From contig NWQT01000027.1 in NCBI GenBank assembly GCA_002798295.1, forward strand, positions 124,001-188,000: a DNA stretch of 64,000 bases, in the 5' to 3' direction. The notes under the pieces are model-generated. The model was not told the origin of the DNA, did not search any database, and saw only the letters and a list, made by a program, of their open reading frames with translations. Made by a program: the position numbers and the translations under genes. Source of the stretch: Lysobacteraceae bacterium NML07-0707. GTDB taxonomy: Bacteria > Pseudomonadota > Gammaproteobacteria > Xanthomonadales > Xanthomonadaceae. Position 1 is the stretch's first letter; every line of letters begins with the position of its first letter. Below are positions 1-64,000 of the stretch, piece after piece.

Positions 1-268
1 CACCGAGCGCTGGGATATCAGCCTGATGGGCTACCAGATGTGGAGTCCGGGCAGTAGCAAGCAGTTTGCTGCCGGTGTCGAATTGGGCTATCTGCTTACT
101 TCCAACCTCTGGCTGTCCGCAGGCTATAACCTGCGAGGCTTCCGTGATGATGACTTGGCCGCAGGTGAATACACCAATCAGGGTGCCTACCTGCGTTTGC
201 GCTTCAAGTTCGATGAAAACCTGTTTGGCCGTGGCAAGACTTCGGTCAATTCCGCTTTGCCGCGTTGA
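1..268 (+). CDS. C-terminal end of an outer-membrane beta-barrel surface protein (partial)
   Basis: The reading frame is open from the left edge of the window and stops at 266-268, so only about 88 C-terminal residues are visible. They alternate hydrophobic and polar residues in strand-like runs (GVELGYLLTSNLWLSAGYN, then AYLRLRFKF) typical of the last strands of a bacterial outer-membrane barrel. An Asn/Asp/Gly-rich turn lies between them. A similar tail is known from large DUF11/SdrD-type repeat proteins of xanthomonads, in which a barrel ends a long repeat protein; that link is recalled family knowledge. The next gene (OmpA type) starts 10 bp downstream and is probably co-transcribed. The full size and the N-terminal domains cannot be seen. 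Confidence 0.6.
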   Translation, partial: TERWDISLMGYQMWSPGSSKQFAAGVELGYLLTSNLWLSAGYNLRGFRDDDLAAGEYTNQGAYLRLRFKFDENLFGRGKTSVNSALPR

Positions 269-278
269 GGAAAAACCC

Positions 279-1322
279 ATGAACCACAATAATCCCGCAC
301 AATCGCATAACCGCAACATGGCAGGTATTCTGGGTGCGGCCGTCTTGGTGCTGGCCTCTATTTGCAGCCCTGTCATGGCGCAAGAGCTAAATGCTGCCAA
401 AGAGCGCATCAGTGGCAATGCCATTCGTGCTGACCATGCGACTTATGAAAATTTGCAGGGTCGCATCAAGGCGCTTAATGATGGTGGCATCCGTGTGGAT
501 GACTATCATTTGTCCAAGGCTCAGTGCTGGCTGGATACTAGTTTCCACGAATATACCCGCAATGACCGTGGTGGCTACCCTCAGGCAGCTCTGGACGAGT
601 CCGCACGCATCATCCGTGCCCTGGAGGGCAAGCAGGATCCGGGCAATGAAACCTCGCTGGTCAATGATGCTCAGCGCCTGCGCGAAGATCTGTGGGTCAA
701 ATTCACCAGCCTGAAGACCCATGCCGGCTTTTCCTGTGCTGCCCAGGCTGTGGCCTGTGGCGAGGTGGAGCTGGTGCATGCTGGCAATGAAATCCACGAC
801 GGTGGCTGGCGTCATGCCAAGCCCTATATTCAGATCGCCGAAGATCACCTGAAAAAAGCCGAAGAGCGTGCAGCTGCCTGTCTACCACCGCCTGCGCCAC
901 CGGCGCCCGTGGCACCGGCACCCACCGTCGAGCGTTTCGACATTTCTGCCGATGCCTTGTTTCGCTTCGATCGTGGCGATTTGGCGGGTTTGCTGCCAGC
1001 AGGCAAGACGCGGCTTGATGAGTTGGCTGCCAATCTGGCCGGGACCTATGTCAAGATCGACTCGATTCGATTGGTAGGCCATACCGATCGGCTAGGCGAG
1101 GTGGAATACAATCAACGCCTGTCTGAGCAGCGCGTGCAAACGGTCAAGCAATATCTGCAAGGCCAGGGGGTCAGCGCGCCGACCGAGGCAATCGGTGTTG
1201 GCGAAAGCCAGCCAAGCGGAAAGACCGGTCACTGTAGAGGCGAACGAGCAACCGCAGCGCTGACTACCTGCTTGCAGCCTGATCGTCGTGTCAGTGTCGA
1301 AGTGACTGGCAGCAAGCGCTAA
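279..1322 (+). CDS. OmpA-family outer-membrane/periplasmic protein
   Basis: A 347-residue protein. The start at 279 is preceded by GAGG at 266-269. Residues 1 to about 36 look like a signal peptide with a long n-region and a cleavage site near VMAQE. The middle (about 40-205) is helical and unassigned. A Pro/Ala linker (PPPAPPAPVAPAP) leads to a C-terminal OmpA-like peptidoglycan-binding domain (about 223-347) with the GHTDRLG signature, the YNQRLSEQR motif and a final DRRVSVEV strand. An insertion holding two Cys (GHC and TTCLQPDRR) may form a disulfide. Family role: non-covalent anchoring of the outer membrane to peptidoglycan. It lies between a barrel protein and a giant repeat protein, so it may anchor that surface assembly (inference). 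Confidence 0.85.
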   Translation: MNHNNPAQSHNRNMAGILGAAVLVLASICSPVMAQELNAAKERISGNAIRADHATYENLQGRIKALNDGGIRVDDYHLSKAQCWLDTSFHEYTRNDRGGYPQAALDESARIIRALEGKQDPGNETSLVNDAQRLREDLWVKFTSLKTHAGFSCAAQAVACGEVELVHAGNEIHDGGWRHAKPYIQIAEDHLKKAEERAAACLPPPAPPAPVAPAPTVERFDISADALFRFDRGDLAGLLPAGKTRLDELAANLAGTYVKIDSIRLVGHTDRLGEVEYNQRLSEQRVQTVKQYLQGQGVSAPTEAIGVGESQPSGKTGHCRGERATAALTTCLQPDRRVSVEVTGSKR

Positions 1323-1411
1323 GTAGCAATCCACAGCAGAATCTGGCCTGTTTCGGTAGGCCAATACAGGGTGATATCACCCGGCAAGCAACAAACATCA
1401 GAGACTCGATC

Positions 1412-4400
1412 ATGTACGCATTGGTCAAAACCTTCCGCAAACTGGCAAACGCTGCTGAAGCAGGGAAAAGGAAGCTTGAAAAACTCAGCCTCCACAAGCT
1501 GCAGGCGAAATCTGCCGTAGCAGCCTTTGTTATGTGTTCGGCTTTTGCTGCACCATGGGCGCAAGCGGCGGTTACCGGGCTTCAGTTTTCCGTGCTCAAG
1601 GATGGCAATGCTCCGCTTGATCCGCAAACTGGCTCGGGCTATGACAATAGCTACACCAACAAGATTGTCCGAACCAGCGACTTGTTTGACTATCAACTCA
1701 CTTTGAGAACCGATGGTGCAGGTGCCCAAGATGTCGAAGTCGTCAGCGAATGGCCTGTCAATTCAAATGCACTTTGGTCTGGTGTGCCGGCTGCATGTGG
1801 CACTGGCTCTGCCGTGGAAAACGCCGGGCGTAAGTTGGTTTGCAAAATCGCAAATCTTTCTCCCAATGCGACTGAAAATATTACGCTGACTGGTATCGTC
1901 AAAGCTACGGCAAGGAATGGTGCAGATATTTCTGCAGCTCCAGTTTCGGTGACTTTTCAGGGGGCGTCAGGGGCGCTAAATCCTTCTGCTGGCGATGTTG
2001 ATGCGGCCAAGCTGAAGGTCACGGCTGCGCCGTTTTATGATGTGGTAGTCCGCAACAGCTTTGACGGCAATCCGCGCAGTGATGGTTTCAAGTTTGGCAA
2101 TGGTCCGGACAACAAGGATGGTTTTTTCCATCGTCATTTGGTTGGCTTGGTGGGGCGTCACCCCAATGGTCATGGGCGGATCGGTGTCGAGCAGCTCAAG
2201 CTGGGTCACCCTGTTCATATCGAAATCGACTTCAAGACCAATCACTCCACCCCGATTGATTGGAAACTGGATACTTGGCACAGCGGTAATGGCTCTGACA
2301 GCGACCCCAAGGCAACGGGCAGTTTCCTTACTGGCGCTGGTTGCGGCAGCCCGCGCAATGGCAGTCCCAGTGCGGAGATGGGTGGCTATATCAATATGCA
2401 TAGCTTGGTTAACGACGACGGGGCGCCGCACGCCGGTACGGATACCGTACCCAATGGCGGTGTTTGCTCGGTTAGCCAGACTGGTAACCGGGTCAAGTTG
2501 ACCCTGACCGGGGTGGATACCAGCTTTGAACGTCGCCCGGAGATAGGCTGGGGCTCTGCTGCAAACCCGATTCACCCTTCGGAATGGTGGGTAAGTAACA
2601 AGGCTTTGGTACTCTGGACGGATATCGCACAATATCCGGCTTCCGGGGTGGTAAATCACACCCTGTCTCTTGCCAGTATTCAAGCGACTTCCATCAGCGA
2701 TCAGGCAGTGGCCTTTGTGCCGCCCGGCGGCGCGCCTGGCTCCACCAATGGCGGCGATCAACAACGTAACAACCAGTATTCCTATAATCTGCAGACGTTA
2801 ACTGATGGCAGAAGCAGCAAGGTTTATTCGCCGGATGGCTCCCTGCCCGCCCCATATGCAACGGTCAAGGATCCAGCGGTTCCCGGTGATGCGCACGTCA
2901 ACCACATGACGCATGATCAGGTGGTAGCAGCTCGGATTGTTTCCAGTAATCGCGGGACGAGCATGCTGCGAAACGCTGAGTTTTGTGAGATTATCGACCG
3001 CACCGCATTTGATCTTATTGATGGCAAATTTAGAACAAATGCTTGGAGCAGTACGGGTGAATCCGTAACGGTTGAGTATGGCTACAATGAAAATGTAGCG
3101 GGTGTTGAATACTTTGCTAGCACAGATACTGCGGCTAACCCTTATGAGAATGGCAATATCAGCAGTTCGTCTGCTTATGCCACGGCTGACTGCAAAAACC
3201 CCAACATTCGGTGGAGCACTACGCCGGCTCCTGGAGGCAGGACGGTCTATGTACGGGTAAAGCTGGCGGAAATGAACCCGGGTACGGACGTATTCCTGTT
3301 CGTCTATGGGATGAAGCTGCGTAAAACTTGGGCCGCCAGCATTGCTTTGGTTAATGGCAGCGGGCCAGCACGAGTCAAGGATCAGCCGATTCCGGCAGGT
3401 ACCGTCTTGCGCAATCATTCGGCAAACAGCTTTAATGGGGTTACGCAATTCCGTGGGGATTACCTTTTGGTGGTTCCGGCACGAACCACCTCGCGTGTCA
3501 ATAAAAAGATCATCAGCCATGCCGATCCGGTCAATTCACCACTGCCCACGGGTAGCGTGGTTGAATACCAAGTGCAACCGCGTTATTCCACGACTTTCCC
3601 GCCGCACTCAGCCAACTTCACGGTTACCGACGTTTTGCCGCCAGGCTTGGAATACGTGGCGGGCTCGGGATTTGTTGGCGCAAGTCAGGTAGAGCCGGTA
3701 ATTGAGCAAAACCAGCCGGCTGCCGGATACACCCGGCTCAGGTGGACGTTGGCCAACATCGAGCCCAAGCTGGGTGATGACAATGATGCCGCGAATACGG
3801 CAACAATCAAATTCAAGGCTCGAATAGGCTTGACGGTTGCCAGTGGCAGCAGTCTGGTCAATCAGGTCGCGGTAAGTGGCGGAGAGCTCGATTATGAAGA
3901 AGACTGCACATTCCAGACTAGTGGCTCGGGTTATGGCGCTTGCAATAAAGCAGCCCGTGCCGAGCTGAAGGTGCAGACCAATGCTGGCTTCCGTATCAAC
4001 AAGGCGACCCTTACTGCGGCAATCGAGCCTGGTCAGCAATTCAAGTATCGTCTGGGCTACGCTGCCCTCGGTATGGATATCAATGATCCGGACATCCCCG
4101 AGCTGATTGATATTCTGCCCTATGTGGGGGATGGTGTGGCAGATCCTGGTCGAAACTTCATCGCTCGCAATCCGCCTTCGGGGTTTGATGCAGGAGCCTA
4201 CAAGCTGAGTGCGGTGGTGCTTCCGAGCAATGATCCGGGCATGCAGGTGTACTACACCAAGGCGGTTCACAATACGATCAACAATGATCCGCGTGATGCA
4301 AGTAATGACTTGGTCACTGGATCCACTAAATGGTGTTCCAGTTTCAGTGGGGGTAATTGCCCGGCCAATATCGGCGAAGTGACTGCGATCCGCTTCAAGC

Positions 4401-7400
4401 CGGGTGTCAGTGTGATGCCTGCGAATCAGTCCTATGCGATCGAACTGACTTTCGATACGAATGCTGGCATTGCCAAACCTGGCGATCAGTTCAGTAATGC
4501 CGTGGGCGCTCGTCCGGTCAACCCTGCCAGCAGCTTGCTGTATGTCAATGCGCCTTCAACCCAGCCGGTGCAGATCACTGATGGCGGAGCCAGCATTGCC
4601 GGTCGTGTTTACATCGACAGCAATGACGATGGCAATGATGCGGGTGAAACGGGTATTGCCGACAATACAATCGTCCTTCATGCCTGTGTGGCCGGCAGCA
4701 ATGGCGCGGTGGATACCACCCAGATCAATATGGGTACTACGCCTCCAAGCTGCCAGGGGGATGACCAATACATCACCCGTACCATGGATACGGGGGTAAA
4801 TGGCGAATACAACTTTACCGGCCTGTTGACGGGGATCTATACGCTTGTCCAGCAGAATCAGCCGACTGGCTATCAAGATGGCACGGCTACGGCTGGCTCG
4901 CAGGGCGGGACTGTAACGCCAAAGGGAACAACGCCAAGCATGATCGCCGATTTTGGCTTGGTCTCCGGCAATAACCCGACGCATGCGACTGGCTATAATT
5001 TTGGCGAAATTTCGCCGAAAATTGAAGCACATGGCGATGATCTGGGTCGCTACAACGCGGCGACGGGCGGGACGACGGCGTCTGTGCTTGGCGACAACGG
5101 CAGCGGCACGGACAAGGCCAATGGTGTCGATGCGACGCTGACGAACGTGACGCTGACGCAGGTGTCTTCGTCCAATGCGGGCGTGACCTTGAATACCACG
5201 ACGGGTCTGATTGAAGTGGCCACGGGTACGGCTGTGGGTACACACACAGTGGAATACCAGATCTGTCTGGTCAGTCACCCGACGATCTGCGCGAATGCGA
5301 CGGAGACGGTGCACGTGGTGTCGATCAAGGCAGAGAACGACGATATGGGCACGCACGCGGTGAGTGCGAACCCGATCGTGACGCCGAGCGTGCTGGCCGA
5401 CAATGGCGCGGGTACAGACAAGGCCAATGGTGCGGATGCAGATCCGAACACGGTGACGATCAAGCCGGGTACGCCGAGCAATCCTGCGCTGACGATGGAT
5501 GCGGGTACGGGTGTGATCACGGTGGCGCCGAATACGCCGGCGGGCACCTATACCTATCCGTACCAGATCTGTCTGGTGAACGAAGCGAACGTGTGCGACG
5601 AAGCAGTTGCGACGATCGTGATCCGTGATCCTGGGACGATCAAGGCAGAGAACGACGATATGGGCACGCACGCGGTGAGTGCGAACCCGATCGTGACGCC
5701 GAGCGTGCTGGCCGACAATGGCGCGGGTACAGACAAGGCCAATGGTGCGGATGCAGATCCGAACACGGTGACGATCAAGCCGGGTACGCCGAGCAATCCT
5801 GCGCTGACGATGGATGCGGGTACGGGTGTGATCACGGTGGCGCCGAATACGCCGGCGGGCACCTATACCTATCCGTACCAGATCTGTCTGGTGAACGAAG
5901 CGAACGTGTGCGACGAAGCAGTTGCGACGATCGTGATCCGTGATCCTGGGACGATCAAGGCAGAGAACGACGATATGGGCACGCACGCGGTGAGTACGAA
6001 CCCGATCGTGACGCCGAGCGTGCTGGCCGACAATGGCGCGGGTACAGACAAGGCCAATGGTGCGGATGCAGATCCGAACACGGTGACGATCAAGCCGGGT
6101 ACGCCGAGCAATCCTGCGCTGACGATGGATGCGGGTACGGGTGTGATCACGGTGGCGCCGAATACGCCGGCGGGCACCTATACCTATCCGTACCAGATCT
6201 GTCTGGTGAACGAAGCGAACGTGTGCGACGAAGCAGTTGCGACGATCGTGATCCGTGATCCTGGGACGATTGACGCGGTGGATGACGACTACACGGGTAC
6301 GCCGATTGAATCGGTGTCGGGTGGCAGCACGAGTTCGGTGATCACGAACGACCTAGCAGATGGCCAGCCTGCAGTGATCGGCACGAACGTGACGCTGACG
6401 CCGGGTTCGGTAGTGACCCCGCCTGCTGATGGCGGACTGACGATGAATCCGGATGGCACCATCACGGTGGCGTCGGGTACCACGCCGGGTACTTATAAGT
6501 ACACCTACACGATCTGTCTGGCGAACGTACCGGACATCTGTGATACCGCGACCGCGACGGTGGTGGTGACGCCGCCTGCCCCGCCGGCTTCGGCCGACCT
6601 GGCCCTGACCAAGGCAGTGGACAACGCCACGGCTGCGGTGGGTGAGGACGTGATCTTCACGGTGACGGTGACCAACAATGGTCCGTCGACGGCGACGGGT
6701 GTGTCGGTGAACGAGCAGCTGCCGAGCGGTTACACGCTGGTGAGCGCCTCGGCCACGGTGGGCAGCTACAGCGCTCCGACGTGGACGATCGGTGACCTGG
6801 CCAATGGTGCAACGGCGACGTTGACGCTGAAGGCCACGGTGAACGCCACGGGCGACTACACCAATACCGCGACGGTGACGGCGACGACGCCGGATCCGAC
6901 CCCGGGCAACAACGAGGACAGCGCGACGGTGACGCCGCCTGCCCCGCCGGCTTCGGCCGACCTGGCCCTGACCAAGGCAGTGGACAACGCCACGGCTGCG
7001 GTGGGTGAGGACGTGATCTTCACGGTGACGGTGACCAACAATGGTCCGTCGACGGCGACGGGTGTGTCGGTGAACGAGCAGCTGCCGAGCGGTTACACGC
7101 TGGTGAGCGCCTCGGCCACGGTGGGCAGCTACAGCGCTCCGACGTGGACGATCGGTGACCTGGCCAATGGTGCAACGGCGACGTTGACGCTGAAGGCCAC
7201 GGTGAACGCCACGGGCGACTACACCAATACCGCGACGGTGACGGCGACGACGCCGGATCCGACCCCGGGCAACAACGAGGACAGCGCGACGGTGACGCCG
7301 CCTGCGGCTATCATTCCGCAACTCGTGGTCGAGAAGCGTGGATCGGTGAGTGAAGCGGAAGTGGGTGATGTAGTGCTTTACACCATCCGTATTCGCAATG

Positions 7401-8230
7401 CCAACCAAACTGCTGCGGCTCTTCAACCAGTGCTGGTTGACCGTTTGCCAGCGGGCTTCCTGTTGCTGGGTGAAAGCGCCGCCGTCAGTGGTGCCAAGCT
7501 GTTGTCTGTGACCGGGGCGCCGGGCTCAGTGTTGCGAATGCAGCTTGATGCCATTGCTCCGGGTGCAGAAGCGATTGTTCAGTACCGTGTACGCTTGAGT
7601 GTGGGTGCGCAGCAGGGTGATGGTATTAACCGTGCCCATATGGAGTGCCCGATGGCTCAGGCAGGTCTGACTATCTGCTCAAATGAAGATCAGTGGCAGG
7701 TTAAGCCACGTGGCGGTGTGTTCTCCAGCGAAGGCTGTGTGGTTGGCCAGATCTATGTAGATGCTAATGGTAATAGTTTGAAGGATCGCGAAGAGCTGGG
7801 TATCCCAGGTGTTCGCATGTACTTCCAGGACGGTACCTACATGATTAGTGATGTTGAAGGCAAGTACAGCTACTGCGGCCTACGTCCGGTGACGCATGTG
7901 TTGAAGGTTGACGGCCGTACGTTGCCGCGTGGTAGCCGACTGGTGACCAGTAGCAGCCGTAATGCTGGCGATGCGAATAGCCTGTTTATCGATCTCAAGG
8001 CTGGTGAGCTGCATCGTGCCGACTTCATTGAAGGCTCCGCCAGCAATGAGGTACTTGAGCAGGTCAAAGCGCGCCGTGCCAACGGTGAAGTGCGGTCAGT
8101 GGAAAGTGAAGTGGGACAACCGGCTCTGAAGTTTGAAAGCAAGCCGGCTCCACAGGGCAATCCGCTGCAGCAAGGCACCGACTCGGCGAAGCAGCAGATC
8201 GAACGTATCCGTCAAGGTGATGGGTATTGA
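1412..8230 (+). CDS. Giant secreted repeat protein (SdrD-B-like, cadherin/Ig-like and DUF11 repeats)
   Basis: A 2272-residue protein with an N-terminal signal region (hydrophobic AVAAFVMCSAFAAPWAQA, cleavage near residue 52). The first ~1050 residues are beta-rich and Cys-containing. An SdrD-B-like domain (about 1058-1200, GRVYIDSNDDGNDAGETGI) follows. Five Ig/cadherin-like repeats cover about 1204-1720; the middle three (105 residues each) are almost identical. Two identical 121-residue DUF11 repeats follow (1721-1962), then a diverged DUF11-like unit, a second SdrD-B-like domain (about 2108-2190, GQIYVDANGNSLKDREELGI) and a charged tail with no barrel or sorting motif. Likely a surface adhesin or fibre. 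The terminator at 8253-8289 ends the unit. Codons in the repeat block are richer in ACG, GTG and GGT than in the flanks, by eye, which fits recent duplication. Ligand unknown. Confidence 0.85.
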   Translation: MYALVKTFRKLANAAEAGKRKLEKLSLHKLQAKSAVAAFVMCSAFAAPWAQAAVTGLQFSVLKDGNAPLDPQTGSGYDNSYTNKIVRTSDLFDYQLTLRTDGAGAQDVEVVSEWPVNSNALWSGVPAACGTGSAVENAGRKLVCKIANLSPNATENITLTGIVKATARNGADISAAPVSVTFQGASGALNPSAGDVDAAKLKVTAAPFYDVVVRNSFDGNPRSDGFKFGNGPDNKDGFFHRHLVGLVGRHPNGHGRIGVEQLKLGHPVHIEIDFKTNHSTPIDWKLDTWHSGNGSDSDPKATGSFLTGAGCGSPRNGSPSAEMGGYINMHSLVNDDGAPHAGTDTVPNGGVCSVSQTGNRVKLTLTGVDTSFERRPEIGWGSAANPIHPSEWWVSNKALVLWTDIAQYPASGVVNHTLSLASIQATSISDQAVAFVPPGGAPGSTNGGDQQRNNQYSYNLQTLTDGRSSKVYSPDGSLPAPYATVKDPAVPGDAHVNHMTHDQVVAARIVSSNRGTSMLRNAEFCEIIDRTAFDLIDGKFRTNAWSSTGESVTVEYGYNENVAGVEYFASTDTAANPYENGNISSSSAYATADCKNPNIRWSTTPAPGGRTVYVRVKLAEMNPGTDVFLFVYGMKLRKTWAASIALVNGSGPARVKDQPIPAGTVLRNHSANSFNGVTQFRGDYLLVVPARTTSRVNKKIISHADPVNSPLPTGSVVEYQVQPRYSTTFPPHSANFTVTDVLPPGLEYVAGSGFVGASQVEPVIEQNQPAAGYTRLRWTLANIEPKLGDDNDAANTATIKFKARIGLTVASGSSLVNQVAVSGGELDYEEDCTFQTSGSGYGACNKAARAELKVQTNAGFRINKATLTAAIEPGQQFKYRLGYAALGMDINDPDIPELIDILPYVGDGVADPGRNFIARNPPSGFDAGAYKLSAVVLPSNDPGMQVYYTKAVHNTINNDPRDASNDLVTGSTKWCSSFSGGNCPANIGEVTAIRFKPGVSVMPANQSYAIELTFDTNAGIAKPGDQFSNAVGARPVNPASSLLYVNAPSTQPVQITDGGASIAGRVYIDSNDDGNDAGETGIADNTIVLHACVAGSNGAVDTTQINMGTTPPSCQGDDQYITRTMDTGVNGEYNFTGLLTGIYTLVQQNQPTGYQDGTATAGSQGGTVTPKGTTPSMIADFGLVSGNNPTHATGYNFGEISPKIEAHGDDLGRYNAATGGTTASVLGDNGSGTDKANGVDATLTNVTLTQVSSSNAGVTLNTTTGLIEVATGTAVGTHTVEYQICLVSHPTICANATETVHVVSIKAENDDMGTHAVSANPIVTPSVLADNGAGTDKANGADADPNTVTIKPGTPSNPALTMDAGTGVITVAPNTPAGTYTYPYQICLVNEANVCDEAVATIVIRDPGTIKAENDDMGTHAVSANPIVTPSVLADNGAGTDKANGADADPNTVTIKPGTPSNPALTMDAGTGVITVAPNTPAGTYTYPYQICLVNEANVCDEAVATIVIRDPGTIKAENDDMGTHAVSTNPIVTPSVLADNGAGTDKANGADADPNTVTIKPGTPSNPALTMDAGTGVITVAPNTPAGTYTYPYQICLVNEANVCDEAVATIVIRDPGTIDAVDDDYTGTPIESVSGGSTSSVITNDLADGQPAVIGTNVTLTPGSVVTPPADGGLTMNPDGTITVASGTTPGTYKYTYTICLANVPDICDTATATVVVTPPAPPASADLALTKAVDNATAAVGEDVIFTVTVTNNGPSTATGVSVNEQLPSGYTLVSASATVGSYSAPTWTIGDLANGATATLTLKATVNATGDYTNTATVTATTPDPTPGNNEDSATVTPPAPPASADLALTKAVDNATAAVGEDVIFTVTVTNNGPSTATGVSVNEQLPSGYTLVSASATVGSYSAPTWTIGDLANGATATLTLKATVNATGDYTNTATVTATTPDPTPGNNEDSATVTPPAAIIPQLVVEKRGSVSEAEVGDVVLYTIRIRNANQTAAALQPVLVDRLPAGFLLLGESAAVSGAKLLSVTGAPGSVLRMQLDAIAPGAEAIVQYRVRLSVGAQQGDGINRAHMECPMAQAGLTICSNEDQWQVKPRGGVFSSEGCVVGQIYVDANGNSLKDREELGIPGVRMYFQDGTYMISDVEGKYSYCGLRPVTHVLKVDGRTLPRGSRLVTSSSRNAGDANSLFIDLKAGELHRADFIEGSASNEVLEQVKARRANGEVRSVESEVGQPALKFESKPAPQGNPLQQGTDSAKQQIERIRQGDGY
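5324..6268 (+). repeat. Three tandem 315-bp repeats inside the giant repeat protein
   Basis: Copies lie at 5324-5638, 5639-5953 and 5954-6268, each starting ATCAAGGCAGAGAACGACGA and encoding 105 residues. By eye they are identical except for A instead of G at 5996 (Ala to Thr). A diverged unit precedes them (5021-5323) and another follows (6269-6571). Because silent sites are also unchanged, duplication or gene conversion was recent. Copy number could vary between strains, and short-read assemblies could collapse it. Confidence 0.95.
6572..7297 (+). repeat. Two tandem 363-bp DUF11 repeats
   Basis: The units at 6572-6934 and 6935-7297 each encode the same 121 residues, from PPAPPASADLALTKAVDN to NNEDSATVT. 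No difference is seen by eye even at silent positions. The boundary is a Pro-rich hinge (PPAPPA) that also ends the array at 7298. DUF11 domains are Ig-like and usually act as rigid spacers in surface proteins. Confidence 0.95.
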
Positions 8231-8252
8231 GCGAACGCTTTTGTAGGTGCTG

Positions 8253-8289
8253 AAAGAAACCGACCCGCCAGATGCGGGTCGGTTTCTTT
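8253..8289 (+). terminator. Rho-independent terminator after the giant repeat gene
   Basis: A 16-bp perfect stem: AAAGAAACCGACCCGC at 8253-8268 and its complement at 8274-8289, with the 5-nt loop CAGAT. The A and T runs at the stem base make it usable from either strand. It lies 22 bp after the stop of the 2272-residue gene and just before the IS481 element. Confidence 0.9.
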
Positions 8290-8304
8290 ATGGTAATACC
8301 TAGA

Positions 8305-9306
8305 TGTTTGATCCCAGACTTTGATGGTTCAATCTTCTCCCCCGAATGGAAGGAAGGACTATGGGCCAGATTCTTCATGCAAGCGCCACGACGACAGAGG
8401 CAACCCGCCGAGCAATACAACATAGTCAAGAGAGCCTGAGAACGCTGGCCAAGCGTTATGGCATCAACCCCAAAACGGTGGCCAAGTGGAAGAAACGCAC
8501 CTCGGTGGCCGACCTGCCTACCGGCCCCGGGCAGCCGCGCTCTACCGTGTTGTCCATTGAGGAAGAGGCCGCCATCGTTGCTTTCCGCAAGCACACCCTG
8601 CTGCCGCTGGATGACTGTCTGTATGCCTTGCAAGCAACCATCCCGCATCTGACGCGCTCCTCGCTGCATCGCTGTTTGCAGCGCCATGGCATCTCTCGGC
8701 TGCCTGAACCTGAAGGCGATAAGCCCGTCAAAAAAACCTTCAAGCGTTATCCCATCGGCTACTTCCATGTCGATATTGCCGAGGTGCATACCGCTGAAGG
8801 CAGGCTCTACCTGTTTGTTGCCATCGACAGAACGTCGAAGTTCGCTTACGCCGAGCTGCATCGCCGCGCCACCAAGATGGTAGCAGCGCAGTTTCTGCGC
8901 AATTTGATGGATACCGCGCCCTACCACATCCACACGGTGCTGACCGACAACGGCATCCAATTCACCAACCGCCGTCGTGACCGGTATTGCCTGGAGCACA
9001 TCTTCACCCGGGTGTGTAAAGAGCATGGCATCGAGCACCGTCTGACCCAGCTCAAGCATCCCTGGACGAATGGACAGGTCGAACGGATGAACCGAACCAT
9101 CAAGGAGGCCACCGTCAAACGCTTCCATTACGACGATCACGCACAGCTGCAACAACACCTGGCCGGTTTCATGGACGCCTACAACTTCGCCCGCAGACTC
9201 AAGACCTTGAAAGGGCTGACGCCCTACGAATTCATCTGCAAACAGTGGGACGCACAGCCTGAACGCTTTAGGATTGCGCCGAGCCATCTAATGATGAGAC
9301 TGAACA
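8305..9306 (+). mobile_element. IS481-family insertion sequence, copy A
   Basis: The left tip is TGTTTGATCC at 8305; the right tip ends GACTGAACA at 9306. The imperfect terminal inverted repeats (8305-8327 and 9284-9306) match at about 16 of 23 positions. The left flank is CCTAGA (8299-8304), which fits the NCTAGN target known for IS481. The right flank (GCAGCC) does not repeat it, so the right junction has been rearranged; a fragment of another IS481-type transposase starts about 20 bp later. The right-end copy at 30838-31060 fixes the true right tip. Confidence 0.8.
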
Positions 9307-9326
9307 GCAGCCCAGTCACCGAGTAA
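8361..9326 (+). CDS. IS481-family transposase
   Basis: A 321-residue DDE transposase. The ATG at 8361 is preferred over the in-frame ATG at 8346 because AAGGA lies just upstream of it. The N-terminal helix-turn-helix includes SLRTLAKRYGINPKTVAKWK. The rve-type catalytic core follows, with Asp in the FHVDIAEVH segment, Asp in VLTDNGIQF and Glu in NGQVERMN. The last residues (after MMRLN) are encoded outside the element, because the frame reads through the right tip into flanking DNA and stops at 9324-9326. In the remnant at 30838-31060 the stop instead lies in the CTAG target. The protein looks intact and possibly active. Confidence 0.88.
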   Translation: MGQILHASATTTEATRRAIQHSQESLRTLAKRYGINPKTVAKWKKRTSVADLPTGPGQPRSTVLSIEEEAAIVAFRKHTLLPLDDCLYALQATIPHLTRSSLHRCLQRHGISRLPEPEGDKPVKKTFKRYPIGYFHVDIAEVHTAEGRLYLFVAIDRTSKFAYAELHRRATKMVAAQFLRNLMDTAPYHIHTVLTDNGIQFTNRRRDRYCLEHIFTRVCKEHGIEHRLTQLKHPWTNGQVERMNRTIKEATVKRFHYDDHAQLQQHLAGFMDAYNFARRLKTLKGLTPYEFICKQWDAQPERFRIAPSHLMMRLNSSPVTE

Positions 9327-9327
9327 C

Positions 9328-9729
9328 GGGTCACACCGGCGCGACTCGATCAAAGGCATCGGCTGGGAGTTCCTGTTCGTGGCTGTGGACGATCCTGCGC
9401 GCATTGCCTTCACCGGCATGCCCCCCAACGAACGCCAGGAAAGCGCAGTGCAGTTCCTGCATGACGTAGTGGCCTACTACGCAAGCCTGGACATGCGCAT
9501 CAAGCACGTGCTGACCGACAACGGTTCGGCGTTTCGCTTCAAGCTCTTCCGCGCTGCTTGCACCCGGCATGGCATCGTACAGAAGTTCACCAGAACCTAC
9601 CGGCTCCAGGCCAACGGCAAGGCCGAGCGCTTCATCCAGTCGACCCCGCGCGAGTGGGCATACGGCTGGATCTACCAGAACTCAGCCCAACGCACCCAGG
9701 CGCTGCTCAGAATGCGCAATGAAACTTGA
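9328..9729 (+). pseudogene. Fragment of a second IS481-type transposase
   Basis: The frame from about 9328 matches the middle to C-terminal part of a different IS481-family transposase (HRRDSIKGIGWEF, then DDPARIAF, VLTDNGSAFR, NGKAERFIQ, EWAYGWIYQNSAQRTQAL). The N-terminal half is missing, and the C-terminal tail (normally a segment like HHYNWHRPH) is replaced by a short unrelated end at 9729. It is not similar enough to copy A at 8361 to be a duplicate. Its right break falls beside the FNR-type box of the NO reductase gene. Confidence 0.8.
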
Positions 9730-9739
9730 GCTGAATCAA
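9726..9739 (+). promoter_or_regulatory. FNR/Anr/Dnr-type box upstream of NO reductase
   Basis: TTGAG-CTGA-ATCAA differs from the FNR consensus TTGAT-N4-ATCAA at one position. Its centre is about 64 bp before the ATG at 9797. If it acts at -41.5, transcription would start near 9774, leaving a leader of about 23 nt that contains the Shine-Dalgarno at 9787; a weak -10 (GATGAT, 9762-9767) fits. NO reductase genes are commonly controlled by FNR/Dnr-type regulators. No regulator gene is in the window. Confidence 0.6.
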
Positions 9740-9796
9740 GTTAAGGGATTCACGACAGGCAGATGATGGCTGCACCTGATCTGAATGAGGTGGGTC

Positions 9797-12046
9797 ATGT
9801 CGACAACCAGGCGACTGTGGATAGGTCTTGCAACGCTCTTGATTGCAAGTTTCGGCATCATGTTGTGGCTGGGTGCGGATCTGCACCAGACGGCGCCGCC
9901 GGTGCCCAGGCAGGTGGTGACCCAGAGCGGGCAAGTCGTTTATACCGAGGATGACATCAAGAAAGGCCGTCAGGTTTGGCAGCGCATGGGCGGCATGCAG
10001 CTTGGTTCGATCTGGGGACATGGTGCGCTGATTGCTCCGGACTGGTCAGCCGACTGGCTGCACCGGGAAGCTGAAGCATTGCTGGAAATGACGGCGCAGG
10101 CAGAAGGATTGGGCAGTTATGCCGGGCTTGATGTTGGGCAGCAAGCACGCTTGCAGGCGTTGATAAAGCCGCAGATGCGCAGCAATACTTATGATCCGGT
10201 CACCGGCACGATCACCGTCAGCGACATGCGTGCGGCGGCCATTAAAACGGTCTCGGCGCACTATGAAAGTGTGTTTTCTGCCGACCCGGCCACGGCCGAT
10301 TTGCGTGAAACCTACGCAATGAAAAACAACACCGTGCCTGATGCCGAGCATCGTCGCCTGATGGGGGCTTTCTTCTGGTGGACGGCATGGGCGGCCACGA
10401 CAGATCGTCCGGGTAAAAGCAACCAGACCTATACCAATAATTGGCCGTATGAGCCGCTGGTAGGTAATGCGCCAACCTCCGGAGCGTTCATGTGGTCGAT
10501 GTTTTCACTGCTGTTCCTGATTGGGGGGGTGGGGCTGCTTGCCTGGCACTATGCGGTGTGGCATGGGCGTGAACCTGCGGTAGTGCCGCCTGCCGAAGAT
10601 CCGCTGAAAAACTTAAGAATCACTCCGTCAATGCGGGCCACGGCCAAGTATTTTTGGGTAGTGATTGCGTTGTTTCTGGTACAGATCCTGTTGGGTGCCA
10701 CCACTGCGCACTACCAGGTAGAAGGCCAGGAGGCCTATGGCTTCAAAATTGCCGAGGTGCTGCCGTATTCGCTGACGCGCAGTTGGCATACCCAGCTTGC
10801 CGTGCTGTGGATTGCCACGGCGTGGCTGGCTACCGGCCTGTACATTGCGCCCGCCATTTCCGGGCATGAGCCAAAATTTCAGCGAGCGGGTGTGAATTTC
10901 CTGTTTGTCTGTCTTTTGATCATCGTAGTGGGCGCTTTTGCCGGGCAATGGTTCGCGGTGATGCAGAAAATGGATTTGAAGTACAACTTCTGGTTTGGCC
11001 ATCAGGGCTGGGAATACACCGATATCGGCCGCTTTTGGCAAGCATTTTTGATGGTGGGGCTGGTACTGTGGTTGGTATTGGTTGGTCGTGCTTTGTGGCC
11101 GGCATTGCGTCGCAAGGATGAAATGTCCTCCATCGTCGGTTTGCTATTCCTCTCCACCATCGCCATTGGCCTGTTCTATGGCGCGGGTTTGATGTGGGGC
11201 GAGCACACACATATCTCGTTGGTGGAATACTGGCGCTGGTGGGTGGTGCATCTGTGGGTGGAAGGCTTCTTTGAAGTGTTTGCGGTGGCCGTCATCAGCT
11301 TTTTGTTCGTGAAACTCGGCCTCATCCGTGGCAAGTCGGCTACCATCAATGTGTTGTTCGCCACCATCGTTTACCTGACCGGTGGCGTGCTTGGCATGTT
11401 CCACCACCTGTATTTTGCCGGCGCAACCACAGCTGCTGTGGCGTTTGGTGCCAGCTTCTCCGCACTGGAAGTAGTACCGCTGGCGCTGATCGGGCTGGAA
11501 GCCTACGAAACCTGGAGTCATGGCCGTGCCACGCCATGGATGGAGCGTTATCGCTGGCCGATCATGTTCTTCTTGGCCGTCAGCTTCTGGAATCTGGTGG
11601 GTGCGGGTCTGTTTGGCTTCCTCATCAATACGCCGCTGGCGCTGTATTACATGCAGGGCTTGAACCTGACCCCGCTACATGGGCACACGGCATTGTTTGG
11701 TGTGTACGGCATGCTGGGCATCGGTTTGATGCTGTTCTGCCTGCGTGGGCTGAAGTCTGATACCCAATGGGCTACCGGTATTCTCAAAGGGGCATTCTGG
11801 AGCTTCAATATCGGCCTGATGTTGATGGCATTGCTCACCCTGTTGCCCATGGGCGTGCTGCAATTGCAGGCTGCACTGGAAAACGGCTACTGGTACGCAC
11901 GTTCAGCCGAATTCATGAGCAAGCCGATTATTGAAATCCTGGTGTGGATGCGCATGCCTGGCGATATCATCTTCAGTGCCGGCGCGGTGCTGCTGGCCTG
12001 GTTCGCTTTCCGCCAGTGGATCAAGCCCAAAATCGTCCATGCTTGA
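9797..12046 (+). CDS. norZ: Quinol-dependent nitric oxide reductase (qNOR)
   Basis: A 749-residue inner-membrane protein that reduces 2 NO to N2O with electrons from quinol. The start at 9797 has GAGG at 9787-9790; the ATG at 9785 has no ribosome site. The N-terminal periplasmic domain (about 30-220) is the cytochrome-c-like extension of qNOR, with no CXXCH haem motif. It is fused to a NorB-like haem-copper oxidase domain with about 12 helices and His-rich motifs (GEHTHISLVEYWRWW, MFHHLYFAG, LHGHTALFG). The fused extension separates it from cytochrome-c-dependent NorBC. No nitrite or nitrate reductase is nearby, so the likely job is NO detoxification or partial denitrification. An FNR-type box lies upstream and a terminator follows. 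Confidence 0.93.
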   Translation: MSTTRRLWIGLATLLIASFGIMLWLGADLHQTAPPVPRQVVTQSGQVVYTEDDIKKGRQVWQRMGGMQLGSIWGHGALIAPDWSADWLHREAEALLEMTAQAEGLGSYAGLDVGQQARLQALIKPQMRSNTYDPVTGTITVSDMRAAAIKTVSAHYESVFSADPATADLRETYAMKNNTVPDAEHRRLMGAFFWWTAWAATTDRPGKSNQTYTNNWPYEPLVGNAPTSGAFMWSMFSLLFLIGGVGLLAWHYAVWHGREPAVVPPAEDPLKNLRITPSMRATAKYFWVVIALFLVQILLGATTAHYQVEGQEAYGFKIAEVLPYSLTRSWHTQLAVLWIATAWLATGLYIAPAISGHEPKFQRAGVNFLFVCLLIIVVGAFAGQWFAVMQKMDLKYNFWFGHQGWEYTDIGRFWQAFLMVGLVLWLVLVGRALWPALRRKDEMSSIVGLLFLSTIAIGLFYGAGLMWGEHTHISLVEYWRWWVVHLWVEGFFEVFAVAVISFLFVKLGLIRGKSATINVLFATIVYLTGGVLGMFHHLYFAGATTAAVAFGASFSALEVVPLALIGLEAYETWSHGRATPWMERYRWPIMFFLAVSFWNLVGAGLFGFLINTPLALYYMQGLNLTPLHGHTALFGVYGMLGIGLMLFCLRGLKSDTQWATGILKGAFWSFNIGLMLMALLTLLPMGVLQLQAALENGYWYARSAEFMSKPIIEILVWMRMPGDIIFSAGAVLLAWFAFRQWIKPKIVHA

Positions 12047-12070
12047 TTGATGCACGCAAACCGGCAATCC

Positions 12071-12105
12071 AACGCCTGCCAGCGTCATCCGGCAGGCGTT
12101 GCGTT
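12071..12105 (+). terminator. Terminator after norZ
   Basis: AACGCCTGCC (12071-12080) pairs with GGCAGGCGTT (12091-12100) over 10 bp with a 10-nt loop, followed by GCGTTTTT. It lies 25 bp after the norZ stop, so the following SirB2-type gene would need partial read-through or its own promoter. Confidence 0.75.
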
Positions 12106-12132
12106 TTTCCCGTGCATCAAGGGGATATCGTC

Positions 12133-12552
12133 ATGATGGAGTTTTATCCGCAAATCAAATCCGTGCATGTGCATCTGGTGATGCTTTCGGGTCTGCTGTT
12201 TTTCATTCGTGGTGGGGCGGCCTCTATGCTGGGCGCCACTTGGCCGCGTCATGCACTGCTGCGCTACGCCAGCTACAGCATTGATACCTGTCTTTTGACA
12301 TCCGCCGCCATGCTGCTGACGGCTTTATACAGTGCAGGTGCAGTAGCTGGGGGTATCTTTGCCAATGGCTGGCTCGCGGTAAAAATGTTGCTGCTGGTGT
12401 TGTATGTACTGCTGGGCATTTTTGCCATGCGCCCCAAGCTTGGCCGAACAGGCCGGGTGATTTGCTATATCGCCGCGCTTGTCGTGTTCGCTTTCATGTA
12501 CAGCGTTGCAAGGGCGCATCACCCGCTGGGCGGCCTCATATATTTGCGCTGA
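12133..12552 (+). CDS. SirB2-family integral membrane protein
   Basis: A 139-residue protein with four predicted membrane helices and the SirB2 pattern (VHVHLVMLSGLLFFIRG near the start, RAHHPLGG near the end). AAGGGGA at 12119-12125 supports the ATG at 12133; a second ATG follows directly. SirB2 proteins were named for an effect on Salmonella invasion-gene expression, but the molecular function is unknown. Members often sit beside respiratory genes, as here 86 bp after the NO reductase. A haem- or quinone-related role would fit the conserved His residues (inference only). Confidence 0.8.
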   Translation: MMEFYPQIKSVHVHLVMLSGLLFFIRGGAASMLGATWPRHALLRYASYSIDTCLLTSAAMLLTALYSAGAVAGGIFANGWLAVKMLLLVLYVLLGIFAMRPKLGRTGRVICYIAALVVFAFMYSVARAHHPLGGLIYLR

Positions 12553-12639
12553 TGCCGGGTGAGCGATAACGGCTTGATGCAAGTCATCAGGGCATGAGCC
12601 AAGGCGATGCGTTTCACTACAGACGCGTCTTATTTGCCA

Positions 12640-12665
12640 GGCTCCGGAGTTTGAAATCCGGAGCC
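12640..12665. other. Stem-loop between convergent genes
   Basis: GGCTCCGGA (12640-12648) pairs with TCCGGAGCC (12657-12665) across an 8-nt loop, between the stops of the SirB2-type gene and the opposite-strand DUF2254 gene. Neither side carries a clear T run, so this is a weak terminator candidate. Confidence 0.4.
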
Positions 12666-12670
12666 GGCAC

Positions 12671-14008
12671 TCAGCAAGTGCTTGTGTCCGTATACTCACT
12701 CCATCGGCCTGCCACTTCGCGCGCCGCCTGCTCAAGCTGGGCTTGTTCAGTGCTCAACGAGAGTTTGTCCCTGGCTTGCAGCCAACCGGCCCAGGCTACG
12801 CGCCGCGCCTCATCGGCCATGGCGCTGTCCGGGTGGGCATGGGCAATGCCATTCAATACTTTGATAAAGAACATCTGCACTTCAAACATGCCGCCGGCAT
12901 CCCGTTGCAGCGGAATGAAGCTGTCACGAATGAAATCTGCCTGATCCAGAACCGGCACGAACACCCGCGGATAAGGGATTTCAGCCGGCTCCGCTGCCGG
13001 CGCAGAAGCGCTGCTGCCGCAGTCCGCCAGCACGCGCGCCAATGCACCCGCTACGGCAATAGCCGTGCCGCCATCGTTGACGGCCGCGGACAATGCCCGC
13101 TGACCAATCTCACCCAGCACGACAATGCCAAAACGCGGGTCTTGATTGAAGTCCCGGTCGGCTGCGACTTCGATGAATCCGCGCACTTTTTCCTGCCGGT
13201 CTGCATCTGTTTCTGGCGTGTGCCTGTCATGCTCCACTTCAGCCTGACGCATAGCCCATCTGGCGATTGGCTGGCCGACACAGACAAAATTGCCGGGTCT
13301 TACCAGGACATGGATATCGGCATGTTCCGCCTCGGCCAGCTGCTGCAAGCCTTCCATATCGATGTGCTGGATATGGCCGCTGCAGGCAGCATGTACCTGC
13401 ATACCGGCCGTTTGCCCGCCTTCTGGCAGCGCCCGCCCACCCAGCAGTGGTTGCGCCTGATAGGCCAGCATCGCCTTGACGGCAACATGTTCGACTCGGT
13501 CAATGGTGTAGCCCATCCGTCCCAGCCGCGAGAGTGTATTAATCCAGCGAATCAGCATGATGATGACGTTGATCATCACCACCACCGTAAATAACAGCAG
13601 TACAAAGCGCCCGGCTGCACCGTAATAGCCTACGCCCAATGCCATCAATGCAATCACCGAATAGATGAAGGCGGAGATGAACGCCGCAATCGCAGTTTGT
13701 GCATTGTCGTCAGCCATGATGACTCTTAAGGCGCGCGGCGATGCGCTGCTGGCCGCAGAGGAAAACGCCTGCACCAGAATCGACAACGAAAATGTGCTGA
13801 CTGCCAGCATGCTTGAGGCAATAATCGTCAACAGCCCCTGTAACGTGTCCCTGCCGATATCCGGCACCAGGTCTTCTGCGATGAAGCGGTTGGCAATCGA
13901 ACCCATCAGGGCTACTGCCGTTGCCAGCACCCCCCACCAGGCGGGTTTGAACCACAGTTGTTCAGACAGACCCTTCCACAGGCGCTGCAAGCGTGCAATT
14001 GGCATCAT
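12671..14008 (-). CDS. DUF2254 family membrane protein
   Basis: A 445-residue protein with about four N-terminal membrane helices (roughly residues 20-160) and a soluble domain after about 165. The pattern matches DUF2254: an early SMLAVSTFSLSILVQAFSSAASSASPR-type segment following the second helix, and a conserved ALSAAVNDGGTA motif around residue 310. No enzymatic function is known for the family. Two Met codons open the gene; the first (14008) is annotated. It stands alone between a convergent neighbour and a long non-coding stretch. Confidence 0.85.
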   Translation of the reverse strand: MMPIARLQRLWKGLSEQLWFKPAWWGVLATAVALMGSIANRFIAEDLVPDIGRDTLQGLLTIIASSMLAVSTFSLSILVQAFSSAASSASPRALRVIMADDNAQTAIAAFISAFIYSVIALMALGVGYYGAAGRFVLLLFTVVVMINVIIMLIRWINTLSRLGRMGYTIDRVEHVAVKAMLAYQAQPLLGGRALPEGGQTAGMQVHAACSGHIQHIDMEGLQQLAEAEHADIHVLVRPGNFVCVGQPIARWAMRQAEVEHDRHTPETDADRQEKVRGFIEVAADRDFNQDPRFGIVVLGEIGQRALSAAVNDGGTAIAVAGALARVLADCGSSASAPAAEPAEIPYPRVFVPVLDQADFIRDSFIPLQRDAGGMFEVQMFFIKVLNGIAHAHPDSAMADEARRVAWAGWLQARDKLSLSTEQAQLEQAAREVAGRWSEYTDTSTC

Positions 14009-14536
14009 GGTTCATCTCTATATGCGGCGGACACCACATTTCCAGGGCAGGTACGCCCAGGTTGCGCCCCGAAAGCATGGCACGGTTGTTGTGGATGCAG
14101 TGTATGGCATCAGGCGCATGGATTTGTTTGCCAGATTTAAGCAAGCGGCACTACAGCAGCTTGCCGCGCATCAAAGCGCGCGCTCTGTGGCTTATCACGG
14201 TTTATCACTGCCGATTGTCCGTTGATATTTTCCACCGCTGTACTGGCGCGCCAGCCTCGCCCCCTGAGGCGCGATTCGCCAGCAGACCCGGCAGCGCAGC
14301 TGCGAGTGATAGCGATGGCGTGGTGCAGCCTGTCTCTACCATGGTCTTGTGGCTTGAATAGCGGCTAGGCGTATTGCCCCATGTTTACTCTGCCCGGTTC
14401 CAGAGTAGGGCAGCGACAACCGTAACCTTTTGAGCCATGACAGGTTCCCTATGCCGGCCGATAGGCGAATCCAGAGGAAATGTAAATAGTTTGTGAAATG
14501 TTGTTACAGGAAATCTGACCCGCACAGGCGGCAGAC
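14009..14536. other. Non-coding stretch between the DUF2254 gene and bioC
   Basis: About 530 bp with no gene I can support. It must hold the promoter of the leftward DUF2254 gene and the 3' end of the leftward biotin operon. Short open frames exist on both strands but have no recognisable protein, no start signal and no codon pattern like the neighbours. I saw no strong terminator hairpin after bioC. Confidence 0.5.
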
Positions 14537-15442
14537 TCAGGTTGGCCTGCGACGGATGGGAATACGCGATATCGGGATATGGGCGATTTCGCCTTCGCTA
14601 TCGCGGATCGGGGTGCCCGCTTGTGGTGCCCAGGCCTGGGCGTAGATGGCTTCCCAGCGCATCGGGAAATGGCCTTCCGGGGTGCGTGGGTGAGCGGCTG
14701 CGGCGCGCGTGAAGCGTTGGCGACCGCTTAGCGTGCTGCGGCGCTGCTGAAGCGCGTTGGTCGCGCCCATGGCTTTCAGGCTGTGCAACACGGCGCTGAA
14801 GTCGGGTTTGTGCTCGATGAACACATCGCGGTCGAGTACCGGTTCGCGGAAGCCGGCATTGACCAGCGCATCACCGAATGCGGCGATGGTGGTGAACGGG
14901 CTGACATGCGGGCTGTCATCGACGCTGGCAAAGGCTTCGCGCAGCTCGGCCAAGGTTTCATTGCCGAAGGTGGAGAGCAGCAGCAAGCCGCCGGGGCGCA
15001 TCACCCGGCGAAACTCGGCAAACGCGGCGGGCAGGTCTTCCACCCATTGCAGGGCCAGATTGCAGAACAGCAAGTCCACGCCGCCATCGACCAGCGGCAG
15101 GGCGCGCAGGTCGGCGGCGATGCGCGGGATTTTGCGGCGGCGCAGCCATTGCCTGCGGGTATTGGCATGGGCGGCATGCAGCATCGGCAGAGACGCATCC
15201 AGCGCCAGAATTTGGGCCTCCGGCCAGCGCTCGCGCATGGCACGGGCGGCGCGTGCCGGGCCGCAGGCAAGGTCAACTAGCAGTTGCGGTTTGGCCTCGT
15301 TATGGCGAACCAGATAATGCTCCAGTGATTCCAGCAGCCGCGATTCGATTTCCTGCTGTACCGCCGAGGCTTGTGCATAGCCCGATGCCGCACGGCCAAA
15401 GGCGCGGCGTACCTGGCGAGTGTCGAATATGGGCTGGCTCAT
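14537..15442 (-). CDS. bioC: Malonyl-ACP O-methyltransferase BioC
   Basis: A 301-residue class I SAM-dependent methyltransferase. BioC methylates the free carboxyl of malonyl-ACP so that the fatty-acid machinery can build the pimeloyl chain of biotin. The N-terminus has the BioC-type segment VRRAFGRAASGYAQASAVQQ. Motif I is VDLACGPARAA (about 56-66) and LLFCNLALQWVEDL lies near residue 130. The start overlaps the bioH stop by 4 bp. It is last in a five-gene leftward operon. BioC and BioH catalyse opposing ester steps, and their pairing here supports both calls. Confidence 0.93.
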   Translation of the reverse strand: MSQPIFDTRQVRRAFGRAASGYAQASAVQQEIESRLLESLEHYLVRHNEAKPQLLVDLACGPARAARAMRERWPEAQILALDASLPMLHAAHANTRRQWLRRRKIPRIAADLRALPLVDGGVDLLFCNLALQWVEDLPAAFAEFRRVMRPGGLLLLSTFGNETLAELREAFASVDDSPHVSPFTTIAAFGDALVNAGFREPVLDRDVFIEHKPDFSAVLHSLKAMGATNALQQRRSTLSGRQRFTRAAAAHPRTPEGHFPMRWEAIYAQAWAPQAGTPIRDSEGEIAHIPISRIPIRRRPT

Positions 15443-16212
15443 GGGCGCGCCTCCAGCAGTTGTTTGAGGCTGCGGGCGACCTCATCGGCATGGGTCAGGA
15501 AGGGGGCGTGCCCGGCGTGTTCGATATTCACAAAGCGCGCGTTGCGCTTCATTTCTGATGCCGCCTGCATGGCGCGCGGATTGACCAGCCGGTCGCGGCG
15601 GCCGGCCATCCAGAGGCTGGGGACTTCAAGTCGTGCAAGGGACGGACGCAGGTCGGTGTTTTGCAGGATGGCAAGACCATCGGCCAGCACCGAGAGCGCG
15701 GGTTGGCCGCGTGCAAACAGGGCATCGCGCAGGCTGCGCAGTTCTTCTTTGGCGTGGTCGGAGCCGAATGCCTCCAGTGCCAGAAAGCGGTCCAGCGTGC
15801 CTTGCCAGTCCTGTTGCAAGCCGTGGGCGAAGTCGGCAAACACCTGTGATGGCATGCCTTGTGGCCAGTCATCCTGGTGTACGAAGCAGGGTGTGGCGCA
15901 GAGCATCGCCAGTGCCTGCATCGGGATGCGGCGGGATGCGGCATGCAGCGCTACCAGGCCGCCCAGCGACCAGCCGCACCAGATCGCGGTTTCCGGCACA
16001 TGCGGGGCAATGGCTTCGACGCAGGCATCCAGGGTTAGCGGCACCGTGCTATGGCGCGAATGGCCGTGGCCGGGCAAATCCACCAGGTGCAGGTGGAAAT
16101 CGTGTTGCAGATGCGCCAGCAGTGGCGCGAACACGCCGCCGTGCATCGCCCAGCCGTGGATGAGGACCAAATCATTGGGGCCGTAGCCGTGCGTCTGGAT
16201 ATGCAGTTTCAT
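15439..16212 (-). CDS. bioH: Pimeloyl-ACP methyl ester carboxylesterase BioH
   Basis: A 257-residue alpha/beta hydrolase that removes the methyl group from pimeloyl-ACP methyl ester, ending chain elongation for biotin. The nucleophile Ser is in GWSLGG (about residue 82), the acid Asp in GRRDRLVNP and the His in EHAGHAPF. HGWAMHGGVF provides the oxyanion region. The gene overlaps bioC by 4 bp downstream and the EmrE-like permease gene by 4 bp upstream, so it is probably translationally coupled to both. Confidence 0.93.
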   Translation of the reverse strand: MKLHIQTHGYGPNDLVLIHGWAMHGGVFAPLLAHLQHDFHLHLVDLPGHGHSRHSTVPLTLDACVEAIAPHVPETAIWCGWSLGGLVALHAASRRIPMQALAMLCATPCFVHQDDWPQGMPSQVFADFAHGLQQDWQGTLDRFLALEAFGSDHAKEELRSLRDALFARGQPALSVLADGLAILQNTDLRPSLARLEVPSLWMAGRRDRLVNPRAMQAASEMKRNARFVNIEHAGHAPFLTHADEVARSLKQLLEARP

Positions 16213-17192
16213 GCGCCGTGGTCAGTCCGGATTGCGCGGTTCTCGCGCGGGTCTTGCAAGCGTGGGCGGGCAGCGAGCCAGGCAAACAGCACGATGCCGG
16301 CGATGATGAGCGCACTGCCATACAAGGCGCCGCCACGCGGCCAGGCTTCGCCCAGAAACAGCACACCAAGCAGCGCGGCAAATATCAGCTCGGCTGCCTG
16401 CATCGCTTCGGTGGCGGCCAGTGCGGTGGGGTTGTCGCGCACCATGCCGGTGGCCTTGAAGAACAGGATGGTGGCAAACACGCCGGCAGACAGCGCTACC
16501 CCGGCTGCCAGCAAGATTTGCCCGCCCGAGGGCGGGCCTGCCTGTTGCCAGGCAAAGGCTGCCAGCAACAGCCACAGGGGCTGGCTGGCCAGGGTCATGC
16601 CGAACACCCGCTGGCTGGCATCCAGGTCTTGCCCGGTTTTTTCCAGATGCAGCAGCAATAGCCGGTTGCCCAGCGGATAGGCGGTTGCCCCCACCAGCAC
16701 ACAGAGTAGTGCCCACAGCGCCCGGATATCCAGCGTGCCTTCGGCAAGCGAGAACTGCATCAGCATCACTCCGGCGAGGATGGCGAGCGCAATCAGCCAG
16801 GCGGCAGGCGGGACTTTGCGGCGCTCATCGCGATACAGGAAGGGGGCGCAAAGCATTCCGGCAATCACGGTGAACTGGAAGCTGCCAGCTACCAGCCATG
16901 AAGGGCCACTGCTGGCCGCAAACGACAGCAGGCAATAGAACAGCACAAAGCCAATCGCGCTATAGCCCAGCCATGCCAGTGGCCGCTGCCTGATGGCCAT
17001 CAGCACTGGACGCATGCGCCCGCGCAGCATCATCACCAGCAAGGGCAGGGTAAGAAAATAGCGCAGGCTGGCCGTCCAGGCCCAATGCCCGCCGTCGATG
17101 GCGCTGGCGCGGTTCAGGACATAGGTCAGGGTGAAAAACAGCGACGCCGCCAGAGACAGGGCGACGGCCGCCAGTGTCTGGCGTGCGCTCAT
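16209..17192 (-). CDS. EmrE-like multidrug/metabolite permease within the biotin operon
   Basis: A 327-residue protein with about ten hydrophobic helices, fitting the drug/metabolite-transporter superfamily, 'multidrug resistance efflux transporter' (EmrE-like) branch. The start at 17192 lies in an ATGA overlap with the bioF stop; the longer open frame upstream reads out of frame through bioF and is rejected. It also overlaps bioH by 4 bp. Being locked between bioF and bioH implies a biotin-related role. E. coli YigM, a biotin importer, belongs to the same superfamily, so import or export of biotin or a precursor is a reasonable guess. Substrate and direction are unknown. Confidence 0.8.
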
Positions 17193-18388
17193 GCGGGGGC
17201 GGTGGCAGGTTGCGTGGTCAAGTCGCGGGCGCGCAGCAAGGCTTCGAGCAGATGGTCGACGTCTTCGGGGGTATGCAGTGCCGAGAAGGTGATACGCAGC
17301 CGGGCGCGGTTTTCCTGCACCGTGGGCGGGCGGATGGCAGTGACCAGAAAGCCTTGCTGGTTCAGGCTTTCGGCCATGGCCAGCGCTTGCTCGGCACTGC
17401 CGCACATCAGCGGCTGGATGGGGGTGGACGAATCCAGAAGCTCGAAACCCTCGCGCAATGCGGCATTTCGGAAGCGCAAGGTCAGCCCCTGCAGTTTTTC
17501 TCGTCGCCAATGGTCACGGCGAGCCATCTTGATGGCCGCAAGGCTGGCGGCGGCCTGTGCCGGAGGCAGGGCGGTGGTGTAAAGATACGGGCGGGCGGTT
17601 TCGGCCAGGTGCGCAATCAGCTCGGCATCTCCGGCGACCACGGCACCGGCACTGCCGAGCGCCTTGCCCAGGGTGACCATCTGCAACGGCACTTCTTTCA
17701 CGCCCAGTTGCGCAGCGGCCACACTGCCGTGACCATCATGGCCGACTACGCCGATGCCATGCGCATCATCGACATACAGCAGTGCCTGCTGCATATGCGC
17801 GACGATGGCCAGCTCGCGCAGCGGGGCGATGTCGCCATCCATGCTGAACACGCCATCGGTGGCGAGAATGGCCGCCACTTCGGGCAGGCTGCGCAATTGC
17901 CGCAGCGCGCCTTCGGCATCGGCATGCGGATAACGGCGCAATTTGCAGCCGGCAAGCCTTGCGCCATCAATCAAGCTGGCATGGTTCAGGCGATCCTGCA
18001 CGCACAGGTCGTCTTCATCCAGCAAGGATTGAATCACCGCCAGGTTTGCCATCCAGCCATTGCAAAACAGCAGCGCTGCCGGGACTTGCAGCCAGTCGGC
18101 CATTTCCTGCTCCACGCGCGCATGCAGTGCGTGGTGGCCGCAAACCAGATGCGAGGCGCTGCCGCTGGCGCCGCTGCGGGCGGATTCATCCTGCAAGGCG
18201 GTGGTGACGGAAAAATGCTGGGCAAGCCCCAGATAGTCATTGCTGCAAAACGACATCAGCCAGCGGCCAGCCACTTCCATGCGGATGCCATCGCGGCGCG
18301 TTACGGTCAGCCGCTTGCGGCGCAGATGGCGGTTTTCGCGCTCTGTGCGGGCATGGTTGACACGCGCCAATAGCGAAGGGCGGCTCAT
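17189..18388 (-). CDS. bioF: 8-amino-7-oxononanoate synthase BioF
   Basis: A 399-residue PLP enzyme that condenses pimeloyl-ACP with alanine to 8-amino-7-oxononanoate. The alpha-oxoamine synthase hallmarks are present: SNDYLGL near residue 50, [27 protein letters not shown], and the PLP lysine in [10 protein letters not shown]. The start at 18388 sits in an ATGA overlap with the bioB stop; an upstream in-frame extension has no support. The gene also overlaps the following permease gene by 4 bp. Confidence 0.95.
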
Positions 18389-19434
18389 GCAGCCTCCGCA
18401 TCCTGCTGCGGCAGCACGATATCGGCGTGGACGGTATCGCTGCAACTGTCCACATCAGCGCCGGCAAACGGCATCGGTTTCAGGCCAAGCCGCGCGAATA
18501 GTTGTTCATCGCGGCTCGTTTCCGGGTTGGCGGTGGTCAGCAGTTTTTCGCCGTGGAAGATGGAATTGGCGCCCGCCAGAAAGCACAGCGCCTGCAGCTC
18601 ATCGCTCATGGTTTCGCGCCCGGCCGAGAGCCGCACCATCGAGCGCGGCATGACGATGCGCGCCACGGCGATGGTGCGGACAAACTCGAACGGGTCGAGC
18701 TCTTTTTCTTCAGCCAGCGGCGTACCGGCGACCCGCACCAGACGGTTGATCGGCACCGAATCCGGGTGTGCGGGCAGGGTGGCGAGGGTGTGCAACAGCC
18801 CGGCGCGCTGCTGGCGCGACTCGCCCATGCCGACGATGCCGCCGCAGCAGGTTTTCAGCCCGGCATCGCGCACATGGCTCAGCGTGTCCAGGCGATCCTG
18901 ATATTCGCGGGTGGTGATGATGTCGCCATAGAAATCCGGCGCGGTATCCAGATTGTGGTTGTAGTAATCCAGCCCCGCATCCTTCAGCGCCTTGGCCTGG
19001 GTATCGCTCAGCATGCCGAGTGTGGCGCAGGTTTCCAGCCCTAGCGCCTTCACCCCGGCAATCATTTCCGCCACTTTCGGGATGTCACGGTCCTTCGGGC
19101 TGCGCCAGGCCGCGCCCATGCAGAACCGGCTGGCACCGGCGGCCTTGGCCTGCCGCGCCTTTTCCAGCACATCTTCGCAGGCCATCAGTTTGGTGGCATT
19201 GACGCCCGTGTGATAGCGCTGCGCCTGCGGACAGTAACCGCAGTCTTCCGGGCAGCCGCCGGTCTTGACCGACAGCAGGGTGGAGACTTGCACCTCATCG
19301 GCATTGAAATTCTGACGATGCACGCTGGCGGCACGGAACAGCAGCTCGGTAAACGGCAACGCAAACAGTGCACTGATTTCTTCGCGCGTCCAGTCGTGAC
19401 GGACGGGGCTTTGGCCGAGGGGCGCTACGGACAT
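18385..19434 (-). CDS. bioB: Biotin synthase BioB
   Basis: A 349-residue radical-SAM enzyme that inserts sulfur into dethiobiotin. The [4Fe-4S] motif is C-x3-C-x2-C in [12 protein letters not shown] (about residues 60-71). Other landmarks are YYNHNLDT and the RLSAGRE segment near the C-terminus, whose Arg ligates the [2Fe-2S] cluster. The start at 19434 (MSVAPLGQS) fits the usual N-terminus, but its ribosome site is weak; in-frame ATGs at 19452 and 19503 are alternatives. It heads the operon bioB-bioF-permease-bioH-bioC, divergent from comF. No bioA or bioD is in the window. Confidence 0.95.
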
Positions 19435-19477
19435 AATCTGACAGACGGGCATGGAGTAAAGCGCCAGTCTGGTAAGC

Positions 19478-20212
19478 ATGTCGATGCCTGTCAACTTTTC
19501 CATGCGCAGCGTAATTGACCAGCTGGCTCGCCAGCTCTGGCCGCCGCGCTGTCTGGTGTGCGGTATGGTCGGGGATTGCGCTGCCGACCGTGAGCTATGC
19601 CTGGCCTGCCATGCCGCCCTGCCGTGGAACCGGCACGCCTGCCGTGGCTGTGGCCTGCCGTTGCAGGCGGCTGATGGTGGTGCGCTGTGCGGCGCCTGCT
19701 TGCAGCGCAAAACCCGCCCGCTGGAGGCCGTGCATGCGGCATTTATCTACGCCGCACCGCTGGACAGATTGTTGCCACGGTTCAAGTTTCATCAGTCATT
19801 GCCAGCCGGTAGGCTGGTAGCCGGTTTGATGGCCGATGCCCTGCAAGACATCGAAACCCGTCCCGAGGCGTTGCTGCCCATCCCGCTGCATCGCGCCCGG
19901 CTGCGTCAGCGCGGCTACGATCAGGCACTGGAGCTGGCCAAGCCGCTTTCACGGGCGCTGGGTATTCCGTTACTGCGCAGCGCACTGTGCAGGCACAAGG
20001 CCACTGCCCCGCAATCGCAGCTGGACAAGCACGCGCGTCAACGCAATCTACGTGATGCCTTCAGCCTTGCCAGCGCCTGCCCGCTGCCCCGGCATGTGGC
20101 GCTGATAGACGATGTCATGACCACGGGCGCCACCCTGGAAGCAGCCGCCCGCACCCTGCATCGTGCAGGCGTTGCGCGCGTCGATGCCTGGGTCGTGGCA
20201 CGGGCGTTGTGA
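19478..20212 (+). CDS. comF: ComF/GntX-family phosphoribosyltransferase-like protein
   Basis: A 244-residue protein. The N-terminal zinc-ribbon-like part holds [16 protein letters not shown] and CGAC cysteine pairs (residues 25-80). The C-terminal PRTase-type domain has [17 protein letters not shown] near residue 205 and the [21 protein letters not shown] segment. ComF proteins are linked to DNA uptake; GntX is the E. coli relative. In-frame ATGs at 19484 and 19502 could be the real start. It is divergent from bioB (43 bp apart) and its stop is 1 bp from the stop of the convergent ubiA. Confidence 0.85.
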
Positions 20213-20213
20213 A

Positions 20214-21107
20214 TCAACGCAGGCCGTAATCCAGCGCAATCCCGGCAAAAATCGCCATGCCCACCCAGTTGTTGTGCAGGAAGGCGCGGAAGCAAGCCTC
20301 GCGTGCGCGACTTTTGGCGATGATGAATTGATACGCCACCAGCACGGCGGCCACGGCCAGCCCCAGCCCGTAGTACAGCCCCAGCTCGGCGCGTTGGCCG
20401 ACGAAAATCAGCGCCAGAAACATCACGCCATACAGCACACCCTGCGCGGCCAAATCCATATCGCCAAACAGGATGGCGGTGGATTTGGAGCCCATGCGGA
20501 TATCGTCCTCGCGATCCACCATCGCATACCAGGTGTCGTAGGCAGTGGCCCAGAGGATATTGGCGATATACAGCAGCCAGGCCAGTGGCGGCACGCTGCC
20601 CTGAATGGCGGCAAAGGCCATCGGGATGCCCCAGCCAAAGGCCATGCCCAGATACACCTGTGGCAGATAGGTATGGCGTTTTAGATATGGATAACTGGCG
20701 GCCAGAAACACGCCAATCACGCTCATCCAAATCGCCAGCTTGTTGAGCGTCAGCACCAGTGCAAAGGCGATCAGCATCAGTCCTGCAAACAGCAGCAGTG
20801 CCTCGCGCGCGGAGACTTCACCGCTGACCAGGGGACGGTTCTTGGTGCGCTCCACCGAGCCATCCAGCCAGCGGTCGGCATAGTCGTTGATGACACAGCC
20901 AGCGGCGCGGGTCAGCCATACCCCTAGCGAAAACACGATCAGCGGATGCCAGTGAGGAAGGCCTTCGGCGGCCAGCCACAAGCCCCACCAGGTCGGCCAC
21001 AGCAGTAGCAGCCAGCCAATAGGGCGGTCGGCGCGCATCAACTTGAGATAGGCGTGCAGTTTTTGCCGCCAGCGCGGCAGCGAGGGGGAATCGGGCATCG
21101 AATTCAT
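20214..21107 (-). CDS. ubiA: 4-hydroxybenzoate polyprenyltransferase UbiA
   Basis: A 297-residue inner-membrane prenyltransferase that attaches the polyprenyl tail to 4-hydroxybenzoate in ubiquinone synthesis. The first Asp-rich motif is [15 protein letters not shown] (about 75-89) and the second lies in [12 protein letters not shown] (about 195-206). About eight to nine membrane helices are apparent. The N-terminus begins MNSMPDS, so a start 3 codons further in is possible. It converges on comF and diverges from the tRNA-Arg gene. Confidence 0.95.
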
Positions 21108-21198
21108 ATCGTTAAGCGTAGCAGCCAGTCCCCGGATTCGGCCAAAACGGTTACACTAGCCGCCCGCCGGAGCCAAGACTCCGGCGCGCATCCGATAC

Positions 21199-21275
21199 GC
21201 GCCTGTAGCTCAGCCGGATAGAGTAGCGGCTTCCGAAGCCGTTGGTCGGGGGTTCGAATCCCTCCAGGCGCGCCA
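21199..21275 (+). tRNA. tRNA-Arg (anticodon CCG)
   Basis: A 77-nt cloverleaf with encoded CCA. The acceptor GCGCCTG pairs with CAGGCGC (21265-21271), then G73 and CCA at 21273-21275. The anticodon loop TTCCGAA gives CCG, which reads CGG Arg codons. The D-arm has AGCTCAG-CCGGATAGAGT and the T-arm TTCGAAT closed by GGGGG/CCCTC. The last 16 nt are repeated three more times downstream. Confidence 0.97.
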
Positions 21276-21621
21276 CTTTCAGCGGCTTGCTGTCGGGATT
21301 TCCGGCTCTTCGCGCACAGCGCTCCGGGCGTTCCAAGCTGCATGCACCTGCGGTGCATAAGCGCAGCTTCTCACCCCTCCAGGCGCGCCACTTTCAGCGG
21401 CTTGCTGTCGGGATTTCCGGCCCTTCGCGCACAGCGCTCCGGGCGTTCCAAGCTGCATGCACCTGCGGTGCATAAGCGCAGCTTCTCACCCCTCCAGGCG
21501 CGCCACTTTCAGCGGCTTGCTGTCGGGATTTCCGGCCATCGGGTCTGCATGCCCGATGGCGCTCAAGGCGATATGTGCCTGCGGCACAAAAGCATCGCCT
21601 CTCGCCCCTCCAGGCGCGCCA
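21260..21621 (+). repeat. Tandem array repeating the tRNA-Arg 3' end every ~115 bp
   Basis: CCCTCCAGGCGCGCCA, the T-stem 3' strand through CCA of tRNA-Arg, occurs at 21260 (in the tRNA), 21375, 21490 and 21606. Units 1 (21260-21374) and 2 (21375-21489) are near-identical over 115 bp; one visible change is T/C after TTTCCGGC. Unit 3 (21490-21605) keeps the first ~45 bp (CTTTCAGCGGCTTGCTGTCG...) and then diverges in sequence but not in hairpin plan. The fourth tRNA-end copy leads into a terminator-like hairpin. No intact second tRNA is present. Confidence 0.93.
21335..21600 (+). other. Conserved covarying hairpins within the tRNA-linked array (possible structured RNA)
   Basis: Each unit carries a two-step hairpin: an outer 7-bp stem, an inner 6-7-bp stem, a TGC loop and an AAGC/AAAGC bulge on the 3' side. 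Units 1 and 2 (21335-21369, 21450-21484) have outer AAGCTGC/GCAGCTT and inner TGCACC/GGTGCA. Unit 3 (21566-21600) has outer AGGCGAT/ATCGCCT and inner TGTGCC/GGCACA. Six base pairs differ by changes on both sides that keep pairing, while loop and bulge stay constant. Unit 3 adds an 8-bp hairpin at 21536-21559 (CCATCGGG/CCCGATGG). This pattern suggests selection on structure. Confidence 0.55.
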
Positions 21622-21640
21622 TCTTCGATGGCTTGTTTTT
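21618..21640 (+). terminator. Likely terminator of the tRNA-Arg/repeat transcript
   Basis: GCCATC (21618-21623) pairs with GATGGC (21627-21632) around a TTC loop, followed by TTGTTTTT. The left arm uses the CCA end of the fourth tRNA-end copy. A transcript starting at the tRNA could therefore run through all repeat units and stop here, about 365 nt after the mature tRNA end. Confidence 0.6.
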
Positions 21641-21685
21641 GTCATTCTGCACAAGCCAAGCGCCGTCGCAGAATCTTCTGGATTT
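21641..21685 (+). repeat. REP-like palindromic repeat, copy 1
   Basis: A palindromic unit with arms ATTCTGC (21644-21650) and GCAGAAT (21668-21674) around a 17-nt centre containing CAAGCCAAGCGC, ending TTCTGGATTT. A second copy at 21955-21999 has the same arms and a similar centre. Dispersed units of this kind are recalled from xanthomonad genomes; the family name is not asserted. Confidence 0.7.
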
Positions 21686-21725
21686 CTGATGTTTGTTCAA
21701 CGCCGGGACTGCGCCTGGCAGCGCA

Positions 21726-21755
21726 CCTCCTTTCTTTGCTGGCAAAGAAAGGAGG
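21726..21755. repeat. Long perfect hairpin in an intergenic repeat cassette
   Basis: CCTCCTTTCTTTGC (21726-21739) pairs perfectly with GCAAAGAAAGGAGG (21742-21755), a 14-bp stem with a 2-nt gap. The surrounding 21686-21954 has no gene I can support. It contains further short inverted repeats (such as CGCGCCCGCTACGCG near 21779) and sits between two REP-like copies. The segment looks like a non-coding repeat element of the kind dispersed in xanthomonad intergenic DNA. Confidence 0.6.
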
Positions 21756-21954
21756 CAAAGAAACCAGCCCTGGCTACCGCGCCCGCTACGCGGGGTTCCC
21801 TGCGTTCCTCGCGCCCAATGGCGGCAGGGCAAACTCGCATCGCTGCGCGCTGCTCAAACAAAGCCCTGCCTTCTCCCATTGGTCGCTGTGGTGCTCGGCG
21901 CGTCCGAACAGGGCGGAAAATCAAGAGCAACGGCAAAAGCGAACAAAATCAACC

Positions 21955-21999
21955 GTCATTCTGCGCAAGCGAAGCGCGGTTGCAGAATTTTCTTGGGTT
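21955..21999 (+). repeat. REP-like palindromic repeat, copy 2
   Basis: The same plan as the copy at 21641: ATTCTGC (21958-21964), a centre CGCAAGCGAAGCGCGGTT, then GCAGAAT (21982-21988) and TTCTTGGGTT. Together the two copies bracket about 270 bp of non-coding DNA. From 22000 to 22091 I see no gene or clear signal. Confidence 0.7.
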
Positions 22000-22091
22000 C
22001 ACCAACAAACCCTGCGGCTTCGGTAGTGGGACGGGGTTTGTCAATAATCTGAAGGAAAAGTTGACAGATAAGTCAAAGGATTTTTGCTTTT

Positions 22092-22140
22092 CCCGAGTCC
22101 CGAGTCCCGAGTCCCGAGTCCCGAGTCCCGAGTCCCGAGT
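22092..22140. repeat. Seven tandem copies of the heptamer CCCGAGT
   Basis: An uninterrupted run of seven 7-bp units, CCCGAGT on the + strand, ends at 22140. The next base, 22141, is the last base of the opposite-strand DUF167 stop codon. Perfect short tandem repeats like this change copy number by slippage, so this is a likely strain marker. It is downstream of the leftward pfp-DUF167 unit. Confidence 0.97.
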
Positions 22141-22365
22141 TTATTCCGGCAACAGCACGCGCTTGAGGCGTGAGCCTGCGCCGGTTTTGATTTGCACATC
22201 GCTTTTGCGGCAGCCAAAGTGCTTGGCAAGGAGTGCAATCAGTTCGGCATTGGCTTTGCCATCCACCGGCGGGGATTTGAGTTGCGCAAGCCAGATGCCG
22301 TCCTCGCCCTCGGTCAACGATTGGGTACGGGCATTGGGTTTGACTTTCAGTTGCAAAACGCGCAT
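22141..22365 (-). CDS. DUF167/YggU-family protein
   Basis: A 74-residue protein with the DUF167 pattern: LQLKVKPNARTQSL at the start, then SPPVDGKANAELIALLAKHFG (about 33-53) and SDVQIKTGAGSRLKRVLL. The function of the family is unknown. The ATG at 22365 shares one base with the pfp stop (TGATG); a TTG three bases upstream could instead give a 4-bp overlap. It is probably translated with pfp. A heptamer repeat abuts its stop codon. Confidence 0.85.
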   Translation of the reverse strand: MRVLQLKVKPNARTQSLTEGEDGIWLAQLKSPPVDGKANAELIALLAKHFGCRKSDVQIKTGAGSRLKRVLLPE

Positions 22366-23603
22366 CAAAGTTTCAGTTTCAGATATTTCGGCATCCCGTC
22401 TCGGGCAAAAGGCGGGTAGGCTTCGCCGCGAATCAGCGGCTGCAGATAGCGCCTTGCGGCCTCGGTGATGCCATGGCCGTCTTCGCGGATGAAATGCTCG
22501 GGAAAGGTTTTTTCCTTGTTGGCGATATCCTCCAGCGCAGCCGGTTCAATTTTCCAGCGATAGGGCGTATCGCTGCTGCGCACGATGACCGGCATCACCG
22601 CGTTCATGCCCTTGAGGGCGTATTGCACGGCTTTTTTGCCGACCGCGCGGGCGTGGGCAAAATCGGTTTCCGAGGCGATATGCCGGGCGGAGCGTTGCAG
22701 ATAGTCGGGCATTGCCCAGTGGACTTTGTAGCCGAGTTTTTCCTGCACCCGGCCAGCCAGATGACTGGCCACGCCGCCGAGCTGGGTATGGCCGAAGGCG
22801 TCTTTGCCGGCGCCGGCATCGGCCACGAAGCGGCCTTGTGGGGCGCGGATGCCTTCGCTGGCGACCACCACGCAATAGCCCACGCGCTTGACCACGGCAT
22901 CGACGCGGGCCAGAAAATCGGCCTCGTCAAACACCCGCTCGGGGAACAGAATCAGATGCGGGGCTTCATCTTCGCCCTTGCCGGCCAGACCCGCCGCTGC
23001 GGCCAGCCAGCCGGCGTGGCGCCCCATGGCTTCATACACAAAAACCTTGGTGGAGGTGGAGGCCATCGCCGCCACGTCCAGCGCACATTCGCGCACGCTC
23101 ACCGCCGTGTATTTGGCCGCCGAGCCAAAGCCGGGGCAGCAGTCGGTGACGGCAAGATCGTTGTCCACCGTCTTGGGCACGCCGATGCAGGTCAGCGGGT
23201 AGTCGAACTCCGCCGCCAGTTGCGAGACTTTCAGCGCGGTATCGGCCGAGTCATTGCCGCCGTTGTAGAGGAACCAGCGCACTTCGTGCTTGCGGAAGGT
23301 TTCCAGCAGTTGCAGGTATTTTTCCCGGTCTTCCTGCAAGGATTTGAGCTTGACCCGGCAACTGCCGAAGGCGCCGCCCGGGGTGTGTGCGAGCGCGCGC
23401 AAATCGGCGCGACTCAATCCTTGCGTATCAATCAAATCGTCATTCAGGACGCCGAGGATGCCATTGCGTCCGGCCAGCACGCGGATGCCGTGGCTGCGGG
23501 CTTCTTCTATCACCGCTGCGGCGGTGGCATTGATGACGGCGGTGACGCCGCCGGATTGGGCATAGACCAGGGTGCCTTGCGTGCTGCGGCGGGATTTTGT
23601 CAT
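22365..23603 (-). CDS. pfp: Pyrophosphate-dependent 6-phosphofructokinase
   Basis: A 412-residue phosphofructokinase. The N-terminus has AQSGGVTAVINA for phosphate-donor binding. Catalytic PKTVDNDL (about 135-142) has Lys where ATP enzymes have Gly, and YNGGNDSADTA has Asp at the donor-selecting position. Both are hallmarks of PPi use. MGRHAGWLAA is also present. The start at 23603 has AGGAG 7 nt upstream; an open extension to 23705 is not needed. The enzyme interconverts fructose 6-phosphate and fructose 1,6-bisphosphate reversibly with PPi/Pi. It is divergent from adk and overlaps the DUF167 gene. Confidence 0.92.
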   Translation of the reverse strand: MTKSRRSTQGTLVYAQSGGVTAVINATAAAVIEEARSHGIRVLAGRNGILGVLNDDLIDTQGLSRADLRALAHTPGGAFGSCRVKLKSLQEDREKYLQLLETFRKHEVRWFLYNGGNDSADTALKVSQLAAEFDYPLTCIGVPKTVDNDLAVTDCCPGFGSAAKYTAVSVRECALDVAAMASTSTKVFVYEAMGRHAGWLAAAAGLAGKGEDEAPHLILFPERVFDEADFLARVDAVVKRVGYCVVVASEGIRAPQGRFVADAGAGKDAFGHTQLGGVASHLAGRVQEKLGYKVHWAMPDYLQRSARHIASETDFAHARAVGKKAVQYALKGMNAVMPVIVRSSDTPYRWKIEPAALEDIANKEKTFPEHFIREDGHGITEAARRYLQPLIRGEAYPPFARDGMPKYLKLKL

Positions 23604-23704
23604 GACAGGGCTCCTAAGCAGGCTGGATGCGTTAAGCTGCGCGAGTCCGCGCTGCCTGCGAGTGTAGCGCCCCTGAAAATGTTTGGTTTGATGGAGTTGA
23701 TGCA

Positions 23705-24265
23705 ATGCGATTGGTTCTTCTTGGCCCCCCCGGTTCCGGCAAAGGCACGCAGGCTGCGCGCCTGAAAGCGCATTTGCAGGTGCCGCATATTTCTACTGGC
23801 GACATGCTGCGGGCGGAAATCGCCGCAGGCAGCAAGCTGGGGCTGGAAGCCAAGGACGTGATTGCCCGTGGCGAGCTGGTCAGCGATGAAATCCTGCTGG
23901 GGATGCTGGAAGAGCGCCTCTCGCGCCCGGATGTGGCCAAGGGCTTCATTCTGGATGGCTACCCGCGCAATCCGGCGCAGGCCGAGGCACTGGGCAAATT
24001 GCTGGAAAAAATCGGCCAGCCGTTTGATGCCGCCGTGCAGCTGGATGTGCCGACGGAGCTGCTGGTCGAGCGCATTGCAGGCCGTGCCAAGGCCGAAGGC
24101 CGTGCCGATGACACGCCCGAATCGGTGCGCGTGCGCCTGAAGGTGTATAACGACCAGACCGCGCCGGTGATTGATTTCTATCGCGGCAAAGGTCAGCTCA
24201 CCGTGGTCGATGGCGTGGGCGAGCTGGACGAAGTGTTCGCGCGCATCCTCAAGGCCATTGGCTAA
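23705..24265 (+). CDS. adk: Adenylate kinase
   Basis: A 186-residue enzyme interconverting ATP + AMP and 2 ADP. The P-loop is GPPGSGKGT (residues 7-15), the AMP-binding segment HISTGDMLR (about 28-36) and the LID hinge DGYPRNPAQAE (about 84-94). At 186 residues it is the short-LID form, with no zinc cysteines. Its start is 101 bp from that of the divergent pfp. It is followed by a hairpin and mpl. Confidence 0.96.
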   Translation: MRLVLLGPPGSGKGTQAARLKAHLQVPHISTGDMLRAEIAAGSKLGLEAKDVIARGELVSDEILLGMLEERLSRPDVAKGFILDGYPRNPAQAEALGKLLEKIGQPFDAAVQLDVPTELLVERIAGRAKAEGRADDTPESVRVRLKVYNDQTAPVIDFYRGKGQLTVVDGVGELDEVFARILKAIG

Positions 24266-24282
24266 GCGGCGTGTTTTCCCCT

Positions 24283-24304
24283 GACGCCGGGCTTGCCCGG
24301 CGTC
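24283..24304 (+). other. Hairpin between adk and mpl
   Basis: GACGCCGGGC and GCCCGGCGTC form a 10-bp stem around TT. No T run follows (GTTGCGTTC), so it is a weak or absent terminator, and partial read-through into mpl is likely. An in-frame ATG at 24293 lies in this hairpin, which argues against it as the mpl start. Confidence 0.5.
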
Positions 24305-24331
24305 GTTGCGTTCAATGAAGGTGGAGCAGCC

Positions 24332-25690
24332 TTGAAAATCCATATCCTCGGCATTGCCGGTACTTTCATGGGTGGCGTGGCCGCCCTGGCGCGTGAACTT
24401 GGACATCAGGTCGAGGGCAGCGACCAGGCGGTGTATCCGCCCATGTCCACCCAGCTGGAAAAACTGGGCATTGAATTGAGCCAGGGGTATCGCGCTGAAA
24501 ACATTGCCGAAGACTGCGATGCCATCGTCATCGGCAATGCGCTCTCGCGCGGCAATCCGGCGGTAGAGGCCGTGCTGGACAGTGGCCGCGCCTATACCAG
24601 TGGCGCACAGTGGCTGGCCGAGCATGTGCTGCCGGGGCGCGAAACCATCGCGGTGGCCGGCACGCACGGCAAAACCACCACCACCACCATCACCGCGTTT
24701 TTGCTGGAGGCGGCAGCTCGCGCGCCGGGCTTTCTGATTGGCGGCGTGGCCGGGGATTTTGGCGTTTCCGCGCGCATCGGCGCCGGGCGTGAGTTCGTGG
24801 TCGAGGCCGACGAATACGACACTGCGTTTTTCGACAAGCGCAGCAAGTTCGTGCATTACCGCCCGGCGGTTTGCATCCTCAACAATCTGGAATACGACCA
24901 CGCCGACATCTTTCCCGACCTGGCCGCCATTGAGCGGCAATTCCACCATCTGGTGCGCACTGTGCCGCAGCGTGGGCGGCTGATTGTCAATGGCGAGGAT
25001 GAAGCCCTGCGCCGCGTGCTGGAGATGGGTTGCTGGACGCCGGTGGAAACCTTTGGCATTGGCGAAGGCTACAACTGGTCGGCGCGGCTGGAGGCAGCCG
25101 ATGGCAGCGCCTTCGGCGTGCTGCGCGATGGCGTGGAAGTCGCCCTTGTGCAGTGGCCGCTGCTCGGTCGCCACAATGTGCTCAATGCCCTGGCGGCGCT
25201 GGCCGCCTGCGCGGCAGTAGGTGTTGCGCCTGCCGAGGTCGCCCCGGCGCTGGCGCACTTCCAGAGCGTCAAACGGCGCATGGAAGTGGTGGGCGAGGTC
25301 GGTGGCATCAGCGTATATGACGACTTTGCCCATCATCCCACTGCGATTGCCACCACGCTTGCCGGTTTGCGCGCCAAGGTGGGTGATGCGCGCATCGTGG
25401 TGGCCATGGAGCCACGCAGCAATTCCATGCGCCTGGGCGCGCACGCCGAGGCGCTGGCGCCTTCGCTTGCCATCGCCGATGAAGTGGTATTTCTGGCGCG
25501 CCCGGAACTGCCCTGGGATGCCGCCCGCGTGATTGCCCAAGTGCGCGGTGAGGCCACCGCCGTGGCCGATGTCGATGCCTTGCTGGCGACATTGCAAGCC
25601 CGCACCCGCCCCGGCGACCATGTGGTGTTCATGTCCAATGGCGGTTTTGATGCCGCACCACGCCGCTTTGTGGCGTTATTGCGCGGCTAA
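24332..25690 (+). CDS. mpl: UDP-N-acetylmuramate:L-alanyl-gamma-D-glutamyl-meso-diaminopimelate ligase Mpl
   Basis: A 452-residue Mur-type ligase that reloads recovered murein tripeptide onto UDP-MurNAc in the cytoplasm. The N-terminal Rossmann segment is KIHILGIAGTFMGG. The ATP loop is GTHGKTTTTT (about 111-120), with the central-domain segment EADEYDTAFFDKRSKFVHY and the C-terminal DDFAHHPTAI. The TTG at 24332 is chosen as start because GGAG (24323-24326) is correctly placed and the family N-terminus begins MKIHILGI. The ATG 13 codons upstream lies in a hairpin. Its 3' side borders an IS-scarred region. Confidence 0.92.
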   Translation: MKIHILGIAGTFMGGVAALARELGHQVEGSDQAVYPPMSTQLEKLGIELSQGYRAENIAEDCDAIVIGNALSRGNPAVEAVLDSGRAYTSGAQWLAEHVLPGRETIAVAGTHGKTTTTTITAFLLEAAARAPGFLIGGVAGDFGVSARIGAGREFVVEADEYDTAFFDKRSKFVHYRPAVCILNNLEYDHADIFPDLAAIERQFHHLVRTVPQRGRLIVNGEDEALRRVLEMGCWTPVETFGIGEGYNWSARLEAADGSAFGVLRDGVEVALVQWPLLGRHNVLNALAALAACAAVGVAPAEVAPALAHFQSVKRRMEVVGEVGGISVYDDFAHHPTAIATTLAGLRAKVGDARIVVAMEPRSNSMRLGAHAEALAPSLAIADEVVFLARPELPWDAARVIAQVRGEATAVADVDALLATLQARTRPGDHVVFMSNGGFDAAPRRFVALLRG

Positions 25691-25855
25691 CTGTAGCTCC
25701 TCAAGACGTTGTTCCCTGCAAAGCCCAGCCGGGTCTCAGGTGACAGGCGTCCTATGGACGAGTGTGGTCGATGGAAATTGTAATGATGCATCCAGGGCGC
25801 GAGTTAATCTGCACGATGTGCTGAACTGGGATACCGATATGCATAAGCCCATTCG
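25691..25855. other. Unassigned segment between mpl and the IS/RHS region
   Basis: 165 bp with no gene I can support and no match to the IS3 fragment that follows. A short leftward frame (ending at 25736) has no recognisable domain. It could be the displaced end of the RHS gene or ordinary mpl 3' DNA; the sequence alone does not decide. Confidence 0.4.
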
Positions 25856-25984
25856 CGCGAAACCGCCTATGCATGGATGCTCGAATACAACAAGATCCGT
25901 CCCCACGACGCACTCGGCAATCTCACCCTCACCGAATACCACAATCACCTCGCCGGAAGTTCTACTTTTGAAATGTATGCTTGA
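25856..25984 (+). pseudogene. 3' remnant of an IS3-family transposase
   Basis: About 42 codons ending at 25982-25984 read RETAYAWMLEYNKIRPHDAL, then GNLTLTEYHNHLAGSSTFEM. This is the C-terminal signature of IS3-family OrfB transposases, past the last catalytic Glu. Everything upstream is missing. The remnant abuts the truncated 3' end of the RHS gene on the other strand, and its last bases form the final codons of the RHS open frame. Confidence 0.8.
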
Positions 25985-25989
25985 CGGGG

Positions 25990-27831
25990 AAGGCTACGGT
26001 TTTGCTGCTGTTGGTCTTTGCGATTGGGCTGCCCTGGGCATCGCTGTGCAGGTATTCGATGCTGATGGTATTGCTGCCAATGGGTTTACGATGTTCGGCA
26101 ATCAGCCGGTTGCCCAGATAGATATGCCGGATGCGCTGTCCGGCTTGTTCGTCACGCTGCCAGCGCAGTTGGCCGCTGTGGTCGTACAGGTATTGCGTAT
26201 TGCCACCATGGCTGCGCAGGCGGTTGCCGTAGGTAAAGCCTTTGACTGCGCCATTGGGGAAGTAGCTGATGTTGCTGGCAACATTCACGCTGCTGCCATC
26301 CTGGGCGATGATTTGCGTGACTTGCCCCAGGGCGTTCAGCGTGTAATGGGCAGTCAGCCCTGCCGGGTGGCTGTGGCTGTTGAGGTGGCCATTGGCGTTG
26401 TAGCCATAGCCCAATGTCCACGGGCTGCTAGCATCGGCAGTAGTGGTTTCTTGTACCAGCAAACGGCGTTTGTTGTGGCTGTAGCTATTGGTGACGGTAT
26501 TGCCGCCATGACTGTTATGGGTGGTGATGGTGGCAGGCAAGCCATCCGGGGTATAGCGCCGGCTCTGGTTGCCGCGCCCGTCGGGAAAGCTCAGCTGGCT
26601 GAGCCGGTTGCGGGCATCGTAGCTGCGGCTCACACGGCGTGCCGCTACCGCCGGGCTATTTCCGTGCAGTTCACAGGCAGGGGTGCCAGTCAGGCCGGAT
26701 GCACTCCATTTAAGATTGCCGGCACCGTCATAACCCATCAATGTGGTGCCCGTTTCCGGCTCCACGCTACGGCACAGCAGTTGTTGTGCGTTGTAGCTGT
26801 AACTGCGGTTGATGCCTGTACCGGCATCGGGGTTGGCGCTGTTGCTGCGACGAATCCGTGTGGGTTTGCCGAATATGTCGCGCTGGATATGGGTATGTGC
26901 GCCTCCCGGATGAGCGATATGAACGGGAAAGTCTGTTACAGGCGTGTCCCATACCATGTAACTGCTGGTGGTTTGGTTGCCCTTGGGGTCGGTGACCCGG
27001 GTTTTGAAGCCACTCAAATACTCGGTACGTGTTGTCAGCAAGGCAGGACTGAGTTCGCTGTCTTGCTGAACTTGCACCACCCTGCCCAATGCGTCATAAC
27101 GGGTATGCGTACCGGTATTGCTGTCGTGTACGCTGGCCGGATACGCAGCAAAGGTCACACGACCTTCATGGTCGTAGGCAAAGCGCTGAAAGCGTTGGGT
27201 CGCCGCCTGATGGGCGGTGTCGTATTCGCGCACCAGCAAAGGCCGCCACAGGGCATCGAAATAAGTCACCTTGCGCCCATTGCCGGTAGCGACTGTTTGA
27301 CGCCAATGCCCAGCCGGGATGCCGTATTCGGCTGCATTGACCTGCTCAAACACCTGGCTGGTGCCATGCCATGCCGTGCTGTCTCCACCGGGATAGGTAA
27401 TACTCGCCAGCCGCCCCATGGCATCGTAACCGTAGCCTGTGCTGTAACCGTTTTCGTCCGTTGCCCGGGTAATCCAGCCCGCATCATTGACCTGTGCCGA
27501 CTGTGTGGCGCCAGAGGGAAACTCAAGCGTAGCGGGATATTGAATTGTTTGTGGAATGCCGCGCTTCCAGTTACTCAATGTGGTGGTATTGCCGTTGCCG
27601 TCAGTTACGGTTTTAATCGTGCCACGCTGACCGCCAGCAATGCTGGAGGTGGTGTCCCAGCCCAGGGTTTGTACGGTGCACCCGTATTGCTTGCTGACCA
27701 ATGGCAGCGCATAGGTGTTGTCATAGGTGTTTCCGATATCAGCACACCATTGGTGCCGCAACCTTTCGGAAGCTCTGCAATGGGCGCCGTGCATTTGACC
27801 TGGGAAATTTGACCCAGTACCCATTTGGCAA
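25990..27831 (-). pseudogene. RHS/YD-repeat protein, segment 3 (C-terminal part, truncated)
   Basis: About 600 residues of RHS/YD repeats (GYGYDAMGRLASITYPGGD, TRYDALGRVVQVQ, LYDHSGQLRWQRDEQAG) ending in the core-like IEYLHSDAQGSPIAKTN. The variable C-terminal tip that would follow is lost: the frame runs into IS3 sequence and ends PVKHTFQK. Upstream, the frame that continues segment 2 (KWVLGQISQVKC) breaks near 27731, where one missing base explains the shift into the NTYALPLVSK frame. RHS proteins are large cell-surface or toxin-delivery scaffolds; this one cannot be made intact. Confidence 0.85.
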
Positions 27832-28579
27832 GGGGCTTAGGAAGCAGGTATGTGTCAACAACATGCTAACTTCCTGATATGCCAATCAAAAATAGGTACT
27901 ACCGCCATTCAAAAATCAGTGAGTCCAAGTTTCGACAGCTTTTGCGCCTGTTCGCCATGGATTTGACCGCCACGGATGCCGCGCAGTTGTGTGGCCTTTC
28001 CGTGCGTTCGGTCAATGCGGTGTACCAACGCATCCGTGCCCGTCTGGCTCAGGAATGTGCTGCGCAGTCTCCGTTCTCGGGCGAACTTGAAGCCGATGAA
28101 TCCTATTTCGGCCCCAAGCGCATCCGGGGCAAACGCGGACGCGGTGCGGGTGGCAAAACCATCGTCTTTGGCTTACTCAAACGCGGTGACTGCGTTTACA
28201 CCGAAATCGTCCCCGATGCTTCCAAAGCCACGTTGCAAGCTATCATCCGTGGCAAAGTGGATCCCAACAGCATCATCCACACCGACGGATGGCGAGGCTA
28301 CGATGGGCTGGTTGACTTGGGGTTGGAAAAGCACTTTCGGGTCAATCACGGCAACAACGAGTTCGTCAAAGGCTCCAGGCACGTCAACGGCATTGAGTCT
28401 TTCTGGAGCTATGCCAAACATCGGCTGGCGCAGTTTCATGGGGTACGTAAGGACAAGTTCGAGCTGCACCTCAAGGAGACCGAGTTCCGCTTCAACCATC
28501 GGAACCTTGATCTCTACAAGACACTGCTTAAACTGCTCAGAAATAACCCTCTTTGAGGTGTTTGCTTCCTAAGCCCCTT
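27830..28579 (+). mobile_element. IS1595-family element 1 (inside the RHS gene)
   Basis: A perfect 17-bp terminal inverted repeat: AAGGGGCTTAGGAAGCA at 27830-27846 and its complement at 28563-28579. It encloses one transposase gene on the + strand, opposite to the RHS gene. The flanks are an imperfect direct repeat, TTGGCAA on the left (27825-27831) and TTGGATAA on the right (28578-28585), consistent with a slightly decayed 8-bp target duplication if the tips begin GGGG. Confidence 0.88.
27879..28556 (+). CDS. IS1595-family transposase
   Basis: A 225-residue IS1595-type (ISXO2-like) DDE transposase. A short N-terminal DNA-binding part is followed by the catalytic core: Asp in GELEADESYFGPKR, the GKRGRGAGGKT basic patch, Asp in IHTDGWRGYDGL, and the HVNGIESFWSYAKHRL segment carrying the last acidic residue. 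It lacks the N-terminal zinc finger of longer members. It is complete and has no stops, so it may be active. It is clearly different in sequence from the second IS1595 transposase 300 bp away. Confidence 0.9.
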   Translation: MPIKNRYYRHSKISESKFRQLLRLFAMDLTATDAAQLCGLSVRSVNAVYQRIRARLAQECAAQSPFSGELEADESYFGPKRIRGKRGRGAGGKTIVFGLLKRGDCVYTEIVPDASKATLQAIIRGKVDPNSIIHTDGWRGYDGLVDLGLEKHFRVNHGNNEFVKGSRHVNGIESFWSYAKHRLAQFHGVRKDKFELHLKETEFRFNHRNLDLYKTLLKLLRNNPL

Positions 28580-28862
28580 GGATAAATTGTCATGGTATAG
28601 GGTTTCTTCAGTACGTATTGGATTGCCAATTGCAGTACTGGATTGGGTCACTGTTCGTGGTCGGCCAAGATGATCGAAGTTGTGAGCCTGCCAAACGAAT
28701 GTCGTACCATCTTGATGTGTTGTGCGTTGGGTGACTGGCCGAATCCTTGCGCTGGTTGGATCTGAAATAAAGCCAAGTATTCCGCCATATTCGCTATGAA
28801 ATGGCTGTGAGGCCGCCTCTGCTTCAGTCATGTAAGTATTGGTTTGCGATTTTATTTGGGTA
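28580..28862 (-). pseudogene. RHS/YD-repeat protein, segment 2 (middle)
   Basis: The piece of RHS coding sequence between the two IS1595 elements. Read leftward it gives IKSQTNTYMTEAEAASQPFH and ends with EETLYHDNLSK, where element 1 interrupts. Removing element 1 and one target copy joins it in frame to KWVLGQISQ in segment 3. Removing element 2 joins it in frame to ..VEVLRADNTQ of segment 1. There is no stop inside this piece. Confidence 0.8.
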
Positions 28863-29608
28863 GGGTCTTAGGAAGTTAAGGATTTAGATAGGCTGCTCAC
28901 GCAGCATTTTCATCATGAGTTTGTAGAGGTTATCGCGTCGATGATTGAATCGGAACTCGGTTTCCTTGAGGTGCAGGTAAAACATGTCTTTGCGAATGCC
29001 CTTCATCTTGGCCAGGCGTAGCTTGGCATATGCCCAGAACGACTCAATACCGTTGATATGCGTCTGGTCGTTGGCGAACGCGTTGCTCTGGTGATTGACC
29101 CGCAAGTGCCTGGCGTAGCCCACATCCACCAAGCCATGATAGCCGCGCCAGCCGTCACTATGGATGACGCTATCCAGTGCCACTTTACCCCGGATAGCCT
29201 TTTGCAGCGTGGCTTTCTTCACGTCAGGGACAATTTCTGTGGACACCCATCCGTTGCGCTTGAACAGGCCAAACACGATGGTCTTGCTCCCTGCACCCCG
29301 TCCGCGCTTGCCGCGAACGCGGCGAGGCCCAAAGTAGGATTCGTCCACTTCCACCTGCCCCGACCACGGGCTGTGTTTTCCACGCTCAACAGCAATGCGC
29401 TCACGCAGCTTGATATAGATGGCATTTATCGAGCGCAAGCTGACCCCTGTCAGTCTTGCAGTATCCGAGGCCGACAAGTCCAAGGCGAAGTAACGCAAAA
29501 CTTTCCGAAAAGTCTTCTCTGCGATTCGGGAACGATAGTAGTATCTGTTTTTCCTTGTCATTACAGAAGCTTAGCTCACCATTGAAGCGGCTTAACTTCC
29601 TAAGACCC
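28863..29608 (-). mobile_element. IS1595-family element 2 (inside the RHS gene)
   Basis: A perfect 18-bp terminal inverted repeat: GGGTCTTAGGAAGTTAAG at 28863-28880 and its complement at 29591-29608. Both flanks carry TTGGGTA (28856-28862 and 29609-29615), a 7-bp direct repeat consistent with target duplication. The transposase runs on the minus strand, in the same direction as the RHS gene. The tips resemble those of element 1 (CTTAGGAAG shared) but the interiors differ. Confidence 0.9.
28884..29561 (-). CDS. IS1595-family transposase, second type
   Basis: A 225-residue protein with the same layout as the neighbour at 27879: Asp in GQVEVDESYFGPRR, GKRGRGAGSKT, Asp in IHSDGWRGYHGLVD, and THINGIESFWAYAKLRL. 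The C-terminus ETEFRFNHRRDNLYKLMMK matches the family. Complete and uninterrupted. Two related but distinct elements have therefore hit the same gene in opposite orientations. Confidence 0.9.
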   Translation of the reverse strand: MTRKNRYYYRSRIAEKTFRKVLRYFALDLSASDTARLTGVSLRSINAIYIKLRERIAVERGKHSPWSGQVEVDESYFGPRRVRGKRGRGAGSKTIVFGLFKRNGWVSTEIVPDVKKATLQKAIRGKVALDSVIHSDGWRGYHGLVDVGYARHLRVNHQSNAFANDQTHINGIESFWAYAKLRLAKMKGIRKDMFYLHLKETEFRFNHRRDNLYKLMMKMLREQPI

Positions 29609-30222
29609 TTGGGTATTATCTGCGCGCAGAACCTCTACTTTCAGTTATCTGCCATCGTTATCGTGATAGCGCATGCCAAAAGTGTGGCGGTGCTTCGTCC
29701 CATTCGGTTGAGTTATCGTGACTGTTTTGCTTTCCGTACAAGTACTGCATGGGTAGGCAGGAGGCTCGGCATGATGACCCCAAAGTGTCTCCAAGCTGTA
29801 TTCATAGTTGTAATGCCAGGTCATTTCATGTAGCCCCGGGTCATTGAGTGACTTGCTGTTGATACTCATTACATCGAAATAATGTGGTACTAGCAATTCA
29901 TAATCTGGATCCGCCGGGTCTCCAGTTTGCATACATTCCGTTGCATGGACACCGCTACGGTAATGTCGCTGGTTTTGGAAGGCAAAGACCCCAGTGATTC
30001 CAGAAGGATGAGTGGCTTGCAATGAAAAATCATGGGTTTCCAGAGGAGGGATACCCATGCACCATGGCAAATCAGATAGGCCATCCAAGCTGATGGTTGG
30101 CCTCAGTGTGCCGGTATATGCATATTGCCATCGGCTGTCATCTGGTTGAACCACTGCCACCAAGTTGTCGCAATGATATTGGTAGTGCCAGACTCGCCCA
30201 TGGCTGATCGCGGTACTCAGGT
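29609..30222 (-). pseudogene. RHS/YD-repeat protein, segment 1 (N-terminal side of what remains)
   Basis: About 200 residues beginning near GRVWHYQYHCDNLVAVVQPD, with RHS-type W/Y-rich repeats and a less regular Cys-containing stretch (PPAYPCSTCTESKTV). An in-frame TAA at 29645-29647 follows YHDNDGR; beyond it the same frame continues LKVEVLRADNTQ into element 2 and then segment 2. The upstream end is cut by an IS5-family remnant near 30222, so the natural start of the RHS gene is missing. Confidence 0.8.
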
Positions 30223-30823
30223 GACCATTCATGATTTGCCCGAACGCTTTGGCGACTTTCGCGTGGTTCATCTTTGGCATTCACGCTGGAGTCGTTCAGG
30301 CATTTGGCAACGTGTCTTTGCGGCATTGGCACAGGATGCCGGCAACGAGTGGGTAATGATTGACGCCACCCTTGTGCGAGCACACCAGCACAGCGCCGAG
30401 GCTAAAAAACCAAGGTGGTCAAGCGATCAGTCGCAGCCGAGGGGGGGTGAGCACCAAAATTCACGCCCCCACCGATACGCTCGGTAATCCCACTTCCCTG
30501 GGCAGGCGCACGACTTGGAGGACGCAGACGCATTGTTGCCGGGCAATCCAGGCAAAACGGTGATTGCCGACAAGGCCTATGCTGCGCATAGCAGAGTGAT
30601 TGAGCCCTTGTGGGCTGCGGGCAAGCAGGCGGTGATTCCATCACGTAGCCGCAACAAAGCGCAGCGCGAGTGCGACGCGGCACTTTACAAGAAACGTCAC
30701 GCTATTGAGAACTTCTTTGCCCGCCTAAAACAGTGGCGTGCCATTGCCACGCTTTATGACAAGACGGAATGTAACTTCCTGGGCGCCATCCACCTCGTCT
30801 CGGCCATCATTTGGATGATTTGA
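30222..30823 (+). pseudogene. IS5-family transposase remnant (frameshifted)
   Basis: This matches the IS427-type branch of IS5: HDLPERFGDFRVV, RSGIWQRVFAALAQDA, VMIDATLVRAHQHSAEAKK, SRGGVSTKIHAPTDTLGNP, then GKTVIADKAYAAHSRVIEPL and ENFFARLKQWRAIATLYDKT. The N-terminus is missing. The frame shifts near 30405-30415 and returns near 30500, with a few codons lost. It stops TGA at 30821-30823, and GATGACGTGCC then leads into CTAG. It truncates the RHS gene. Confidence 0.85.
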
Positions 30824-30837
30824 TGACGTGCCCTAGG

Positions 30838-31060
30838 TGTTCAGTCTCATCATTAGATGGCTCGGCGCAATTCTAAAGCGTTCAGGCTGTGCGTCCCACT
30901 GTTTGCAGATGAATTCGTAGGGCATGGCTCCCTTTAGGCTCTTGAGCCTGCGAGCAAAGTTGTAGGCGTCCATGAAGCGGGTCAGGTGCTGCCATAACTG
31001 TGCGTGATGGTCGTCATGGAAGCGCTTGATGGTGGCTTCGTTGAGGATCCGGTCGGTGGT
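30838..31060 (-). pseudogene. Right-end remnant of an IS481 element like copy A
   Basis: Read on the minus strand this encodes RILNEATIKRFHDDHHAQLW, then FMDAYNFARRLKSLKGAMPY, EFICKQWDAQPERFRIAPSH and LMMRLN, nearly the C-terminus of the transposase at 8361-9326. The tip TGTTCAGTC begins at 30838 and is flanked by CCTAGG (30832-30837). The transposase frame ends AAC-ACC-TAG, with the TAG lying in the CTAG target. The left part of the element is gone; the remnant stops about 8 bp short of the phhA stop codon. Confidence 0.85.
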
Positions 31061-31068
31061 TTGGCATT

Positions 31069-31959
31069 CTAAACATCCGCATCGGTTGGCCAGCCTTCGC
31101 CGCTGCCACGCTGGATGACTTTGTCACCTTCCAGCACATCACCCGCAGGGATGGCGGGCAGGCTGGCGACGCGCTCATAGATTGGGGTGAAGTCCGGGCG
31201 TGTGGCGTTCATCAACTGCTCAAAGCTGTCGATGACGAAATAGGTCTTCTGGTAGGTGTCGATGCGATAGCGGGTGCGCATGATGCGCTCAAGGTCGAAG
31301 CCGATTCGGTTGGGCGCATCCGATTCCAGCGAATACAGGCTTTCCCCTTTGGAAGAAACAATGCCGGCACCGTAAATGCGCAGTCCATCGGGCTGTTGAA
31401 TCAGGCCAAACTCCACCGTGTACCAGTACAGCCGGGTCAGGTGCATCAAGGCTTCCGGGCCGATGCCATGCGCCTTCACACCGCCGCGGCCATAGGCTTC
31501 CATATAGTCGGCAAACACCGGCAGCATCAGCAGCGGCACATGGCCGAACAGGTCGTGGAACAGGTCGGGCTCTTCGATATAGTCGATTTGATCCGGGCGG
31601 CGGATCCACCAGGTCACCGGAAAACGGCGATTGGCCAGGTGGTCAAAGAAGTCCAGCTCCGGCAGCAAACCTTCCACGCCGATGATCTGCCAGCCGGTGG
31701 CTTTTTGCAGCGCCTGATTGATGTCGCTGAACTTGGGGATGGCGGCCTCGCCCATGCCCATTGCGTCCTGCGCGGCGAGAAATTCATCGGCAGCGCGGCC
31801 GAGCAGAAGCTCGCGCTGACGCAGGTACAGGGTGCGCCAGGTCGCATGTTCTTCGGCGCTGTAATCGTCCCAAGGCTGTTCGACGATGCCGGTGGCATAC
31901 ACCGGCACCTTGCCCTTGTCGGTAATGATGTTTTCTACGCGGCGGGGTGTGCTGTTCAT
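31069..31959 (-). CDS. phhA: Phenylalanine 4-monooxygenase PhhA
   Basis: A 296-residue monomeric pterin-dependent hydroxylase converting phenylalanine to tyrosine. The iron ligands are the two His in LFHDLFGHVPLL (about 136-147) and the Glu in YWYTVEFGLI (about 176-185). RRFPVTWWIRRPDQIDYIEEPD precedes them. The length and both ends look natural, although the stop is only about 8 bp from an IS481 remnant. No phhB (pterin carbinolamine dehydratase) is adjacent. FolE, which makes the precursor of the pterin cofactor, is encoded at 47372. Confidence 0.95.
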   Translation of the reverse strand: MNSTPRRVENIITDKGKVPVYATGIVEQPWDDYSAEEHATWRTLYLRQRELLLGRAADEFLAAQDAMGMGEAAIPKFSDINQALQKATGWQIIGVEGLLPELDFFDHLANRRFPVTWWIRRPDQIDYIEEPDLFHDLFGHVPLLMLPVFADYMEAYGRGGVKAHGIGPEALMHLTRLYWYTVEFGLIQQPDGLRIYGAGIVSSKGESLYSLESDAPNRIGFDLERIMRTRYRIDTYQKTYFVIDSFEQLMNATRPDFTPIYERVASLPAIPAGDVLEGDKVIQRGSGEGWPTDADV

Positions 31960-32111
31960 GACCTGATTCTAGTGCCAGAGCGAGGTATCCGGCTATGACC
32001 CTGGCCGCTGCACAATGACTGTTTTGCTGACAGGGCTACGGCGGCTTGCCGATAGCAAGCCAGTGACCCGATGCGGACACATTGGGGGCACGAGCAAAGA
32101 CTGTTTTGCGC

Positions 32112-32963
32112 TTACCTCAGCACCGTGGCGACGAACGGCGGTAAGTGCTGCGCACCAGCATGGATCTCGGCGCTGTAATACAGCGTGGCGAAGTCCTTGC
32201 CGATAGCATCGGCCTTGCGGAAGGCAAAATCGGCCTCAGCCTCTTTCGCTGCCATGGTCACGCTCCACCAGCCGGTCGGATAGCAGGGCTGCGGGAACGG
32301 CAGAGTTTGGAATGCGCGGAAGCCGGATTTGCGCATTTCGTCGCGCATCTGGTTGATCAGCTCTTGCAACATCAGGGGCGACTCCGATTGTTGTACCAAG
32401 AAGCCGCCGGGTTTGAGAGCGCGCGCGCAGTCGGCAAAGAAGGCGGCATTGAACAGCCCTTCGGCTGGGCCAACCGGGTCGGTGGCATCGACGATGATGA
32501 TGTCCACGCTGCCTTGCGGGCAGTTTTTCATGTAGGCAAGGCCATCATCGAACAGGATTTCCGCACGCGGATCGTCATTGGATTCGCACAGTTCGGGGAA
32601 ATGTTTTTCCGCCATGCGCGTGACCTGCTCGTCGATGTCGCACTGGGTGACCTTTTCCACGCCCGGGTGCTTCAGCACTTCGCGCAGCGTGCCGCAGTCG
32701 CCGCCGCCGATGATCACTACACGCTTGGGTGCCGGATGAGTGAACAGCACCGGATGGGCGATCATTTCGTGATAGAAGAAATTGTCGCGCGAGGTCAGCA
32801 TCATCGCGCCGTCGATCAGCATTACATTGCCCCAGTCGCTGGATTCGTAAACCTCGACTTTCTGGAATGGCGATTGCACTTCGTCGAGCTTGCGGGTGAT
32901 GCGGAAACCGATCGACGAGCCGGTGGGTTCAAAGTTTTCGTACAGCCAATCCTGCTGGGACAT
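32112..32963 (-). CDS. speE: Spermidine synthase SpeE
   Basis: A 283-residue aminopropyltransferase making spermidine from putrescine and decarboxylated SAM. GGGDCGTLREVLKH (about 86-99) binds the nucleoside, QCDIDEQV follows, and the catalytic Asp lies in IIVDATDPVGPAEGLF (about 155-170). QQSESPLM and CYPTGWWSVTMA close the fold. No speD is in the window. The 148-bp gap between speE and phhA holds a small hairpin (GGCTTGC/GCAAGCC, 32043-32061) without a T run. Confidence 0.94.
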   Translation of the reverse strand: MSQQDWLYENFEPTGSSIGFRITRKLDEVQSPFQKVEVYESSDWGNVMLIDGAMMLTSRDNFFYHEMIAHPVLFTHPAPKRVVIIGGGDCGTLREVLKHPGVEKVTQCDIDEQVTRMAEKHFPELCESNDDPRAEILFDDGLAYMKNCPQGSVDIIIVDATDPVGPAEGLFNAAFFADCARALKPGGFLVQQSESPLMLQELINQMRDEMRKSGFRAFQTLPFPQPCYPTGWWSVTMAAKEAEADFAFRKADAIGKDFATLYYSAEIHAGAQHLPPFVATVLR

Positions 32964-33117
32964 GAGGCAAACTCACAAGGGGGTGAACGGGCGCGAATTG
33001 TACTCGGGCGAAGCTGTCCGCACAGTGACGAGCGTGGCAGGGGAAGAGCCGCCTGTGGCCTTGCTTGCCCCGGGTTGCCGCTTGCATGATGATCCGCTGC
33101 CTGATCGGTGTTGATGC

Positions 33118-33135
33118 CCGGTCTGACGAGACCGG
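33118..33135 (+). other. Leader hairpin before the Kef-type antiporter gene
   Basis: CCGGTCT-GACG-AGACCGG forms a 7-bp stem with a 4-nt loop, ending 28 bp before the ATG at 33164. It lies in the 200-bp divergent region with speE. It could be part of the mRNA leader; there is no match to a riboswitch I can name. Confidence 0.3.
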
Positions 33136-33163
33136 TTCGATAGCCTGCACCCAAGAGTGTTCC

Positions 33164-35038
33164 ATGACCCAAATCCTGCTCTACGTTTTTATCTATCTGT
33201 TTGCTGCCGTGGCCGGGGTGCTGGTTTCCAAGCGCTTTGGGTTGGGCTCGGTATTGGGCTATCTGATGGCCGGGATTGCCATTGGCCCGGTGCTGGGGCT
33301 GGTCGGCAAGGAGGTGGAAAGCATCCAGCAGGTGGCCGAGTTCGGCGTGGTGATGATGCTGTTTCTGGTTGGGCTGGAGTTGGCGCCACACAAACTGTGG
33401 GCGTTGCGCCACAAGCTGCTTGGCCTTGGCGGCTTGCAGGTCGGGTTGACCGTGGCGTTGATCGCCCTGGTCGCAGTGCTGCTGGGGCAGAGTTGGCAGA
33501 TCGGGGTGGCGGCTGGTTGCATTCTGGCGCTGTCCTCCACCGCAATCGTGCTGCAAACCCTGGGCGAGAAGGGGCAGCTATCCAGTCAGGGCGGGCAGTC
33601 CAGCTTCATGGTGCTGCTGTTTCAGGACGTGGCGGCAATTCCGATGTTGGCGCTGCTGCCGCTTCTGGGCGCCGCCGGTGCCGCAGCCCAGGCCGAGGGG
33701 GTGGATCATTCGATCAATCTTTTGGCCGGGCAGCCGGTGTGGTTGCAGGCGCTGGTCACCGCGCTGGTGCTGGGCTTGATCGTGTTCGGCGTGCGTCGCA
33801 TCGTGCCGCCGGCATTCCGGCATATCGGCCGTACCGGGTTGCGCGAGATGTTCACCCTATTCACCTTGATGCTGGTGGTCGGCATTGCCGAGCTGATGGC
33901 GGTGATCGGCCTCTCGCCCGCGCTTGGCAGCTTCATCGCCGGAGTGGCGCTGGCCGAGAGTGCCTACCGGCATGAGCTGGAAAGCCATCTGGAACCTTTC
34001 AAGGGACTGTTTCTCGGGCTGTTCTTCATCACCGTCGGCGCCGGCATCAATTTCAAGCTGCTGGGGGCGGAGTTGGGGCTGATTCTCGGCCTGACCCTGG
34101 GTCTTCTGCTGCTGAAGATGCTGGTGCTGTACGGGCTGGGACGGGTATTCCGGCTTTCGCGGCCGGCCAATAAATTGTTCGTGTTCAGTCTGGCGCAGGC
34201 GGGCGAATTCGGTTTTGTGTTGCTGTCGATCAGCAAGCAAAGTCATTTGCTGCCACAACTGATTGCCGATCGTCTGCTGTTGGTGATTGCGCTATCGATG
34301 GTGGCGACGCCGCTGATGTTCCTGCTGCATGACTGGCTGGCCGCGCGCAGTGCCCGGCAACAGCAGGCAGCGGAGCGGCCGCAGGATGAAATCGGTGAAG
34401 ACAAGCCGATTATCCTGCTCGGCCATGGCCGTTTCGGCGTGCAGATCAACAGCATGTTGGCGGCCTGCGGCTTCCATGCCACGGTGATTGATTATCACGC
34501 TGAAACTGTCGATGGCCTGACCCGGTTCGGCCTGAAAACCTATTACGGTGATGCCAACCGTCCCGAGCTGCTGGCCTCGGCCGGGCTGCATGAGGCCAAG
34601 TTGTTGATCGTGGCGATTGATGATCGCAGCCGCGCGGTGGAAATCATCCGTTTCGTGCGCCGCCACTACCCCAAACTGCCGATCATTGCCCGCGCCTACG
34701 ATCTGCATCACGGCCATGAGCTGCACCGCGCCGGAGCCGATCACGTGATCCGGGAAACTTTTGATGCGGCGATGCGCAGCGCGCGGCTGGCGCTGGAGAC
34801 GCTCGGTATTGACCCGGACAAGGCGCATGCGCTGGCCGATCTGTACACCCAGCGCAGCGAGTACCGCATGCAGGCGCTGGCCGATGTGCACGAGCCGGAT
34901 CTGCCCAAGTACGCCAATGAAAAACTGACAGAAAAGATGCGCCAGATCGAAGCCGAAACCGTGGCGCTGATGCAACAGTTACTGCACGGGGAAAGCCGCC
35001 CCGCAGCCGCTGCCGATGGCGTGGCAGACAAGGATTGA
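33164..35038 (+). CDS. Kef-type K+/H+ antiporter with RCK domain (KefB/KefC family)
   Basis: A 624-residue protein. Residues 1 to about 385 form a 12-helix CPA2 antiporter domain; LGYLMAGIAIGP near residue 32, FQDVAAIPMLALLP near 160 and GLSPALGSFIAGVALAES near 255 are family landmarks. The KTN/RCK_N domain follows (from about 418: IILLGHGRFGVQI, Rossmann GxGxxG-like, then VIDYHAETVDGL and GDANRPELL). A Gln/Glu-rich tail ends it. Glutathione-adduct gating is the textbook role of KefB/KefC, but no ancillary kefF/kefG is adjacent. The start is chosen by alignment of the hydrophobic N-terminus; its ribosome site is weak. Confidence 0.9.
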   Translation: MTQILLYVFIYLFAAVAGVLVSKRFGLGSVLGYLMAGIAIGPVLGLVGKEVESIQQVAEFGVVMMLFLVGLELAPHKLWALRHKLLGLGGLQVGLTVALIALVAVLLGQSWQIGVAAGCILALSSTAIVLQTLGEKGQLSSQGGQSSFMVLLFQDVAAIPMLALLPLLGAAGAAAQAEGVDHSINLLAGQPVWLQALVTALVLGLIVFGVRRIVPPAFRHIGRTGLREMFTLFTLMLVVGIAELMAVIGLSPALGSFIAGVALAESAYRHELESHLEPFKGLFLGLFFITVGAGINFKLLGAELGLILGLTLGLLLLKMLVLYGLGRVFRLSRPANKLFVFSLAQAGEFGFVLLSISKQSHLLPQLIADRLLLVIALSMVATPLMFLLHDWLAARSARQQQAAERPQDEIGEDKPIILLGHGRFGVQINSMLAACGFHATVIDYHAETVDGLTRFGLKTYYGDANRPELLASAGLHEAKLLIVAIDDRSRAVEIIRFVRRHYPKLPIIARAYDLHHGHELHRAGADHVIRETFDAAMRSARLALETLGIDPDKAHALADLYTQRSEYRMQALADVHEPDLPKYANEKLTEKMRQIEAETVALMQQLLHGESRPAAAADGVADKD

Positions 35039-35078
35039 GCCGCGCCGGTACTGTCCGCGCGGCGGCTGGATATGTCTT

Positions 35079-35411
35079 TTAGTAGCGGTTGCAGCGGATG
35101 TTTTCGGTACGGCAGAACATCGCGTCGTTTTCACGTTCGCAGGCTTTTTGTGCCTGTCGCCGGGCAAGCCCCGGATGACTTGATTCGCCCTCATAGGTGC
35201 GCGTGAAGGCGTTGATGCGGCATACATGCAGCGTATCGGTATTGAAGCGGCTGTAATGGCGGCGCTCATCCTCCAGCAATTGGATGCGTGCCTGCAAATG
35301 GCGGACTTCGGCTTCCAGCCGGGCCAGACGGTGTTCGGTTTCGGCATCGGCTGCGCCAGCGGCCAACGGCGCAAGGAACAGGCTGCACAGCAGCATGGGG
35401 AGTGTTTTCAT
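35079..35411 (-). CDS. Small exported coiled-coil protein of unknown function
   Basis: A 110-residue protein with a signal peptide (MLLCSLFLAPLAAGAADA) and a short coiled-coil (ETEHRLARLEAEVRHLQARI, about 24-50). The C-terminal part has five Cys including HVCRINAF, KACEREN, MFCRTENIRCNRY. A longer in-frame extension upstream has no signal peptide and is rejected. No family recognised. The Cys pattern suggests disulfides in the periplasm. Confidence 0.6.
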   Translation of the reverse strand: MKTLPMLLCSLFLAPLAAGAADAETEHRLARLEAEVRHLQARIQLLEDERRHYSRFNTDTLHVCRINAFTRTYEGESSHPGLARRQAQKACERENDAMFCRTENIRCNRY

Positions 35412-35448
35412 GGGGGGAGTGACCAAGCGTGGGGGCGGGACATGAAAA

Positions 35449-35468
35449 CGGCCATCCGTGGATGGCCG
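35449..35468 (-). terminator. Terminator of the small barrel protein gene
   Basis: CGGCCATCC and GGATGGCCG make a 9-bp stem (35449-35457 / 35460-35468). Read on the minus strand it is preceded by GAAAG and followed by TTTTC, as expected for a rho-independent terminator of the gene ending at 35491. Confidence 0.75.
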
Positions 35469-35490
35469 CTTTCGGACTGACAGCAACGGA

Positions 35491-36114
35491 TCAGAAGCGG
35501 TATTCAAAGCCCGCAGCCAGGGTGCGATTGCTGTAGCGCAGCTTTTCGCCGGTGGTCGGCAGGCGGGTGTCGTTACCACGGAAGTAGTCGTAGTTCAGGC
35601 TTACACCCATATTCGGGGTGAAGTCATAACCGGCACCGATGCCAAAATACGGCTGGTGGCTGTGGGTGCTGCGCGAGCGGCGGATATCCACGCCATCAAT
35701 GGTGCCGTGGCTGGAAGCCTGGTAGCTCGAACGCATATAGCCCAAGCGTCCCATGCCAAAGAAGCCGGTATCGGCAGATTGGTCGCCAAAACGCACCTTG
35801 CCCACCGCGCCAATGCCGTAGCCATCCACGTCATTGTCATAATCGAAGCCGGCAAACTTGTGGCTCTTGCCGTAGTAACGGCCATAGAAGCCTTCCACGC
35901 CGATGTTCGGGTTGAACATGTAGCCACCGCGAACCACAAAGGAATTGTCCTTCAGACGGCCGGTGTTATCGCGGTTGTCCAGATGGGTGCGACCGACTTC
36001 GCCGCGGACAAAGGCCTGACCATTGCTGGCCGATTGTGCAAATGCGCTGCCGCAGGCCAGGGCGGCCACCAGGGCAGTGCTCAACAGGGGGAGGGTTTTG
36101 TTGTTCTTGAACAT
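35491..36114 (-). CDS. Small outer-membrane beta-barrel protein (OmpA-like transmembrane/porin family)
   Basis: A 207-residue protein with a signal peptide (LVAALACGSAFAQ, cleavage near residue 26) and eight amphipathic strands (GQAFVRGEVGRTHLD, SFVVRGGYMFNPNIGVEGFYG, PYFGIGAGYDFTPNMGVSLNYDYF). It ends in Phe (AAGFEYRF), the usual barrel-assembly signal. This fits the 8-strand OmpA-like/OmpX-type barrel fold. Substrate or ligand unknown. A terminator follows; the 189 bp upstream hold its promoter. Confidence 0.85.
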   Translation of the reverse strand: MFKNNKTLPLLSTALVAALACGSAFAQSASNGQAFVRGEVGRTHLDNRDNTGRLKDNSFVVRGGYMFNPNIGVEGFYGRYYGKSHKFAGFDYDNDVDGYGIGAVGKVRFGDQSADTGFFGMGRLGYMRSSYQASSHGTIDGVDIRRSRSTHSHQPYFGIGAGYDFTPNMGVSLNYDYFRGNDTRLPTTGEKLRYSNRTLAAGFEYRF

Positions 36115-36303
36115 CTTTACTGCTCTCCATGAACCCCGGTATGGGGCTGGTGCAGGGGATGATGTTGCAGACGCTGGCGAATGGAAAGGCTTTGCCGTTT
36201 GCCGTAAACAAGAGGTTAAACAAGGTGGCCGGATGCTGAATGCGAGCCTGAAAGCCAGCTGAAATTAAGCCTTGGTTGGGTGTGAGCCCATGCAAAAACG
36301 GCC

Positions 36304-37296
36304 TCAATCACGCTTGCAATCATCTCGTCCCAGCAGCCGCTCAAACCGGCTGCTTTCACATGCCGGAGTGGGTTCGGGTTTGGGACGCGCCGCTTCGGTG
36401 CGAGCAGCCTGGAGCTCACGGATGCGCGCCTTGATTTGCGGGATCAGCGCCTGTGCAGCCTGCTCGCCTTCCAGAATGGCGACATTTCTGTGCTCGAAAT
36501 CGGCGGGGCCAATTTTGCCTACGCGCGGGCGGATAATGACATCGGCACGTTTCATTTCTTCCTCACCAAGGCGCTGCCCCATGATGGTGATGGCCTGGTT
36601 GACGATGCCAAGCATATGGCCGGGCCGGTTGCCCGCAGCTTTGTTGGAGATATCGACGGCAATCACCATGTCGGCACCCAGTTGCCGGGCAGCATCCACC
36701 GGCACCGGGCTGGTGATGCCGCCATCGACATAGCGGTGCCGGCCAATCGGGGCGGGCTCGAACACACCGGGAATGGCGCTGGAGGCGCGTACTGCCTGCC
36801 CGGCATTGCCGCGCACGAATACGGTGCGCTCGCCGCTATCGAGCCGGGTGGCCACAGCGGCAAAAGGTTTGGCAAAGCGCTCCATCGGTTTTTGGCCGAC
36901 CAGGGTGTTGATGTAGTCCTGCAATTTCTGGCCTTTGAGAAGGCCGCCGGAAAACAGGCTGACATCGCGGATATTGGCCTCATCCAGCGCAAACGCCTGC
37001 TGCTGCATCTGGTAGGGAGTCATGCCGCTGGCATACAACGCGCCGACCACACTGCCAGCACTGGTGCCAGCCACCACATCAATCTCGATGCCATTGGCTT
37101 CGAGCATCTTGATGACGCCAATATGGGCAAAACCCTTGGCGGCGCCACCGCCCAGCGCCAGCCCGACGGTGATTTTCGGTGGCGGGCTTTGCACAACCGG
37201 CGGTGGCGGTGCGGGTTTGACGGCTGCGCCGCCGCAACCGGCAACCAAAGCGCCCAGGATCAGGGGCAGATGGATACGCAGCTTGAAGATGTTCAT
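36304..37296 (-). CDS. Patatin-like phospholipase family lipoprotein (RssA-like)
   Basis: A 330-residue protein. The lipobox LVAGC follows a hydrophobic signal (Cys near residue 21), so it is probably lipid-anchored. A Pro-rich linker leads to the patatin domain: oxyanion loop GLALGGGAAKGFAHIG, nucleophile GTSAGS (about 78-83), and the catalytic Asp in YVDGGITSPVP (about 195). Most RssA relatives are cytoplasmic, so the lipoprotein signal is notable. Substrate unknown. The start MNIFKLRIH is preferred because it places the signal at the N-terminus. Confidence 0.85.
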   Translation of the reverse strand: MNIFKLRIHLPLILGALVAGCGGAAVKPAPPPPVVQSPPPKITVGLALGGGAAKGFAHIGVIKMLEANGIEIDVVAGTSAGSVVGALYASGMTPYQMQQQAFALDEANIRDVSLFSGGLLKGQKLQDYINTLVGQKPMERFAKPFAAVATRLDSGERTVFVRGNAGQAVRASSAIPGVFEPAPIGRHRYVDGGITSPVPVDAARQLGADMVIAVDISNKAAGNRPGHMLGIVNQAITIMGQRLGEEEMKRADVIIRPRVGKIGPADFEHRNVAILEGEQAAQALIPQIKARIRELQAARTEAARPKPEPTPACESSRFERLLGRDDCKRD

Positions 37297-37315
37297 AGGG
37301 TCATTGTGTCGACTA

Positions 37316-38344
37316 TCAAAAGCCGTTATCGCCATCGAGCAGACGGCCAAGGCCACCAAGTACCGAGCCTTCGCCCATGCTTTTGCCACCGGCCTGCGGG
37401 GCGGCGGCCAGCATCCGCCCGGCCATGCGCGAGAACGGCAGCGATTGCAGCCAGACCTTGCCAGGACCCGTCAGGGTGGCAAGAAACATGCCTTCGCCAC
37501 CGAACAACATGCTCTTGATGCCGCCCACGGTGCGGATATCCATCTGTACCGTGGGATGGAAGGCCACCACGCAGCCAGTATCCACATCCAGCCGCTCGCC
37601 AGCAGCCAGGTCGCGCTCCACCAGCGTGCCGCCGGCATGCACAAACACCCAGCCATCACCATCGAGCTGCTGCATGATGAAGCCCTCGCCGCCGAATAGC
37701 CCGGTGAGAATGCGTTTCTGGAAGAAAATGCCGAGTTTCACGCCGCGCGCACCGGCCAGAAAGCTGTCCTTCTGGCAGATGATGCGCCCGCCATGTTCGG
37801 CCAGCCGCAGCGGCAACACCGTGCCCGGATACGGCGCGGCAAATGCCACCTTGGCCTTGCCCTGCCCGGCATGGGTGAACACGGTGGTGAACAGGCTCTC
37901 GCCGGTAACCACGCGACGACCGGCGGCAAACAGCTTGTCCATCATCCCGCCACCGCCGGATTTGGAGCCATCACCAAATACGGTATCCATTTGCACGGCA
38001 GCATCCTTGTACATCAGCGCCCCGGCCTCGGCCACCGCGCTTTCGCCGGGGTCAAGCTCCACTTCCACGAACGGCATGTCGTTGCCGACGATGCGGTAGT
38101 CGATGTCGTCACTGGCCATGCGTGCGGACTGGTTCGGCGGTGGAACCGGCGGCATATCCTCGGGCAGGCCGGTTGCATACGCTTCGGCAAACTCCGGCAT
38201 CGCCCGCGCCGGTTGCCAGCCGGACAATCCCAGCCGCCAGCACAGTGCATCCGGGTGCTGCTGGACATGGCTGAACGCTTGGTCGGTATCGAACGGCCCG
38301 TGACGCTCGATTTGGCCGGGCTGGATGAAATACCACTGCGACAT
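37316..38344 (-). CDS. TIGR00266/AIM24-family protein with N-terminal GYF_2 domain
   Basis: A 342-residue protein. Residues 1-50 resemble a GYF_2 domain (MSQWYFIQPGQIERHGPFDT, then WRLGLSGWQPA). The rest (about 75-342) is a TIGR00266/AIM24 beta-prism-like fold: YRIVGNDMPFVEVELDPGE, GGGGMMDKLFAAGRRVVTGE, FTHAGQGKAKVAFAAPYPG, and a Gly-rich C-terminus. The biochemical role is unknown; in yeast, AIM24 affects mitochondrial membrane organisation. Start at 38344: AAGGTG is placed correctly, and a GTG three codons upstream is less likely. Confidence 0.85.
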   Translation of the reverse strand: MSQWYFIQPGQIERHGPFDTDQAFSHVQQHPDALCWRLGLSGWQPARAMPEFAEAYATGLPEDMPPVPPPNQSARMASDDIDYRIVGNDMPFVEVELDPGESAVAEAGALMYKDAAVQMDTVFGDGSKSGGGGMMDKLFAAGRRVVTGESLFTTVFTHAGQGKAKVAFAAPYPGTVLPLRLAEHGGRIICQKDSFLAGARGVKLGIFFQKRILTGLFGGEGFIMQQLDGDGWVFVHAGGTLVERDLAAGERLDVDTGCVVAFHPTVQMDIRTVGGIKSMLFGGEGMFLATLTGPGKVWLQSLPFSRMAGRMLAAAPQAGGKSMGEGSVLGGLGRLLDGDNGF

Positions 38345-38406
38345 GCGCGGCACCTTGATTGATGGGGAAAGAAGCCGGAAGCATACGTCGCCGCGCCTGC
38401 CCGCGT

Positions 38407-39042
38407 TCAGATGATTTGCAGGGTGATGGCCTTCAGTACCGCACGGGTACGGTCGCGGCTGCCGAGCTTGTCGAGTATGGTGGAGACGTAGTTTTTCACC
38501 GTGCCTTCGGCCAGAAACAGGCTGCGGGCGATTTCCTTGTTGCTGTAGCCACCGGCCATGAGCCGAAGGATGGCGATTTCGCGCGCGGAAAACAGAGCCT
38601 TGGGCGCATTCTGATCGTGATAACGATAGCGTGCGCGTACAGGCCCGGGGCTGAGCGGTTGCAATAGGGATTCACCCGCCAGCGCCCGGCAAATTGCTTC
38701 GCACAAATCCTCGGGGGCCGCATCCTTGAGCAGGAAACCTTGTGCTCCCGCTTCGCAGGCGGCCAGCAACAGCTCGCTGTCATCGAAGGTGGTGAGCAGT
38801 ACGCAGGGGGTGGTATTGCCGGATTTGCGCAATTGGCGCAAGGCGCTGATGCCATCCATCTCCGGCATGCGGATGTCGCTGAGAATCAGGTCAACCGGGC
38901 AGCTGGCCAATTGCGCCAGCAGGGTGCTGCCGCTGTCGGCTTCGCAGGCGATGACAAAGCCCTGTTGCTCCAGCAATACCCGCAGGCCACTGCGGATCAA
39001 TGCTTGGTCATCGGCCAGGGCAAGGCGCAGTGCGGTTTTCAT
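38407..39042 (-). CDS. NarL/FixJ-type response regulator
   Basis: A 211-residue protein. The receiver domain (about 5-120) has the acidic pair in LADDQ, the phospho-acceptor Asp in ILSDIRMPEMDG (about 55) and Lys in FLLKDAAPE. The C-terminal LuxR-type helix-turn-helix (about 148-205) reads SAREIAILRLMAGGYSNKEI, then ARSLFLAEGTVKNYVSTILD. It overlaps the histidine kinase gene by 4 bp and forms a two-component pair with it. Targets unknown; the divergent membrane-protein gene at 40269 is a candidate. Confidence 0.93.
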   Translation of the reverse strand: MKTALRLALADDQALIRSGLRVLLEQQGFVIACEADSGSTLLAQLASCPVDLILSDIRMPEMDGISALRQLRKSGNTTPCVLLTTFDDSELLLAACEAGAQGFLLKDAAPEDLCEAICRALAGESLLQPLSPGPVRARYRYHDQNAPKALFSAREIAILRLMAGGYSNKEIARSLFLAEGTVKNYVSTILDKLGSRDRTRAVLKAITLQII

Positions 39043-40124
39043 GCCGGCAGCACCGCGTCAATGCGCAGTGCCCCCTTTTCACTGCATGAGAACACCAGCC
39101 TGCCGTGGCGCTCATGGATGCGCTCGCGCATTCCGGCAAGGCCATTGCCTTCGCGCAACGGCGCCTGGAGTTGCCCATCATCTTCGATATGCAGGTGCAG
39201 TTGGCCTTCTTCATGGCCAAGCCTGACATGCAGGTTGCGGGCGTTGCTGTGTCGGGCACTGTTGGTCAGTGCCTCTTGCACAACCCGCAGCAGGGTTTCG
39301 GCGAGCAGTGGGTCGTGCAGTTTGACATCGGCGGCGATGCTTATCCGCAGTTGTGGTCGCGGGAATGGGGCGGCCAGTGCGTGCAGGGCCGTGTGCAGAT
39401 CAAGTCCGTCATAGGCGCGGATTTCCTGCACCACATGACGGATGTCGGCTAGCAGCTCGGCGGCCAGTTGTTCGGCCAGATGCAGCGATTCGGACGGCTG
39501 CCCGGCAGCCAGGGCGCGCAGATTGAGTCGCAGGGCGGTGAGCTTGTGGCCGACCACATCGTGCAGTTCGCGGGCAAGGCGCAGGCGCTCGGTATTGCGG
39601 GCGGTTTCGGCCAGCAGACTGCGGGTGGCCAGCAGGTCGGCATTCACCCGTGCCAGATGGTCGCGGGTTTCCTCGGCACGGCGGGCATAGCTGAGGGTCA
39701 GTGCAGCGAAGCCCTGAAAGCAGGCCAGTGACAGCAGGTCGGGCAGATACCCGTTGTAAGCCAGCCCCCCGGGGCCGAACAATGCCAGCAGGTCAAACAG
39801 CCCGACTGCCAGCAAAACCCGGTGCAGCGGCCAGGCCGCAGCCAGCACCGCCGCCCAGATGATGCTGAGGATGGCGAGCATGCCAATCGTGTAGGCAAGC
39901 AGCAGCCATAGCGACAGCACGCCCATCCCTGCCAACACCAGTCCCTGCCAGCGGCGTGACAGATGGTCTTCCAGCAACAGCAGAGCAGCAAAAGCCAGTA
40001 GCCCGGCATAAATGCGGTAGCGCGCATCCACAGGCAGTTGCGGCAAGCTCAGGCCGATGACGAGCAAGGTGGCAAAGGCAACGCCATCAAGTGGACTTAC
40101 CCGGAGTTTTGTGCGTGATTTCAT
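39039..40124 (-). CDS. Sensor histidine kinase (HisKA_3/NarL-type partner)
   Basis: A 361-residue membrane kinase. The N-terminal half has about six helices (residues 10-170) with no large periplasmic loop, so it may sense a membrane or cytoplasmic cue. The phospho-acceptor His lies in ARELHDVVGHKLTALRL (about 200). The ATPase domain has VVQEALTNSARHS (N box) and GNGLAGMRERIHERHG (G box). This DesK-like layout is typical of NarL-class pairs. The frame is open to 40304, but the first ~60 codons of that frame show no natural sequence and overlap the divergent gene, so MKSRTKLRV at 40124 is chosen. Confidence 0.9.
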   Translation of the reverse strand: MKSRTKLRVSPLDGVAFATLLVIGLSLPQLPVDARYRIYAGLLAFAALLLLEDHLSRRWQGLVLAGMGVLSLWLLLAYTIGMLAILSIIWAAVLAAAWPLHRVLLAVGLFDLLALFGPGGLAYNGYLPDLLSLACFQGFAALTLSYARRAEETRDHLARVNADLLATRSLLAETARNTERLRLARELHDVVGHKLTALRLNLRALAAGQPSESLHLAEQLAAELLADIRHVVQEIRAYDGLDLHTALHALAAPFPRPQLRISIAADVKLHDPLLAETLLRVVQEALTNSARHSNARNLHVRLGHEEGQLHLHIEDDGQLQAPLREGNGLAGMRERIHERHGRLVFSCSEKGALRIDAVLPA

Positions 40125-40268
40125 GCCGTTATGGTGATTTGCTGTTGCAATCCCCGCAAGCTGAATTCCGCAAAAAGTGACTTCCGGCAGGGTCGATGAG
40201 TGACGTTCGGGACTGCCTTGGCTGCCTGTCGATGGTGAGACTGTCTGCCGGTTTTCCGAGGAAGTTGA

Positions 40269-40967
40269 ATGATGTGGGTATTCAAGATTTTCCTGCTGCT
40301 GCATATCGCGGCTGGCAGTGTCGCGCTGCTGTCTTTCTGGACTGCAGCATGGCTGCGCAAGGGCTCACCGGGGCATCGCCGTGTTGGCAGGCTGTTCATG
40401 CAAGCGATGTGCGTGGTGATTGCCAGTGGCCTGCCGTTGGTGATTGAGCGGCTGTTGCAGCAGCAATGGCTGGCAGCATTGTTTCTGGCTTATTTGTTGC
40501 CCCTGACGGCTCTCCCGCTGTGGCTGGCCTGGCGTGCCGTAACCGACAAGCATGACTGGCAAGGCATGACGCGCCGCATCGGCTGGTCACTCAATCTTTG
40601 GCTGACCGTGGTGATGGCCGTGCTGGTGCTGTGCGTCGGGATAGGCTGGGGGCAGGCACTTTTCATCGGCTATTCCGCCATTGGCCTGCTGTTGGGCGTT
40701 CGCATATGGCGATTTGCCCGCCGCCGCGTGCAGGCACCGGGCTGGCATCTGCGTTTGCACTACCAATCCATGCTGGGGGTCGGTATCGCAACGCATACTG
40801 CTTTTCTCGGCCTTGGCCTCAGGAAGTTGTTGTCATGGGTGCAGCAAATGGCGGATTTGCCGGCTGCTTGGGTGCAGCTTTTCCCTTGGTTTGCACCGGT
40901 CGCGGTGGCACTTGCCGCGGCGGTGTGGCTGGAACGCCGTTACGGGCGGAGAATCAAGTCGGCTTGA
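40269..40967 (+). CDS. Multi-pass membrane protein of unknown function (DUF2306-like)
   Basis: A 232-residue protein with about six to seven hydrophobic helices. The pattern of His residues near helix ends (FLLLHIAAGSVAL, GHRRVGRLFMQAM, HLRLHYQSMLG) resembles DUF2306-type and haem- or cation-binding membrane proteins. Family assignment is tentative. The divergent promoter region shared with a two-component system (144 bp) hints that it is the controlled target. Its stop is 12 bp from that of the convergent rhomboid gene. Confidence 0.6.
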   Translation: MMWVFKIFLLLHIAAGSVALLSFWTAAWLRKGSPGHRRVGRLFMQAMCVVIASGLPLVIERLLQQQWLAALFLAYLLPLTALPLWLAWRAVTDKHDWQGMTRRIGWSLNLWLTVVMAVLVLCVGIGWGQALFIGYSAIGLLLGVRIWRFARRRVQAPGWHLRLHYQSMLGVGIATHTAFLGLGLRKLLSWVQQMADLPAAWVQLFPWFAPVAVALAAAVWLERRYGRRIKSA

Positions 40968-40979
40968 GGCGCAGGCCGT

Positions 40980-41768
40980 TCAGTGGCCGGGACGGCGGAA
41001 GGGAACCACTTTGTTCGCATCGGCGGGCGGCTCGCCGGGCTCGATGCGCTGCCAAATTACCTGGACATGCGCTGGGCGTTCAGGCTCCAGCCCTTGTTGT
41101 TGCAGGCGTTCGGCTTCGGTCTCGGCTTCTTCCTCCAGCTCCCAGCTATAGCGCTTGCGGGGCGGGATGGGGTCAGCGCGGCGGAACAAGATGGCGGCCA
41201 CCAGCCCGCCCACGGCGCCGCCCAGATGCGATTGCCAGCTCACCCCCGGCTCTTGCGGCAGGATACTGAGCACCATGCCGCCGTAGAACAAGAAGGCCAG
41301 CATCCCGGCGGCAATGGCGGCGCGGTCGCGGCGAATCAGCCCCAGCGCAAACACCAGAAAACCCAGGCCGTGGGTGATGCCGCTGGCACCCAGATGATAT
41401 TGCCCAGCCTGTCCCAAGAGCCATGCGCCCAGTCCCGCGCCCAGCCAAATCAGCGGCAGGCTGCGCAGCGTGGCGCGTGGAAACACGCTGCCTGCCAGGG
41501 TACCCAGCATCAATATCGCCACCGCATTGGTGGCCAGATGTTTGATGCTGCCATGCAAAAACGGCGCAGTCAGGATGCCCCACAAGCCGGCCGGCAAATG
41601 CGGACGCACGCTGAAAGCGCGTGCATCAAAACTTTCTTGCGAAAAAAACACCACCGCCAGCAGCAGTACCGATGCCAGAGCAAGATTGAATGCCCGCAGT
41701 ACGCGGCCACGATCCCGGGCGCGCTGCTCGGGAGTGTCGGGAATATCGTGTTGGGGAAGATCCATCAT
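40980..41768 (-). CDS. Rhomboid-family intramembrane serine protease
   Basis: A 262-residue protein with six core helices after a charged N-terminal stretch. The catalytic Ser is in YHLGASGITHGL (GxSG motif, about residue 133) and the His in WQSHLGGAVGGLVA (about 185). The HGSIKHLATNAVAI segment matches the rhomboid HxxxN element. The C-terminal cytoplasmic tail (about 60 residues) is Glu/Arg-rich and ends VVPFRRPGH. Start: ATGATG at 41766-41768; the open frame reaches back to 42986, but that part is the antisense of rlmI and is rejected. Confidence 0.9.
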   Translation of the reverse strand: MMDLPQHDIPDTPEQRARDRGRVLRAFNLALASVLLLAVVFFSQESFDARAFSVRPHLPAGLWGILTAPFLHGSIKHLATNAVAILMLGTLAGSVFPRATLRSLPLIWLGAGLGAWLLGQAGQYHLGASGITHGLGFLVFALGLIRRDRAAIAAGMLAFLFYGGMVLSILPQEPGVSWQSHLGGAVGGLVAAILFRRADPIPPRKRYSWELEEEAETEAERLQQQGLEPERPAHVQVIWQRIEPGEPPADANKVVPFRRPGH

Positions 41769-41882
41769 GCGCAAAAGGTGGAGCCAGAAGCACTGAATGC
41801 AAGCCAAGGACAAGTTTGCATTCATGCAATGGTGTTTTTCAGGCGTGCTTTGTTGCCCTTCCAGCCCGCGTAAAATGCGCGG

Positions 41883-43052
41883 ATGAATACTCAGCTCCCT
41901 GTCATCCGGCTCAAGAACGCGTGGAAGTCCACGCATCCGTGGATTTTTCAGCGTCTGGTGGAAAAGCCTGCCGAGCGCCCCAAGCCCGGCAGCATTGTCG
42001 AGGTGCGCGGGGTGGATGGTGCGTTTGTCGGTTATGCCTTCTACAACGGCCATTCGCGCATTGCGCTGCGGGTGCTGGAAGCCGACCCGGCGGTGCGTGT
42101 GGATGCGGACTGGTTTGCGCACAAGATTGCCGAGGCGGTGCGGCTGCGCCGGGAGATTCTGCGGTTGGATGAAGTCAGCAATGCCTGGCGGGTGTTCCAC
42201 AGCGAGGGCGATGGCATCAGCGGGCTGGTGGTGGATCGTTACGATGACCTGATCGTGGTCGGTTTTTTCAGCGCCGGGGCATGGCGGCATCGGGAAATCA
42301 TCTTCAATGCACTGCGCGGCCAGTTCCCCGGTTGCCGCTTCCACAGTTTTGCCGATGAGCATGTGCAAAAGCAGGAGAGCTTTGATTACCGCGATACCCA
42401 GGGCACGCAACCGGCGGTAATCAGCGAATACGGCATCCAGTTCCGCGCTGACCCGGCGGGCGCGCACAAGACCGGCTTTTTTGCCGACCAGCGCGAAAAC
42501 CGCGAATGGCTCTCGCACCAATGCACCGGCAAGCGGGTGCTGGATTTGTGCTGCAATACCGGTGGTTTTGCCGTGTATGCGGCAGCGCGTGGGGCGGCGG
42601 AAGTGGTGGGCGTGGATATCGACCCGGCGGTGATCGAAATCGCCAAGGGCAATGCGCGGCTCAACCAGGTACGGCCGCGGTTCGTGCAGGCCGATATCTT
42701 TCCCTGGCTGCGCGATGCGGCCAATAACGGCGAGCAGTTCGATGTGGTGATTCTCGACCCGGCGAAGATGACCCGCGACCGCGAGCAGGTGATTGCCGCG
42801 CTGAAGAAGTACCTCGACATGAACAAGTTGGCGCTGGGTGTGGTCAAGCCCGGCGGGCTGTTTGCCACCTTCTCTTGCACCGGCCTGGTGAGCGAGGAGC
42901 AGTTCCTTGACATGCTGCGGCGCGCGGCGTTCTATGCCGGGCGCACGGTGCAGGTGCTGAAGGTGGCCGGCGCCGGGCCTGACCATCCGTGGCTGGCACA
43001 GGTGCCGGAATCGCGTTATTTGAAAGCGGTGTTCTGCCGCGTGCTGGATTGA
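41883..43052 (+). CDS. rlmI: Class I SAM-dependent rRNA methyltransferase (RlmI-like, COG1092)
   Basis: A 389-residue enzyme. Residues 1-75 form a PUA-like domain (RLKNAWKSTHPWIFQRLVEKP), followed by the EEHEA-like middle domain (GDGISGLVVDRYDDLIVV). The Rossmann methyltransferase is C-terminal, with motif I VLDLCCNTGGFAVYAA (about 220-235) and the DPAKMTRDREQ catalytic-site region. E. coli RlmI makes m5C1962 in 23S rRNA; whether this gene has the same target is inference. The start has only a modest ribosome site. It is divergent from the rhomboid gene. Confidence 0.88.
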   Translation: MNTQLPVIRLKNAWKSTHPWIFQRLVEKPAERPKPGSIVEVRGVDGAFVGYAFYNGHSRIALRVLEADPAVRVDADWFAHKIAEAVRLRREILRLDEVSNAWRVFHSEGDGISGLVVDRYDDLIVVGFFSAGAWRHREIIFNALRGQFPGCRFHSFADEHVQKQESFDYRDTQGTQPAVISEYGIQFRADPAGAHKTGFFADQRENREWLSHQCTGKRVLDLCCNTGGFAVYAAARGAAEVVGVDIDPAVIEIAKGNARLNQVRPRFVQADIFPWLRDAANNGEQFDVVILDPAKMTRDREQVIAALKKYLDMNKLALGVVKPGGLFATFSCTGLVSEEQFLDMLRRAAFYAGRTVQVLKVAGAGPDHPWLAQVPESRYLKAVFCRVLD

Positions 43053-43063
43053 TGGCGTGTCAT

Positions 43064-43089
43064 GCCCATCCCGCAGCTGCGGGATGGGC
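43064..43089. other. Perfect 26-bp palindrome between rlmI and mlaA
   Basis: GCCCATCCCGCAG followed by its exact complement. It lies between two convergent stops (43052 and 43104), so it probably acts as a shared transcript-end structure in both directions, although no T run follows on either side. Confidence 0.6.
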
Positions 43090-43103
43090 GCGTTGAACAG
43101 GCG

Positions 43104-44198
43104 TTAGGGGAGAATTTCTACCGGGATACCGTCGGCCGGGATGCCGGGATTGTCCTCGGGTTCGTTCAGGTAGTCGGGCAGGCCATCTTGTTGCATGGCA
43201 GGCTGCTCCAGGTCGCGCAGGATCTGGTAATTGCGCCGTTGCAACCAGGCATCGCGGTACAGCAGGTATTCGTCGGCCACGCCTTCGCGCATGCTGTCCA
43301 CTGAAAACAACCGGCTGCGGATATCGGCCAGTTGCAGGGCTTGCAGGCCAACGCGGGTCTTGTCGTTCTGGATATGTGGCAGAGCCGAGAATGGTCGGTC
43401 GGCGACCATGCCAAACACATCGCGCAGGGTGCGCGGGCCAAAGATGGGCAGCTCCAGATAGCGTGACTGCCGCCAGCCCCAGACCGCCAGTGTCTGCCCG
43501 AAGTCTTCGTTGATATGCGGCACATTCAAGCGCGTGGCCGGGTCAAACAGGCCGCCAAGCCCCAGAGTCATGTTCAGCGTGAAGCGGATCATGGAAAAAC
43601 CGGCATCGCCGGGGCGGCCTTGCAGCAGTGCATTGAAGGCCGAAAGCGGCTGGCGCAGGTTGTTGAAGAAATTGCTGATGCCAAGCCGTAGCGGGCGCGG
43701 TACCACGGCGACATAGGCGCGTGCCAGTGGCGAGGCCAGATAGCGGTCAACAAAATTGTTGAAGGCATGTATGCGGCGGTTGAGAGGCTCCCACGGGTCG
43801 TAGGTCGGGGAGAGCGCCACGCCGGGGGGCAGGCTGGCATCGGCCACCGGGTCGTATTCGCCATTGCCGTAGAGCAGTACAAAATCGTCTTCGGCCTGGG
43901 TAGGCGGGGTATTGTCTTGCGCAAGAGCCGGGGCATCGGCCGCAGTGCGGGCGGGCTGGGCAGCAGGCGCTGCCTCGCTCGTCACGGTCACGGGTACGGC
44001 GACAAGCGCCATGACCGGCGCATCGCCAGTGGCGGTCTCTGCAGTGTCGGCGGGGACAGGCAGGGCGACAGGGGCAGGCGCGCTCTGGGCGGCGAGCACC
44101 TGCGGAGCCTGGGGCGCCAGCGCCGGTGAAGTGGTTTTTCCGGCGCAGGCACTCAGCAGCAGGGCCGCGGTCAATAACAGGGGAAGGCGCAGGCGCAT
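43104..44198 (-). CDS. mlaA: Phospholipid-binding lipoprotein MlaA (VacJ)
   Basis: A 364-residue lipoprotein. The lipobox LLSAC puts the lipidated Cys near residue 18. About 100 residues rich in Ala/Pro/Val then form a long linker before the MlaA domain (YDPWEPLNRRIHAFNNFVDR, PLRLGISNFFNNLRQP, LGLGGLFDPATRLN, PIFGPRTLRDVFG). MlaA removes mislocalised phospholipids from the outer leaflet of the outer membrane and passes them to MlaC. The linker is much longer than in E. coli MlaA. It follows mlaB by 4 bp at the end of the mlaFEDCB set, so the whole pathway is in one operon. Confidence 0.93.
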   Translation of the reverse strand: MRLRLPLLLTAALLLSACAGKTTSPALAPQAPQVLAAQSAPAPVALPVPADTAETATGDAPVMALVAVPVTVTSEAAPAAQPARTAADAPALAQDNTPPTQAEDDFVLLYGNGEYDPVADASLPPGVALSPTYDPWEPLNRRIHAFNNFVDRYLASPLARAYVAVVPRPLRLGISNFFNNLRQPLSAFNALLQGRPGDAGFSMIRFTLNMTLGLGGLFDPATRLNVPHINEDFGQTLAVWGWRQSRYLELPIFGPRTLRDVFGMVADRPFSALPHIQNDKTRVGLQALQLADIRSRLFSVDSMREGVADEYLLYRDAWLQRRNYQILRDLEQPAMQQDGLPDYLNEPEDNPGIPADGIPVEILP

Positions 44199-44202
44199 GG
44201 GT

Positions 44203-44493
44203 TCAACTCACCGACATTTGCAGTTGGGCATCCAGCCGGTAGGCATCGCGCAGTTCGATAAAGCCTGCAGGCTGGCCGATGATTTGGGCATTGGGCAGGC
44301 GCGCGCTCAGCGCTGCCAGCAAGGCCATGCCGCTACTGTCAACGGCGCTGGCAGCGGCAATATCCAGTTGTTCGATGCCTGCCAGCAGCGCGCTGGCCTG
44401 TTGCCAGGCAGCCGCTGCCGTGGGGCGGGTCAGTGCCCCACGGAAAACCAGCGTCTTTTCACGACGCTCGATATTGAGCGCATCAGTTGGCAT
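44203..44493 (-). CDS. mlaB: STAS-domain protein MlaB
   Basis: A 96-residue STAS domain protein, the cytoplasmic regulatory subunit of the MlaFEDB complex. The conserved segment is LDIAAASAVDSSGMALLAAL (about 43-62), and the DSSGM Ser matches the STAS signature. The start MPTDALNIE at 44493 overlaps the mlaC end by 11 nt, suggesting coupling; an upstream in-frame Met at 44511 is possible. Sequence conservation in this family is low, so context carries much of the call. Confidence 0.85.
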   Translation of the reverse strand: MPTDALNIERREKTLVFRGALTRPTAAAAWQQASALLAGIEQLDIAAASAVDSSGMALLAALSARLPNAQIIGQPAGFIELRDAYRLDAQLQMSVS

Positions 44494-45139
44494 TGGCCTG
44501 AATCTTGCCACTTTTGAGTTCGGCCGCCACGGCGCGGATGCCGCGCTGGCTCAGCGGGTTGTCGAACTGGTTGCGGAAGGTCTGCACAAACGATACGCCT
44601 TCCACCATCACATCAAACACCTGCCACTGGCCGCCGACCCGGCGCAGCAGATAGTCCACCGGAATCGGCTCGCCGCCTTGGCGCAGCATTTCGCTGGCCA
44701 CGCGCACGCCGCGGTTGCCGGGCAGGGCGGCTTCGGACTTGATGCGCACCCGCAACTGGGTATTGAAGTTCAATAACGAAGCACCGTAGCGCGACATCAG
44801 GTTTTCTGTCAGCGCATCGGCAAACAGTTTGATATCGGTGTCCGAAGCGCCACGGGCATGGCGACCGAGCACCAGCCGCGCCGCGTAGTCGCGGTCGAAC
44901 ATCTGGCTGAATTCGCTGTTGATGAAGCGGTTGAGCGCAGCGCGGTCGCGGCTGAACTCGGCGCGACGCGATTCCAGCGTGGCGAGCACGCGCGTGCTGT
45001 TGTCCAGCACCAATTGGCTGGCGCTATTGGCTGCCGCCTGTGATGTCGCCTGAGTGCGCGCCGCTTGCTGGGCATGAGCCGGAAGCGTCGCCACGGCCAG
45101 TACGGCGGTGATGGCAAGGGAAACAAGAGTACGGGTCAT
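44483..45139 (-). CDS. mlaC: Periplasmic phospholipid carrier MlaC
   Basis: A 218-residue protein with a signal peptide (VSLAITAVLAVATLPAHAQQ) and the MlaC/Ttg2D domain. Landmarks are VLATLESRRAEFSRDRAALN, FDRDYAARLVLGRHARG, VDYLLRRVGGQWQVFDVMVE and GVSFVQTFRNQFD. It ferries phospholipid between the outer-membrane MlaA complex and the inner-membrane MlaFEDB complex. It is 32 bp after mlaD. Confidence 0.93.
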   Translation of the reverse strand: MTRTLVSLAITAVLAVATLPAHAQQAARTQATSQAAANSASQLVLDNSTRVLATLESRRAEFSRDRAALNRFINSEFSQMFDRDYAARLVLGRHARGASDTDIKLFADALTENLMSRYGASLLNFNTQLRVRIKSEAALPGNRGVRVASEMLRQGGEPIPVDYLLRRVGGQWQVFDVMVEGVSFVQTFRNQFDNPLSQRGIRAVAAELKSGKIQANAN

Positions 45140-45171
45140 GCGGGTTCTCCGTAGCGGTTTGAATGATGAAG

Positions 45172-45678
45172 TCAGGGGGTTGGGTCTGCCGGCGTTGCAG
45201 CAGCATCGCCGCTGCCGGTGTCACCGCCGCTGAACATGTATTTGCCTGCCAGTTGCAGCAAATCCACGGCAGGCTGGGTAAAGGCGATTTCCTCGCCCGC
45301 TTGCAGGACTTCCGGGTCACCGCCCGGTTGCAGGCCGATATAGGCCTCCCCCAGCAGGCCACTGGTGAATACGCCGGCACTGGTGTCGGCAGGCAGGTCT
45401 TTGAAGGTATTGTCGATGGCGAGGGTGACGACCGAATCGTATTTCACCGGATCCACCTCGATGGCCGCTACCCGGCCGATATTCACGCCGCCGATTTTCA
45501 CCGGGCCATTGACGCGCAGCTGGCCGATGCTGGTAAAGCGTGCGGTCAGCGGATAAGTCTTGGAAGAAAAGCCGAAGTTGCCATTGGTGGAGGCCATCGC
45601 CAGCACCAGCAAGGTGGCCAGCGCCAACAGCAAAAAGGCACCGACGGCGAACTCAAGACGCGGGCCACGGATACTCAT
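45172..45678 (-). CDS. mlaD: MCE-domain substrate-binding protein MlaD
   Basis: A 168-residue protein with an N-terminal signal anchor (RLEFAVGAFLLLALATLLVL) followed by the MCE domain (TARFTSIGQLRVNGPVKIGG, VNIGRVAAIEVDP, GEAYIGLQPGGD) and a low-complexity Gly/Ala/Asp tail. AAGGAG precedes the ATG at 45678, and a Met five codons upstream is less likely. MlaD forms the periplasmic hexameric ring of the MlaFEDB transporter. Confidence 0.93.
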   Translation of the reverse strand: MSIRGPRLEFAVGAFLLLALATLLVLAMASTNGNFGFSSKTYPLTARFTSIGQLRVNGPVKIGGVNIGRVAAIEVDPVKYDSVVTLAIDNTFKDLPADTSAGVFTSGLLGEAYIGLQPGGDPEVLQAGEEIAFTQPAVDLLQLAGKYMFSGGDTGSGDAAATPADPTP

Positions 45679-45703
45679 GGGGACTCCTTGCAAAAACGGG
45701 CGC

Positions 45704-46456
45704 TCATCGGAACATCAGTGCCGACAGCACGAAATTGAACATCAGCACCAGCAGCGAAGCATTCACCACCGCGCGGGTAGTGGCAACCGAAGTGCCTTCG
45801 ATGGTGGGCTCGGAATGGAAACCGGCATGCGCGGCCACCAGCGCGGTAATCGCGCCAAATACCCCGGCTTTTAAAAACGCACCGAGGAAATCGGAACGGA
45901 AATCGACAATATCCTTCATCACCTGCCAGAACGTGCCGGCGTCCAGCCCGAGGATATGCACTGCCTCGAACCAGCCGGCAAGCATCGCAAAGCTGACGAA
46001 GAAGCCGGTCAGGAGCGGTACGGCAATCACTGCGGCCCAGAAGCGCGGCACCACCACCTTGGCAACCGGGTCAATCGCCATCAGTCCCAGCGCGGTGAGC
46101 TGGTCGGTGGCGCGCATCAGGCCAAGCTCGGCGGCGATGGAAGAACCGGCGCGGCCGACAAACAGCAGCGCGGTCAGCACCGGCGCCAGTTCGCGGTACA
46201 GCCCCAGCCCCAGCATGGCGCTGACCTGGTTGCTGGCGCCATAAGTATCCAGGGCGCGATAGCCCAGCAGAATCACCGAAAGGCCGACAAACGCGCCGCC
46301 AACGGCGATGATGGGCAGCGAGCGCGCGCCGATTTTGTAGATTTCGCGCACCAGCTCTGCAAACAATGCGCGGCTGGGTCGGGAGGCGCGCAATACCGCC
46401 AACGTGAACAGACCGGCGCGGCCAATGCTGCGGATGCTTTCGGTCATTGCCTTCAT
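45704..46456 (-). CDS. mlaE: Phospholipid ABC transporter permease MlaE
   Basis: A 250-residue inner-membrane permease with about five to six helices and MlaE landmarks: YKIGARSLPIIAVGGAFVGL, ELAPVLTALLFVGRAGSSIAAELG, MRATDQLTALGLMAIDP, and PTIEGTSVATTRAVV near the end. The start at 46456 lies in an ATGA overlap with the mlaF stop; the frame upstream is antisense noise within mlaF. Confidence 0.94.
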   Translation of the reverse strand: MKAMTESIRSIGRAGLFTLAVLRASRPSRALFAELVREIYKIGARSLPIIAVGGAFVGLSVILLGYRALDTYGASNQVSAMLGLGLYRELAPVLTALLFVGRAGSSIAAELGLMRATDQLTALGLMAIDPVAKVVVPRFWAAVIAVPLLTGFFVSFAMLAGWFEAVHILGLDAGTFWQVMKDIVDFRSDFLGAFLKAGVFGAITALVAAHAGFHSEPTIEGTSVATTRAVVNASLLVLMFNFVLSALMFR

Positions 46457-47325
46457 GCCTGTTTCCTCACCGGGCTGTCGAAAGCGATGGGGCCATCCGG
46501 CGCGCCATTCAAAAACTGCCGGACCAGCGGCTCGTCGCTGTGTTGCAGCGCCTCCGGGCTGCCATTGAACATCACCCGGCCATTGGCAAGCACCACCACA
46601 TGGTCGCAAATCGGCAGGGTTTCATGCACATGGTGGCTGACCACGATGCTGGTCAGACCCAGTGCCCGGTTGAGCCGGGCAATCAGGCTCATGATGACGC
46701 CCGAGGCAATCGGATCCAGCCCGGTCAGCGGCTCGTCGTAAATCATCAGGGGCGGATCCAGCGCCAGCGCCCGCGCCAGCGCCACACGTCGCGCCATGCC
46801 CCCGGACAATTCGCGCGGGTACAAATCACGTGCGGCCAGAAGCCCCACTGCGTGCAGCTTCATGTCTACCAGCTTGTCCAGCACCGGCGGTGGCAAATCG
46901 GTATGCGTGCGCAGCGGCAGGGCGATGTTTTCGCCGGCGGTGAGGTCGGTCAACAGGCCATTGCCCTGCAACAGCACCCCCAGCCGCTTGCGCATTTCCA
47001 GCAGCGCCCTGGACGCCTGGGGTACGGGTTGGCCAAAAACCTCTACCCGGCCGCGCGCAGGCTGCAGTTCACCGGTCAGCGCTGAAAGCAAGGTGGACTT
47101 GCCGCAGCCCGAAGGCCCCAGCACCGCAGTGATGCTGCCGGCAGGGACGCGCAGGCTGATGTCATCGACAATCGTGCGCCCGCCGCGTACCAGACGCACG
47201 TTGTCCAGCAAAACAGCAGGGGCGGGAGAGCGATTCAAAGCGCGCAAAGACTGGCCAAATAGTGGTAAATGATGCGCAGCAAAAGCTGAATGGCGGCTGC
47301 AATGGGCAAAACGCTGTGCCTTCAT
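46453..47325 (-). CDS. mlaF: Phospholipid ABC transporter ATP-binding protein MlaF
   Basis: A 290-residue ABC ATPase. Walker A is GPSGCGKST (about 68-76), the signature [15 protein letters not shown] (about 168-182) and Walker [14 protein letters not shown] (about 188-200). SHHVHETL holds the switch His. The N-terminus is about 20 residues longer than usual ([13 protein letters not shown]), so a start further in is possible. It is the first gene of mlaFEDCB-mlaA, divergent from folE with 46 bp between starts. Confidence 0.92.
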
Positions 47326-47371
47326 CTGCAACCGTATAAGATGGCCGCCCCTTTGTTGCCCGAGTCTGTCC

Positions 47372-47980
47372 GTGAGCGCATCCGATTCTGCCGATAACGA
47401 TACCCGCAATGGCGTCCGCCGTGATGAGGCCGAAGCCGCCGTGCGCACGCTGTTGCGCTGGGCGGGCGAAGACCCGCAGCGCGAAGGTTTGCTGGATACG
47501 CCCAAGCGGGTGGTGAAGGCCTATGGCGACTGGTTCAGCGGTTATGCCATCGACCCGGACGAATACCTGTTGCGCACCTTCGAGGAAGTCGAGGGCTATG
47601 ACGAGATGATCGTGCTGCGCGATATCGAATACGAAAGCCATTGCGAGCACCACATGGCGCCGATCATCGGCAAGGTGCATGTGGGCTATCTGCCCAAGGG
47701 CCGGGTGGTTGGCATCAGCAAACTGGCGCGGGTGGTGGATGCTTATGCGCGGCGCTTCCAGGTGCAGGAAAAAATGACTGCGCAGATTGCCAATTGCATC
47801 CAGCGTGCGCTGAGCCCGGCTGGGGTGGCGGTAGTGGTGGAAGGCGCACACGAGTGCATGACCACCCGCGGTGTGCACAAGCGCGGGGTGAGCATGATGA
47901 CTTCGACCATGCTCGGCGTGTTCCGCGAGGATGCCCGCACCCGCAACGAGTTTTTGCGCTTTATTGAAAACCGGCGCTGA
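47372..47980 (+). CDS. folE: GTP cyclohydrolase I
   Basis: A 202-residue enzyme making 7,8-dihydroneopterin triphosphate from GTP, for folate and pterins. The Zn-binding and catalytic segments are [20 protein letters not shown] (about 88-107), [20 protein letters not shown] and [13 protein letters not shown]. The frame starts with GTG at 47372; no in-frame ATG precedes the conserved part, so GTG is kept. Pterin made from its product is needed by PhhA at 31069. Confidence 0.95.
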
Positions 47981-48017
47981 GCGGGCGGCCGGTGTTGGCC
48001 GCTACGCTTGCAGCGGC

Positions 48018-49412
48018 TCAAATCGCCTTGGAAAAGGCCGGGCGCGCGGCTGTGCTCTGCCCCAGATAGGCGTCGAAGCACATGGCGACATTGCGCAACA
48101 GCCAGCGCCCTTGGGCAGTGGCCGTGATTTGCGTGGGGTCAAGCTGCACCAGGCCATCGGCCTGCAAAGGCGCAAGGCGTTCGATGGCATCGGCGAAATA
48201 GGCATCGAAGTCGATGTCGTAATGACGCTCAATTTGCGTCTTGTCGATACGGCCGTGGCACATCCATTGCTGGATGAGATCGGCACGCAGGCTGTCATCC
48301 TCGCTCATGGCAAGGCCGCGCCAGACCGGCAGGCGACCGGCATCAATCGCTGCTTCCCATTCCGGCAGGGTGCGCGGGTTCTGGCTGAAACTCTCGCCGA
48401 TATGGCTGATGGACGACACGCCAAAGCCAATCAAATCGCTGTCGGCATGGGTGGTATAGCCCATGAAATTGCGGTGCAGGCTGCCGCGCGCCTGTGCCAG
48501 CGCCAGCTCGTCATCAGGCAGGGCGAAGTGATCCATGCCGATATACACATAGCCGGCCTGGGTGAGCTTTTCGATGGCAAGCCGCAGCAGGGCGATTTTT
48601 TCCTCCGCCGTGGGCAGGTCGAAGGCGTTCAGCTGGCGCTGCGGGCGGAATAGCTCCGGCAGATGCGCATAGCTGTAGACCGCCAGCCGGTCGGGGCGCA
48701 GCGCGATGACGGTATCGAGCGTGTTGGCAAACCCTTCTGTGGTCTGTTTGGGCAGGCCGTAGATCAGGTCGATATTGACCGAGGCAAAGCCATGCGCGCG
48801 GCAGGCTTCGATGATGGCTTGGGTTTCTTCGATGCTCTGGATGCGGTTGATCGCGGCCTGCACCTCGGGATTGAAGTCCTGCACGCCCAGGCTGGCGCGG
48901 TTGAAGCCGATATCGGCCAGCTCGGCGACCTCGGCAGGGCTGACAAAACGCGGGTCAAGCTCAATGGAAATATCGCGCTCGGCTGCGTCGGAAAAACGCA
49001 AATGGCTGCGCATTTCATCCACGATGCCGCGCAGCTCGGCCGGACTGAAGAAATTGGGCGTGCCGCCGCCAAAATGCAGCTGGATGACTTCGCGGTCGTG
49101 GTCGAACAAGGCCGCCATCATGCCGATTTCGCGCTTAAGCCGGGCGATATACGGTGCGCTCTTGCTGTGGTCGCGGGTAATGATGCGGTTGCAGCCGCAG
49201 TAAAAGCATGGGCTTTGGCAATATGGCACATGCACATACAGCGACAGCTTGCGCGGCACCGGGTCGCCATTGCTGTGGGCAATCACCTGGCGCAGCGCGT
49301 CCTCATCAAAACTGGCGCAGAACTGCGGTGCGGTGGGATAAGAGGTATAGCGCGGGCCGGGTTTGTCGTAACGGCGCAGCAGCTCGGGCGAGGGGGGTAG
49401 CGGCGTATGCAT
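48018..49412 (-). CDS. hemN: Oxygen-independent coproporphyrinogen III oxidase HemN
   Basis: A 464-residue radical-SAM enzyme that decarboxylates coproporphyrinogen III to protoporphyrinogen IX without oxygen. The cluster motif is CQSPCFYC (C-x3-C-x2-C). Other true-HemN features are KPGPRYTSYPTAPQF near the start, LHFGGGTPNF, and GLGVQDFN-like ASLGVQDFNPEVQ. An upstream ATG at 49448 overlaps an FNR-type box, so the Met at 49412 is chosen. It converges on folE. Confidence 0.92.
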   Translation of the reverse strand: MHTPLPPSPELLRRYDKPGPRYTSYPTAPQFCASFDEDALRQVIAHSNGDPVPRKLSLYVHVPYCQSPCFYCGCNRIITRDHSKSAPYIARLKREIGMMAALFDHDREVIQLHFGGGTPNFFSPAELRGIVDEMRSHLRFSDAAERDISIELDPRFVSPAEVAELADIGFNRASLGVQDFNPEVQAAINRIQSIEETQAIIEACRAHGFASVNIDLIYGLPKQTTEGFANTLDTVIALRPDRLAVYSYAHLPELFRPQRQLNAFDLPTAEEKIALLRLAIEKLTQAGYVYIGMDHFALPDDELALAQARGSLHRNFMGYTTHADSDLIGFGVSSISHIGESFSQNPRTLPEWEAAIDAGRLPVWRGLAMSEDDSLRADLIQQWMCHGRIDKTQIERHYDIDFDAYFADAIERLAPLQADGLVQLDPTQITATAQGRWLLRNVAMCFDAYLGQSTAARPAFSKAI

Positions 49413-49447
49413 GCCGGGCAGGATGCCGCCTTGCAAGGCGGCAGGCA

Positions 49448-49461
49448 TTGATATGGGTCAA
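49448..49461 (-). promoter_or_regulatory. FNR/Anr-type box upstream of hemN
   Basis: TTGAT-ATGG-GTCAA on the + strand (TTGAC-CCAT-ATCAA on the minus strand) differs from TTGAT-N4-ATCAA at one position. The centre is about 42 bp before the chosen ATG at 49412. hemN is an established FNR/Anr target in E. coli and Pseudomonas. The box also lies 47 bp before the divergent lipoprotein gene at 49508, but I see no reason to tie it to that gene. Confidence 0.6.
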
Positions 49462-49507
49462 TCCTGCTATTCATGCAGCCGTGAAACTTGGAGTGTATGG
49501 TGCGTGC

Positions 49508-50332
49508 ATGAAATTTCACATAGCTTTCACGCTGCTGGCGGCGGTGATGTTGGGCAGCTGCAGCAGCGCGCCGCAACGTCTTGGCAAGCCCGCAGCAATT
49601 GTTCAAAAAGCCCTGCCGATGCCCGAGCTGCAAACCGAGCCGCAGCCCGACCCGCGCTGGGCGCAGTTGCGCCGCCTGCAACAGCTGGCACCCACGCTTG
49701 ATGCCGGGGTGCTGGCGCTGGCGCTGGAAGCGCGTGCCTGTGCCATCGGCAGTGGCGAGCACGGCATCGGCGCGCGCCTGGCGGTGATTGATTATTCGCT
49801 GCCCTCCACCGCCAAACGGCTATGGGTATTCGACCTTGCCGGCGAGGCATTGCTGTATCACGAGCATGTCAGTCACGGGCAGGGCAGCGGCGAGAATTTT
49901 GCCCGTCGTTTCTCCAATATCGAGGGCAGTTACCAAAGCAGCCTGGGGCTGTACCGCACGGCCGAAACCTATGTCGGCGCCAATGGTTATTCGTTGCGCC
50001 TGGACGGGCTGGATACGGGCTTCAATGATGCCGCCCGGCAGCGCGCCATCGTGATGCACGGCGCCTGGTATGCCGAGCCGGAATTGATTGCCAAGCAGGG
50101 TAGGCTGGGGCGCAGCCAGGGCTGCCCGGCGCTGCGTCATGGCATTGCCCGGCAGGTGATTGACGACCTGAAACAAGCCCAGCTGCTGTTTGCCTATGCC
50201 GAACACGACGAATGGCTGGGCAAGTCACGCTACTTCAGCTGCCGCACGGGCGTGAATGCACAGCGCATCATGGCCGATGCCCGGCGCATGATAGAGGGTG
50301 GCCTGCCTGCCGATGTGGTGGCTGCACGCTGA
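49508..50332 (+). CDS. L,D-transpeptidase catalytic-domain lipoprotein (YkuD_2-like)
   Basis: A 274-residue protein. The lipobox VMLGSC gives a lipidated Cys near residue 17. The catalytic domain (about 95-265) has LWVFDLAGEALLYHEHVSHG, RAIVMHGAWYAEPE and the active-site Cys in LGRSQGCPAL (about residue 208). This matches the 'murein L,D-transpeptidase catalytic domain' family, in which the Cys acts on peptidoglycan stems. The Met at 49508 is chosen because it places a signal sequence at the N-terminus; upstream frame is antisense of hemN. A strong terminator follows. Confidence 0.85.
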   Translation: MKFHIAFTLLAAVMLGSCSSAPQRLGKPAAIVQKALPMPELQTEPQPDPRWAQLRRLQQLAPTLDAGVLALALEARACAIGSGEHGIGARLAVIDYSLPSTAKRLWVFDLAGEALLYHEHVSHGQGSGENFARRFSNIEGSYQSSLGLYRTAETYVGANGYSLRLDGLDTGFNDAARQRAIVMHGAWYAEPELIAKQGRLGRSQGCPALRHGIARQVIDDLKQAQLLFAYAEHDEWLGKSRYFSCRTGVNAQRIMADARRMIEGGLPADVVAAR

Positions 50333-50354
50333 CACGGCATGCACCCGCACCGAT

Positions 50355-50383
50355 GAAAAACGCCCCGTTTCGGGGCGTTTTTC
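50355..50383. terminator. Bidirectional rho-independent terminator
   Basis: GAAAAACGCCCCG and CGGGGCGTTTTTC form a 13-bp stem with a TTT loop. The A/T-rich base makes it effective from both sides, serving the lipoprotein gene ending at 50332 and the leftward oxidoreductase gene ending at 50403. Confidence 0.93.
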
Positions 50384-50402
50384 GTGGCACTTGCGGTGGC
50401 AC

Positions 50403-53400
50403 TTATGCCGCTTGCTGCACGATGCGCAGCGGGTTGTGCCAAGCCTTGAGCAGCTCGGCCTGACGAGCCCTGGCCTTTTCCACATGCGCTTCCTTGACAT
50501 GGCCAAAGCCGCGGATGTGCTCGGGGATGGAGGCAATCTCGGTGGCAAGGTCAATATTGCCGCCGTCGAGTGTTTCCAGCAGCGTGTTGAGGGTGGACTC
50601 GTAATCGGCAATCAGCTGGCGCTCCATGCGCCGCTCGGCAGTACGGCCAAAGAGGTCGAGCGGCCCGCCGCGCAGGCGCTTCATCTTGGCTAGCAGGCCA
50701 AACACGCGCATCATCCACGAGCCGTATTCCTGCTTGACCAGCTCGCCCTTGGCGTTCTTTTTGGCAAACAAGGGCGGCGCCAGATGGAAGTGCAGGCGGT
50801 AATCGCCTTCAAACTTTTGTTCAAGCTGGCGGCGGAATTCCGGTGAGGTATATAGCCGGGCGACTTCATATTCGTCCTTGTAGGCCATCAGCTTGAAGAA
50901 GTAGCGGGCGACCGCTTCGGAAAGGTCGGTGCTGCCCGGCGCATGTTGTTCCTCGACCTGGCGCGCCTTGTTTACCAGGCGCAGATAGCGCTCGGCATAG
51001 GCTGCATCCTGATAATCGGTCAGGAATGCCTTGCGGCGTTTGATGATTTCATCCAGCGAGCGCGACAGCCGGGCATCGTCCAGCGGCAGGAAGGTGACGG
51101 CGCCGTTGTCATGTTCGGGCACATGGCGCAGCTCGCTTTCCTGATAGGGCGCCTCTTGCGGCGACAGGCCGGACTCATGGCCTTCATTGGCGGTGGCGGC
51201 CAGTAGCGGCAGCGCATGCGGGGTTTTTTCCGCCTCGGTCGGCGCATTGCGGACGATACCGGCCGCCTCAATCACTGCCGGCATGTCGATGGCGGCCAGC
51301 CGCCCCCAGGCGAAGGCGGTCTTGTTCATCGCTACCGCTGCGCCGTTGAGTTCAATGGCGCGCATCAGTGCCTCGAATGATAGTGGTACCAGTCCCTGTT
51401 GCCAGGCAAAGCCGAGCATGAACAGGTTGGCGGCGATGGCATCGCCCATCAGGGCGGTGGCAAGCTGGGTAGCATCCACGGCCAGCGGCTCGCGGCCGCC
51501 CAGCGCCGTGCGCACCGCAGCGGTAATGTCCGCCGCCGGGAACTGCATGTCCGGGCGGGTGGTAAAGCTGCCGGGCATGGCCTCGTAGGTGTTCAGCACC
51601 ACCTGGCTGCGTCCGGCGCGCACCTTGGACAGCGCCCAGTAATCGTTGACCACCACCATGTCGCAGCCCAGCACCAGGTCAGCCTCACCGGCGGCGATGC
51701 GTACCGCGTGGATATCGGCCGGGGTCTGGGCGATGCGGATATGGGTGGTGACGGCGCCGCCCTTTTGCGCAAGACCGGTCTGGTCGAGCACGGTCGCGCC
51801 CTTGCCTTCCAGATGTCCGGCCATGCCCAGCAGCGCGCCGATGGTGACCACGCCGGTGCCGCCCACGCCGGTAATCAGGATATTCCAGGGGCGCGAGAGG
51901 TCGCTGGCCTGCACCGGCATGGGCAGATTGTCCAAGCGCGCGGCGGCATTGACCTTCTTGCCCTTGCGTATTTGGCCGCCATGCACGGTGACAAAACTGG
52001 GGCAGAAGCCTTCCACGCAGGAATAGTCTTTATTGCAGTTGCTCTGGTCGATGTCGCGCTTGCGGCCAAATTCGGTGTCCTTGGGCAGCACGCTGACGCA
52101 GAACGATTTTTTGCCGCAGTCACCGCAGCCTTCGCAGACCAGCGAATTGATCAGCACCCGTTTTTGCGGGTCCGGCATCTTGCCGCGCTTGCGGCGGCGG
52201 CGCTTTTCGGTGGCGCAGGTTTGCTCGTAAATCAGCACCGAAACGCCCTTGACCTTTCGCAACCGCTTTTGCACCTGCTCCAGCTCGCGGCGGTCGCAGA
52301 ACTCCACTTCTTTCGGGAACAGATAGCGCTGCAAGCTCCATTTCTGGATATCGTCGGAAAGCAGCACGATGGTACTGACGCCTTCGCTCAATACCTGATG
52401 GGCAATTTGCGGCACCGTGAGCACGCCATCCACCGGCTGGCCGCCGGTCATCGCCACCGCATCGTTGTAGAGAATCTTGTAGGTGATGTTCACGCCCGCC
52501 GCGACCGACTGGCGGATGGCCAGCGAGCCGGAATGGAAATAGGTGCCATCACCCAGGTTCTGGAATACATGCGGGGTTTCGGTGAACTCCGCTTGCCCGG
52601 CCCAGGTCACGCCCTCGCCGCCCATATGGGTGAAGGTATCGGTATCGCGGTTCATCCAGGTCACCATGTAGTGACAGCCGATACCGGCCAATGCGCGGCT
52701 GCCTTCGGGCACCTGGGTGGAGGTGTTGTGCGGGCAGCCGGAGCAGTAGTGCGGCACACGCGGGAAGTTGGCGCGCGGCAGCGCCAGCTCGCCCTCCTTG
52801 GCATCCATCCACGCCAGCACCTGGCTGATGTGCTCGGACTGGTGGAAGCGCTGGATGCGCCGGGCAATGACATGGGCGATGCGCGCCGGGGTCAGCTCGC
52901 TGGTGGAGGGCAGAATCCACTCGCCGGACTCGTCGTATTTGCCGACGATGGACGGGCGCTGGCCTTCGAAGTTGTAGAACAGCTCCTTCATCTGGCTTTC
53001 GATGAAGCTGTGCTTTTCTTCCACCACCAGGATGTCCTCAAGCCCGCGCGCAAAGGCGCGCAGGCCGACCGGCTCCAGCGGCCAGGTCATGCCGACCTTG
53101 TAGATGCGGATGCCGATATCGCGGCAGGCAGCCTCGTCCAGCCCCAGATATTCCAGTGCCTGCAAAACGTCCAGATAGCTCTTGCCGGTGGTGACGATGC
53201 CCAGCCGCGCAGCGGGCGAATCCATCACCACCCGGTCAATGCGGTTGACCCGGGCAAACGCCTGCGCAGCCTTGACCGCATAGCGGTGCAGGCGCATTTC
53301 CTGCTCCAGCGGCGGGTCCGGCCAGCGGATATTGAGCCCGCCTTCGGGCATTTCAAAATCGTCATCGCCGGGCAGGATGATGGTCTGCGCCAGCGGATTG

Positions 53401-54101
53401 ACGTTGACCGAAGCGGAGGATTCCACCGTTTCGGCAATGGTCTTGAAGCCCACCCAGCGCCCGGTAAAACGGCTCATGGCAAAGCCCAGCAGACCCATTT
53501 CCAGAATGTCCTGCACCCCGGCCGGGTTCAGCACCGGCATCATCGCGCTGACGAATTCATGCTCGGAGCCATGCGGCAGGGTGGAGCTGCGACAGGCATG
53601 ATCGTCGGCGGCCAGTGCCAGCACGCCGCCATGGCGCGAAGTGCCGGCGGCATTGGCATGCTTGAATACATCGCCGCAACGATCCACGCCTGGCCCCTTG
53701 CCGTACCACATGCCGAACACGCCATCGACCTTGGCGCCGCTGAACAGATTGGTTTGCTGGCTGCCCCAGACCATGGTGGCGCCCAGGTCTTCATTCAACC
53801 CCGGCTTGAAGCTCACCCGGTTTTTTTCCAGAAACTTCCTGGCGCGCCATAGCTCCAGGTCAAAGCCGCCCAGCGGCGAGCCGCGATAGCCGGAAATGAA
53901 GCCGGCGGTGTTGAGGCCAGCGGCGGCATCGCGCAGGCGTTGCATCATCGGCAGGCGCACCAGCGCCTGTACCCCGGAAAGATAGATGCGCCCCTCGGTA
54001 CGGGCGTATTTGTCCTCCAGGGTGTAATCGGGGTCGTTCAGTCCCTGGGTCAGGGCAAGCCCGGCAGAGGCGGGCGAGGAAAGTTCGGCGGTGCTGGTCA
54101 T
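50403..54101 (-). CDS. Indolepyruvate ferredoxin oxidoreductase family protein (fused, three-domain)
   Basis: A 1232-residue protein combining parts that are separate iorA/iorB subunits in archaea. The N-terminus carries the pyruvate/ketoisovalerate:ferredoxin oxidoreductase alpha-type domain (LSGVQALVRLPMMQR, ISGYRGSPLGGFD). A TPP-binding region follows (PHYCSGCPHNTSTQVPEGSR, GGEGVTWAGQAEF). Fe-S cysteines lie near 640-690 (CEGCGDC, NKDYSCVEGFCPSF), and the gamma domain begins about 735 (ILITGVGGTGVVTIGALLGM). It oxidises indolepyruvate or a similar 2-oxo acid to the acyl-CoA in aromatic amino-acid breakdown; the exact substrate is inference. It stands alone. Confidence 0.93.
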   Translation of the reverse strand: MTSTAELSSPASAGLALTQGLNDPDYTLEDKYARTEGRIYLSGVQALVRLPMMQRLRDAAAGLNTAGFISGYRGSPLGGFDLELWRARKFLEKNRVSFKPGLNEDLGATMVWGSQQTNLFSGAKVDGVFGMWYGKGPGVDRCGDVFKHANAAGTSRHGGVLALAADDHACRSSTLPHGSEHEFVSAMMPVLNPAGVQDILEMGLLGFAMSRFTGRWVGFKTIAETVESSASVNVNPLAQTIILPGDDDFEMPEGGLNIRWPDPPLEQEMRLHRYAVKAAQAFARVNRIDRVVMDSPAARLGIVTTGKSYLDVLQALEYLGLDEAACRDIGIRIYKVGMTWPLEPVGLRAFARGLEDILVVEEKHSFIESQMKELFYNFEGQRPSIVGKYDESGEWILPSTSELTPARIAHVIARRIQRFHQSEHISQVLAWMDAKEGELALPRANFPRVPHYCSGCPHNTSTQVPEGSRALAGIGCHYMVTWMNRDTDTFTHMGGEGVTWAGQAEFTETPHVFQNLGDGTYFHSGSLAIRQSVAAGVNITYKILYNDAVAMTGGQPVDGVLTVPQIAHQVLSEGVSTIVLLSDDIQKWSLQRYLFPKEVEFCDRRELEQVQKRLRKVKGVSVLIYEQTCATEKRRRRKRGKMPDPQKRVLINSLVCEGCGDCGKKSFCVSVLPKDTEFGRKRDIDQSNCNKDYSCVEGFCPSFVTVHGGQIRKGKKVNAAARLDNLPMPVQASDLSRPWNILITGVGGTGVVTIGALLGMAGHLEGKGATVLDQTGLAQKGGAVTTHIRIAQTPADIHAVRIAAGEADLVLGCDMVVVNDYWALSKVRAGRSQVVLNTYEAMPGSFTTRPDMQFPAADITAAVRTALGGREPLAVDATQLATALMGDAIAANLFMLGFAWQQGLVPLSFEALMRAIELNGAAVAMNKTAFAWGRLAAIDMPAVIEAAGIVRNAPTEAEKTPHALPLLAATANEGHESGLSPQEAPYQESELRHVPEHDNGAVTFLPLDDARLSRSLDEIIKRRKAFLTDYQDAAYAERYLRLVNKARQVEEQHAPGSTDLSEAVARYFFKLMAYKDEYEVARLYTSPEFRRQLEQKFEGDYRLHFHLAPPLFAKKNAKGELVKQEYGSWMMRVFGLLAKMKRLRGGPLDLFGRTAERRMERQLIADYESTLNTLLETLDGGNIDLATEIASIPEHIRGFGHVKEAHVEKARARQAELLKAWHNPLRIVQQAA

Positions 54102-54215
54102 GGCGATGGCTGTGACGGGCTGGCGGATGGAAGTCCCGGTTAACGGGAACCGGCAAGTATATAGTCAGCGAGTATTCACATTGTTGCAGCGCCGCAGGTT
54201 TGTTACCTTTGCGCG

Positions 54216-54848
54216 ATGAAACTTTTCAAGTTCCATGCCCTGGTTTTGGCTGGCAGCCTGCTGCTGTCTCCCTTGGTATTGCAGGCACAGACCCTACCCA
54301 CGCCGGCAGAGTTCTACTTTGACGAAGACCGCGCCGCGCAGCGTGAGCTGGACAACCAGCGCGGCGAGGGTGACGCCCTGGTCAGCCGTCTGCTGCGCAG
54401 CATCGAGCGTGATCCGCGTGCCTGGGGCGCGATGGCGCGTCTGGGCGATATCGCCCTGTCCAGTGGCCGGCAGGAAGTCGGCCGTGATCTTTATGCGCGC
54501 GCCATTGCCGGCGCCGGTGACCGTCACGGCCTCAGCCGCAGCTTGCGCTGGCATTACGGCTGGGCCTTGTATCGTGCAGGCGATGCGGAGGCCGCCCTGC
54601 AACAATGGGCGGAGCTGGCTTCTGCGGGCAGTATTCGCGGCCAATGGATGCCACCCACCCTGGCGCTGGTGCTGTGGAAGCTTGACCGCAAGCCAGAAGC
54701 CATCCAGTGGTATGCCGCTGCGGTGCGCACCGAGCCGGATCAGTGGACTTCGCCGACCGATTTGTCTGCCCTGCTGCCGCAGTGGCGGGCGGAAGAACAC
54801 GCCACATTGCTGGAAGTGCAGCGCGCCTGGGTCCAAAGCCTGCAATAA
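54216..54848 (+). CDS. Exported TPR-like protein
   Basis: A 210-residue protein with a signal peptide (VLAGSLLLSPLVLQAQ) and helical repeats of TPR type: PRAWGAMARLGDIALSSGRQ, LRWHYGWALYRAGDAEAALQ, and ALVLWKLDRKPEAIQWYAAA. TPR domains bind protein partners; the partner is unknown. It is followed after 54 bp by a lipoprotein gene, so the two may form an operon. Confidence 0.7.
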   Translation: MKLFKFHALVLAGSLLLSPLVLQAQTLPTPAEFYFDEDRAAQRELDNQRGEGDALVSRLLRSIERDPRAWGAMARLGDIALSSGRQEVGRDLYARAIAGAGDRHGLSRSLRWHYGWALYRAGDAEAALQQWAELASAGSIRGQWMPPTLALVLWKLDRKPEAIQWYAAAVRTEPDQWTSPTDLSALLPQWRAEEHATLLEVQRAWVQSLQ

Positions 54849-54902
54849 GGCTTGCGGCCGGTTACAGTACCGCTATGCCTTGGTCATCGCTGGGGGAGAA
54901 GC

Positions 54903-55442
54903 ATGAGTTACCAATCCGGGCTGCTGGTCGTTGTTTTGGGTTTGTTGAGTGCGTGCACAGGGCGGACGCCTGAAGCGGCGCCCATGGATGAGGCAACGGC
55001 GGCTATCAGCGAGCCCCCCATGCCTGTTCACGCTGTTGCGCAGCCACCTGCGCCCGGGGTGGATGATGGGCTTGGCCAAACCATTTGGCGTTTGCTGGAT
55101 GCGCATGATGGCAAGGGCGTGCGCATCACCGCCTTGCGCGCCAAGCCGGGCATTCCGCTGTCGCTGGTATTTGCCAATGGCCGGGTGCAGGTACGCAATA
55201 CCTGTAACCATATGGGGGGCGACTATCTTGTGGGAGCGGGGGGCGCGTTTGCCATTGACAAGCTTCAACGAACCGAAAGAATTTGCCCCGACAAAGCCGA
55301 AATGGCTGCCGAAGATGCCCTGTATGCGGTGTTGGAAAAGATCAGCAGCATCGAGCTTTCAAAAAATGGCAGCAGGCTGCAACTTGGCGATGAGGCCGGC
55401 AATATCCTGAGTTTTGAGGCGATACCCGTACCGCAGCGCTAA
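54903..55442 (+). CDS. META-domain lipoprotein (HslJ-like)
   Basis: A 179-residue protein. Its lipobox LLSAC places the lipidated Cys near residue 18. A Pro/Ala linker leads to a META-type domain: TIWRLLDAHDGKGVRI, LSLVFANGRVQVRNTCNHMGG (about 92-112), ERICPDKAEMAAEDALYAVL and GSRLQLGDEAG. META proteins include HslJ, linked to heat shock and novobiocin resistance. GGGGGAG at 54892-54898 supports the start. The stop is adjacent to the convergent phospholipase D gene. Confidence 0.82.
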   Translation: MSYQSGLLVVVLGLLSACTGRTPEAAPMDEATAAISEPPMPVHAVAQPPAPGVDDGLGQTIWRLLDAHDGKGVRITALRAKPGIPLSLVFANGRVQVRNTCNHMGGDYLVGAGGAFAIDKLQRTERICPDKAEMAAEDALYAVLEKISSIELSKNGSRLQLGDEAGNILSFEAIPVPQR

Positions 55443-57359
55443 TCACAAAATGGGCGCCAGGCCTGCGCCAAAGGCGGTAAGGAGGCGGGTGGCAAGCCAT
55501 TTGGGGCCGATGCGCACTTCCGGGAAGCTGCCGACTGAGCGATAGCAGCGGCGGAAGTCCGGGTGATACGGGTGCAGGGTGGTCGGGCACTCGGCGCTGG
55601 GCTGAAATTCCCAGCTCACCGCATAGCGGCGTGGCATCAGGTCGAACACCGGCAGGTGTTCGGAAACTTTCAGTAGCGAATAGCCCACGCCCGGCAGAAT
55701 CGGGAATTTTTCGTGCGGGGCAATCGTCCAGGAATTGGCGGGCGACACATCGCGGTGAATGCTTTGGGCAAGCCGCTGGGCAAAGGCCGCATCGCGGATG
55801 ATGACGGCGCTTTCGGTGTTGTAATGGTCGCCGCGCGGGTCGAAGTTGTGGGTGCCGATTACCGCAGTTTGACCGTCCACGACCAATGACTTGGCATGCA
55901 GGCCGACCCGTAGCCCGGCGTGCTTGAGGGTGGCCATGGCACCGCTGGAGCCGCGCCAGAAATGCTGGCGCGCTTGGCGGATTTCGTGCGCGCTGGGGGG
56001 GCGGGCATCGACCGGCACTTGTTCTGCTGTTGCCGGGGAGAAGTGCGTTTGCAGGCCAAATGGCGGCAACCAGGGCGATTCGGGAAACACGCCGGTGGCA
56101 TCCAGGTCAATCGGGGCGTCTTCGGGGAAAGGCTTGTACTCGTAAATCTCGAAGCCGAAGCGGCGCAGATAGCGGCGTTTGTATTTGTGCGAAAGCGCAT
56201 ACACCATGAACGCATCGGTGGCGGCCAGGCTGTTGGTGGAAACAATGACGCGCGGGCGCGCTTCACGCTGGCGCAGCCGGGTGAACAGTTTTTGTGCCGG
56301 GGCTGAAAACACCAGATACGGGGTTTGCATCAGCAATTCTTGCTGTGTGGATGCCATCAGCTGATGCAGGGCGCCGGTGGCGGGGGCGACGTCTGCAAAG
56401 CGGCTGTGCGCATCGCGCTGGTGCTTTTCCGGCAAGTCGGCCACGAATTGTGCTTCTTCGACGATTTGGCTTGGCGCAATCAGGCGTTGCTGCAACACAT
56501 CCAGGTCATTGGCTGCAGCCTGCATCAGTCGCGCGCGCTCGGGATGTTGATAGGCGTGGCGCGGCAGCTCCGGCACGCCTTCGCGGCGCAGCAGCTTGGC
56601 GACATCGCGTAGCTCGGCCACCGGCACGCTGCGTTCGGCAGCCCAGAAGGCTTCAAAGTTTTCCTGCATCTGTGCAACCGCAGGGCCACTCAGCAGCAGG
56701 TCGCGGTCACGATAGTTGTAGCCCGAATCCCAGTCGAAATAATCGTCCTGATAATTGCGCCCGCCGGTAAGCCCGAGTTTGCCGTCTATCAGCAGCAGTT
56801 TGTTGTGCATGCGCTGGTTCAGGCGACGAAAGCAACATAGCGTGCCGCTGGCGTAGTCACTCCAGCTCATATAGCCGCGGCCAAATACCGGGTTGTAGAG
56901 TTTGAGTTGCAGATGGCCATGCACGCCTGCCAGCGCGGCCAAGGTTCGGGTGGATTTCATCGCCATCAGTTGGTCGATGAGAATCCGCACCCGCACCCCG
57001 CGCCTGGCCGCGCCAACCAGCTCGCGCAGGATCAGCCGGGCAGAATCGTCCTCGTCAAAGATGAAGGTTTGCAGGTCGATTTGCTGCCGGGCGGCGCGAA
57101 TCATGTGGATGCGCACCAGCAGCGCGTCCTGACCCTCATCCAGCATCAGTGCGCGATGTTGCTGCGGGGTATCGCTTTGCACTTGCGCCAGCAGCGGCGA
57201 GGGATGCGCGCACTTGTCCTCACGCACGCACTCAACCTCGGTGGGCTGCTCGGCGGCAATCACCCGTGCAGCTTCAGCCTTGAGCACAGGCGATACGCTG
57301 GTGCAGGCGGTGGCGGCCAGCAACAGGCCAGTCAGCAGTAAGTGGCGCAACAAGTTCAT
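55443..57359 (-). CDS. Phospholipase D family lipoprotein
   Basis: A 638-residue protein with a signal and lipobox LAATAC near residue 19. Two HKD motifs are present: HNKLLLIDGKLGLTGGRNYQ (about 194) and HAKSLVVDGQTAVIGTHNFD (about 495), as in PLD-type transferases. Cardiolipin synthases have two similar sites but no lipid anchor. The long spacing suggests an envelope phospholipid-remodelling enzyme. The ATGA overlap with the YceI-type gene upstream links the two translationally. Substrate unknown. Confidence 0.88.
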   Translation of the reverse strand: MNLLRHLLLTGLLLAATACTSVSPVLKAEAARVIAAEQPTEVECVREDKCAHPSPLLAQVQSDTPQQHRALMLDEGQDALLVRIHMIRAARQQIDLQTFIFDEDDSARLILRELVGAARRGVRVRILIDQLMAMKSTRTLAALAGVHGHLQLKLYNPVFGRGYMSWSDYASGTLCCFRRLNQRMHNKLLLIDGKLGLTGGRNYQDDYFDWDSGYNYRDRDLLLSGPAVAQMQENFEAFWAAERSVPVAELRDVAKLLRREGVPELPRHAYQHPERARLMQAAANDLDVLQQRLIAPSQIVEEAQFVADLPEKHQRDAHSRFADVAPATGALHQLMASTQQELLMQTPYLVFSAPAQKLFTRLRQREARPRVIVSTNSLAATDAFMVYALSHKYKRRYLRRFGFEIYEYKPFPEDAPIDLDATGVFPESPWLPPFGLQTHFSPATAEQVPVDARPPSAHEIRQARQHFWRGSSGAMATLKHAGLRVGLHAKSLVVDGQTAVIGTHNFDPRGDHYNTESAVIIRDAAFAQRLAQSIHRDVSPANSWTIAPHEKFPILPGVGYSLLKVSEHLPVFDLMPRRYAVSWEFQPSAECPTTLHPYHPDFRRCYRSVGSFPEVRIGPKWLATRLLTAFGAGLAPIL

Positions 57360-57928
57360 GGGGTGGGGTGAGCCAGTAAAAGCAGGCGAAAGCGTACTTC
57401 ATCACCGACCGCCCAGCGTAGCGAGCGCATGCCGTAAGCGCTGCGCGAAAGCTGGCCACTGACTTCGACCGGACATTGCAGGAAGGGGCTGCTGCAATGG
57501 CTGGCTTTCAGATACATCCGCTCACGCCGGGAAATGCCGCGCAAGTTCAGCTCGCCATGAAAGGCGCCGCCCTGTTGCAGGCGGGCAGGCCAAAAAGGCT
57601 CGGAAACAAAATGGATTTTTGGATGACGCTGGCTGTCGAAAAAATGCGCGCCGCGCAGCAGCCGGGTATAGCGGCTGTGGCGGGGCACTTCGGTCTGGTC
57701 AGCGGCAAATGTCATCTTCACTTGCCAATAGCCGTCCGGGCGCATCACCACTTCGCCCTGCATTGTGGCAAACCTGCCGGTGACACGGCTGCCGCTGTGC
57801 AGGTCGATATCGAACACGGCGCTTGAGCTTGATGGGTCAATATGCAGTTGCTGTGCCGGACAGGCCAGCGGCAGCAACAGCGCCAGAGCGGCCGCCATGA
57901 TGAGATGCTGCCTGGGCTCAGGGGACAT
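57356..57928 (-). CDS. YceI-family periplasmic protein
   Basis: A 190-residue protein with a signal-like hydrophobic segment (IMAAALALLLPLACPAQQ). The YceI lipocalin-like fold follows: SSSAVFDIDLHSGSRVTGRF, YWQVKMTFAADQTEVP, HPKIHFVSEPFWPA and HGELNLRGISRRERM. YceI proteins bind polyisoprenoid lipids such as quinones. The start at 57928 overlaps the SixA gene by 11 nt; a Met ten codons later (57898) is an alternative. It overlaps the phospholipase D gene by 4 bp. Confidence 0.8.
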   Translation of the reverse strand: MSPEPRQHLIMAAALALLLPLACPAQQLHIDPSSSSAVFDIDLHSGSRVTGRFATMQGEVVMRPDGYWQVKMTFAADQTEVPRHSRYTRLLRGAHFFDSQRHPKIHFVSEPFWPARLQQGGAFHGELNLRGISRRERMYLKASHCSSPFLQCPVEVSGQLSRSAYGMRSLRWAVGDEVRFRLLLLAHPTP

Positions 57929-58424
57929 GAAAGCCGGTGATGGTGGCGCTGCCGGGGGCAAGCAGTGGCATGTTTTCATTCAGTCGCAGTACCGCCGCTG
58001 CGGCGGTGGGCATGCCCTGCCAGCGCAGCGTGCCGGTATCGCTCAGATGCACCAGCAGATACTCAAGTCCGGGGTTATGGGCAATCACTGCCAGGCTGCG
58101 GGCAGTGGGCTGGGCCTGCACGGCATCTTCAATGGCGGCCAGCAACATGCCCAGGGTGGCCTCATAAAGGCGCGGCTCGAAATGCGCCGCAGGCAGCGAC
58201 CAGCCGCCTGCTTGCAGGCCATCCAGGGTTTGCCGGGTACGCCGCGCCGGGGAGGTCAGCACAATATCCGCCTGCCATGCCTGTTGTTGCAACCATTGGC
58301 CGGTCGATCGGGCTTCGCTGATGCCCGGTGTGGACAGTTCGCGGTCGAAGTCCGCCTGCCCCACAGTGGCCGTCAGGGCGTGGGCATGGCGAATCAGGAT
58401 CAGGTGCTGCAAGGAAAAGTGCAT
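57918..58424 (-). CDS. SixA-like histidine phosphatase
   Basis: A 168-residue protein of the histidine phosphatase superfamily. The catalytic RHG-type motif is LILIRHAHA near residue 12, with Arg in LTSPARRTRQTLDGL and the second His in VIAHNPGLEYLLVHL (about 121-135). SixA in E. coli removes phosphate from histidine phosphotransfer domains such as that of ArcB. It starts a three-gene overlapped block (SixA-YceI-PLD). Start MHFSLQHL has AGGGAA upstream. Confidence 0.83.
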   Translation of the reverse strand: MHFSLQHLILIRHAHALTATVGQADFDRELSTPGISEARSTGQWLQQQAWQADIVLTSPARRTRQTLDGLQAGGWSLPAAHFEPRLYEATLGMLLAAIEDAVQAQPTARSLAVIAHNPGLEYLLVHLSDTGTLRWQGMPTAAAAVLRLNENMPLLAPGSATITGFHVP

Positions 58425-58452
58425 CGGGGTTCCCTGAAGTGATGTTGGCGAC

Positions 58453-59085
58453 TCAATGGTCTGCATACAGCCAGCGCAACAGCGGCAGCCAGTCTTGCTG
58501 ATGCTGGCGCACGGCGCTGGACTGATAGTCAAACAGGCTGCGACCGAGCCCGGTCAGTAGCACATAGGACTGGCTATCACGCAGCTCTGCTGCCAATGGC
58601 AGCCCCCAATCCTGCAACAGGCTGATCGCTTCCTGCGAGGTGCGCGTCCAGGGCTTGAGCTTGTTGCCCACCAGCGTCAATGCCAGTTTGCCTTTTTTCA
58701 CCCTGGAGTGTGCCGACAGTTCGCTGATGAACGGCACGGTGGCTTCGATATCCAGTGCCGAGGGCGCAATCGGAATCAGCAGTGCATCGGCATGGTCGAG
58801 AAATTTCTCCAAGTCTTTCAGCATCGCACCGGCGCGGCCATCAATGAAGATGCGTTCGGCATCGTCGGGAATGCGTTTGTGCCAGTTTTTGCGTGTGCCA
58901 TCCACCGGCAGTACCGCAGAAGCCATATCGCTGCGGCGCTCGGCCCAACGGCGCGCCGAGCCTTGCGGGTCGGCATCCACCAGCACGGTGGCATGGCCTT
59001 CGATGGCGGCGTGTGCCGCCAGCTGGGTGGCGATGGTGGTTTTGCCCACCCCGCCCTTGGGGCTGGCCACCAGAATGGTTTTCAT
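58453..59085 (-). CDS. ParA-like ATPase
   Basis: A 210-residue ParA/MinD-type ATPase. The deviant Walker A is KGGVGKTT (about 9-16) and VLVDADPQGSARRWAERR (about 35-52) carries the A' motif. The switch region IFIDGRAGAM differs from the usual D-x-P-P. It is short and has no N-terminal helix-turn-helix. No ParB or centromere site is nearby, so plasmid-type partition is unlikely; positioning of an envelope or signalling cluster is possible (inference). GGAGA supports the start at 59085. It is divergent from a Ycf46-like AAA gene. Confidence 0.85.
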   Translation of the reverse strand: MKTILVASPKGGVGKTTIATQLAAHAAIEGHATVLVDADPQGSARRWAERRSDMASAVLPVDGTRKNWHKRIPDDAERIFIDGRAGAMLKDLEKFLDHADALLIPIAPSALDIEATVPFISELSAHSRVKKGKLALTLVGNKLKPWTRTSQEAISLLQDWGLPLAAELRDSQSYVLLTGLGRSLFDYQSSAVRQHQQDWLPLLRWLYADH

Positions 59086-59157
59086 CGGGCATCTCCTGTA
59101 GCGCACTGCCAAGCCTATCACCTGCTATCTTGCGCACGCTTGCGGAGAATTGAGTCA

Positions 59158-60642
59158 ATGAGCGAATTGCAGGACCTGGTGGCGCTGATTCGCGCCAATA
59201 CCCCGTTGATCGTGATTGAAACCCCGGACGAATCCCGTTTGGTGGCGATGTTCCGGCAGTCGCTCATGTATGTTTGGCGGGCATTGTGGCGCTGGTCGAT
59301 TACCGAAGGCCTGCGCCGTATCGACATGGACAGGGAAGACCCCAGCGAAGTGGCTCCGGATGCTTCCAATACCTTGCAGGCGATCCGCAATGCCGAGCAG
59401 CGTGGCGTATATCTGCTGCTGGACTTTCATCCCTATCTGCAATATGCCGCCACCCAGCGCATGCTGCGCGACATCATCCAGCGGCGCGAGTGCGAGCCGC
59501 ATGTCATCGTGATGATTGGCAGCAAAATTGTTTTGCCCGAGGAGCTGGAAGCCTTGGCGACGCGCTTCACGCCACGCCTGCCCGATGCCAACGCGCTTTT
59601 GAAACTGGTGCGTGAAGAAGCCCTGGATTATGCCCGCGAGCATGGCGGTCGCCGGGTGGAAGCCTGCCGCGAGGCCGTTCAGCAAATCGTGCGCAATTTG
59701 CAGGGGCTATCTGAAACCGATGCCCGGCGTATTGCCCGGCAGCTGATTTTCCGGGACGGCTTGCTGGGCATGGATGACCTGCCGCAGCTTGCCCGGCTGA
59801 AATTCGAGCTGCTCAACAACAGCGGCCATCTGCATTACGAATACGACACGGCCAGGTTTTCCGATGTGGCGGGCGCGGCGCGCCTGAAACGCTGGGTGGC
59901 ACAGCGCCGCCGCGTATTTGTCGAAGGTGATGCGCCGCCGGGGCTTTCCCCGCCCAAGGGGATATTGCTGCTGGGGGTGCAGGGCTGCGGCAAATCCATG
60001 CTGGCCAAGGCCATTGCAGGTGGCCTGGGCGTGCCATTGCTGCGGCTGGATTTTGGCACGCTGTACGACAAATACCACGGGGAAACCGAGAAAAACCTGC
60101 GGCAGGCACTGGCTTCTACCGAACAGCTGGCGCCTTGCGTGCTGTGGATTGATGAAATCGAAAAAGCCCTGTCCGGCAGCGCTGATAGTGATGGCGGCCT
60201 TTCCCGGCGCGTGCTCGGCTATCTCCTGACCTGGATGGCCGAACGCAAGTCGCGGGTATTTCTGGTGGCAACCGCCAACCAGATTGACGCCTTGCCTGCG
60301 GAGCTGCTTCGCAAGGGGCGATTTGACGAAATTTTCTTTGTTGACCTGCCGGATGCGGCGACCCGCGAAGAGCTGTTTCGTCTGCATCTGGCACAGCGCC
60401 AACTGGATCCGGCGCAGTTTGATATCGCCATGCTGGCGCGCGCCAGCGAAGGCTTTTCCGGCGCCGAAGTGGAGCAAGTGGTCGTTGCCGCACTGTATGC
60501 CAGCCATGACGGCGAACACCCGGTTTCCGACTTCATCCTGTTGCAGGAAATCCGCGCCACCCGACCGCTTTCGGTATTGATGCGCGAGCAGGTGGAAAGT
60601 CTGCGTGCCTGGGCGGCCGAACGGACAGTGCCGGCCAATTGA
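59158..60642 (+). CDS. AAA+ ATPase of the Ycf46 family
   Basis: A 494-residue protein. The N-terminal half is the Ycf46-type domain (SELQDLVALIRANTPLIVIE, GVYLLLDFHPYL, GSKIVLPEELEAL). The AAA+ module follows: FSDVAGAARLKRWVAQRR, Walker A LLGVQGCGKSMLAKAIAGG (about 280), Walker B VLWIDEIEKALSGS (about 330) and LATANQIDALPAELLRKGRFDE. Ycf46 proteins are chloroplast/cyanobacterial-named relatives of FtsH-type AAA domains without protease; function unknown. The first Met with a GGAG ribosome site is at 59158. The neighbouring MFS gene follows after 36 bp. Confidence 0.88.
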   Translation: MSELQDLVALIRANTPLIVIETPDESRLVAMFRQSLMYVWRALWRWSITEGLRRIDMDREDPSEVAPDASNTLQAIRNAEQRGVYLLLDFHPYLQYAATQRMLRDIIQRRECEPHVIVMIGSKIVLPEELEALATRFTPRLPDANALLKLVREEALDYAREHGGRRVEACREAVQQIVRNLQGLSETDARRIARQLIFRDGLLGMDDLPQLARLKFELLNNSGHLHYEYDTARFSDVAGAARLKRWVAQRRRVFVEGDAPPGLSPPKGILLLGVQGCGKSMLAKAIAGGLGVPLLRLDFGTLYDKYHGETEKNLRQALASTEQLAPCVLWIDEIEKALSGSADSDGGLSRRVLGYLLTWMAERKSRVFLVATANQIDALPAELLRKGRFDEIFFVDLPDAATREELFRLHLAQRQLDPAQFDIAMLARASEGFSGAEVEQVVVAALYASHDGEHPVSDFILLQEIRATRPLSVLMREQVESLRAWAAERTVPAN

Positions 60643-60678
60643 AGGCAAAATAGCCGCCCCCATCGAAGCTCTTGTCAC

Positions 60679-61941
60679 ATGACCGATACCGCTATCAAGC
60701 CGGTACGCCGCGCTGCAGTCGCTTTCATTTTCATCACGGTACTGATGGATGTACTGGCCATCGGCCTGATTGTCCCGGTGCTACCGCAGCTGGTTGCCGA
60801 ATTCGTGGGCGGCGACACCTCGGTTGCCGCACGTTGGGTCGGCACTTTCGGCATGATATTTGCCATCATCCAGTTTTTTTCTGCCCCCTTGCTGGGCGCG
60901 CTGTCCGACCGTTTCGGCCGTCGCCGGGTGATTCTGATTTCCTGCCTGGGGCTTGGGCTGGATTTCATCCTGATGGCTCTGGCGCCCAGTCTTGCCTGGC
61001 TGCTGGTGGCGCGTATTATCTCGGCGGTGGCCTCGGCCAGCTTCAGCACGGCCAATGCCTATATCGCCGACGTTACTCCGCCGGAAAAGCGCGCCGGCGC
61101 GTTCGGCATCACCGGCATGGCCTTTGGCCTTGGCTTTGTCATCGGGCCGATGATGGGGGGCTGGCTGGGGCATTATGACTTGCGCTGGCCGTTCTGGGGG
61201 GCGGCGATTCTGGCGCTGCTGAACTTCTGCTACGGGCTTTGGGTATTGCCCGAATCGCTGCCGCCCGAGCGTCGCAGTGCGCGTTTTTCCTGGCGGCAGG
61301 CCAATCCGGTGGGCTCCTTGTCGCTACTTGGACAATACCCGCGGCTGTGGGGGCTGGTGGCGGTGATTCTGATTTCGCATACCGCGCACTATGTCTATCC
61401 AAGTATTTTCGTGTTGTACGCCGATTACCGCTATGGCTGGGGGCCGATGCTGGTGGGGCAAGTGCTGGCGGTCGTCGGCATCTGCTCGGCCTTGGTGCAA
61501 GGCGGACTGGTGCGCAAGGTGACGCCGAAGATAGGCGAGCATAATGCGCTGGTTCTGGGGCTTGTGTGTGGTGCCGTCGGCTTTCTGGGCTATGGCCTGG
61601 CGCCTGTGGGCTGGATATTCATGGCGGTGATTCCGCTGATGGCACTTTGGGGATTTGGTGGCCCTGCAGCGCAGTCGCTTATTACCCGCGAAGTCGGGGC
61701 TGATGTGCAGGGGCGTATCCAGGGTGCGATGGTGAGCCTTATTGGGCTTACCGGCGTGATTGGTCCCAAACTTTATACCGAAGCCTTTGCCCGCTTTATC
61801 GGCCCGGATGCAGTGTTGGAGCTACCCGGCATGCCGTGGTTTATCGCCAGTTTTCTGCTGGTACTGGCACTTAGTGTCACTCTTTGGCAAAGGCCAAGGC
61901 TGCGTCAGATTGTGTTGCGCAGTTCAGCATCGCAATCGTGA
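60679..61941 (+). CDS. MFS transporter, TetA/TCR-like
   Basis: A 420-residue drug:H+ antiporter-type protein with 12 helices. Motif A is GALSDRFGRRRVILIS (about 74-89), and motif C-type GLGFVIGPMMGGWLG (about 151-165) marks it as an antiporter. The N-terminus (TVLMDVLAIGLIVPVLPQLV) is typical of the TetA/TCR branch. Real drug specificity cannot be judged from sequence. It may be co-transcribed with the Ycf46-like gene. Confidence 0.88.
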   Translation: MTDTAIKPVRRAAVAFIFITVLMDVLAIGLIVPVLPQLVAEFVGGDTSVAARWVGTFGMIFAIIQFFSAPLLGALSDRFGRRRVILISCLGLGLDFILMALAPSLAWLLVARIISAVASASFSTANAYIADVTPPEKRAGAFGITGMAFGLGFVIGPMMGGWLGHYDLRWPFWGAAILALLNFCYGLWVLPESLPPERRSARFSWRQANPVGSLSLLGQYPRLWGLVAVILISHTAHYVYPSIFVLYADYRYGWGPMLVGQVLAVVGICSALVQGGLVRKVTPKIGEHNALVLGLVCGAVGFLGYGLAPVGWIFMAVIPLMALWGFGGPAAQSLITREVGADVQGRIQGAMVSLIGLTGVIGPKLYTEAFARFIGPDAVLELPGMPWFIASFLLVLALSVTLWQRPRLRQIVLRSSASQS

Positions 61942-62097
61942 TGCGAGGAAATTAATTGGATCCAGATGAGGGCATATTTCTGTGTATCCCTATTCAGCGA
62001 CTTTGGTTCTTGTTGTCTGCATAATCCGGTGCTCATAGTTTCAAATTGAACCAAGTGATACTTCCTTCCAAGTCCAAAGGATTTCTTATGAACCTTC

Positions 62098-64000
62098 AGC
62101 AATTACGGAAAAAAAGTCGCTCCAGGCTTTTCCAAGCCATTTCCTTCAGTCTGCTGACAGCGGCGCTGCCTATGGCGGCACTGGCACAAGCGCCGCAAAA
62201 CAGCCTGGCACTGCTGGATGTTAGCCATTGCTCGTTGGGTACGGATGCCGAGCGTCAGCACTGCCGCAATCAGCAGCTTTCCAGCAAGCTGGCTGCGCTG
62301 CATGGTGAGCAGGTATCGGGTAATGCTTCTGCAAGCAACACGGTCGTGGCTGGCATTTACACCGAAGCCGCCAAGCTCGGTGATGCTGACAGTTGGAAAA
62401 CTGAAGAGTTTATGCAGGACTGGGGCTTGGAGGCAATGAATGCCCATCATGCCTATGCGCGTGGTTTGACTGGAAATGGGATTCGGGTTGGTATCTTTGA
62501 CTCTGGTGTTGGCCTGGATCACCCAGAGTTTGCAGGTCGGGATCATCAAGGCTTGAAGATTGGCGAGCTGCTCGCCGATGGCAGCCGTTGTGCACCTGAT
62601 TATTACCTTGGTGGTGCGTACAACCCATGCTTTGGTACTGATGGTGGACGAGCCCAGCTTGACATTACGTATTGGGATCCTGATTGGGCACGTCTGCTAC
62701 CACCTGAAAGCATGCACTTAGTTGATAAAACGGAATTGCTTTGGGTTTCACATGGCACCCATGTGGCGGGGACGGTAGCTGCCAACCGTGATGGCAGCGG
62801 CATGCACGGTGTGGCTTTTGGCGCAAATTTCAGCTCCGCTCGTTTGTTCGCCGACACTGCTATGTGGGCGCATCCGGTGTGCGTGTTCTTTCGCTTCTGT
62901 GAGGTGCTGACAATAGAGCCCACAGCTAGTGCATTTGAGGACATGTATCAGCAAATGAATGCGGCTGATATTCGCGCTATGAATCATAGTTGGGGGCTTG
63001 GTCGAGAGCCGGAAAATACAGAAGAAATGCAAGAGGTTTTTGATAATCCCAACTTGGCGCCTCTTTGGCCGATTATTCATGCCGGAAGCAAGTCCAAAGG
63101 GATGATTCAGGTCTGGGCTGCTGGCAATTCTCGATATAACCTGACCCCTGAAGAATCGCCAATCGCAGGTATTTATGCCAGTTTGCCTCGCTTTTTCAAC
63201 GATCTCGAGCCTTATTGGCTCAGCGTGGTGAATGTTCGCAAAGGCGAAGAAAATGAAAGCGCTTATGTGCTGAGCGAATATTCCATGCGCTGCGGCCTCA
63301 GCAAGGATTGGTGCATTGCCGCACCCGGAACGGATATCAACTCCACGGTGTTGGGCGGACAATCTCTGGAGGGGGCTGTTGTTCAAGGCCCAGATGGCAA
63401 TTTCCATCTGCAAGGCATCGAATCTCTGCAAAATGCCACCACCTACGAATACGAGGACTACACCGGCACCTCAATGGCCGCGCCGCATATCACTGGCGCT
63501 TTGGCGTTGCTGTTCGAGCGCTATCCGTACCTGACCAACGCCCAGGTGCGCGATGTGCTGCTGACCACCGCAACCGACTTGGGGGCGCCGGGCGTGGATG
63601 ATGTCTATGGCTGGGGCATGGTCAACCTGAAGAAAGCCATCGAAGGCTATGGCCAGTTCCGCGTCGATACCGACGTCAACATGGTCGCCAAGGCGGGCGG
63701 TACCCACTGGTGGAACGATGCCCGCGTCTGGGATGTGTGGATCAATGACATCTCCGGCGCCGCCTTCAGCTTCAACAGTGATGCTGGTGGCTGGCTGCGT
63801 CTTGCAGGCAACAACAGCTTTGCCAGCCTGACCGTCAACAGCGGCACGCTGGAGCTGACCGGTGACAACACCCTGGGCAGCGACGTGGTGGTCAATGGCG
63901 GTGTTCTGCGTAATAACGGCACGCTGCGCAACAAGGTCATCCTCAATGGCGGCCTGTATGCCGGTGCAGGCGCACTGCATGGCGACTTCCATCTGGCCAA
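62098..64000 (+). CDS. Autotransporter subtilisin-like serine protease (S8 family; 3' end beyond the window)
   Basis: The frame is open from ATG 62098 (AAAGGA at 62086-62091) to the right edge, at least 634 residues. After a signal peptide (ISFSLLTAALPMAALAQ) and propeptide-like region comes the S8 catalytic domain: Asp in IRVGIFDSGVGLDHPEF, His in VSHGTHVAGTVAANRDG, Ser in YTGTSMAAPHITGA. The spacing between Asp, His and Ser is larger than in plain subtilisins because of inserts with Cys (CAPDYYLGGAYNPCFGTDGG, and HPVCVFFRFCEVL). A beta-helix-type passenger begins near the window end (LTVNSGTLELTGDNTLGSDV), expected to lead to an autotransporter barrel not seen here. Confidence 0.88.

Follow-up and report, generated by a model that had tools for sequence, protein, structure and literature searches.

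Copies of the 3′ end of tRNA-Arg(CCG) alternate with a dispersed two-hairpin repeat element in a Lysobacteraceae genome

How does a tRNA gene come to be followed by several copies of its own 3′ end? The question is raised by tRNA-Arg(CCG), the sole tRNA gene that ARAGORN finds in the window, the 64-kb stretch of Lysobacteraceae bacterium NML07-0707 DNA analysed here. The last 16 nt of this plus-strand gene, CCCTCCAGGCGCGCCA, occur as exact copies at 21260, 21375, 21490 and 21606 (spacings 115, 115 and 116 bp), with no fifth copy anywhere in the window even when one mismatch is allowed. Shuffled sequences gave a mean of 0.02 matches, and none of 100 reached four. A preliminary description had reported the tRNA and its tandem 3′-end copies, which are real by the ARAGORN call, the exact matches and the shuffles; it had also placed a terminator-like hairpin with a T-run at the end of the array, and that is present too (21618-21632). 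This hairpin, GCCATC-TTC-GATGGC followed by TTGTTTTT, starts within the CCA end of the last target copy. The same kind of array is found in two further species of the genus (G009 and G012), whose genomes were separately assembled, which argues against an assembly artefact. In phage and plasmid collections, among the matches listed, only the tRNA part is covered.

Our answer is that the array probably arose by insertions of a repeat element, here called E, between tRNA-Arg(CCG) and the terminator, each duplicating a target of ~30 bp, with local amplification afterwards. We regard this origin of the array as fairly well supported. The features are collected in Table 1.

Table 1. Features of the tRNA-Arg(CCG) locus, in window coordinates
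Feature	Position	Strand	Evidence or remark
tRNA-Arg(CCG), encoded CCA	21199..21275	+	ARAGORN call, Rfam tRNA match
T1, the tRNA's own copy of the duplicated target: tRNA 3′ 16 nt and 14 nt of flank	21260..21289	+	right limit deduced from the last copy and the empty site of G001
E copy 1	21290..21377	+	R1 match 21295-21377, 89.3 bits; terminal CCC shared with T2
T2, second copy of tRNA 3′ end and flank	21375..21404	+	
E copy 2	21405..21492	+	R1 match 21410-21492, 93.7 bits; 99% identical to copy 1
Hairpin 1 of E copy 2 (GCCC...GGGC)	21420..21444	+	structure and covariation; GTTC next at 21445-21448
Hairpin 2 of E copy 2	21450..21484	+	structure and covariation; 4-nt 3′ bulge AAGC at 21474-21477
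Conserved tail CTCACCCC of E copy 2	21485..21492	+	
T3, third copy of tRNA 3′ end and flank	21490..21519	+	
E copy 3, divergent variant, same fold	21520..21608	+	R1 match 21525-21608, 76.4 bits
T4, last copy; flank retains terminator stem after CCA	21606..21635	+	
Terminator-like hairpin and TTGTTTTT	21618..21640	+	stem-loop 21618-21632, then T-run

Each spacer of the array holds one copy of E, a two-hairpin element of ~85 bp that ends in CTCACCCC or, in copy 3, in CTCGCCCC. The stretches between the tRNA-end copies had been called unique, which is wrong: copies 1 and 2 of E share 82 of 83 positions, and copy 3 agrees with them at 60 of 87 aligned columns (69%), with paired changes that keep the same fold. 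Nor is every tRNA-end copy followed by a unit of about 100 bp, since the last one runs into the terminator with no further unit behind it. Inside the unit is a structured element dispersed over many unrelated sites, which the preliminary description overlooked. The order within E is hairpin 1 (GGCCC...GGGC in copy 2), CGTTC (CGCTC at this position in copy 3), hairpin 2 and the tail. Hairpin 2 consists of two stems, with four to five bulged bases on its 3′ side; in copies 1 and 2 the bulge reads AAGC.

The fold was evaluated in 11 aligned copies from the window's own genome and relatives, with the structure drawn from the window copy. Standard pairs fill 92.1% of 228 cells, versus 75.2% in shuffles, and 14 of 22 pairs have changed on both sides. 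No shuffle out of 500, and none of six slid versions, attained the covariation score of 0.482, while the count of further pair types was matched by 16 of the 500 shuffles. The copies were picked by similarity to the window, so some bias toward structure is to be expected in these figures; the G008 copy beside the tRNA forms 11 of the 22 pairs. Folding energies against shuffles are moderate for the whole array (z -2.6) and weak for single units (z -1.4, -1.2 and -2.1; two other cuts gave -0.2 and -1.4), so it is covariation that carries the case for structure. An outer stem linking the left and right flanks of E was considered and rejected as weak and confounded by self-complementary repeats (127 copies, mean -22.3 versus -20.6 kcal/mol, p = 0.0009).

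The neighbourhood holds other repeats. Directly behind the array lie two copies, at 21641-21674 and 21955-21988, of a 34-nt repeat (GTCATTCTGC...GCAGAAT), with no third copy in the window within three mismatches of the shared pattern. At 21726-21755 lies an inverted repeat, CCTCCTTTCTTTGC / GCAAAGAAAGGAGG, whose perfectly matching 14-nt arms are 2 nt apart. A 620-aa ORF on the minus strand (25962-27824) has a sequence that we take, from its resemblance, to be RHS/YD-repeat-like.

A covariance model of E, termed R1, was run against 60 related genomes with a threshold E-value of ≤ 0.01. It matched in 37 of them, including 32 of the 36 in the window's family; the family members G003, G011, G016 and G032 gave no match. 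Copy numbers per genome are lower bounds, at most 77 candidates having been scored in each. R1 makes ten matches in the window's own genome, spread over four sites, and in the places examined E lies mostly away from tRNAs. A pattern scan of genome contigs yielded at least 118 loci, in which R1 made 64 matches (80 loci) and 34 matches (the other 38); the strong ones come from Lysobacter, Luteimonas, Stenotrophomonas, Xanthomonas, Pseudoxanthomonas and related MAGs.

Look-alikes with the plan of E and another bulge occur in Alphaproteobacteria (Rhodobacterales, a Brucella sp. and Mesorhizobium). Fourteen copies, chosen by eye from the pattern matches for their resemblance to E, were aligned: 90.6% of cells are paired, 13 of 19 pairs show double changes, and the covariation score of 0.503 was reached by none of 500 shuffles, with 10 of the 19 pairs formed in the Mesorhizobium row. 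The search pattern itself contained the conserved blocks, so that finding them invariant is no evidence; what supports these putative E-like elements is the paired changes in hairpin 2.

Some genomes are rich in E or in hairpins like it. G045 has 76 R1 matches among 77 candidates scored, a lower bound, and in most of 18 stretches from this genome (e.g. L235-L252) E is embedded in a longer similar repeat, and the flanks to either side are related. L101 (G054) and L263 (G035) are dense clusters of E-like hairpins with little sequence between copies. The idea that E is part of a composite transposon, suggested by an inverted pair that encloses ORFs in L248 and by the position of E inside the larger repeat of G045, was set aside.

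At the other three E sites of the window's own genome, the unit carries the start of the neighbouring gene, read backwards. By Pfam, the gene starts copied are those of a methyltransferase (four units on contig C33), an epimerase-like gene (two on C34) and purA (one on C11). We call this layout T-E-T′, for target, E and target copy, and evaluated it by asking whether the right flank of E repeats any part of the 300 bases on the left of E, with a score of at least 24 and a start between -6 and 0 relative to the end of E. From a starting set of 233 E matches, 61 were dropped for not being first in their array, 11 for short flanks and two as duplicates, leaving 159. The loci are best-scoring or pattern-selected, and so a non-random sample.

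A repeat of the left sequence starting at the end of E was found for 25 of the 159 first-in-array copies. Eighteen start at -3, which is the terminal CCC, three at -2, two at -6, and one each at -4 and 0. As a control, left and right flanks of different loci were paired, which gave 66 of 7,997, or 51 of 7,970 once same-target pairs were removed. The remaining first copies comprise 21 of the 159 whose repeat has another starting point, in several cases within a larger repeat context, and 113 with none. E is shown to be structured and dispersed, and about one-sixth of the first copies examined adjoin a target copy that starts at the end of E.

Fourteen of the 25 rows are at tRNA genes, with eight tRNA targets: Arg-CCG (six species), Arg-ACG, four Ser genes (one of them copied from both sides), Phe and, by its sequence, presumably Glu. 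The weakest of these rows is L071, where the repeat is 12 nt. Eight rows are at the ends of protein genes of five kinds, namely methyltransferase (three genomes), LuxR-type regulators (two), and an epimerase-like gene, purA and ruvA once each; the other three (L138, L226 and L229) have no target assigned. The copied gene end is on the left of E in all 22 assigned rows, a position that may in part be trivial and does not serve as proof here. A Sedimenticola MAG (L156:5124-5322) shows that the process can give rise to an additional, almost complete tRNA sequence: the copy behind E there spans nearly all of a tRNA, apparently tRNA-Glu.

Relatives also show the sites with and without E. The preliminary description had staked its reading on a repeat unit at tRNA-Arg(CCG) in some relative, and eight of 17 genus genomes carry E there: the window's own, G006, G008, G009, G010, G012, G013 and G004, the last with a truncated E displaced by an island. 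The other nine have none at this gene. One of these is G001, which a tree of the methyltransferase region places close to the window's species; in G001 the tRNA is directly followed by sequence resembling the flank of T4. From this empty site, T4 would be the copy that keeps the native flank of the tRNA. In G006 and G010 the tRNA end is a variant, CCCTCCGGGCGCGCCA, and the repeats carry the same variant, so each array copies its own tRNA.

The methyltransferase locus, compared by eye with G003 left out, has E in five of 16 genus genomes; in the other 11, gene runs to gene with neither E nor a duplicated start. Comparing G012 with the window's own genome at this locus, T and hairpin 1 are common to both and the second hairpins differ. 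The methyltransferase-region tree has weak inner support and does not settle the number of gains or losses of E.

The island of G004 (G004:C14:487511-539594; L300, L301) is a segment of ~52 kb bounded by a complete tRNA-Arg(CCG) on one side and a copy of the 3′ half of this tRNA on the other. An older tRNA 3′ end with the truncated E lies at its far side. An ORF near the tRNA has an ASCH domain, and one of 731 aa at the opposite end matches nothing in Pfam.

Under the insertion reading, E, a small, non-coding, two-hairpin repeat element, would have been inserted 3′ of the tRNA. The duplicated copy begins where the C-run that ends E coincides with the CCC inside the tRNA 3′ end; with this start, the tRNA, its CCA and the terminator would all have survived. 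At least two variants of E are present, one of which would then have been duplicated locally. As for the copying, a DNA strand that has copied E may fold its hairpins, the free 3′ CCC tail of E may pair with an upstream GGG on the other strand, and the target may be re-copied from that pairing point, driven by host replication enzymes or some other enzyme. Co-transcription from the tRNA promoter would yield an RNA of ~365 nt that ends at the native terminator, and the array may, as the preliminary description proposed, make a small RNA or affect tRNA 3′ processing.

Insertion is supported by the covariation, the dispersal of E, the junction rule, the empty sites, the presence of two E variants at one tRNA and the terminator in the last copy. 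Against it count the 134 of 159 first copies without a duplication at the end of E, the non-random choice of loci, and a partial E after the last target in L147, G006 and G009, which fits tandem duplication and decay as well. The lack of a candidate enzyme also counts against it: neither PF01797 nor PF00078 (reverse transcriptase) is matched in the window's own genome. A link of E to reverse transcriptase was rejected, as PF00078, found in 10 of 37 genomes, is absent from the window's own genome and from G006, G009, G012 and G013.

Those partial E copies make tandem duplication the main rival, unlikely in our estimate but to be taken seriously. Here E would already have stood beside the tRNA, replication slippage or recombination between the CCC of the E tail and the CCC of the tRNA would have duplicated the tRNA end together with E, and the last E would have been lost or truncated. 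The shared junction is indeed mostly 3 nt, the array forms stable hairpins, and units within one array can be near-identical. The absence of a full E after the last copy at tRNA-Arg(CCG), at tRNA-Arg(ACG) of G013 and at C33 and C11 of the window's own genome speaks against it, as do the two divergent E variants (69% identity) beside one tRNA and the relatives with sites that lack both E and the duplication.

That E is a REP-type element spread by a RAYT transposase we consider improbable. E is a dispersed palindromic two-hairpin repeat, and the CGTTC before hairpin 2 is near the CGTC tag that PMC3733652 gives for one REP superfamily. Yet the window's own genome has no match to the RAYT domain PF01797, and of 86 RAYT places listed, the 12 examined, with loci from the E-rich G045 and G054 among them, all lack E in their flanks of up to 1.5 kb. 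This evidence leaves the CGTC repeats untouched, because those are not associated with transposase genes according to the same paper (PMC3733652).

Attachment-site scars, left by repeated integration and excision by a site-specific integrase using the tRNA 3′ end, are the least credible origin: tRNA-Arg(CCG) does serve as an integration site in the genus (the ~52-kb segment of G004) and the window's own genome has seven PF00589 matches, but all seven are on other contigs and none is on the 188-kb contig that holds the window, which bears out the earlier remark that no integrase is nearby, and moreover the G004 duplication spans 47 nt of the tRNA (query 31-77) and not 16, the same layout occurs at protein gene ends, and the unit, which holds a conserved ~85-bp hairpin element, is too small to accommodate an integrase gene.

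Insertion of E at this one array may be an instance of something wider. Tentatively, E may be a mobile, structured, gene-less family common to Gamma- and Alphaproteobacteria, in which CCC-directed copying would duplicate a target of 30 to >100 bp while sparing tRNA and gene ends, so that arrays like tyrT/rtT would be a general outcome. If so, the process would be one not yet described in bacteria and might be likened to SINE-like elements priming on their target. In the literature searched, which covered few subscription papers, there is no description of E or of the T-E-T′ rule. The precise junction and the empty sites make the origin of tRNA-end arrays testable, and they point to an unexplained spread of a small structured DNA repeat without damage to the adjoining genes.

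Among known repeats, REP elements and BIMEs resemble E in being small, dispersed, palindromic, intergenic and sometimes clustered. They differ in that E consists of two joined hairpins, the second bulged, ends in the tail CTCACCCC and copies targets of tens of bases. REP elements carry GTAG or CGTC tags, as defined in PMC3733652. By that definition E is without the GTAG tag, its tail being CTCACCCC, or GGGGTGAG on the other strand, and no RAYT gene flanked by the repeat was found in the window's own genome or at the 12 loci examined of the 86 listed. The CGTC class has its tag, a stem of 8-9 bp, a loop of 4-5 and the tail CCA; E, with CGTTC and a bulged two-part stem, is near this class and not equal to it when the two are set side by side by description. 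Bru-RS of Brucella, an intergenic palindromic repeat listed at 103-105 bp (PMC2267715), and RIME of rhizobia, also an intergenic palindromic repeat (PMC2573895), are dispersed elements of Alphaproteobacteria, the bacterial class in which the E-like elements occur; by description, both may be relatives of the latter.

The closest likeness in layout is the rtT RNA locus, in Salmonella a 175-bp variable tandem repeat (PMC2658671). E. coli K-12 has four Rfam RtT units (RF00391) at tyrT/tyrV, and copies of the tRNA-Tyr 3′ end there start in C-rich sequence. The preliminary description had drawn this parallel, and it stands for the layout, tandem units behind a tRNA that each carry the tRNA 3′ end with hairpins between. 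It fails for sequence. K-12 has tRNA-Tyr, a spacing of 178 nt behind tyrV and a different element; at the gathering score tRNA is the sole Rfam family matched in the window, and the array gives nothing plausible beyond tRNA, RtT included, at E-values up to 10; and the best R1 hit in the K-12 tyrT region (9.8 bits, E-value 0.12) is not significant. The array is thus no member of Rfam RtT and shares its layout. The tyrT/rtT array had looked like an oddity of one tRNA. The finding is more general than first reported: in the array, this known layout is made up with a dispersed hairpin element for which we found no name, and with that other element the layout recurs at eight tRNA genes as well as at protein gene ends of five kinds.
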